23,251 bases of DNA, taken from IMG/VR virus record IMGVR_UViG_3300035670_001276, positions 1-23,251 of that record; one strand, given 5' to 3'. Below are positions 1-23,251 of this stretch, in pieces (the stretch's first letter is position 1; every line of letters starts with the position of its first letter). The notes below the pieces were generated by a model. That model saw only the letters and a program-made list of their open reading frames with translations, was not told the DNA's origin and searched no databases. This DNA comes from a virus. Made by a program: the position numbers and the translations under genes.

Positions 1-238
1 TTTGACGGATGGCTTCTACCCGGAGCACATCACGTCCTTCTCCCAAGCAGAAGCAATAATCGCCGATCTTGAGTCCGGGCAAGGGTTCAACCTCAAAAGT
101 CAGCTTGCCGAATTCTGCTTCCAACTCCAAGAATTCAGTCTTGAGGAACTTGGTGATCTCTCGCTTGTTTTGGAACACGAAAGACGCTTGGAGGTTGCCA
201 CGCACACGACCTACGAACTTGAACACTGGGTTTGTCAT
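1..238 (-). CDS. Small phage protein, paralogue A (partial, runs off the window)
   Basis: The gene starts at ATG 238 after GGAG at a 6-nt spacing and runs out of the window at position 1. About 79 codons are visible. The product is close to the 106-aa protein at 1020-1340: both begin MTNPVFKFVGRVRG and share the block ending GLKIGDYCFCLGEGRDVLRV. The two copies differ mainly at residues 15-40. I recognise no domain and cannot assign a function. It has its own consensus promoter at 272-300, which is itself one of three near-identical copies, so gene and promoter were duplicated as a unit. Confidence 0.8.
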   Translation of the reverse strand, partial: MTNPVFKFVGRVRGNLQASFVFQNKREITKFLKTEFLELEAEFGKLTFEVEPLPGLKIGDYCFCLGEGRDVLRVEAIRQ

Positions 239-271
239 TGCTTGCTCCGTTATCTAACTGTCTATGTAGAC

Positions 272-300
272 ATTATATGTCCACACGGATTTATTGTCAA
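272..300 (-). promoter_or_regulatory. Sigma70-type promoter, cassette family A copy 1
   Basis: The -35 is TTGACA (300-295) and the -10 is TATAAT (277-272), with a 17-nt spacer. The downstream leader contains the hairpin TGTCTA-CA-TAGACA and then GGAG before the ATG at 238. The same promoter plus leader recurs at 988-1016 and 1374-1402 with only spacer changes. Confidence 0.88.
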
Positions 301-303
301 CCG

Positions 304-402
304 TCAGACTTTTACCTTCTTCCAGCACTTGGCCACTTCTTCCCAGCAACCATGGCTCAAACCAAAACTCCAACTGTAGTCTCCATTTTGGCGGATCCGC
401 AT
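304..402 (-). pseudogene. C-terminal remnant of the duplicated small protein
   Basis: About 95 bases here are nearly identical to 1020-1115 and encode only the last ~30 residues of the paralogue family, ending in KCWKKVKV and a stop. A possible ATG at 402 would give a 32-aa peptide, but no ribosome-binding site precedes it. The homology begins abruptly beside the 86-aa gene. This looks like debris from unequal recombination between repeated promoter/gene cassettes rather than a working gene. Confidence 0.65.
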
Positions 403-419
403 AACGTCTGGTGACGCAT

Positions 420-677
420 TCATTGCAGAGTGTCCTCAATCATTTTGATCTCACTGGAAAGTGTCTTCATTGCGCGGAGGAAACCCTCCGCTTCGATTGA
501 TCCAAAATTCAACCCTTCCTCGCGCATATTATCGTAAAGATTTTGGGCAGCAGCTAGCTGATTTTCAATTGAGATCTTGATCCACTCAAACTTCTCAATC
601 GCAATCTTTGCTTTCTTGAGTTCTGGTTGCTCCGCATGGTACGTAACACCATCAACAACAATCGATGTCTTTTTCAT
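420..677 (-). CDS. Hypothetical 85-aa helical protein
   Basis: The ATG at 677 is chosen because GGAG lies 6 nt upstream; a GTG one codon earlier is too close to it. The protein starts MKKTSIVVDGVTYHA, a short beta-rich segment, and continues as a long amphipathic helix rich in Glu, Lys and Leu with coiled-coil character. I recognise no family. The promoter at 707-735 drives it, and the remnant at 304-402 lies downstream. Confidence 0.8.
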   Translation of the reverse strand: MKKTSIVVDGVTYHAEQPELKKAKIAIEKFEWIKISIENQLAAAQNLYDNMREEGLNFGSIEAEGFLRAMKTLSSEIKMIEDTLQ

Positions 678-706
678 CACACACTCCTTTTTTCTAACTT
701 GAATAC

Positions 707-735
707 AGTATAACAGGGTTCCGATTATTCGTCAA
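707..735 (-). promoter_or_regulatory. Promoter, cassette family B copy 1
   Basis: The -35 TTGACG (735-730) and -10 TATACT (712-707) are 17 nt apart. The leader reads GTATTCAAGTTAG followed by an A-rich stretch and GGAG. The same cassette recurs at 1633-1661 and 16913-16941 in front of unrelated genes, so it is a dispersed repeat. Confidence 0.85.
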
Positions 736-772
736 ATCTTGGTTACACCCTAAGTCAGGCGTAGGCCCTAGA

Positions 773-952
773 TTAGTTTCGGCAGTTGCTTGCCATGCCA
801 GCGAAGAACTGCGCCTTGTGATAGGCGGCACCTTGTTGAGTGCCAGGGCAACGGCAGCAGATAAGCATACCGTATTGAGTAGACTTGATAGCAGGATGCA
901 GTTTGGTGCCCTGTCCGATACGAACTGCGCCTTTGATTTCTTGCTGGTTCAT
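773..952 (-). CDS. Hypothetical 59-aa protein
   Basis: This ORF fills the space between the neighbours and has its own promoter (988-1016). It begins MNQQEIKGAVRIGQGTKLHP and contains a CCRC cysteine cluster near residue 33, with one further Cys near the C-terminus, so metal binding is possible but not demonstrable. The ribosome-binding site is weak (AGAG, 9 nt upstream). No family is recognised. Codon usage matches the surrounding small phage genes. Confidence 0.7.
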   Translation of the reverse strand: MNQQEIKGAVRIGQGTKLHPAIKSTQYGMLICCRCPGTQQGAAYHKAQFFAGMASNCRN

Positions 953-987
953 CTTGCGTTCTCTGTTATCTAACTGTCTATGTAGAC

Positions 988-1016
988 ATTATATGAGTTT
1001 TGGGATTTATTGTCAA
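988..1016 (-). promoter_or_regulatory. Promoter, cassette family A copy 2
   Basis: TTGACA (1016-1011), a 17-nt spacer and TATAAT (993-988), followed by the same TGTCTA-CA-TAGACA leader hairpin as the other two copies. It precedes the 59-aa gene. Confidence 0.88.
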
Positions 1017-1019
1017 CCG

Positions 1020-1340
1020 TCAGACTTTTACCTTCTTCCAGCACTTGGCCACTTCTTCCCAGCAACCATGGCTCAAACCAAAACTCCAACTGAAGTCTCC
1101 GTTTTGACGGATGGCTTCTACCCGGAGCACATCACGTCCTTCTCCCAAGCAGAAGCAATAATCGCCGATCTTGAGTCCGGGCAAGGGTTCAACCTCAAAA
1201 GTCAGCTTGCCGAATTCTGCTTCCAACTCGGGCATTTTGGTCTTGAGGAACAGGTTGATCTCTCGCTTGTTTTGGAACACGAAAGAAGCCCAAAGACCAC
1301 CACGCACACGACCTACGAACTTGAACACTGGGTTTGTCAT
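1020..1340 (-). CDS. Small phage protein, paralogue B (complete, 106 aa)
   Basis: This is the complete member of the family seen in part at 1-238 and as debris at 304-402. The start at 1340 is preferred over an in-frame ATG 15 nt upstream because only this ATG is conserved in the first copy and it has GGAG at a 6-nt spacing. The protein has a basic N-terminus, a central beta-rich block (LTFEVEPLPGLKIGDY) and a Trp/Cys-rich C-terminus. No function can be assigned. Its promoter is cassette family A copy 3. Confidence 0.82.
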   Translation of the reverse strand: MTNPVFKFVGRVRGGLWASFVFQNKREINLFLKTKMPELEAEFGKLTFEVEPLPGLKIGDYCFCLGEGRDVLRVEAIRQNGDFSWSFGLSHGCWEEVAKCWKKVKV

Positions 1341-1373
1341 TGCTTGCTCCGTCATCTAACTGTCTATGTAGAC

Positions 1374-1402
1374 ATTATATGAGATTTAGGATTTATTGTC
1401 AA
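1374..1402 (-). promoter_or_regulatory. Promoter, cassette family A copy 3
   Basis: TTGACA (1402-1397), 17 nt, TATAAT (1379-1374), with the same leader hairpin as copies 1 and 2. It drives paralogue B. Confidence 0.88.
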
Positions 1403-1601
1403 CCAACCTCACGAAGTCAAGATCATAGGTGACATCTTTCGGAAGATTCAGACGTCCAAAATAGGTAGCGATACCGAAATGCCGAGCACCATAAATGGTG
1501 TCCATCATCTCGGTACCAGAAGCGTAAGGATAACGAACCTCAGCAACCAGTTCCTTGACTCCATCAATCACCTTGAAAATTTGGAGAGTGTAACCGGTCA
1601 T
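1386..1601 (-). CDS. Hypothetical 71-aa protein
   Basis: The start at 1601 follows AAGGAG at a good spacing. The protein (MTGYTLQIFKVIDGVKELVAE...) looks like a small alpha/beta domain. Its stop lies inside the promoter spacer of the next gene. I do not recognise the family. Confidence 0.78.
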   Translation of the reverse strand: MTGYTLQIFKVIDGVKELVAEVRYPYASGTEMMDTIYGARHFGIATYFGRLNLPKDVTYDLDFVRLVDNKS

Positions 1602-1632
1602 TTCGTTTGCTCCTTTTTTCTAACTTGAATAC

Positions 1633-1661
1633 AGTATAACAGTGTTCCGATTATTCGTCAA
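1633..1661 (-). promoter_or_regulatory. Promoter, cassette family B copy 2
   Basis: TTGACG (1661-1656), 17 nt, TATACT (1638-1633), with the leader shared with 707-735. The -35 overlaps the stop codon of the RNA ligase gene. Confidence 0.85.
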
Positions 1662-2737
1662 CCATCGTTCTTAATAAGCCACCGGTTAGAAATAGTCTTA
1701 AAACTAGGTCCACCAAAAGTATTGCACTTGAACACCAGACCTTCACGGTTGGTCTTAGGATTCAGTGTGCTAACACCATCAGCCATAGTCAACAAGCCAG
1801 TAACCCATTCTTCAATCACCATTTCAGTGGCAAGCACAGGAACATGCTTGATACCGTGGGTTTCTGCAAACACCCGACGCTCAAGAGGACCAAGGTATTC
1901 TCCACGATCAATGTCGTAGATGTCAAACAATCGGAAATCTTGACCCTTGACGTTGTAGGCATTGCCTTGAATACCTTCGCCAATCAACTCACCTTGTAGG
2001 GCAAGATTACGACCAGTTTGACGGACCTTTTCAATCAACCGTTCACGCCGAGCCACAGACCACAGAGTATTCCCAGCAGTTTCCTTGAGTGCCCAATTAC
2101 GGCTGCAGACACCTTCACGATCACCATGAACGAACACAGTCATAGAACTGCCATCCAACTTCTCGGTGACTTCCCAAGTAAAGGCACTGTTACTTTGCCA
2201 AGTCTTGAGTTCTTCAGTGAGATTCTGGATACGCTCCTGATCAGTCTTTGGGATCACAGTAGGAAATACGCCTTCTACATCACCAGCCAGTTGAGCAGGG
2301 ATAGGAGCCTCCCACTTTTGAATACCGAGGATTTCAGTGAGGTCTTCGCCACCAACGAACTTTGGAGCAAAGTTTCCCTCTTCAGAACTCCACACAAGAT
2401 TAGCCACCTCCCACTCTGTGAGAATTGTTTCATTAATGGGCAACAGCAGTCCTTGACTGACCTGGCCCCTCAACTTGACCGTGCGAAGACGTTCACCCTT
2501 GACACCGTTGTATTCCCGGGGTTCTTGACCCTTGCTGAGGAATGGGGCAACAGCATGAGGAACCCAACTATCGATAGAAACATAAACACAAAGATCGCCA
2601 GTATTATAGGCGTTCTTCTTGTCTACCACCCACCAACCACCAACACGATAAGCACAAATAGCATCTGCGTTTGGAATTTCGGTCACTTCATCAATTTTAG
2701 CCACCCATGCCATGCAACGCTCGCCATTCTTGTACAT
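1658..2737 (-). CDS. RNA ligase, DRB0094/Rnl5-like
   Basis: A 359-aa ATP-dependent nucleotidyltransferase. The N-terminal ~130 residues look like the OB-fold module of the Deinococcus DRB0094 (Rnl5) group, including VKLRGQVSQGLLLP near 87-100. The catalytic domain has motif I EKLDGSS with the predicted adenylated Lys near residue 193, motif IIIa around LQGELIGEG, motif IV EGLVFK near 340 and a motif V-like FKTISNRWLIK at the end. Family members seal nicks with 3'-OH and 5'-phosphate in RNA. The start at 2737 follows AAGGAG, and the promoter at 2771-2799 drives it. In this genome it may repair cleaved tRNAs or join RNA pieces. The exact substrate is inferred. Confidence 0.88.
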   Translation of the reverse strand: MYKNGERCMAWVAKIDEVTEIPNADAICAYRVGGWWVVDKKNAYNTGDLCVYVSIDSWVPHAVAPFLSKGQEPREYNGVKGERLRTVKLRGQVSQGLLLPINETILTEWEVANLVWSSEEGNFAPKFVGGEDLTEILGIQKWEAPIPAQLAGDVEGVFPTVIPKTDQERIQNLTEELKTWQSNSAFTWEVTEKLDGSSMTVFVHGDREGVCSRNWALKETAGNTLWSVARRERLIEKVRQTGRNLALQGELIGEGIQGNAYNVKGQDFRLFDIYDIDRGEYLGPLERRVFAETHGIKHVPVLATEMVIEEWVTGLLTMADGVSTLNPKTNREGLVFKCNTFGGPSFKTISNRWLIKNDG

Positions 2738-2770
2738 GAGATTACTCCTTAATGTTTAACTTAGATAAAT

Positions 2771-2799
2771 AGTGTAGCAAAAAAATTATTTTTTGTCAA
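2771..2799 (-). promoter_or_regulatory. Promoter of the RNA ligase gene
   Basis: TTGACA (2799-2794), a 17-nt spacer containing a T tract, TACACT (2776-2771). It lies directly after the terminator of the upstream gene. Confidence 0.82.
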
Positions 2800-2806
2800 G
2801 AAAAAT

Positions 2807-2837
2807 GTCCTTCGCGGTACTGGTAATACCCAAGGAC
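2807..2837 (-). terminator. Rho-independent terminator downstream of the 2885-3142 gene
   Basis: GTCCTT pairs with AAGGAC and encloses an inner GGTA/TACC stem. On the minus strand it is followed by ATTTTTC. Confidence 0.7.
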
Positions 2838-2884
2838 TCTAACGCTATAAAGGAGCAATCAGCATGGATATTTATCCAAAATTC

Positions 2885-3142
2885 CTAGATTTCAAATTGA
2901 TTGATAATAGCGCCGTATTTCTGTGCGTAATGGTAGAGATTCACGCCGCCATCGTTAGCTGCAATCACGAATTCTGTCGTGGTTTCTTTCAACGCCCCAA
3001 GCAGTTCTTGATTCGCTGCATACAGTCGGCGCAGTTCGGCGGCAGCTTGCATAACCTCGGGATGCAGAGCATAACGGCCTTCCAGTCGATCAGCCATCCG
3101 CAGAGCTTCGGGTTGTTTGTTCATTTCATTGTAGAATGACAT
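2885..3142 (-). CDS. Small phage protein with ADRLEG...AAAELRRL motif
   Basis: The protein contains EALRMADRLEGRYALHP followed by MQAAAELRRLYAANQELLGAL, a helical pattern common in small uncharacterised phage proteins. The start is uncertain. The ATG at 3142 is given, but GTG/ATG at 3178/3175 would overlap the upstream gene, and an ATG at 3124 fits the usual short N-terminus of relatives. No Shine-Dalgarno settles it. It is last in a four-gene operon starting at 3801 and is followed by a terminator. Confidence 0.72.
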   Translation of the reverse strand: MSFYNEMNKQPEALRMADRLEGRYALHPEVMQAAAELRRLYAANQELLGALKETTTEFVIAANDGGVNLYHYAQKYGAIINQFEI

Positions 3143-3158
3143 TCTATAACCAAAACGA

Positions 3159-3380
3159 TTATTTGTAAAATGCATCACAAACGTTACGCATTTTTTCTAG
3201 ATGTTCTTGCAACAGTTCTTCTAGCCAATCATTGAAAAGATCAACATCAAGATTGCCTGAAACAAGTTCCCAATCAGCCTCTGATCCTCCACCGGGTCTG
3301 CGCACCGTGCTCAAATTGCAGTGCAGCGAAACATCAAGATACCAATGACCTTGTTTGTAGGTGACATATTCAAGAAGCAT
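3159..3380 (-). CDS. Hypothetical 73-aa protein
   Basis: The start at ATG 3380 directly follows the TAA stop of the preceding gene, suggesting translational coupling. The protein begins MLLEYVTYKQGHWYLDVSLH and ends in an acidic amphipathic helix (FNDWLEELLQEHLEKM). No family is recognised. Confidence 0.7.
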   Translation of the reverse strand: MLLEYVTYKQGHWYLDVSLHCNLSTVRRPGGGSEADWELVSGNLDVDLFNDWLEELLQEHLEKMRNVCDAFYK

Positions 3381-3381
3381 T

Positions 3382-3606
3382 TTACAGGCACTTATTGTTA
3401 GGACCACACCAGATTTCTTCAACAACGGACTTGAGACCACGTTGTTCCACTTGGTCGGCAGCCTTTACAGCGGTAGTGCCTGCAAAGACCCAGAATGCGA
3501 TCATTGCAATCCAGCCAATCACAATGACGGTGACTGCGACGACGAACATGATTTTAATCATACGATCCATAGAGTTAAAATCTTTATCAAATTTACTGAG
3601 ATACAT
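3382..3606 (-). CDS. Small inner-membrane protein (74 aa)
   Basis: A charged N-terminus of about 19 residues precedes one strong transmembrane segment (about 19-42: IMFVVAVTVIVIGWIAMIAFW) and a soluble tail. One helix with a short polar tail is compatible with many phage membrane proteins, so no role is assigned. It sits in the 3801 operon between two other small genes. Confidence 0.75.
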   Translation of the reverse strand: MYLSKFDKDFNSMDRMIKIMFVVAVTVIVIGWIAMIAFWVFAGTTAVKAADQVEQRGLKSVVEEIWCGPNNKCL

Positions 3607-3621
3607 AGTGTTTTCTCAGTG

Positions 3622-3768
3622 TTATTGGTAATCAGATCGAACGAGTTGCTTGATGTAGCGATAGTGCTCGCCTGCCCTCGCATCGTAACCGACTTGCACA
3701 AGCCACCAACCAGAATGTCGGAGACTCATGCCGCCAGGCACGTAAACTTTTCTGAATTGATTCATCAT
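3622..3768 (-). CDS. Hypothetical 48-aa protein
   Basis: First gene of the operon behind the promoter at 3801-3829. It begins MMNQFRKVYVPGGMSLRHSG and is rich in aromatic residues and Arg. AAGG lies 9 nt before the first of two adjacent ATGs (768 and 765). The dense coding and clean fit between promoter and next gene support it. No function is recognised. Confidence 0.65.
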   Translation of the reverse strand: MMNQFRKVYVPGGMSLRHSGWWLVQVGYDARAGEHYRYIKQLVRSDYQ

Positions 3769-3800
3769 GTTCTGTTACCTTGTTTGCTTACTGTGTTCAC

Positions 3801-3829
3801 AGTATAACAATACCGGGAATTTTTGTCAA
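3801..3829 (-). promoter_or_regulatory. Promoter embedded in an inverted repeat
   Basis: TTGACA (3829-3824), 17 nt, TATACT (3806-3801). The -35 lies at the centre of a perfect 10-bp inverted repeat (3813-3822 with 3828-3837, CCGGGAATTT). The repeat could be an operator or a hairpin partly ending transcription. Confidence 0.82.
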
Positions 3830-3843
3830 ATTCCCGGCACTAT

Positions 3844-4863
3844 TTAGCGCATGCAGGTAGCTTTGGCCAGAGTTTGCCAATTGTTGGGACTGATCTTCAT
3901 CAGATCCGCCATCTTCATTGTCATACGCAGGCTGATTTCACGCAGCTTGGTATGATTATCCCACATATGAGTCAGAATCATACCCTCTTGTTCCTTGGAG
4001 AAATTATAGTCCACGAACAGACCAGGATCAGCATCGCGGTACACTTGACGCACACGGAGCATCTTATCACGCTCGGTATTGATCGTCAGATCCAAGAAGT
4101 GACTACGGGACTGCAGGGCATCCAGGTGCGGCTGAATCTTGCTAGAACGCTGGTTATCAAAATTCTTGTTGGTGATGAAGATGATAGAACCCTTGAACTC
4201 AAAGGTGTTAGGCACGCCTTCCTCACGCAGGATACGGCTGTCCTTGTTATAAGAGATTCGACGGGACTTGCCAGAGTCCAGCGCACCCTTCAGAATATTG
4301 ATAGCGTCCTGATCTTCCCAGATATCGCAGTCATCAAAAATCAGGATATTCTTAGGATCACTATACTTGTACAGCAGAGCAAACAGGCCGATAGCACTCA
4401 TGGTACCCTTGACGATTTGATACCGCGGCTTCTTGCCAGCAATCTTATCGAACAAGGTAGCCTTCTCCAGTTGGAGCGTGACGCCGTGAGACTTACCGAC
4501 GCCAGGAGGGCCAGTAACGATCATGGAACGAATATCGCCAGCAATACAAGCTTGGGACATTTCATCCAGGATAGCAAAACGGCTAGCAATCCGATCCATA
4601 GCCTGGTCATCGGTTTCAACAACCTTAGCGGTGGCAACGATAGATTCGGTATTAGAGGGCACTTCGCTGCCTGCCATGATGTAGTCCTTGGTGCTAGAGA
4701 CGTTGATTCGGATGGTATCAGGGTAGCCAGGGAAGTTGCCACCGTTCTTAACGGTAACAAAACTACTCTTGTCGGTCTTACGCAGTTGATTAACCAGTTC
4801 AAAGGTCATGCCGCTGGCATCAAAACCACGATAGACGCCGTTGATGATTTGGATCGAGGTCAT
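3844..4863 (-). CDS. AAA-type ATPase
   Basis: A 339-aa P-loop ATPase. Walker A is GPPGVGKS at about 118-125 and Walker B is ILIFDDCD at about 173-180. A sensor-1-like Asn follows in IIFITNKN. Residues 1-95 are an N-terminal region without a recognised domain, and the C-terminus is helical. Such stand-alone ATPases occur in large phages, but the specific remodelling target is unknown. The start at 4863 has GGAGCAAGAA upstream and is driven from 4894-4922. Confidence 0.85.
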   Translation of the reverse strand: MTSIQIINGVYRGFDASGMTFELVNQLRKTDKSSFVTVKNGGNFPGYPDTIRINVSSTKDYIMAGSEVPSNTESIVATAKVVETDDQAMDRIASRFAILDEMSQACIAGDIRSMIVTGPPGVGKSHGVTLQLEKATLFDKIAGKKPRYQIVKGTMSAIGLFALLYKYSDPKNILIFDDCDIWEDQDAINILKGALDSGKSRRISYNKDSRILREEGVPNTFEFKGSIIFITNKNFDNQRSSKIQPHLDALQSRSHFLDLTINTERDKMLRVRQVYRDADPGLFVDYNFSKEQEGMILTHMWDNHTKLREISLRMTMKMADLMKISPNNWQTLAKATCMR

Positions 4864-4893
4864 TTCTTGCTCCGTTTTCTAACTGATGAATCT

Positions 4894-4922
4894 ATTGTAG
4901 TGCTTTTTTTAATTTCTGTCAA
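4894..4922 (-). promoter_or_regulatory. Promoter of the AAA ATPase gene
   Basis: TTGACA (4922-4917), 17 nt, TACAAT (4899-4894). The -35 overlaps the end of the upstream 87-aa gene. Confidence 0.85.
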
Positions 4923-5182
4923 ATGGCAAATCGATCATAACTGCGGATCGGGCTACGGCCATCATGGATGATTTCCTTGATGTTGACAGTAATGCCAGTG
5001 GCACGGATTGCGTCCATGAAAGAAGAAAAGTCGCAGTCTTCCTCGAGATAGACGGTAGCGCCCTTTTGATAACTGTAGGGCGTGATCTTGTCCATGATGC
5101 CGAGTTCGTCAAGCATCTTGCGCTTGACTGCCGCCCAGCCGTGACCGTCATCGGAGTAAAACTTGATAGTGATCGTGTTCAT
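4919..5182 (-). CDS. Hypothetical 87-aa protein
   Basis: The protein begins MNTITIKFYSDDGHGWAAVK and continues with a KITPYSYQKGATVYLEEDCD segment, an alpha/beta pattern seen in small uncharacterised phage proteins that I cannot name. The start at 5182 has only a weak AGGAAAAAT upstream. It has its own promoter at 5217-5245. Confidence 0.78.
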   Translation of the reverse strand: MNTITIKFYSDDGHGWAAVKRKMLDELGIMDKITPYSYQKGATVYLEEDCDFSSFMDAIRATGITVNIKEIIHDGRSPIRSYDRFAI

Positions 5183-5216
5183 TGAATTTTTCCTATGTGT
5201 CTAACTCAATGAACAC

Positions 5217-5245
5217 ATTCTATGTTAGATCGTATTTTTTGTCAA
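5217..5245 (-). promoter_or_regulatory. Promoter of the 87-aa gene
   Basis: TTGACA (5245-5240), 17 nt, TAGAAT (5222-5217). Confidence 0.82.
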
Positions 5246-5299
5246 GTATTCAAACAGTGCATCTCTTGACCGCAGAGAACATCTAGACACATACTTCTT

Positions 5300-6016
5300 T
5301 TATCGACTAATATCTTTCATTAATTTTAGCTTTATATTACTGTCTCTACTGCCATGTAAATGTATAATCGCTGCTTCATTAATGCTAATACCATTCCAGA
5401 TATCTTGAACCCATAATGGACTAAAAGGTAGCCATTGTGCTTGATATGCTATTTCAGGTCTAAGTACCTGATCTAATTTCCAACCCTGCATCCATAACAT
5501 TTCATTAAGAATAATTTGTTCTGTATCATATGTAGAATAATCCCAGTTTCTGGCCATTTGTTCACCAGTTTTCCAAACATTACTTGCCATGTCATGACCG
5601 AAATATCTAACCCCAGCATTAAAAAAGTGCTTAAAAGATTTGTTATAACGGTTTACTGAATCAAGTGATCTTGGATCTGTAAAATTGAACATTAAAAATC
5701 CATTTAAATTATTCCATGGATCAATGGATTTAGTTGCTATCGTATCTGGATCGGTATATAAAATGTTACATGCTTCACTATGCCATAACTCATATATAAA
5801 CCAAAAAGTTTTTTCAAATGCTCGATGAATATTTTCAACCGTTCCTTCCAAAACTTTTAATTCCCAATCTCCTTTTAAATGAATATTGAAACTTTTTACA
5901 CTTAAATCATGCATTGATCTATAATTTTCATAAAGATTATTTTCATGACTACGATCAACTACTGTCCAGTTAGTATCTTTTACTTCAAATAACGTTTTTA
6001 CTAAATAATTTTTCAT
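5300..6016 (-). CDS. Glycosyltransferase-like protein with a DPD motif
   Basis: A 238-aa protein. NILYTDPDTIATK (residues about 84-96) resembles the DxD metal/nucleotide-sugar site of GT-A enzymes, and the rest is rich in aromatics. The ATG at 6016 overlaps the preceding TGA as ATGA, the same coupling used between nadE and the methyltransferase, so it is preferred over an in-frame start seven codons upstream. It closes a three-gene, visibly AT-rich operon. It probably modifies a sugar or surface structure, but acceptor and donor are unknown. There is no clear terminator; 5250-5299 shows nothing recognisable. Confidence 0.6.
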   Translation of the reverse strand: MKNYLVKTLFEVKDTNWTVVDRSHENNLYENYRSMHDLSVKSFNIHLKGDWELKVLEGTVENIHRAFEKTFWFIYELWHSEACNILYTDPDTIATKSIDPWNNLNGFLMFNFTDPRSLDSVNRYNKSFKHFFNAGVRYFGHDMASNVWKTGEQMARNWDYSTYDTEQIILNEMLWMQGWKLDQVLRPEIAYQAQWLPFSPLWVQDIWNGISINEAAIIHLHGSRDSNIKLKLMKDISR

Positions 6017-6747
6017 TTTGGTTCCATCCATAACCAATATCCTACTTCTGGTCTACCCTCGTGAATCAAAGCGAATTTATCACTGTCACTGAGTTTTTTC
6101 AAAAATTCAAACTTATATGGATCTTTGGTACTTTGTTCTATAACAGCAACATCATGGCTAGATTGAAATTCAAAAGATAATTTAGACGTTATATTTGGTT
6201 TAAAAACATCGTGGGTTTCAACTAAGATCATACAATCCGTTAATCTAGGACATTGTTCTTTATTAAGTAGATCTTCTTCATATCCCTCACAGTCAATAAC
6301 CAATAATGGCCGTTTGTAATTGGCTAATATATCATTTAACTGTGACGATGTAATCTCAGATAAAAAATAATCTATTTCTGTATTATTAGATATTGCGTTA
6401 ATTTTACAAATTTCCAATGCTCTAGGATCTATATCTACTGCAATAACTGGAGTTTGCATCATTTTTTTACAGCCTATAGCATAGTATCCTTCTGCACAGC
6501 CTACATTTATCACAACATCAGGTTGAAATTTTTTCGCTCGATACAGATATTGATGTAATTCATCCTCATATACTCCTAGCAACTTAGATACTATATCACT
6601 GTCGCCCCACATATAATATGGACATATTATCATGTCCCTGAATGGACCCAGATATACTTTACCACCAGTGTGGTGATATATGTAGGGTATTAGTTCTTTT
6701 CTTCTAGCCGTGGAAACATCTTGACAAAATCTTTGAAGGTTTTTCAT
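6013..6747 (-). CDS. SAM-dependent methyltransferase (FkbM-like)
   Basis: A 244-aa class I methyltransferase. Motif I VVINVGCAEGYYAIG lies near 78-92, the acidic SAM-ribose loop VDIDPRA follows, and LLVIDCEGYEEDLL matches the conserved C-terminal motif of FkbM-type enzymes. The start at 6747 overlaps the nadE stop as ATGA, indicating translational coupling. Its partner is the downstream glycosyltransferase-like gene, so glycan O-methylation is a reasonable guess. Confidence 0.75.
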   Translation of the reverse strand: MKNLQRFCQDVSTARRKELIPYIYHHTGGKVYLGPFRDMIICPYYMWGDSDIVSKLLGVYEDELHQYLYRAKKFQPDVVINVGCAEGYYAIGCKKMMQTPVIAVDIDPRALEICKINAISNNTEIDYFLSEITSSQLNDILANYKRPLLVIDCEGYEEDLLNKEQCPRLTDCMILVETHDVFKPNITSKLSFEFQSSHDVAVIEQSTKDPYKFEFLKKLSDSDKFALIHEGRPEVGYWLWMEPK

Positions 6748-7703
6748 ATATTCTTATCCAATGCGTTTAGTCCAGGATAACGATATCTCTGAATTGGATG
6801 CTCTAAATTGTAAGGATTCTGCCGCTTGAATTTACTACCAGCAATCCGGGAAAGAATTTTATTTACTTTAGCCACATCTGTAGGTTGTACATTTAATACA
6901 GTCATTGCATCATTAAATGAAAATCCTGTACTCATCAACGAACATAACTTCATCAATACAATATCCAATTCTAAATAACTGAATCCAAATTGATCTTCAT
7001 CACCTTTACTGATACCTAAACCATCTGTGGGAGTAGCAAACACAGTATCTGAAGGCACGCCATAAAATTCAGCCAACTTAGGAACTTCCCAACTCTTAAT
7101 CAAACTTTGAATAGGCGCAACATCACCAACATCACCATGTAGTGTCCAAAATCCAGTAGATAACTCACTGAAATTATCAGTGCTGCCAACTAGTCCACGA
7201 TGTAGGCTGGCTTGATTGTATAGAGTCATCATGCGTAATCTAACACGCAAGTTACCACGTCTGATAGTGTTTTCGGCTTTTGTAATTTCTGGATCTGAAG
7301 TTTGAACGGACTTCAATAATGCATCATAAGTTTCGGTTAAATCAATATGCTTATGCTCAATACGCAAGGCTTTACACGCATCAACACCACGATTAGTTTC
7401 TTCTTCTAATTGATGTATCGGCATAGTTACACCTATAACTCGCCAACCGGCAGATTTGAATAGCGCAGCAGTTAATGCGCTATCGACTCCACCACTCATG
7501 CCAATTACAGCCGTGCTAATTTTGTACTTATTAGCATATGCTATTAACCCACTTATTAAATTACGACCTGTTTCTTCTAGACTATTCTGATCACTATATG
7601 TTCCATCCTCAATAAGATCGGACAAACTAGAATCAAACCAGTCACTAAGTGGATATAATTTTTCCTGTCTACTATATTTTAATATGTCTTGTTTTATACT
7701 CAT
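6744..7703 (-). CDS. nadE: NAD+ synthetase
   Basis: A 319-aa NH3-dependent NAD synthetase. It has the PP-loop SGGVDS at residues 70-75, GSTDNFSELSTGFWTLHGDVGDVAPI in the central part (the usual ammonia/NaAD site region) and ATPTDGLGISKGDEDQFGFSY. It joins NaAD and ammonia using ATP to make NAD+. It leads an operon with the methyltransferase and glycosyltransferase-like genes. Phage NAD synthesis can support replication enzymes or offset NAD-depleting defences. Which applies here is not shown. Confidence 0.92.
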   Translation of the reverse strand: MSIKQDILKYSRQEKLYPLSDWFDSSLSDLIEDGTYSDQNSLEETGRNLISGLIAYANKYKISTAVIGMSGGVDSALTAALFKSAGWRVIGVTMPIHQLEEETNRGVDACKALRIEHKHIDLTETYDALLKSVQTSDPEITKAENTIRRGNLRVRLRMMTLYNQASLHRGLVGSTDNFSELSTGFWTLHGDVGDVAPIQSLIKSWEVPKLAEFYGVPSDTVFATPTDGLGISKGDEDQFGFSYLELDIVLMKLCSLMSTGFSFNDAMTVLNVQPTDVAKVNKILSRIAGSKFKRQNPYNLEHPIQRYRYPGLNALDKNI

Positions 7704-7725
7704 GTTATTAATTGATTAAAAATAC

Positions 7726-7755
7726 ATTATATTCTATAAAATATAAACGTGTCAA
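7726..7755 (-). promoter_or_regulatory. Promoter of the nadE operon
   Basis: TTGACA (7755-7750), an 18-nt spacer and TATAAT (7731-7726). It lies just after the terminator of the kinase gene. Confidence 0.8.
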
Positions 7756-7780
7756 TATTTATGGTTCAATATCTACAAAC

Positions 7781-7804
7781 AAAAAAAGACTCCGAAGAGT
7801 CTTT
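7781..7804 (-). terminator. Terminator with a UUCG loop after the kinase gene
   Basis: AAAGACTC-TTCG-GAGTCTTT followed by TTTTTG on the minus strand. It starts 3 nt after the stop of the kinase gene. Confidence 0.9.
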
Positions 7805-7806
7805 GT

Positions 7807-8274
7807 TTAAGTAAACCAAATTTCTTTAAAACCTTCTGCCTCAGTAGGCATTTCAAAATGATCAATCATACTAGAAACAACATGATCGGGAATGTTCTTT
7901 CCAGGACGATTATGCAATCTACGCATAAGTTCTTCATGTTCTGGAGTCCTGAACACCACTGCAATGTGATAATAGTCAGGCAACATATTGAATTTTTTCT
8001 TACGACTTTTTACATTTACAGAAGTTTGATCCCAGATAATATCACGTCCCACTTTACGAGCGGCAATTACTTCCTTACACATCAAATCTACAGCAGTAGG
8101 CATGAAATCTACAAACACTTCATTATAGGTTTTCCCTACTTCAGCCGCATGGCGTTCAACAAAGTCATCAGTGCTTACGATTACGCAGTCACTGATCCAG
8201 TCCTGAGACTTAATCCAGGTACTTTTACCAGACGCAGGAACACCGATTAATTGATAACATTTAGGCACGTTCAT
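7807..8274 (-). CDS. Polynucleotide kinase-type P-loop kinase
   Basis: A 155-aa kinase of the T4 Pnkp 5'-kinase type. Walker A GVPASGKS is at 11-18, STDDF (Asp 36/37, candidate general base) follows, and IWDQTSVNVKSRKKK plus RRLHNRPGK supply the Arg-rich lid. No phosphatase domain is fused. The ATG at 8274 lies inside the end of the Cys-phosphatase gene (14-nt overlap) after GAGAG, so the two are translationally coupled. 5'-phosphorylation of broken RNA would prepare ends for the RNA ligase at 1658-2737. The substrate is inferred from family and context. Confidence 0.82.
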   Translation of the reverse strand: MNVPKCYQLIGVPASGKSTWIKSQDWISDCVIVSTDDFVERHAAEVGKTYNEVFVDFMPTAVDLMCKEVIAARKVGRDIIWDQTSVNVKSRKKKFNMLPDYYHIAVVFRTPEHEELMRRLHNRPGKNIPDHVVSSMIDHFEMPTEAEGFKEIWFT

Positions 8275-8785
8275 CTCTCTCTTTTTGAATCATTATACCC
8301 ATTTTTGTTTTATCCGTCAACTTACCATTGATCATCATAGGTTCTTTACTTTTGTGAGGCATGTCTAGTGCTTTTAACAGTTTTTTCTTTACCAGTCGAT
8401 TAGGACATCTAAATGTTTCAGTGTCCTCAAACCCTAATTGAATTCCAACTTCTGCTACAGCACCACTACGAAAGATCCCAGCATAACAGTGTACCACAAC
8501 ATTCATATGACTTTCTAGTGCATGTACCAGCAATTTTGATATTTTCACCGCATCTACATCCGTAATAGCAAATTCGCCAAGATCGGTCATACTACCATCA
8601 CCCATGTTAGTCAGACCATCGTCTTCAATATCAAGGAATTCAAATTGATAAACTTCCTTGAACTTATGAATAGGTGTTGGGAATCCTTCGCCTGGATCCA
8701 TGATTTGAATCAGCATAGAATTAGGGCCAGGATCACGATGTCTGCCATCTGCTATATCTATTTTACTTACATTCTGTATCCACAT
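8261..8785 (-). CDS. Cysteine-dependent dual-specificity-type phosphatase
   Basis: A 174-aa protein with the CX5R signature VVHCYAGIFRSG: Cys100 and Arg106, with the P-loop Ser. An Asp in the preceding DLGEF/ITDVD region could be the general acid. Some enzymes of this fold act on RNA 5' phosphates (baculovirus BVP, PIR1). Coupling with a polynucleotide kinase and position behind a Ro-like gene suggest an RNA-end role, but a protein substrate is not excluded. The start at 8785 lacks a strong Shine-Dalgarno. Confidence 0.75.
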   Translation of the reverse strand: MWIQNVSKIDIADGRHRDPGPNSMLIQIMDPGEGFPTPIHKFKEVYQFEFLDIEDDGLTNMGDGSMTDLGEFAITDVDAVKISKLLVHALESHMNVVVHCYAGIFRSGAVAEVGIQLGFEDTETFRCPNRLVKKKLLKALDMPHKSKEPMMINGKLTDKTKMGIMIQKERDERA

Positions 8786-8802
8786 TTTTATTATCTTTCA
8801 AG

Positions 8803-8828
8803 TAAAAGAGGAGGTCATATTGACCTCC
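8803..8828 (-). terminator. Terminator/attenuator between Ro-like and phosphatase genes
   Basis: GGAGGTCA-ATA-TGACCTCC followed by TCTTTTAC on the minus strand. It could lower expression of the phosphatase-kinase pair relative to the Ro-like gene. Confidence 0.7.
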
Positions 8829-8847
8829 AAAATTTCATGCTGAGAAA

Positions 8848-10263
8848 TTAACAAGCATATCGGTCGGACATCACAGTCTTTAGAAGAATTCCAAAAGGAG
8901 TAAACTCCGCAGGATCAGCCTTCAACAAACTGGTCATGATACTTGGGCTAAACCCACTTACCAACGCCGCACCACTCTTGTCACTCTTAACAGGGACATT
9001 GTCCGAACTGTTAAGGTTCCAGAATACCACAGATGGCAATTCATACCCAGCAGCACGATACTTACGTTCGATCATCTCCATAGCACTGTCATCATGACGA
9101 ACACACTGATTGAACTGCATGTCCGAAAGAATCAACAGCATCTTTGGCATATCGCCTTGAGGAACATTGTTCTTCACTGCGGTGCTTAGGATCTTGTCAA
9201 AAGCAGCATGTAGGTTAGTACTCATACCCCACGAACTCTTGATCATTTGGTGAGCCTTCTGAACAACATTTCCCTTGAGGGTCAACAGTTCAGGACGATC
9301 ACTAAATGTCAAGAATGTACCATTGAAGGCACCCTTGTTCTTATCAGCCAAGTACAGACCAAGCGAAACACTAACGTCCAAACAAGTTACACTAGTGTTC
9401 TTCCCTGCTGGACAAACCATAGACCCACTTACATCAACTAGAGGCATGATGTTAGCATCACCAACATAGTTAGGCAATGCATCCCATTGTGCCACGATAT
9501 GGTCCAACTCAGTCTTGTTGAGATTAGTTGTTCCATATGCTCCAATCACACCCTTAAGAATGTCATGCGGGAAGATTGCTCCAGCATTTACCTTAACGGT
9601 AGGATCACCCTTGACCAACTTAGCCACATACTCCGCAAACTTTGGAGTATGACGGTTAAAAGCCTTCTTGTAGATACGAGAAGCCTGACTAGGTACATGA
9701 CTAAAGTTGATATTATCCCAATCGTTAGCACACATTTGTGATTCAACGACAGAGGTCAACCCAACAAGAGTCTTACGGTACTGCTTAGGAGTCATACCAA
9801 AGAAGTTGCGGATTTCAGACGCAACTGGTCCCTTGCGAGGAGTCCACTTTGCTGCCAGTCCGTTCTTTGCCTGGATATGTTCACCCAACAGAGTGAAGGC
9901 ACGATTCTTCATATCCTTGGTCTTGAAGACGAACAAGTCATCAAAACGACCAAGTTCAGGAACACGATTCATCAGCCGTGCTGCGGCAGAAGGATCAGTG
10001 GACTCTAGATGGGTTAGGATATCACGGAAGATCTGACGTTCGCCAGCGCCTTCCCTTACATCACGTGCCCATAGTGCGATACGTAGAGCAAGATCACGAT
10101 CTTGCACATACGCAGCGGTGAACGCTGGGATAACGTTCTTTCCGCGGCTTGCGCCTACATTGTAGAAAAAATCTACCAGTGCATTGCTGGTAGTCTTACG
10201 AGCCTTCATACCGTTAGCGGTACGTGCTTCTTGCTCTTGAATTGCGTTTACAAATGCGTTCAT
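8848..10263 (-). CDS. Ro60/TROVE-like (DUF2828-type) vWA RNA-binding protein
   Basis: A 471-aa protein. The N-terminal ~265 residues are all-helical, with DLALRIALWARDVREGAGERQIFRDIL near 57-82, a signature I associate with DUF2828, a family I regard as Ro60/TROVE-like. The C-terminal von Willebrand A domain has a MIDAS: DVSGS at 277-281, a Thr in STNLHAAFD and Asp in LILSDMQF. Ro proteins bind Y RNAs and misfolded RNAs on a helical ring closed by the vWA domain. Directly upstream are a strong promoter and two structured RNAs (10342-10468 and 10280-10331) sharing ends with six more elements in the tRNA array, the usual layout of bacterial Ro-Y loci. The DUF2828-to-TROVE link rests on memory and should be tested by profile search. 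No strong Shine-Dalgarno precedes the ATG. Confidence 0.78.
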   Translation of the reverse strand: MNAFVNAIQEQEARTANGMKARKTTSNALVDFFYNVGASRGKNVIPAFTAAYVQDRDLALRIALWARDVREGAGERQIFRDILTHLESTDPSAAARLMNRVPELGRFDDLFVFKTKDMKNRAFTLLGEHIQAKNGLAAKWTPRKGPVASEIRNFFGMTPKQYRKTLVGLTSVVESQMCANDWDNINFSHVPSQASRIYKKAFNRHTPKFAEYVAKLVKGDPTVKVNAGAIFPHDILKGVIGAYGTTNLNKTELDHIVAQWDALPNYVGDANIMPLVDVSGSMVCPAGKNTSVTCLDVSVSLGLYLADKNKGAFNGTFLTFSDRPELLTLKGNVVQKAHQMIKSSWGMSTNLHAAFDKILSTAVKNNVPQGDMPKMLLILSDMQFNQCVRHDDSAMEMIERKYRAAGYELPSVVFWNLNSSDNVPVKSDKSGAALVSGFSPSIMTSLLKADPAEFTPFGILLKTVMSDRYAC

Positions 10264-10279
10264 TTTTTGATTTTCTTTC

Positions 10280-10331
10280 TGAATGCGTTTTTTTCGATAT
10301 ACTTGAAAATTTATGTTGCTGTGAGCATTCT
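10280..10331 (-). ncRNA. Y-like family element F, in the Ro-like gene leader
   Basis: The element starts AGAATGC then TCACAGCAAC, matching the family consensus TAGRATRCTNACAGCAA. The 3' strand GCATTC restores six of the seven pairs. Inside, TTTTC pairs with GAAAA around a 9-nt loop that is not a canonical anticodon loop. It ends about 16 nt before the Ro-like start codon and could also act as a leader structure in that mRNA, allowing autoregulation by the protein. Confidence 0.7.
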
Positions 10332-10341
10332 AATGTAAAAC

Positions 10342-10468
10342 AGGTTAGTTGTCTACTTCTTTGTTTACAGTGAGAAATTAGAAACTCACCTCGTCCAAGA
10401 GTCGGGAGTTTGATGTCCCGACCTTCCCTAGACCACCTTAGTATTAAATGTGTTGCTGTGCCTAACCT
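10342..10468 (-). ncRNA. Y-like family element G (candidate Y RNA)
   Basis: The 127-nt RNA begins at the predicted transcription start. AGGTTAG (10468-10462) pairs with CTAACCT (10348-10342). GCACAGCAACA follows on the 5' side as in all family members. The interior folds into a long hairpin, GTCTAGGG + GTCGGGA closed by CATCAAAC, then TCCCGAC + TCTTGGAC, and a second hairpin GTGAG/CTCAC. The terminal helix differs at three positions from the array members yet still pairs fully. A competing pairing GAGAAATTA/TAATTTCTC exists. It resembles a dedicated Y RNA next to a Ro gene. Confidence 0.75.
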
Positions 10469-10479
10469 TTAATTTCTCT

Positions 10480-10507
10480 ATTATAGCGCAGATTTAATTA
10501 AAAACAA
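10480..10507 (-). promoter_or_regulatory. Promoter of the candidate Y RNA and Ro-like gene
   Basis: -35 TTGTTT (10507-10502), a 16-nt spacer, perfect -10 TATAAT (10485-10480). The expected start falls at about 10473-10470, just at the foot of the terminal helix of element G. Confidence 0.8.
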
Positions 10508-10520
10508 GTATTTTGTTATT

Positions 10521-10877
10521 TTAATCTGCATGACGAATCACATACATGACTCGCATTTTTGCTGGTTCAAAATACTTTGAAACAACAGATTTTGCTTCTT
10601 CGATATCAAATTCTTTACAACTAAAGATATCTACGTAAGCAGTGCCACCATGATCCATGAAGTGAGCACAAATATTACTCGTTGTGATTAATTGCATCAA
10701 ACTATAGCCCTGTTTTGGATCACCTGGCAATAGATGAGTAATGATAGGTTCACCAGCCTGAACCATATCTATTCGTTCAATAAGTTCTGCATTAAAATTG
10801 TAAATTGAATCACGGTCGGAAACATTGCTATTACAACCGCTACAATCTAACATAAGATGATAGCCCCAAAAATTCAT
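10521..10877 (-). CDS. S-adenosylmethionine decarboxylase-like protein
   Basis: A 118-aa protein of the short bacterial AdoMetDC (SpeH/SpeD) type. WGYHLMLDC opens the chain. ITTSNICAHFMDHGGTAYVDIFSC aligns with the self-cleavage and active-site region: the Ser of TTSN as pyruvoyl precursor, the His of CAHF and the Cys of FSC. The residue before the Ser is Thr rather than the usual Glu, so processing may be altered. It makes decarboxylated AdoMet for spermidine synthesis. The ATG at 10877 is chosen because AGAAGG sits 9 nt upstream and the previous stop is only 4 nt away. Confidence 0.82.
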   Translation of the reverse strand: MNFWGYHLMLDCSGCNSNVSDRDSIYNFNAELIERIDMVQAGEPIITHLLPGDPKQGYSLMQLITTSNICAHFMDHGGTAYVDIFSCKEFDIEEAKSVVSKYFEPAKMRVMYVIRHAD

Positions 10878-10881
10878 TATA

Positions 10882-11061
10882 TTATACCTTCTTTGAAAGA
10901 ACAACTGGTCTTAATGCATCACGACGCATTAGAACAATTCGTGGAGAATTAACTTTTTGAACTGGTAGATATTCCACGTTGTCAATGACACGGATATCAC
11001 GGGCATTTGGACAAACAAACTTTTCATTTGTAATGATATTTTCAAATGTTTTTTGCTTCAT
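10882..11061 (-). CDS. Hypothetical 59-aa protein
   Basis: The start at 11061 follows GGAG at a 9-nt spacing, and the stop lies 4 nt before the AdoMetDC start, so the two are coupled. The protein begins MKQKTFENIITNEKFVCPN and ends RPVVLSKKV. It looks like a small beta protein. No family is recognised. Confidence 0.72.
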   Translation of the reverse strand: MKQKTFENIITNEKFVCPNARDIRVIDNVEYLPVQKVNSPRIVLMRRDALRPVVLSKKV

Positions 11062-11085
11062 GATATTAACTCCAGTTTATAAATT

Positions 11086-11162
11086 TGGTGCGTGGAGTCG
11101 GACTCGAACCGACTGCCTACGGCTTATGAGGCCGTTGCCCATACCACTTGTGCTTCCCACGC
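11086..11162 (-). tRNA. tRNA with CAT anticodon (Met or lysidine-Ile2)
   Basis: Acceptor GCGTGGG/TCCACGC, A73, encoded CCA. The anticodon arm is ACGGC-CTCATAA-GCCGT and the T-loop TTCGAGT. It stands alone, with its own promoter. The presence of TilS in the window means one of the four CAT tRNAs may be Ile2; sequence alone does not decide which. Confidence 0.93.
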
Positions 11163-11188
11163 AATGTCTTTTATCAGAACATGGGTAT

Positions 11189-11217
11189 ATTGTAGCAGTG
11201 GTATGGATTTATGTCAA
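11189..11217 (-). promoter_or_regulatory. Promoter of the isolated CAT tRNA
   Basis: TTGACA (11217-11212), 17 nt, TACAAT (11194-11189). It lies between the 11227 gene stop and the tRNA. Confidence 0.87.
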
Positions 11218-11226
11218 GCGTTTTTG

Positions 11227-11769
11227 TTATTTTGCTGCTAGAGGATTATCTAGGGCTTTTTTGATCTTGCTGTCCACCTCTGAACGAATTGTTCGCAGTT
11301 CTCCAGTCATCTCTTTTTCTAACTTATTCATGTCTTTGTTGACTGACTTAACGGTTTCATCAACCTCACGTTGACTTTGTTTAGTGTATCTTTCTAAGTT
11401 TTCAACTACACCTTCTAATCGTCTAATGTCGGATTTCAAATCGTTCTTGATTTCGTTAGTGTAATCAGTGGATTGCATTACGGATGATTTCGTGCCTTCC
11501 ATTTGTTTTTGAAGAACACTTAACTTTTCATTTATTGAACTAAGATCAGGCGCAACATATTCCTGTATTGCCTGTTTCATGTTCATGTAGTCTTGATACA
11601 CCACGAAAGCGCCGTACAAAGCACCTATTATGGTACTTATCAGGGTAAACGCCGCTGTTACAGTAACTGCTGTAACTTTGATTCCAAATATTCTAAATTC
11701 TTTATTTTTAAGATCTTCAACTTCTTTTTCAAAGTTCTCCAATCCTTCTCCTAAGTCTTTGTCTGACAT
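11227..11769 (-). CDS. Membrane-anchored coiled-coil protein
   Basis: A 180-aa protein with a charged N-terminal ~28 residues, one transmembrane helix (about 33-58, VTAVTVTAAFTLISTIIGAL) and then a long heptad-rich region to the C-terminus. This topology suits an inner-membrane protein with a periplasmic or cytoplasmic coiled coil, such as a lysis or envelope factor, but no family is recognised. The second of two tandem ATGs (11769) has the best spacing from GGAG. It lies downstream of the two secreted proteins. Confidence 0.75.
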   Translation of the reverse strand: MSDKDLGEGLENFEKEVEDLKNKEFRIFGIKVTAVTVTAAFTLISTIIGALYGAFVVYQDYMNMKQAIQEYVAPDLSSINEKLSVLQKQMEGTKSSVMQSTDYTNEIKNDLKSDIRRLEGVVENLERYTKQSQREVDETVKSVNKDMNKLEKEMTGELRTIRSEVDSKIKKALDNPLAAK

Positions 11770-11781
11770 CATCAACTCCTT

Positions 11782-13377
11782 TTATCGTTCTAAATTATAT
11801 TGTTGCTCAATCATTCGTTGATGTGTTCTATCACTGGCACCGTTTAATAAACGTTGTGCCGATGTATTATCGACGTTCACTTGTTCCCTATATATTTCTT
11901 TCGGTGGATAAAATTGTGCATCACGCAGTTGTGTGGCTGTATATGCATTGAATCCATTTGGCACTTTTGCCAAATCACCGAAACTTGCACCTTCTCCCAA
12001 ATCTGATATCTGAGATGTAGTGTTTAGCGTATTAACTGCCACTGTTTCTATAGTATCAGTGGTCATTAACTGTGTAGTTGTCTGATTCATGGCCAATTGC
12101 CTAAATTGAGTAGACGAATTGTTATTTTCCATAACTTCAGTGCTTTGATTTGTGTCTATTGTACTTTTGCTGAATTGTAAACTTTCAAGTACAGAATAAT
12201 TAATGTTGTCTAATAGCGTAGTTGTCAATAATGACTCATTAATCAACACATTTTTTACTATATCTAGTAATCGTGGATTAATGCCTTTGCCAACTGGCAA
12301 TACTCTAGTAGATTTATCCGAAGATTTCACAACTTCTGGAATTCCACTAGCAACGGTGATTTCTCCAGTTGTTGACATCTCTACACCGCCAACGTCAGTT
12401 TTTGTTTCTATTACTGGGTCTTCAATTTGAATCGTGTTTGGCAACGAACTTACTGATACTTCTGCTTCCTGGCTTTTTGTTATTCTTTGTGCCATGGCTA
12501 CGGTATATCCAGGACACTGAGAACTGTATAATGCGTCCTTACTACAGTTTTGTTCTAAAATAGCAGAGGCATAACCAGGACATTGAACACTATATAATGG
12601 ATTTGAACCACAATTTTGATCTAATAATGCTTGTTCATAGCCTGGACAACTACTACTATACAGTTGATTAACTGAACATTGTTGATTTAAATATGCTGCT
12701 TCATAGCCTGGACAATTAACACTATATAGTGGATTTATTTCACATTGATTTATTGGATCTGAATAAAATCCAAAGTTATTGGCAGAATATGGTCCTCCTG
12801 GATGTCTAGCCCATTGAGTATATTCACCCGCTGAAATATCGCCAGTATAACCTATTGTAAATGGCTGATTGTTTATCTGTACGCTATCGTATCTAAATTG
12901 AAATGCGTTGGTATCCCACAGTTGAACTTCAAATGTGCTACGTTTTGACCTATCATTATATTCACTGACATCATACCATCCGAATATAGCAGAGTTTGAA
13001 TCTATTCTATAGAATGGACTACTTGATTCACTGTTATTGATCAAGTCTGTCCATAGCGGAAATAGTGCATAATTATAATTAGAGTTCAGTGTGTTTAATG
13101 GCGCACCATCATAGCCAGATATATTACCGTTCGTGAAACTGATAACGCCGTTATTTGACACCCACACTGAGTCAAACGTTTTGCCGAATAGAGTAAAGTT
13201 CCATCCCAGTGGGATATTGCCACTTACACTATCGTCGCCCAGATTCAGTGCTGACCCAGACGAGCGTATATCAATTAAAGCAATACTATTAGTGGTATTT
13301 GCTGGCGTCGTTAATTCAGTTGAATAAACGGGATAGCAAATCACTAACAACAGTGCTAATACCAAACGTTGTAGCAT
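11782..13377 (-). CDS. Large secreted protein with Cys-x-x-x-x-LYS-x-x-CPGY repeats
   Basis: A 531-aa protein. A signal peptide is evident (residues 1-19, cleavage near VYS-TE). Residues ~30-205 resemble the nidogen-like beta domain (WNFTLFGKTFDSVWVSNNGVISF). Residues ~211-300 hold four ~22-residue repeats with CPGY, each with two Cys. The C-terminal half is Ser/Thr/Asn-rich. It probably acts in the periplasm or outside the cell. Its 5' end overlaps the upstream secreted gene by 62 nt in another frame, so the pair is co-expressed. Confidence 0.78.
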   Translation of the reverse strand: MLQRLVLALLLVICYPVYSTELTTPANTTNSIALIDIRSSGSALNLGDDSVSGNIPLGWNFTLFGKTFDSVWVSNNGVISFTNGNISGYDGAPLNTLNSNYNYALFPLWTDLINNSESSSPFYRIDSNSAIFGWYDVSEYNDRSKRSTFEVQLWDTNAFQFRYDSVQINNQPFTIGYTGDISAGEYTQWARHPGGPYSANNFGFYSDPINQCEINPLYSVNCPGYEAAYLNQQCSVNQLYSSSCPGYEQALLDQNCGSNPLYSVQCPGYASAILEQNCSKDALYSSQCPGYTVAMAQRITKSQEAEVSVSSLPNTIQIEDPVIETKTDVGGVEMSTTGEITVASGIPEVVKSSDKSTRVLPVGKGINPRLLDIVKNVLINESLLTTTLLDNINYSVLESLQFSKSTIDTNQSTEVMENNNSSTQFRQLAMNQTTTQLMTTDTIETVAVNTLNTTSQISDLGEGASFGDLAKVPNGFNAYTATQLRDAQFYPPKEIYREQVNVDNTSAQRLLNGASDRTHQRMIEQQYNLER

Positions 13378-14086
13378 TTCCTTTGTCCTTATCTACTAGA
13401 GGTACTTTATCTGGATTAGCCTCCCATAATTGTTTGGCAGTTTCACCGATTTTGCCATCATATGGACATGGTGTTCCAGCAGATAACATCGCATCAAATA
13501 CTCTACGATCTTGACATAGTATGCTTACAGCGGCAACTTTCATGCCCATGTCATACATGGTTTTACTTAATTTAAGTCTCTCGCAATTTAAATCACGTTG
13601 TGTTCGGCCGGCACTTATACCTAAAATCTGTGTTTGCACTGCACCACTTACACCAACTGTACATAGATCAGCGTTACCACCACTCATCATACCAGGCGCA
13701 ATCGCAGTTGGAGGTGGTTGAACAATCTTTTGATTTATGTCACTAGTGCTAACATTATCATTTCTATTGATAGAGTTAACAGATTGATTGCTTATACTAG
13801 TATTGGTACTTGTATTGTTACTTACATTTATATTTGTATTAACATTCTCACTAGTAGTGTGACCATTATTTGTATTTACGTTAGTAGATGTGTTAATGTT
13901 TTCATTTCTATTAACACTATTTACTGTCGTATTATTAACATTTACGTTATTATTAGTATTGGTGCTATTTACAGTACTAGTTGATTGATTTACGGTATCT
14001 ACTTTTGAAGTAGAATCATAAACTGTTTGCGCCACAGACGTTGTTGAATAAATAGCAAACCCAATGCATATTATTGCTTTTTTCAT
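13316..14086 (-). CDS. Secreted Asn/Thr/Ser-rich low-complexity protein
   Basis: A 256-aa protein. Residues 1-19 form a signal peptide (KKAIICIGFAIYSTTSVAQ). Residues ~22-120 are an irregular low-complexity tract of N, T, S and V with recurring VNSVNRN/INRN units. The C-terminal ~130 residues are ordinary, with four Cys and an ILCQDRRVFDAMLSAG segment. It overlaps the downstream secreted gene. The ATG at 14086 follows GGAG at a 7-nt spacing. A structural or envelope role is possible. Confidence 0.78.
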   Translation of the reverse strand: MKKAIICIGFAIYSTTSVAQTVYDSTSKVDTVNQSTSTVNSTNTNNNVNVNNTTVNSVNRNENINTSTNVNTNNGHTTSENVNTNINVSNNTSTNTSISNQSVNSINRNDNVSTSDINQKIVQPPPTAIAPGMMSGGNADLCTVGVSGAVQTQILGISAGRTQRDLNCERLKLSKTMYDMGMKVAAVSILCQDRRVFDAMLSAGTPCPYDGKIGETAKQLWEANPDKVPLVDKDKGNATTFGISTVVSDLLSRLFN

Positions 14087-14156
14087 TGGAGTCTCCAGTT
14101 TATCAATAATATTTAGAGGTCTATATACTATCTGTTATATGCTACTAAATATCATT

Positions 14157-14318
14157 ATGAAAACATATAGAAATTTTACACCAGGTGGCTTATATTTTCA
14201 TTTATCGCTATGTGATGGAGTTTGTTGTGTATTAGTATATGATATAATTGATTGCGAGTTGAAGATTAGATATTTCAATAACAGTAATAAAGCATTACGA
14301 TTTATTAACAACCTATAA
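14157..14318 (+). CDS. Possible small plus-strand protein (53 aa)
   Basis: This is the only plausible plus-strand gene in the window. It begins MKTYRNFTPGGLYFHLSLCD and ends just before the bidirectional terminator at 14319-14343. No Shine-Dalgarno is seen; a TATACT-like -10 lies about 30 nt upstream. The neat stop-terminator spacing is the main support. Confidence 0.4.
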   Translation: MKTYRNFTPGGLYFHLSLCDGVCCVLVYDIIDCELKIRYFNNSNKALRFINNL

Positions 14319-14343
14319 AAAAACGGCCACTAGGGCCGTTTTT
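14319..14343 (-). terminator. Bidirectional terminator
   Basis: AAACGGCC-ACTAG-GGCCGTTT with A and T tracts on both sides. It ends the minus-strand gene at 14342 and would also end any plus-strand transcript from 14157. Confidence 0.88.
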
Positions 14344-14734
14344 AACTTCTATTATTTTTAAATATCGCACTTAATACTATACTTGCAACTTTAAAATTAT
14401 GCTCCATAAAGTGATTGGCTAATCCATAGGCTGTAGTACCAATGTCTTCATAATAAGACTCACTTGGCCATCGCTGTCGTTTGAGAGGATAACTGTGTAT
14501 AAGTAAACACTCATCCGCTATATTAATAAATTGTTGTTCATTCAAACTACCGGCGGCCTGTAGAATCGAAATCGCTACAGGCTTAACACCTATATCCACA
14601 CGTTCAAAATTCTTTGCCAACAGATGCACAATATAAGCCTCTGTATTATGCGCCAAATTTATCGATGTGGATTTCTCACTTTCTATTACTAAGTCGTAAC
14701 ATGATTTAACGTAGTCTAACCAATATTTACTCAT
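14342..14734 (-). CDS. Hypothetical 130-aa helical protein
   Basis: The ATG at 14734 is chosen; a TTG ten codons upstream is possible. The protein begins MSKYWLDYVKSCYDLVIESE, is almost entirely alpha-helical and contains VDIGVKPVAISILQAAGSL. No domain is recognised. It is downstream of the HNH gene and ends at the terminator. Confidence 0.72.
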   Translation of the reverse strand: MSKYWLDYVKSCYDLVIESEKSTSINLAHNTEAYIVHLLAKNFERVDIGVKPVAISILQAAGSLNEQQFINIADECLLIHSYPLKRQRWPSESYYEDIGTTAYGLANHFMEHNFKVASIVLSAIFKNNRS

Positions 14735-14766
14735 GTAGGTATTTATTAGTTGACTACGGATCAAAA

Positions 14767-15327
14767 CTAATTAAGCAATATTCTACTATGTTTTGGAACA
14801 CCTGTTAGGAGATATTCCATCTGACATCCAAGAATATTTCTGTTTTGTAATATCATATTCTCGCTGTGCGACGGAACATATGGAGCATACAGTAGTTCCA
14901 TTTTTGCTTCTTTTAGTGTTTTGCTGCCTTTTCTGCTATTGCAAGAACGACATGCAGTTACGACATTCATCCAAACATTTTCACCACCACGACTTTTAGG
15001 AACAATATGATCACGACTTAGATCATGAAAATTTGAAAAGAAATTGCCGCAGTATGCACATACATAACGGTCTCTACCGAACAGAGTTTTGTTACTCAGT
15101 GCAACGGTTGAATGTTTGTGAGGATTAAAACCATGTCCTTTAATAGCAAGTATGCTAGGTGATTCAATATAACTTACTGTACCATCACGTTGAATGCCAC
15201 CACGATATCGTGCCACTATGGGCCCTAAGGACCATGCAACACTGTTTGTTGCTAAGTAAGTAATAGCATCGTCTGGCGAAATCCACTGCCGTGGCGTACC
15301 GTTAACATCTAATGCTAGAATTGACAT
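14767..15327 (-). CDS. HNH endonuclease-like protein
   Basis: A 186-aa protein. The C-terminal half holds an HNH zinc domain: FGRDRYVCAYCG (first Cys pair near 90), the catalytic LSRDHIVPKSRGG (His ~108), NVVTACRSCNSRKGSKT (second Cys pair and Asn). The N-terminal ~85 residues are a separate beta-rich region. The start at 15327 follows TAGGAG. It may be a phage DNA-processing nuclease or a mobile one. A -10 TATAAT lies upstream without a clear -35. Confidence 0.88.
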   Translation of the reverse strand: MSILALDVNGTPRQWISPDDAITYLATNSVAWSLGPIVARYRGGIQRDGTVSYIESPSILAIKGHGFNPHKHSTVALSNKTLFGRDRYVCAYCGNFFSNFHDLSRDHIVPKSRGGENVWMNVVTACRSCNSRKGSKTLKEAKMELLYAPYVPSHSENMILQNRNILGCQMEYLLTGVPKHSRILLN

Positions 15328-15381
15328 GATTTACTCCTAAATTGATTTTTTACATTATAACATATTTATAGTTTGTAAGAT

Positions 15382-15471
15382 TGGCGGAGGATAACAGAAT
15401 CGAACTGTCGGCCCTATTTAGGTGCCGGTACGGTATTCAAAGCCGCTTATTCACCATGAATACTATCCTCC
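15382..15471 (-). tRNA. tRNA-Ser(TGA)
   Basis: Acceptor GGAGGAT/ATCCTCC, G73, CCA encoded. The anticodon loop TTTGAAT reads TGA, and a long variable arm is present as expected for Ser. Confidence 0.9.
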
Positions 15472-15477
15472 TTAATT

Positions 15478-15551
15478 TGGCAGGGGATGAGGGAGTCGAA
15501 CCCCCAACGCAGGAATCAAAATCCAGTGTTATACCATTTAACTAATCCCCA
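15478..15551 (-). tRNA. tRNA-Gln(TTG)
   Basis: Anticodon loop TTTTGAT (TTG). The 5' end TGGGGAT resembles bacterial tRNA-Gln. Position 1-72 is a T-T mismatch. G73 and CCA are encoded. Confidence 0.9.
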
Positions 15552-15562
15552 ACAGAAACTCT

Positions 15563-15637
15563 TGGTGCTGATAGCAGGATTTGAACCTGCGACCTCTTTC
15601 TTACCAAGAAAGCTCACTACCACTGTGATATATCAGC
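15563..15637 (-). tRNA. tRNA-Thr(GGT)
   Basis: Acceptor GCTGATA/TATCAGC, anticodon arm CTTTC-TTGGTAA-GAAAG, T-loop TTCAAAT, A73 and encoded CCA. Confidence 0.93.
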
Positions 15638-15646
15638 AATTATATT

Positions 15647-15722
15647 TGGTGCCGCCACTCTGAATCGAACAGAGTCTTTTGGTTCTTCAGACCAACGTAC
15701 ACACCAGTTATACCATAGCGGC
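15647..15722 (-). tRNA. tRNA-Phe(GAA)
   Basis: Acceptor GCCGCTA/TGGCGGC, anticodon arm TTGGT-CTGAAGA-ACCAA, A73 and encoded CCA. A second, permuted Phe-like unit lies at 17255-17372. Confidence 0.92.
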
Positions 15723-15731
15723 TATTAATTT

Positions 15732-15806
15732 TGGTGCCTAGTGCTGGGATCGAACCAGCGGCCAACGCCTTATCAAGACGCTGCTCTACCTCTGAGCTAA
15801 CCAGGC
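15732..15806 (-). tRNA. tRNA-Ile(GAT)
   Basis: Acceptor GCCTGGT/ACTAGGC, D-arm GCTC/GAGC, anticodon arm GCGTC-TTGATAA-GGCGT, A73 and encoded CCA. The permuted element at 17047-17159 duplicates this anticodon. Confidence 0.94.
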
Positions 15807-15809
15807 TTT

Positions 15810-15953
15810 AATCTAATATATTCTAACACCTAGTGAACCAGAATGAGAATCAAGAAGTAGGGTTCAAACTACCGCCCAATTATTACCACGGGGTTTCTGC
15901 TTTGCTCCGCAGTCCCGCGCAGTCATTCTCTAAGTGTCAGAATATATTAGATT
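15810..15953 (-). ncRNA. 144-nt structured RNA filling a tRNA spacer
   Basis: The ends form a 24-bp helix with two mismatches (15953-15930 with 15833-15810), then a 7-bp helix AGAATGA/TCATTCT with GGTTCA bulged on the 3' side. The interior holds GCGGG...CCCCGT enclosing ACTGC-GGAGCAAA-GCAG, and a GTAG-TTTGAACC-CTAC hairpin. It starts right after the CCA of the Met tRNA and ends 3 nt before the Ile tRNA, so tRNA processing would release it intact. It has no match I recognise, and the family motif ACAGCAA is absent. Confidence 0.7.
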
Positions 15954-16030
15954 GGTAGTGACGGTTGGAATCGAACCAACACCATTCCGACTTATGAGGC
16001 CGGCGTACACACCACTTATACTACGTCACC
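15954..16030 (-). tRNA. tRNA with CAT anticodon (Met or Ile2)
   Basis: Acceptor GGTGACG/CGTCACT, anticodon arm CCGGC-CTCATAA-GTCGG, T-loop TTCGATT, A73 and encoded CCA. Its 5' end contains the stop codon of the 47-aa gene. Confidence 0.92.
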
Positions 16031-16169
16031 AATCATTATTACGTTGCTTGTCCAACTTACGTTGGGCTTTGTTAGTCTTACGATGAACACCAGCACGCCG
16101 AAACAGTGCCAGAGCCACCAGGGGATTACGTTCACGAACACGTTGAACACGCACAGTTTCAGTCTTCAT
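16026..16169 (-). CDS. Hypothetical 47-aa very basic protein
   Basis: The start at 16169 follows GGAGA at a 7-nt spacing, and the stop TGA lies inside the following tRNA. The sequence (MKTETVRVQRVRERNPLVAL...) is about one quarter Arg plus Lys, which suggests nucleic-acid binding. Own promoter at 16193-16221. No family is recognised. Confidence 0.72.
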   Translation of the reverse strand: MKTETVRVQRVRERNPLVALALFRRAGVHRKTNKAQRKLDKQRNNDW

Positions 16170-16192
16170 TTCAATATCTCCAACAGAATGCT

Positions 16193-16221
16193 AGTATAAC
16201 AACATCTGTAATTTTTGTCAA
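16193..16221 (-). promoter_or_regulatory. Promoter of the 47-aa gene and the tRNA block downstream
   Basis: TTGACA (16221-16216), 17 nt, TATACT (16198-16193). It probably reads through the tRNAs down to 15382. Confidence 0.85.
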
Positions 16222-16464
16222 CTATTTATCTTCAACTCCGAAATGTCGATACAAAACTCCTCTCACCCACATACCATCCTCAGCACCATCATCTAGTTGT
16301 GACGCACATTCCCGAACAATCAACTCGGCGAACTTTAGATCTCTGGCTTTGAGAATCTTAGCCTCCCAAGTCAACCCGTCGACAATCCCACTGTAATAGT
16401 CAACTGTGTCTTCTGCATGGGTTGATGCTTGATTTGCAATTTCTCTGATTCGTTGTTCGTTCAT
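16222..16464 (-). CDS. Small phage protein, FAEL-x-x-REC family member 1
   Basis: An 80-aa protein starting at ATG 16464, 7 nt after GGAG. MNEQRIREIANQA at the start and KFAELIVRECASQL near the middle are shared with the next gene upstream (FAELLLREC), so the two are tandem paralogues. Proteins of this type are widespread in phages but, to my knowledge, without a known function. Confidence 0.78.
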   Translation of the reverse strand: MNEQRIREIANQASTHAEDTVDYYSGIVDGLTWEAKILKARDLKFAELIVRECASQLDDGAEDGMWVRGVLYRHFGVEDK

Positions 16465-16465
16465 T

Positions 16466-16657
16466 TCAAACTCCAAAAGTTTCTTTGATTTCTTTGATGG
16501 AATTCACAATCACAGGATGTTCATTTCGGCTCTCTAGTATTTGAACACATTCCCGAAGAAGCAGTTCGGCGAACTTTTCCAGTTCCTGACTAGAAATTAG
16601 AAAGTTAGGTCCAGTTAGTCCCTGCTGTTCAGCAAGTTGTCTAATCCGTTCATTCAT
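16466..16657 (-). CDS. Small phage protein, FAEL-x-x-REC family member 2
   Basis: A 63-aa protein beginning MNERIRQLAEQQGL, with EKFAELLLRECVQILESR near the middle. GGAG lies 7 nt before the ATG. It is a shorter paralogue of the adjacent 16222-16464 protein, and the two genes are spaced by one base. Confidence 0.78.
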   Translation of the reverse strand: MNERIRQLAEQQGLTGPNFLISSQELEKFAELLLRECVQILESRNEHPVIVNSIKEIKETFGV

Positions 16658-16676
16658 TTCAGACTCCGTTGATTGG

Positions 16677-16883
16677 TTATTCGTAATCTACATACTCGAT
16701 TTGATCGTAGGCGTCAACCACTTGCCCCAATTCAGACTCTACTACACCGTAACCTTCACGCCACTTGTTCTTATAACCTTCGTAGGACTTGATCCACGAA
16801 ACCGCTTCCTCACGGGAAGCATGTACGCCGAAGAACTCGAAACCTTCGTACTGTTCGTAAGACAAAACCGAATAAACCTTCAT
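16677..16883 (-). CDS. Hypothetical 68-aa protein
   Basis: The protein begins MKVYSVLSYEQYEGFEFFGVHASREEA and is acidic and aromatic-rich, a pattern frequent in small phage proteins with a beta-hairpin followed by a helix. The start has AGGAG upstream. It is driven by cassette family B copy 3 and leads the two FAEL paralogues. Confidence 0.78.
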   Translation of the reverse strand: MKVYSVLSYEQYEGFEFFGVHASREEAVSWIKSYEGYKNKWREGYGVVESELGQVVDAYDQIEYVDYE

Positions 16884-16912
16884 CTTTTACTCCTGTTTTC
16901 TAACTTGAATAC

Positions 16913-16941
16913 AGTATAACAGTGATCCGATTTATTGTCAA
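16913..16941 (-). promoter_or_regulatory. Promoter, cassette family B copy 3
   Basis: TTGACA (16941-16936), 17 nt, TATACT (16918-16913), with the same GTATTCAAGTTAG leader as the copies at 707 and 1633, about 15 kb away. Confidence 0.86.
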
Positions 16942-16949
16942 CTATTGTT

Positions 16950-17034
16950 TGGTGCCCCCCATGGGATTCGAACCCACACACCTTTCGATACCAGAACCTA
17001 AATCTGGCGCGGCTACCAATTTCGCCAAAGGGGC
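16950..17034 (-). tRNA. tRNA-Leu(TAG)
   Basis: Acceptor GCCCCTT/GGGGGGC, anticodon arm CCAGA-TTTAGGT-TCTGG, long variable arm, encoded CCA. Confidence 0.92.
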
Positions 17035-17046
17035 AAATTACATAAC

Positions 17047-17159
17047 AGGATACATTTTTAGTGCTCTACCAATTGAGCTAATTACCCATACGGATAACAC
17101 AGGATTCGAACCTGCAACCACTCCTTTATCAGAGGAAAAAGTTTTGCTGTGAGTATCCT
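17047..17159 (-). ncRNA. Y-like family element A: permuted, closed tRNA-Ile(GAT) mimic
   Basis: AGGATAC (17159-17153) pairs with GTATCCT (17053-17047) and TCACAGCAAAAC follows the 5' strand. Then come, in order: anticodon arm TTCCT-CTGATAA-AGGAG (GAT), variable TGGTT, T-arm GCAGG-TTCGAAT-CCTGT, acceptor 3' strand GTTATCC, loop GTAT, acceptor 5' strand GGGTAAT, TA, D-arm GCTC-AATTGGTA-GAGC. All tRNA parts are present, but the 3' half precedes the 5' half and the acceptor is closed by a 4-nt loop without CCA. A normal Ile(GAT) tRNA exists at 15732-15806. This could be a non-chargeable mimic or a permuted precursor. Confidence 0.88.
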
Positions 17160-17165
17160 AAACTT

Positions 17166-17239
17166 TGGATCCGGTGGAGGGAATCGGACCCCCGTCTCGA
17201 ATTTTGGAGATTCTTATAATGCCATTATACTACACCGGA
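17166..17239 (-). tRNA. tRNA-Trp(CCA)
   Basis: Acceptor TCCGGTG/CACCGGA, anticodon loop CTCCAAA (CCA), T-loop TCCGATT, encoded CCA. Position 73 is T rather than the usual G of bacterial tRNA-Trp. Confidence 0.88.
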
Positions 17240-17254
17240 ACTGAATTTTTCAAC

Positions 17255-17372
17255 AGGATGCATTTACTTTTTGCCGGACATGCTATCCATTACACCAACT
17301 CATTACTGAGTCAAGGAATCGAACCTCATCCTTCTGGTTTTCACCGTAAATTAAAATTGCTGTTAGCATCCT
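17255..17372 (-). ncRNA. Y-like family element B: permuted, closed tRNA mimic (Phe-like)
   Basis: AGGATGC (17372-17366) pairs with GCATCCT (17261-17255); TAACAGCAA follows. An inner helix ATTTAC/GTAAAT abuts it. Then come GGTGAAAACC (GAA anticodon if U33 is as read, but the stem is short), T-arm TGAGG-TTCGATT-CCTTG, ACTCA-GTAA-TGAGT as a closed acceptor-like hairpin, and D-arm GTGT-AATGGATA-GCAT. The order is permuted as in element A and the closing GTAA loop has the GNRA form. No CCA is encoded. The anticodon assignment is tentative. Confidence 0.82.
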
Positions 17373-17380
17373 AACATTTT

Positions 17381-17454
17381 TGGAGCATCTGTCCGGTATC
17401 GAACCGGATTCCTCACATTGGCAATGTGAAATAATACCTTTATACTACAAATGC
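17381..17454 (-). tRNA. tRNA-Gly(GCC)
   Basis: Acceptor GCATTTG/CAGATGC, anticodon arm TCACA-TTGCCAA-TGTGA, T-arm TCCGG-TTCGATA-CCGGA, T73, encoded CCA. Confidence 0.92.
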
Positions 17455-17467
17455 TAATTACATTATT

Positions 17468-17541
17468 TGGGGCGAAATCGGGAATCTAACCCTGCCTAAC
17501 TATTTCACAGATAGTCGTGCGAACACTACACTAATCTCGCC
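17468..17541 (-). tRNA. tRNA-His(GTG)
   Basis: Anticodon arm ACTAT-CTGTGAA-ATAGT. The acceptor GCGAGAT/ATTTCGC is extended by G-1 opposite C73, the His identity feature. CCA is encoded. The T-stem is irregular. The 42 nt after it (17542-17583) hold no recognisable gene. Confidence 0.9.
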
Positions 17542-17583
17542 ATTTGGGTTCGGCCACACCTAAGTAGTCTACATTCTAAAAAC

Positions 17584-17644
17584 AGGATACATTTTTACTG
17601 GTTAGATTACAAGTCTAGTGTATAAAATTTGCTGTTAGTATCCT
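17584..17644 (-). ncRNA. Y-like family element with Thr(TGT) anticodon arm only
   Basis: AGGATAC (17644-17638) pairs with GTATCCT (17590-17584). TAACAGCAA follows, then an A/T-rich inner helix ATTTTA/TAAAAAT with one bulge. The apex is CTAGA-CTTGTAA-TCTAA, a canonical anticodon loop (C32, U33, UGU, A37, A38) with four pairs. D-arm, T-arm and CCA are absent. It lies 5 nt after the CCA of tRNA-Leu(TAA). A normal Thr(TGT) tRNA exists at 18691. Confidence 0.85.
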
Positions 17645-17649
17645 ATGTT

Positions 17650-17739
17650 TGGTGCCCGGGACCGGAGTCGAACCGGTACGCCCCTTTCGGAAGCATCGGA
17701 TTTTAAGTCCGAGGTGTCTACCAATTTCACCACCCGGGC
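17650..17739 (-). tRNA. tRNA-Leu(TAA)
   Basis: Acceptor GCCCGGG/CCCGGGC, anticodon arm CGGA-CTTAAAA-TCCG, long variable arm, A73 and encoded CCA. Confidence 0.94.
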
Positions 17740-17750
17740 AATACTCAGTA

Positions 17751-18398
17751 TTATACAGACAATTTCTTATCTGTCAACACTTTTTTGTCTTCTTTTATCT
17801 TTTCTACCAACCTACGTTTTACCATATTCTTCAACCCTGGTTCACACGCTAGTGCTTCCGGTACTAACCGATTTCGTACTCGACTACGAAGACTAAAATC
17901 AACATCATGATTGCCTGGATCTTCCCACCAAGACAAACCACGATATCTACAATATTCTTCTAATTTACACTTATCAGTCAACAGAAATGGACGAAACACA
18001 TTGCGATTACGATGTGGCATATATTCACCACGACCACGCAAACAAGTCATCAAATACCATTCCACCGCATCGTCAAGTGTATGCCCAGTAGCAACAGCAG
18101 TATCAAAACTGTGAAACCAACTATACCTAGCATCTCGCCATTTTTCTTCTTTGTTGCCATGATCTTGCTCTCCAGTTTGATAACTGGTGATCAAACGAAC
18201 ACCTAACGTGTTAGAAAGTTCTACGACAGTATCTAACTCATATTTATGAGCATGATCCGCATGACTGAAATGCAACAGTGTTACCGTACGCCATTCACTA
18301 AGAACGGCGGCTGTAGCAACACTATCAACACCACCACTACATGCAACATATAGTGTTTCAGGTACTGATTCTGTGTATGTCCAAGTATAGCGTTTCAT
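17751..18398 (-). CDS. tilS: tRNA(Ile)-lysidine synthase (short form)
   Basis: A 215-aa PP-loop enzyme. SGGVDS at 21-26 binds ATP, ATGHTLDDAVEWYLM matches the conserved GH-x-x-DD block, and WWEDPGNHDVDFSLRSRVRNRLVPEAL is the characteristic TilS motif. It converts C34 of CAU-anticodon tRNA-Ile to lysidine so that it reads AUA. The C-terminal tRNA-recognition domains of long TilS proteins are missing, as in shorter family members. It starts 10 nt after a CAT tRNA (18409-18486) and lies inside the tRNA array, which contains four CAT tRNAs. No Shine-Dalgarno is visible. Confidence 0.93.
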   Translation of the reverse strand: MKRYTWTYTESVPETLYVACSGGVDSVATAAVLSEWRTVTLLHFSHADHAHKYELDTVVELSNTLGVRLITSYQTGEQDHGNKEEKWRDARYSWFHSFDTAVATGHTLDDAVEWYLMTCLRGRGEYMPHRNRNVFRPFLLTDKCKLEEYCRYRGLSWWEDPGNHDVDFSLRSRVRNRLVPEALACEPGLKNMVKRRLVEKIKEDKKVLTDKKLSV

Positions 18399-18408
18399 GA
18401 TTTTAAAA

Positions 18409-18486
18409 TGGTGCGTGGTTCGGGATTCGAACCCGATATCTATGGATTATGAGTCCATTGCTTATAACCACTTAAGCTTCCCACGC
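18409..18486 (-). tRNA. tRNA with CAT anticodon, adjacent to tilS
   Basis: Acceptor GCGTGGG/ACCACGC, anticodon arm ATGGA-CTCATAA-TCCAT, T-arm TCGGG-TTCGAAT-CCCGA, A73 and encoded CCA. Linkage to tilS makes it the best positional candidate for Ile2, but identity is unproven. Confidence 0.93.
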
Positions 18487-18507
18487 ATCTTTTCTTAACT
18501 TACATGC

Positions 18508-18536
18508 ATTATAGCAACAACACTCGATGTTGTCAA
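18508..18536 (-). promoter_or_regulatory. Promoter of the CAT tRNA-tilS unit
   Basis: TTGACA (18536-18531), 17 nt, perfect TATAAT (18513-18508). Confidence 0.88.
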
Positions 18537-18543
18537 ACGTTTT

Positions 18544-18619
18544 TGGAGCGGGAGGCGAGGTTCGAACTCGTCTATTTCAGTTTGGAAGACTGACGTGTAA
18601 CCGTAAACACTTCACCCGC
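18544..18619 (-). tRNA. tRNA-Gly(TCC)
   Basis: Acceptor GCGGGTG/CTCCCGC with one mismatch, anticodon arm TCAGT-CTTCCAA-ACTGA, T73, encoded CCA. Confidence 0.92.
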
Positions 18620-18630
18620 AATGTTTTATC

Positions 18631-18685
18631 AGAATACTTTAGGAGTTGAACCTATTTAATCCAAGGGTTTTGCTGTAAGTATTCT
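18631..18685 (-). ncRNA. Y-like family element with a T-arm-like hairpin only
   Basis: AGAATACTT (18685-18677) pairs over 9 bp with AAGTATTCT (18639-18631); ACAGCAA follows. The apex contains TAGG-TTCAACT-CCTA, whose loop fits the TTCRANY consensus of a T-loop. I could not fit a canonical anticodon arm or D-arm. It lies 5 nt after the CCA of tRNA-Thr(TGT). Confidence 0.78.
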
Positions 18686-18690
18686 ATGTT

Positions 18691-18765
18691 TGGTGCCGAA
18701 TGTCTGATTCGAACAGACGACCTATCGCTTACAAGGCGATTGCACTACCACTGTGCTAATTCGGC
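18691..18765 (-). tRNA. tRNA-Thr(TGT)
   Basis: Acceptor GCCGAAT/ATTCGGC, anticodon arm ATCGC-CTTGTAA-GCGAT, T-loop TTCGAAT, A73 and encoded CCA. Confidence 0.94.
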
Positions 18766-18774
18766 GAAATTCTT

Positions 18775-18865
18775 TGGCCGAGAGTCAGGGAGTCGAACCC
18801 TGTGACCGTTGTTTAGACGATCTACGGATTAGCAATCCGCTGCATTACCATCCTGCCCACTCTCG
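18775..18865 (-). tRNA. tRNA-Ser(GCT)
   Basis: Acceptor CGAGAGT/ACTCTCG, anticodon arm GCGGA-TTGCTAA-TCCGT, long variable arm, G73 and encoded CCA. Confidence 0.94.
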
Positions 18866-18874
18866 TTTTTTATC

Positions 18875-18936
18875 AGAATGCATTATTACTTAGTCAAATT
18901 AGCAGTTTGATGTAAAATTTTTGCTGTTAGCATTCT
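18875..18936 (-). ncRNA. Y-like family element with Ser(GCT) anticodon arm only
   Basis: AGAATGC (18936-18930) pairs with GCATTCT (18881-18875). TAACAGCAA follows, then an inner helix ATTTTAC/GTAATAAT with one bulge. The apex is TCAAA-CTGCTAA-TTTGA, a perfect 5-bp anticodon arm with C32, U33, GCU, A37, A38. There is no D-arm, T-arm or CCA. It lies just upstream, in transcription order, of the normal tRNA-Ser(GCT). Confidence 0.87.
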
Positions 18937-18941
18937 ATTAT

Positions 18942-19016
18942 TGGCCCGGCGTAGAGGAATCGAACCTCTATTTAGGGTTTAGAAGACCCTTGTTCTATCC
19001 GTTGAACTAACGCCAG
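18942..19016 (-). tRNA. tRNA-Arg(TCT)
   Basis: Acceptor CTGGCGT/ACGCCGG, anticodon arm AGGGT-CTTCTAA-ACCCT, G73, encoded CCA. The 128-nt spacer on its 5' side (19017-19144) has no clear gene but contains two small hairpins built on TATCGTAGATA. Confidence 0.93.
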
Positions 19017-19144
19017 AAAATCTGTTCATTGGCATTACGATCTTTAGCCGTATCTTTATCGTAGATACCGAATAGATTATCGTAGATAACCCGTTTGACA
19101 CGCCTGACATTATTTTAATTTTATATCAGGATTTGAAATGTTCT

Positions 19145-19218
19145 TGGTAGGCCTGGAGGGTACCGACCCCTCTTCTACGGATTAAAAGTCCGTTGCTTCA
19201 CCTTAAAGCTTCAAGCCC
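19145..19218 (-). tRNA. tRNA-Lys(TTT)
   Basis: Acceptor GGGCTTG/CAGGCCT, anticodon arm ACGGA-CTTTTAA-TCCGT, A73, encoded CCA. The T-loop TCGGTAC is unusual. Confidence 0.9.
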
Positions 19219-19244
19219 AATCACTAATCAATCACTATGCATCT

Positions 19245-19273
19245 ACTATAACAGTAGAATAATTATTTGTCAA
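19245..19273 (-). promoter_or_regulatory. Promoter of the Lys...Met tRNA block
   Basis: TTGACA (19273-19268), 17 nt, TATAGT (19250-19245). Confidence 0.87.
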
Positions 19274-19274
19274 G

Positions 19275-19353
19275 TGGTCCGAGTAGAGAGATTCGAACTC
19301 CCGATTTTCTGCTCCCAAAGCAGACGACTTAAACCTGACTAGCCTATACTCGG
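19275..19353 (-). tRNA. tRNA-Pro(TGG)
   Basis: Acceptor CCGAGTA/TACTCGG, anticodon arm TCTGC-TTTGGGA-GCAGA with G37 as usual for Pro, A73 and encoded CCA. The D-arm is large. Confidence 0.9.
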
Positions 19354-19362
19354 ATTTATTAC

Positions 19363-19437
19363 TGGTACTCCGTACGAGAATCGAACTCGTTTCTCCACCT
19401 TGAAAGGGTAGCGACCTAACCAGTAGTCGAACGGAGC
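19363..19437 (-). tRNA. tRNA-Glu(TTC)
   Basis: Acceptor GCTCCGT/ACGGAGT, anticodon arm CTACC-CTTTCAA-GGTGG, A73 and encoded CCA. Confidence 0.92.
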
Positions 19438-19449
19438 AAAAATATTTTG

Positions 19450-19527
19450 TGGTCTGGGTAGCAGGATTTGAACCTGCAGCCTCCGAGTTCCAAGCCCGGC
19501 CGTCTACCAAGTTGACAATATACCCAG
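19450..19527 (-). tRNA. Second tRNA with TGG anticodon (Pro)
   Basis: Acceptor CTGGGTA/TACCCAG, anticodon arm CCGGG-CTTGGAA-CTCGG, T-loop TTCAAAT, A73 and encoded CCA. Position 37 is A instead of the G normally found in Pro tRNAs, so its charging identity is less certain than for 19275-19353. Confidence 0.85.
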
Positions 19528-19541
19528 AATGTATTTCTTAT

Positions 19542-19615
19542 TGGTACCTCGTGACAGAATCGAACTGCCGTATTCGCTGTGTAAAAGCGACATTCTACCA
19601 TTAAATTAACGAGGC
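19542..19615 (-). tRNA. tRNA-Val(TAC)
   Basis: Acceptor GCCTCGT/ACGAGGT, anticodon arm TCGCT-TTTACAC-AGCGA, T-arm GGCAG-TTCGATT-CTGTC, A73 and encoded CCA. Confidence 0.93.
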
Positions 19616-19618
19616 CGT

Positions 19619-19861
19619 GATAATTAGTAGTGTTGTCATGTTATGGACAATAATAACCCTATTGTCGTTTGCTTTTAACGATGTCAACTTATACAAGGGC
19701 ACCGGCCGATGCTGATCTTGTTTTCGTTACGAACATACAGGCATGACCCATATACTCTGACATCAACTTTTCCGCATCTTAAGGTCGACGTCCGACACGG
19801 ATAAGAAAGTGCATTAGCCTGGTGAACACAGGCTTTTTCCATAACAACACTACTAATTATC
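19619..19861 (-). ncRNA. 243-nt structured RNA with an 18-bp terminal helix
   Basis: The first and last 18 nt (19861-19844 and 19636-19619) are perfectly complementary, and TTATGG/CCATAA extends the helix after a 4-nt bulge. Inside are clear hairpins, GACAATA-GGGTTAT-TATTGTC and TCGTT-AAAAGC-AAACGA, and GC-rich segments that should form a multibranched core. No convincing ORF exists. A consensus promoter starts just upstream, and tRNA-Val begins 4 nt after the end. It does not show RNase P, group I or 6S hallmarks that I can see. Confidence 0.72.
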
Positions 19862-19880
19862 AACTGTTTTAAAGAACTGA

Positions 19881-19899
19881 CATGCTGTTTGATCAGCAT
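19881..19899 (-). other. Hairpin in the leader of the 243-nt RNA
   Basis: CATGCTG-ATCAA-CAGCATG-type stem-loop directly at the predicted 5' end of the transcript. It could protect the 5' end or be cut off during maturation. Confidence 0.55.
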
Positions 19900-19905
19900 G
19901 TATGC

Positions 19906-19934
19906 ATTGTAGTTGAACGTTTAATTATTGTCAA
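19906..19934 (-). promoter_or_regulatory. Promoter of the 243-nt RNA
   Basis: TTGACA (19934-19929), 17 nt, TACAAT (19911-19906). Confidence 0.87.
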
Positions 19935-19959
19935 CTACTTTTTACTTATTTGTGTGGTT

Positions 19960-20050
19960 GCCGTCATCTGTTTAAGAGCATAAAGTCGCTCTCCCGTGTA
20001 ACTTATACCACTGACTAGGTGGGACACAGGTTCGGTATTACCATGACGGC
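19960..20050 (-). ncRNA. 91-nt cloverleaf-like RNA
   Basis: GCCGTCAT/ATGACGGC closes the molecule over 8 bp. Inside, in order, are GGT-AAT-ACC, a 7-bp helix CCTGTGT/ACACGGG enclosing CCAC-CTAGTCA-GTGG, and AGAGC-GACTTTAT-GCTCT. Three arms on an acceptor-like stem resemble a tRNA, and the 3' end continues AACCA, but no T-loop or canonical anticodon is present. It is either a diverged tRNA-like RNA or an unrelated structured RNA. Confidence 0.6.
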
Positions 20051-20081
20051 TTGGCTGCTTAGTCTAGCATTTTACACAGAA

Positions 20082-20168
20082 CCATATAAAAACACACTAC
20101 AAGGTTCACGATACCTGCGCAGGGATTTAACGTTTTACCTGACAATTTAGTAATGTGTTTTTATATGG
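20082..20168 (-). ncRNA. 87-nt hairpin RNA pairing with the CCA of tRNA-Leu(CAA)
   Basis: A 19-bp helix with one G-T pair (20168-20150 with 20100-20082) encloses about 49 nt containing CCTGCGCAGG. The 5' strand begins with the encoded CCA of the preceding tRNA, so the hairpin would sequester that 3' end in the precursor. A processing signal or a separate small RNA are both possible. Confidence 0.62.
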
Positions 20169-20245
20169 TGCCCCGGGTGGGATTCGAACCCACAAAATTC
20201 GGATTTTGAATCCGACACGTATACCGATTCCATCACCAGGGCAAA
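20166..20245 (-). tRNA. tRNA-Leu(CAA)
   Basis: Acceptor GCCCTGG opposite CCGGGGC, anticodon arm TCGGA-TTCAAAA-TCCGA (CAA), long variable arm, T-loop TTCGAAT, A73 and encoded CCA. The exact 5' end may differ by a base. Confidence 0.9.
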
Positions 20246-20279
20246 ATATTTTATAAATTGTTAAAGAACGTATGCAGTG

Positions 20280-20308
20280 ATTATAGTACATGTCATGTTC
20301 TTTGTCAA
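20280..20308 (-). promoter_or_regulatory. Promoter of tRNA-Leu(CAA) and following RNAs
   Basis: TTGACA (20308-20303), 17 nt, perfect TATAAT (20285-20280). Confidence 0.88.
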
Positions 20309-20321
20309 CTGTTATTAGAGC

Positions 20322-20347
20322 AAATAGAGGATTTTACTCCTCTATTT
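20322..20347 (-). terminator. Terminator after the HNH homing gene
   Basis: A perfect 10-bp stem, AAATAGAGGA with TCCTCTATTT around GTAAAA. It separates the HNH unit from the promoter of the next tRNA. Confidence 0.8.
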
Positions 20348-20392
20348 GGGTTATTGGATTATAAGGTTACCAACCCCGCTGAGTTTATGCCG

Positions 20393-20788
20393 CTAGGCGG
20401 TGTATCTATTGCCTTTACTCATATTTTCTTTTGCTGGCAAATATTGTAAATTTTCAATAACATGTAATCCACTTACATTTTTACCTCTCAATGGTATAAT
20501 ATGATCTACATGATAATCTTCCGGGCAAGATAAATAAAATTCTTTAATTGCTTCTTTGTTTGCCCATAACGGTAATCGCTGTAATCTGACGGCTCGTTCA
20601 TTTGCATTTTTCAATCTCACTTTTTCTCTGTTATTCTGCCGCCATCGTTTAGATCTCTCTGATTGAGTGGTTTGATTAGTTCTGTACTGCATTTCCTTTT
20701 TGCCTTCTTTAGCATAATATTTTTTATTATATCGGCGTTTGGCTGCTTTTCTTTCTTCATCAGTATGATATAGTTTTTTTCTTCCCAT
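20393..20788 (-). CDS. HNH homing endonuclease
   Basis: A 131-aa protein starting at ATG 20788; an upstream ATG at 20812 lies inside the tmRNA terminator. The N-terminal ~80 residues are very basic (GRKKLYHTDEERKAAKRRYNKK) and would bind DNA. The HNH core is YHVDHIIPLRGKNVSGLHVIENLQYLPAKENMSKGN, with the His of DHI and the Asn of ENLQ. It sits immediately downstream of the tmRNA gene, as expected for a free-standing intron-less homing gene. The sequence after its stop resembles the tmRNA tail. Confidence 0.85.
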   Translation of the reverse strand: MGRKKLYHTDEERKAAKRRYNKKYYAKEGKKEMQYRTNQTTQSERSKRWRQNNREKVRLKNANERAVRLQRLPLWANKEAIKEFYLSCPEDYHVDHIIPLRGKNVSGLHVIENLQYLPAKENMSKGNRYTA

Positions 20789-20811
20789 ACTGATATTTAT
20801 CATCGTTTGCA

Positions 20812-20837
20812 AAAATAGGTTCCGAAGAACCTATTTT
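20812..20837 (-). terminator. Terminator of the tmRNA gene
   Basis: AAAATAGGTTC-TTCG-GAACCTATTTT followed by TGC, an 11-bp stem with a UUCG loop. Confidence 0.92.
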
Positions 20838-21172
20838 GGTGTGTTTGGTTACAAGGCCTTTCCTACCCCGGCTCTGCTAGTTGTTTAGGCTGCTAGAGCG
20901 TATGCGCTGTCGTTTGCATTTACGTTTTTTGCTTCTTCAACCGGGTTACCCCAATCCTACGGCTTAGGCATTGCCGTGCTGTCCACTCTGTTTCCTCACG
21001 CAATCGAAACCATGACCGACCCATTAGTAAGCATACTCTAGAGGATAACCTTCCCTCTGAGTCTTTTGTGGATTGGCTACCACAGGGCACCGACAAATAT
21101 GCTTACTGGTGGATCGGAGGGGAGTCGAACCCCTGTCTTGCCTGCATCTACGTTGCTTCATACAGCAATAAA
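20838..21172 (-). ncRNA. ssrA: Circularly permuted (two-piece) tmRNA
   Basis: In transcript order the tRNA 3' half comes first: T-arm around TTCGACT, acceptor CCGATCC, A, CCA (21117-21107). An intervening segment follows (21106-21023) with a 9-bp stem GTAAGCATA/TATGCTTAC. Then comes the 5' half starting GGGTCGG (21022-21016), which pairs with CCGATCC. The mRNA-like part encodes the tag ANDSAYALAA after resume codon GCA (20917), stop TAA (20885-20887). The order matches permuted two-piece tmRNAs. A stem with CTAGCAGAGC and the terminator close it. The 5' limit is approximate. tmRNA rescues stalled ribosomes and tags nascent peptides for proteolysis. Confidence 0.93.
20885..20917 (-). other. 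tmRNA tag-coding segment
   Basis: GCA resume codon to TAA encodes ANDSAYALAA. It begins AND and ends in ALAA, as in proteobacterial tags recognised by ClpXP. Confidence 0.93.
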
Positions 21173-21178
21173 ACTTAT

Positions 21179-21451
21179 TTATTCTTCCTTATACCATTCG
21201 TCCATTAATTCTGCGGCATGCCTGAACCAGATAGATAATACTTTTGCATATCGTTTGTCAATCATAATACTATTTGTGTTGTTAACATTAGTAGTACCAT
21301 GAATGATTTGCGTATCTAGTTTCATATAAATCTTGTCTGGGTTCAACTCGTTACCATCTACATGAGCCAGTGTAAAATGACCTACCATTTGATGGGAGTT
21401 TAATTCAAAAGATATTGTTTTACGGTCTTCCGATATTTTACCACTGCTCAT
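21179..21451 (-). CDS. Hypothetical 90-aa protein
   Basis: The start at 21451 follows GGAG at a 7-nt spacing. The protein begins MSSGKISEDRKTISFELNSHQ, with a beta-rich N-terminal half and a helical C-terminus rich in aromatics (IWFRHAAELMDEWYKEE). No family is recognised. Its stop is immediately before the tmRNA 3' piece, so the two may be co-transcribed. Confidence 0.75.
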   Translation of the reverse strand: MSSGKISEDRKTISFELNSHQMVGHFTLAHVDGNELNPDKIYMKLDTQIIHGTTNVNNTNSIMIDKRYAKVLSIWFRHAAELMDEWYKEE

Positions 21452-21469
21452 AATGTACTCCTAAAATTT

Positions 21470-21622
21470 CTAACATTTAGAACCCGCGTTCAAAACACTT
21501 TTTTCTCTACTTTTTATATCAACACCATTTACTGGATTTACGGGAAACCAATCATTATGCCAGATTCTACAAACTTGACTTTTACCTTTAATTTTACGTA
21601 TTTCAAACGTATACATATACAT
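21470..21622 (-). CDS. Hypothetical 50-aa protein
   Basis: The start at 21622 follows AGGAG at a good spacing. The protein begins MYMYTFEIRKIKGKSQVCRIWHN and contains NDWFPVNPVNGVDIK. It is the middle gene of three small ORFs between tRNA-Cys and the tmRNA. No function is recognised. Confidence 0.68.
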   Translation of the reverse strand: MYMYTFEIRKIKGKSQVCRIWHNDWFPVNPVNGVDIKSREKSVLNAGSKC

Positions 21623-21659
21623 TATGTCTCCTAATACAATCGTACACATAAATGTTTCA

Positions 21660-21815
21660 TTATAAAAAGACTTCTTTTAATAATTCTTTCCATGCTTGTG
21701 TTCTTGTCATGCCACCTGTCATCTTGCCCTGAATTGTTATTCCAACAATAAAAGTAACTGCTAGTAACAGGAAAACTAGGAAGATTACAGTAACTGAAAG
21801 TAATATAAAAAACAT
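21660..21815 (-). CDS. Small membrane protein (51 aa)
   Basis: The ATG at 21815 follows TAGGA at a 6-nt spacing. A longer reading frame extends upstream but runs through the Cys tRNA gene and is rejected. Residues 1-29 form one strongly hydrophobic helix (MFFILLSVTVIFLVFLLLAV), followed by a short basic tail. It could be a small phage inner-membrane protein. Confidence 0.7.
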   Translation of the reverse strand: MFFILLSVTVIFLVFLLLAVTFIVGITIQGKMTGGMTRTQAWKELLKEVFL

Positions 21816-21845
21816 CAAATTTCCTATAGTAAACCAAGAAGTTGT

Positions 21846-21929
21846 TGGAGTATAGGGTCGGATTCGAACCGACGTGCCTTTCGGTATAGTTTTGCAGACC
21901 ATTGCTTTCAGCCACTCAGCCACCTATAC
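21846..21929 (-). tRNA. tRNA-Cys(GCA)
   Basis: Acceptor GTATAGG/CCTATAC, anticodon arm ATGGT-CTGCAAA-ACTAT, T-loop TTCGAAT, T73 and encoded CCA. The variable region is longer than usual for Cys. Confidence 0.9.
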
Positions 21930-21942
21930 ATTGTATTGAATC

Positions 21943-21996
21943 AGGATACATTTTTTTTAATTTCCAATTAATTATAAATGTTGCTGTCAGTATCCT
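21943..21996 (-). ncRNA. Y-like family element with Ser(GGA) anticodon arm only
   Basis: AGGATAC (21996-21990) pairs with GTATCCT (21949-21943); TGACAGCAAC follows. An inner helix ATTT/AAAT abuts the terminal helix. The apex TTAA-TTGGAAA-TTAA has a canonical anticodon loop (U33, GGA, A37, A38). There is no D-arm, T-arm or CCA. It lies 5 nt after the CCA of tRNA-Arg(ACG). No normal tRNA-Ser(GGA) is seen in the window. Confidence 0.83.
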
Positions 21997-22001
21997 ATGT
22001 T

Positions 22002-22076
22002 TGGCACCACCTGCAGGAATCGAACCCACATTTTTTAGTTCGTAGCCAAATGTATTATCCATTATACTAAGGTGGT
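22002..22076 (-). tRNA. tRNA-Arg(ACG)
   Basis: Acceptor ACCACCT/AGGTGGT, anticodon arm TTTGG-CTACGAA-CTAAA, T-loop TTCGATT, G73 and encoded CCA. Confidence 0.92.
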
Positions 22077-22084
22077 ATTTGGTG

Positions 22085-22162
22085 TGGTTGCAGTGCCTAG
22101 GAATCGAACCTAGCTTTACCCTGGCTTATGAGACCTGGTCTGTCTACCAGACAGCCGCCTGC
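22085..22162 (-). tRNA. CAT-anticodon tRNA with irregular 5' half
   Basis: The 3' half is regular: anticodon loop CTCATAA, T-arm CTAGG-TTCGATT-CCTAG, then GCACTGC, A and ACCA. The 5' acceptor strand pairs only over GCAG/CTGC, the D-loop is short, and the anticodon stem has an A-A mismatch. The first ~19 nt overlap the end of the homing endonuclease ORF. It may be a tRNA damaged by, or target of, that element. Confidence 0.68.
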
Positions 22163-22794
22163 TTCATTATATTATCTAAGTTATTTATTTCATTTTGCTT
22201 GATTAGAAAAAACTGTTTATCTATTACTGATTTCCACTTTTCTCTATCTCTTTCGGTTTCATATCCTTTTACCTCAATGATAACATTGTTGTCTAAAAGT
22301 AAAAAATCTGGAAAATATAAATGCCAGGAATTATTCCAAAAATAATTATATGGTTTTATACGATTTGTCCAATTTATTAAATTATCATTTAACCAGGTAG
22401 CAACCGCTAATTCCCACTTTCCCTTTACTTTTGTTTCTCCGTAAAAATCAAATGTATTATACATTTTAACTCTACCGGAAACATTATTACTGGAATATGA
22501 TTCTGGGTTATTTTTAACTACATCAGCCATTAATACCGAATGCTTCTCTCTATTTTTTATATTACTCCAATAATCTTTGTTTATTAAACTAGTTTTTATA
22601 GAGTGTATTTTCTTTTCTTCATCAGTCCAAATATGTTGCCTTACTTTCGGCTTAGGTAAGCCTAATTCTTTGGCTTTGGTGTATTGATTGCCTTTTTTCT
22701 TTTCAGGCTTATTTGGATTTAATTTACATGATACTTCATGATCTATTAATCTACATTGAAATTTGAAATCTTTATTACAAAACTTACAATACAT
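22144..22794 (-). CDS. PD-(D/E)XK-type homing endonuclease
   Basis: A 216-aa protein. It starts with a C2H2-like zinc finger (CKFCNKDFKFQCRLIDHEVSC), has a basic middle, and ends with KGKWELAVATWLNDN...LYFPDFLLLDNNVIIEVKGY, the Glu and PD...EVK catalytic pattern of Vsr/PD-(D/E)XK homing enzymes found free-standing in phages. The start at 22794 follows AGGA. The last codons run into the CAT tRNA, a typical site for mobile endonuclease genes. Confidence 0.83.
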   Translation of the reverse strand: MYCKFCNKDFKFQCRLIDHEVSCKLNPNKPEKKKGNQYTKAKELGLPKPKVRQHIWTDEEKKIHSIKTSLINKDYWSNIKNREKHSVLMADVVKNNPESYSSNNVSGRVKMYNTFDFYGETKVKGKWELAVATWLNDNLINWTNRIKPYNYFWNNSWHLYFPDFLLLDNNVIIEVKGYETERDREKWKSVIDKQFFLIKQNEINNLDNIMKQAAVW

Positions 22795-22880
22795 ATCTTT
22801 ATCCTAAATATGTATTTATCATAAGATGATATTTTCTTGAGCCTACCGTGCTTCCATCACACTCGCCCGCATTATACTAT

Positions 22881-22955
22881 TGGTGGACCGTAAGAGAATC
22901 GAACTCTTACCTAGGACGTGCAAAGCCCCCGTGCTCCCATTATCACTAACAGCCC
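22881..22955 (-). tRNA. tRNA-Ala(TGC)
   Basis: Acceptor GGGCTGT/ACGGTCC, anticodon loop TTTGCAC (TGC), T-loop TTCGATT, A73 and encoded CCA. Confidence 0.9.
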
Positions 22956-22966
22956 ATTACAAATTT

Positions 22967-23056
22967 TGGCTCCGTCCCGAGGTTACGATCCTCGCATGTG
23001 TTCCCACATCCTTCTGATTAACAGTCAGAGGCCTTCACCGAGCCAGCCCGGACGGA
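22967..23056 (-). tRNA. tRNA-Asn(GTT) with a long variable arm
   Basis: Acceptor TCCGTCC/GGACGGA, anticodon arm TCTGA-CTGTTAA-TCAGA, G73 and encoded CCA. The variable region forms a hairpin ATGTG-GGAA-CACAT, which is unexpected for Asn, and the T-loop ATCGTAA departs from TTCRANY. Confidence 0.85.
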
Positions 23057-23080
23057 ATTGATAAAGTATTTATTCTTTAC

Positions 23081-23108
23081 ATTATACTAGTTAATTTTTA
23101 TTTGTCAA
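23081..23108 (-). promoter_or_regulatory. Promoter of the Asn-Ala tRNA block
   Basis: TTGACA (23108-23103), 16 nt, TATAAT (23086-23081). Confidence 0.83.
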
Positions 23109-23127
23109 CTAGTACAACAACATTTTT

Positions 23128-23202
23128 TGGCGACCTTGCGGGGAATCGAACCCCGATATCCGATTAGACAGACCGGTATAATAACCACTATATGACAAGG
23201 CC
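23128..23202 (-). tRNA. tRNA-Asp(GTC)
   Basis: Acceptor GGCCTTG/CAAGGTC, anticodon arm CCGGT-CTGTCTA-ATCGG, T-loop TTCGATT, G73 as expected for Asp, encoded CCA. Confidence 0.93.
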
Positions 23203-23251
23203 ATTAAACGATTTTACTGTAAACATTATTGTTTAGTTTACGCGGATCGTC

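Follow-up and report, generated by a model that had tools for sequence, protein, structure and literature searches.

Probable Y-type RNAs of a Ro-like DUF2828 protein within a phage tRNA array

The locus and its eight elements

The window, i.e. the whole stretch of viral DNA that was analysed (23251 bases), carries on its minus strand an array of 27 tRNA genes and one tmRNA. Four protein-coding genes of the window are relevant to the present analysis, with the kinase-like gene positioned two genes after the Ro-like gene:

1658..2737, minus strand: RNA ligase of the DRB0094 type (TIGR02306 above cut-off, PF09414)
7807..8274, minus strand: polynucleotide-kinase-like P-loop protein (AAA_33, PHROG 505 polynucleotide kinase, partial bacter_Pnkp match)
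8261..8785, minus strand: gene downstream of the DUF2828 gene, with the motif HCYAGIFRS, a Cys-phosphatase-like signature noted by sequence inspection, and no Pfam match
8848..10263, minus strand: DUF2828/DUF7788 protein with a predicted Ro60/Rsr fold, i.e. a HEAT-like ring and a vWA domain with DxSxS (Pfam, PHROG 850 RNA-binding protein, fold matches)

In a preliminary description of this DNA, two sequences inside the tRNA array and on the same strand, here named E1 and E2, were presented as circularly permuted tRNAs whose acceptor stem is closed by a four-nucleotide loop. Both belong to a family with six more members in the window, which also holds the Ro-like gene. The pattern AGRATRC-TN-ACAGCAA (AGRATRCTNACAGCAA) occurs in seven mismatch-free copies, on the minus strand every time, and allowing up to three mismatches yields 11 matches in the window against 2.5 expected; the eighth copy is a variant at 10468 (E8). 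Common to all eight elements is a 7-bp terminal helix followed, on its 5′ strand, by two bases and ACAGCAA, with the complementary closing strand located 45-120 nt downstream of each motif (that of E7 having one mismatch). E7 and E8 lie directly upstream of the DUF2828 gene. The elements, each a candidate Y-type RNA, are as follows:

10280..10331, minus strand: E7, short element 16 bp upstream of the DUF2828 start, a position kept in relatives (pattern)
10342..10468, minus strand: E8, 127-nt element upstream of E7, AGGTTAG-GC-ACAGCAA...CTAACCT, fold z -3.6 (variant match and fold)
17047..17159, minus strand: E1, with a complete circularly permuted tRNA-Ile(GAT) fold (minimum-free-energy fold, partial Rfam YrlA match, ARAGORN)
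17255..17372, minus strand: E2, with permuted T-arm, acceptor (GTAA) and D-arm and without a credible anticodon arm (fold, relatives, de-permutation)
17584..17644, minus strand: E3, short element with a lone anticodon-arm-like hairpin of 4 Watson-Crick pairs, loop CUUGUAA (TGT) (pattern and fold)
18631..18685, minus strand: E4, short element with a provisional lone T-arm, TAGG-TTCAACT-CCTA (pattern, arm scan)
18875..18936, minus strand: E5, short element with a lone 5-bp anticodon arm, loop CUGCUAA (GCT) (pattern, fold, loop rule)
21943..21996, minus strand: E6, short element whose effector part has no assignment (pattern and fold)

The T-arm of E4 is termed provisional because it is not formed in the predicted minimum-free-energy (MFE) fold of that element.

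The DUF2828 protein and its association with the elements

Ro60/TROVE proteins bind Y RNAs and the ends of misfolded RNAs. The Ro-like protein of the window matches DUF2828 and DUF7788 only and not the Pfam TROVE family (PF05731); phmmer of DUF2828 against the PDB found no Ro structure and a profile search reached only an E-value of 0.16 to TROVE entries. Since neither type of search gave a significant Ro match, a fold search was needed. A DUF2828 model built from 29 relatives had as its top matches exclusively Ro60/Rsr structures (Z 12.8-17.1 over approximately 400 residues), the next unrelated structure scoring Z 9.0. VIA-align gave Z 17.1 to 9kop, 14.9 to 2i91 and 13.9 to Rsr (2nvo), and Foldseek likewise placed Ro60/TROVE on top; Ro60 of Thermus phage phiLo (9l5y) was among the Ro structures matched. 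The residues expected of a MIDAS-type DxSxS site (D277, S279, S281, T349 and D381) are present and invariant in the 29 DUF2828 sequences, and a DUF2828 relative in mycobacteriophage LeBron is labelled Ro-like RNA-binding protein. The DUF2828 protein is thus predicted to be a helical ring with a vWA domain of the Ro60/TROVE type, an architecture shared with Ro60/Rsr, including phiLo Ro60, over about 400 residues, although at approximately 15% identity DUF2828 forms a separate sequence family. The family is represented in 682 of 50,697 phage records and occurs in numerous bacterial genomes as well; no TROVE protein was found in the eight bacterial DUF2828 genomes examined, and in two bacterial loci, which are two cases and not a rate, RtcB directly follows DUF2828.

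The association between this protein family and the RNA elements was assessed by scanning DUF2828 loci for exact elements, defined as 7 Watson-Crick pairs, two free bases and ACAGCAA. The viral loci contained 346 such elements on the strand of the gene, distributed over 135 of 159 loci, and 3 on the opposite strand, compared with a mean of 7.6 over 105 permutations of the motif (a mean that includes ACAGCAA itself) and 38 for the next best permutation. The genome-assembly set (80 loci, nearly all of them bacterial and two labelled Lokiarchaeota) gave 117 elements in 50 loci against a permutation mean of 3.8. As DUF2828 loci are partly related, these locus counts do not represent independent events. 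The spacing between helix and motif has a sharp optimum at 2, and the helix sequence varies freely among phages with pairing kept (AGACCGT/ACGGTCT, TGAGCGC/GCGCTCA, AGGAATC/GATTCCT); pairing is a requirement of the scan, and its tie to the motif comes from the permutation control. In L433 and L480, whose contigs bear the label Candidatus Lokiarchaeota, the DUF2828 gene and its ACAGCAA elements could be of viral origin or result from a binning error.

The association was also recovered starting from the RNA. IMG/VR was scanned for ACAGCAA followed by GGTTCGANTCC at 25-55 nt, with filtering on RNA features only, and DUF2828 proved to be encoded in 29 of the 39 contigs with full elements, as opposed to 1 of 43 for the scrambled motif ACGACAA (a set comprising contigs >20 kb only). 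Pattern matches lacking a perfect 7-bp helix were accompanied by DUF2828 in 17 of 40 cases, many of them resembling true elements with imperfect helices, and because such matches often carry DUF2828 the scrambled-motif scan was chosen as the control.

Phage Alf5 (KX377933), whose DUF2828 protein is Alf5_043, has three elements, at 6719, 6885 and 7426 of locus L090. In most viral loci one to three copies are located directly 5′ of the DUF2828 start. This position would be expected of a DNA-level repeat or a cis-regulatory site, such as an operator or an autoregulatory leader of the DUF2828 mRNA, rather than of a separate RNA. The strand bias and the covarying helix of RNA type argue against that explanation, as do the many copies found far from the gene and among tRNA genes, and we regard it as improbable, though the promoter-proximal copies may possibly serve autoregulation in addition. 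Based on these findings, it is very probable that the phage makes no fewer than eight non-coding RNAs of the Y type, E1 and E2 among them, for its own Ro60-like protein; we refer to these as Y-type RNAs of a DUF2828 Ro protein. This identity is well supported, and E1 and E2 would accordingly be members of a large and apparently undescribed set of small RNAs situated near a Ro60-like ring protein in many phages and bacteria. RNA partners are thereby assigned to the DUF2828 family, whose members are usually annotated as hypothetical or RNA-binding.

tRNA pieces carried by the elements

The MFE fold of E1 (-30.7 kcal/mol, z -2.4) contains the terminal helix, an anticodon arm of 5 bp with a 7-nt loop, the T-arm, a 7-bp acceptor with a GUAU loop and the D-arm, which is exactly the permuted order with closed acceptor that had been claimed. 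Its parts, in 5′ to 3′ direction of the RNA, are:

17144..17159, minus strand: helix strand AGGATAC followed by TC-ACAGCAA, 5′ side, proposed Ro-binding site (exact family-pattern match)
17121..17137, minus strand: anticodon arm, loop CUGAUAA (GAT) (MFE fold)
17099..17115, minus strand: T-arm GCAGG-TTCGAAT-CCTGT (sequence and MFE fold)
17081..17098, minus strand: acceptor GTTATCC-[GTAT]-GGGTAAT, 7 bp with a 4-nt closing loop (fold and covariation)
17063..17078, minus strand: D-arm GCTC-AATTGGTA-GAGC (sequence and MFE fold)
17047..17053, minus strand: 3′ strand of the terminal helix, GTATCCT (pairing and fold)

When E1 was opened at the acceptor loop and rejoined, ARAGORN called tRNA-Ile(gat) in 101 of the 260 joins tried. 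An ordinary tRNA-Ile(GAT) is present in the same window at 15732-15806, so that E1 does duplicate an anticodon of the array as noted before, and the earlier remark on CCA also holds: those tRNAs of the array that were called by ARAGORN and inspected have an encoded CCA at their end, which E1 and E2 lack.

E2 retained only part of its first description. Its T-arm, its acceptor with a GUAA closing loop and its D-loop containing GG were all recovered, but the tentative Phe GAA anticodon was rejected for lack of support: the supposed arm is a GAAA (GNRA) tetraloop on 3 bp in the MFE fold, it is absent from the closest relative of E2, and de-permuted E2 yielded no consistent tRNA identity with ARAGORN.

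The preliminary description had offered, as one of two readings, that E1 and E2 are precursors to be cut open in the loop that closes the acceptor and then spliced. Working tRNAs arise in this manner in some algae and archaea. E1 does possess all parts of a tRNA-Ile, is called as such after rejoining and shares with permuted tRNA genes the placement of the 3′ half before the 5′ half. Yet the acceptor of the present family is closed by 3-9 nt, is without CCA and is not chargeable, and the 4-nt loop of E1 and E2 leaves no room for RNase P or tRNase Z ends. Relatives of E2 lack the acceptor and sister elements contain a single arm only, the array already includes its own tRNA-Ile(GAT), and a bulge-helix-bulge at the junction of D-arm and anticodon arm is not part of the E1 MFE fold, where a plain 7-bp helix and long single strands are found instead. 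A splicing precursor is therefore very improbable.

Across the family, the displayed piece may be a permuted tRNA in full, a T/D elbow, or a T-arm or canonical anticodon arm standing alone. For the element statistics, redundancy was removed at 70-75% identity. Among 43 non-redundant permuted elements, a set chosen with at least 6 of 7 acceptor pairs, each pair position is occupied by 5-6 standard pair types and the closing loop measures 3-9 nt. A fully closed acceptor (7/7 pairs) was seen in 12 of 38 protein-retrieved T-arm relatives, a set obtained via the protein without selection for T-arms, versus 23 of 1304 other T-arms of the same loci, so that closure exceeds what chance would give. In two loci (L040 and L150), relatives of E2 have lost the acceptor and kept both the T-loop and the D-loop.

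With a strict rule for canonical anticodon arms (5 bp, loop CTNNNA[AC]), used since a looser count took in T-loops, 11 of 132 viral elements (0.56 expected) and 18 of 112 bacterial elements (0.17 expected) carry such an arm, i.e. 29 observed in both sets against approximately 0.7 expected. Hairpins of 5 bp with 7-nt loops number 48 in the short elements versus 19 in shuffles, and these loops prefer C32, U33, A37 and A38; loops of 3-6, 8 and 10 nt show no excess, and loops of 9 nt are borderline, with 29 compared with a shuffle mean of 17 and maximum of 30. Lone T-arms were found in 6 short elements against 0.14 expected. The anticodons displayed are diverse and include GAT, TAT, TCT, TAA, GCA, TTT, TTC, TGA, GTT, GAA, CAT and GCT, and a relative of E3 in locus L014 has the loop CTTTTAA on 5 bp, differing from E3 in the middle anticodon base (TTT versus TGT) with the loop frame kept. 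A tRNA piece of either arm was recognised in 36 of 132 viral and 44 of 112 bacterial elements, a count in which some T-loops were taken for anticodon loops; in over half of the elements no tRNA piece was recognised.

Phage tRNA arrays do recombine and the present elements lie in one, which could suggest that they are degenerate tRNA genes or array debris fallen by chance inside a repeat. This is hardly credible given that every acceptor position covaries across the 43 elements, that canonical anticodon loops are in strong excess in the short elements and that the family tracks DUF2828 even in contigs retrieved by RNA features only. As a separate observation, locus L062 (2596-2703) holds an element around an apparently non-permuted, degenerate tRNA with its own acceptor.

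Relation to known Y RNAs, possible roles and other features of the array

YrlA is a bacterial Y RNA that binds both a Ro protein and PNPase and is a substrate of DusA and TruB. The Rfam YrlA model (RF02553) matches E1 with 36.5 bits (E 1.9e-5) against a gathering cut-off of 69 bits, the matched part being the core of T-arm, closed acceptor and D-arm. Because below-cut-off matches also occur in control genomes (7 of 14), this partial match alone constitutes weak evidence. No YrlA at cut-off was found in six phage loci, and none appeared among the best matches listed for 132 kb carrying many elements. E1 and its relatives resemble YrlA in presenting T-arm, acceptor closed by a short loop and D-arm in this order on a terminal stem, a feature which E3-E8 do not have; they further resemble it in having their ends at the anticodon side and a gene near that of a Ro protein, often in the company of RNA-repair genes. 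In contrast to YrlA, whose stem reads GGCGAAUGC../..CUUGUCGCC in real YrlA alignments, the proposed Ro stem here consists of 7 bp and NN-ACAGCAA, E1 retains an anticodon arm, sister RNAs bear a lone anticodon arm or T-arm, and the partner is DUF2828 and not a PF05731 TROVE protein. Straight membership in YrlA is ruled out by score and Ro-stem sequence, and the elements are accordingly viewed as working like YrlA without being filed as such. The other reading in the preliminary description, a non-chargeable tRNA mimic like YrlA, was right in kind in the light of the match to the E1 core and the Ro60-fold gene in the window.

The tRNA-like core is therefore already known, while the ACAGCAA/DUF2828 family and its anticodon-arm displays appear to be new: no earlier report of either was found in the literature searched, and priority is uncertain. 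A survey of jumbo phages described TROVE proteins with a tRNA-like partner (PMC7824862). For Listeria phage CKA15, the DUF2828 protein CKA15_055, which was found in purified virions, has been proposed to be Rsr-like and Y RNAs were proposed as well (PMC12282133). The latter are the hyper-transcribed CKA15_059-061, whereas the ACAGCAA elements of this phage, with three helices at about 25290-25552 of OR088597.1, lie between CKA15_056 and CKA15_055; its RNA-seq peaks were consequently ruled out as direct support for the ACAGCAA RNAs, as they have other coordinates. The reported hyper-transcribed non-coding loci (L494, 2056-2366) are situated 0.9 kb upstream of the ACAGCAA elements and are distinct from them.

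In known Y RNAs the basal stem binds Ro (PMC8394870; PMC4726728). By analogy, each element would constitute a separate RNA in which the 7-bp helix and NN-ACAGCAA form the binding site for the Ro ring, a proposal that rests on the linkage to DUF2828 because the canonical YrlA Ro stem has another sequence. The segment between the two helix strands would then act as an interchangeable display module, namely a permuted whole tRNA in E1, an elbow with closed acceptor in E2, a lone anticodon arm in E3 and E5, a lone T-arm in E4 and, in E6-E8, a module without a recognised tRNA piece. Since both chain ends would be engaged in the Ro stem, a displayed tRNA would have to be permuted with its acceptor sealed, and it could therefore not be charged. 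This arrangement offers a reason for the existence of a permuted, acceptor-sealed tRNA, and it would widen the single tRNA-like module known from Y RNAs into a whole display system, bare anticodon arms included.

In the reading favoured here, such ribonucleoproteins may hold out authentic-looking tRNA surfaces that bind and occupy tRNA-directed enzymes, the main targets possibly being host anticodon nucleases and other tRNA-targeting effectors, and these decoys would act beside the polynucleotide-kinase-like protein and RNA ligase of the phage. That the anticodons are so varied is in keeping with decoys aimed at anticodon nucleases or comparable effectors, while the many elements without a recognisable tRNA piece speak against a pure tRNA-decoy role, which does not explain them. 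We tentatively put forward a second Ro-Y RNA system of DUF2828 and ACAGCAA RNAs, in which each RNA would carry one tRNA part, isolated anticodon stem-loops of multiple specificities included. Together they would supply decoys or sensors for anticodon nucleases and other tRNA-targeting effectors in phage-host conflict; the decoy role taken by itself is a serious possibility which we hold at slightly below an even chance. The tRNA-like domain of Salmonella YrlA has been raised by Hughes et al. as a possible anticodon-nuclease inhibitor (PMC7790460), and the present system makes it testable whether Ro ribonucleoproteins with tRNA mimicry protect against such enzymes.

The same Ro-Y RNA identity is compatible with a different use of the tRNA piece. 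As a handle, it could recruit to the Ro ring an enzyme that acts on tRNAs (PNPase as in the Deinococcus RYPER, RtcB, an RNA ligase or a modification enzyme), and the ring would then be the place where damaged tRNAs or other structured RNAs undergo repair or decay. A Y RNA is known to tether PNPase to Rsr (PMC8394870; PMC7790460), RtcB adjoins DUF2828 in the two bacterial loci mentioned above, the phage encodes both a kinase-like protein and an RNA ligase, and the relatives of E2 retain the T/D elbow alone. The Salmonella rsr-yrlBA-rtcBA operon (PMC7790460) similarly unites a Ro protein, Y RNAs and an RNA ligase; the present locus differs from it in being phage-borne, in its kinase-like protein and DRB0094-type ligase, in its many RNAs within a tRNA array and in the display of anticodon arms. 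Many different anticodons would be unneeded for a single partner enzyme. Tethering fits nearly as well as decoys, we give it comparable, guarded credence, and both roles can hold together.

The tRNA array contains several other features. At 15810-15953 a 28-nt inverted repeat (89% complementary) surrounds approximately 88 nt that include a tRNA-like T-arm. This segment, which has a fold z of -6.3 and no ACAGCAA, may represent another kind of structured RNA. Two more inverted repeats, of 23 nt at 96% enclosing 199 nt (19618-19862) and of 20 nt at 95% enclosing 49 nt (20081-20169), are also located in the array. A sub-threshold tRNA-Sec-like match of 35.9 bits at 15386-15471 is probably due to a tRNA whose variable arm is long and which ARAGORN missed, and a TilS-like tRNA lysidine synthetase gene occupies 17751-18398. 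The phage-encoded tmRNA (20794-21218) matches both the permuted and the betaproteobacterial tmRNA models of Rfam, with similar tmRNAs in loci L092 and L093.
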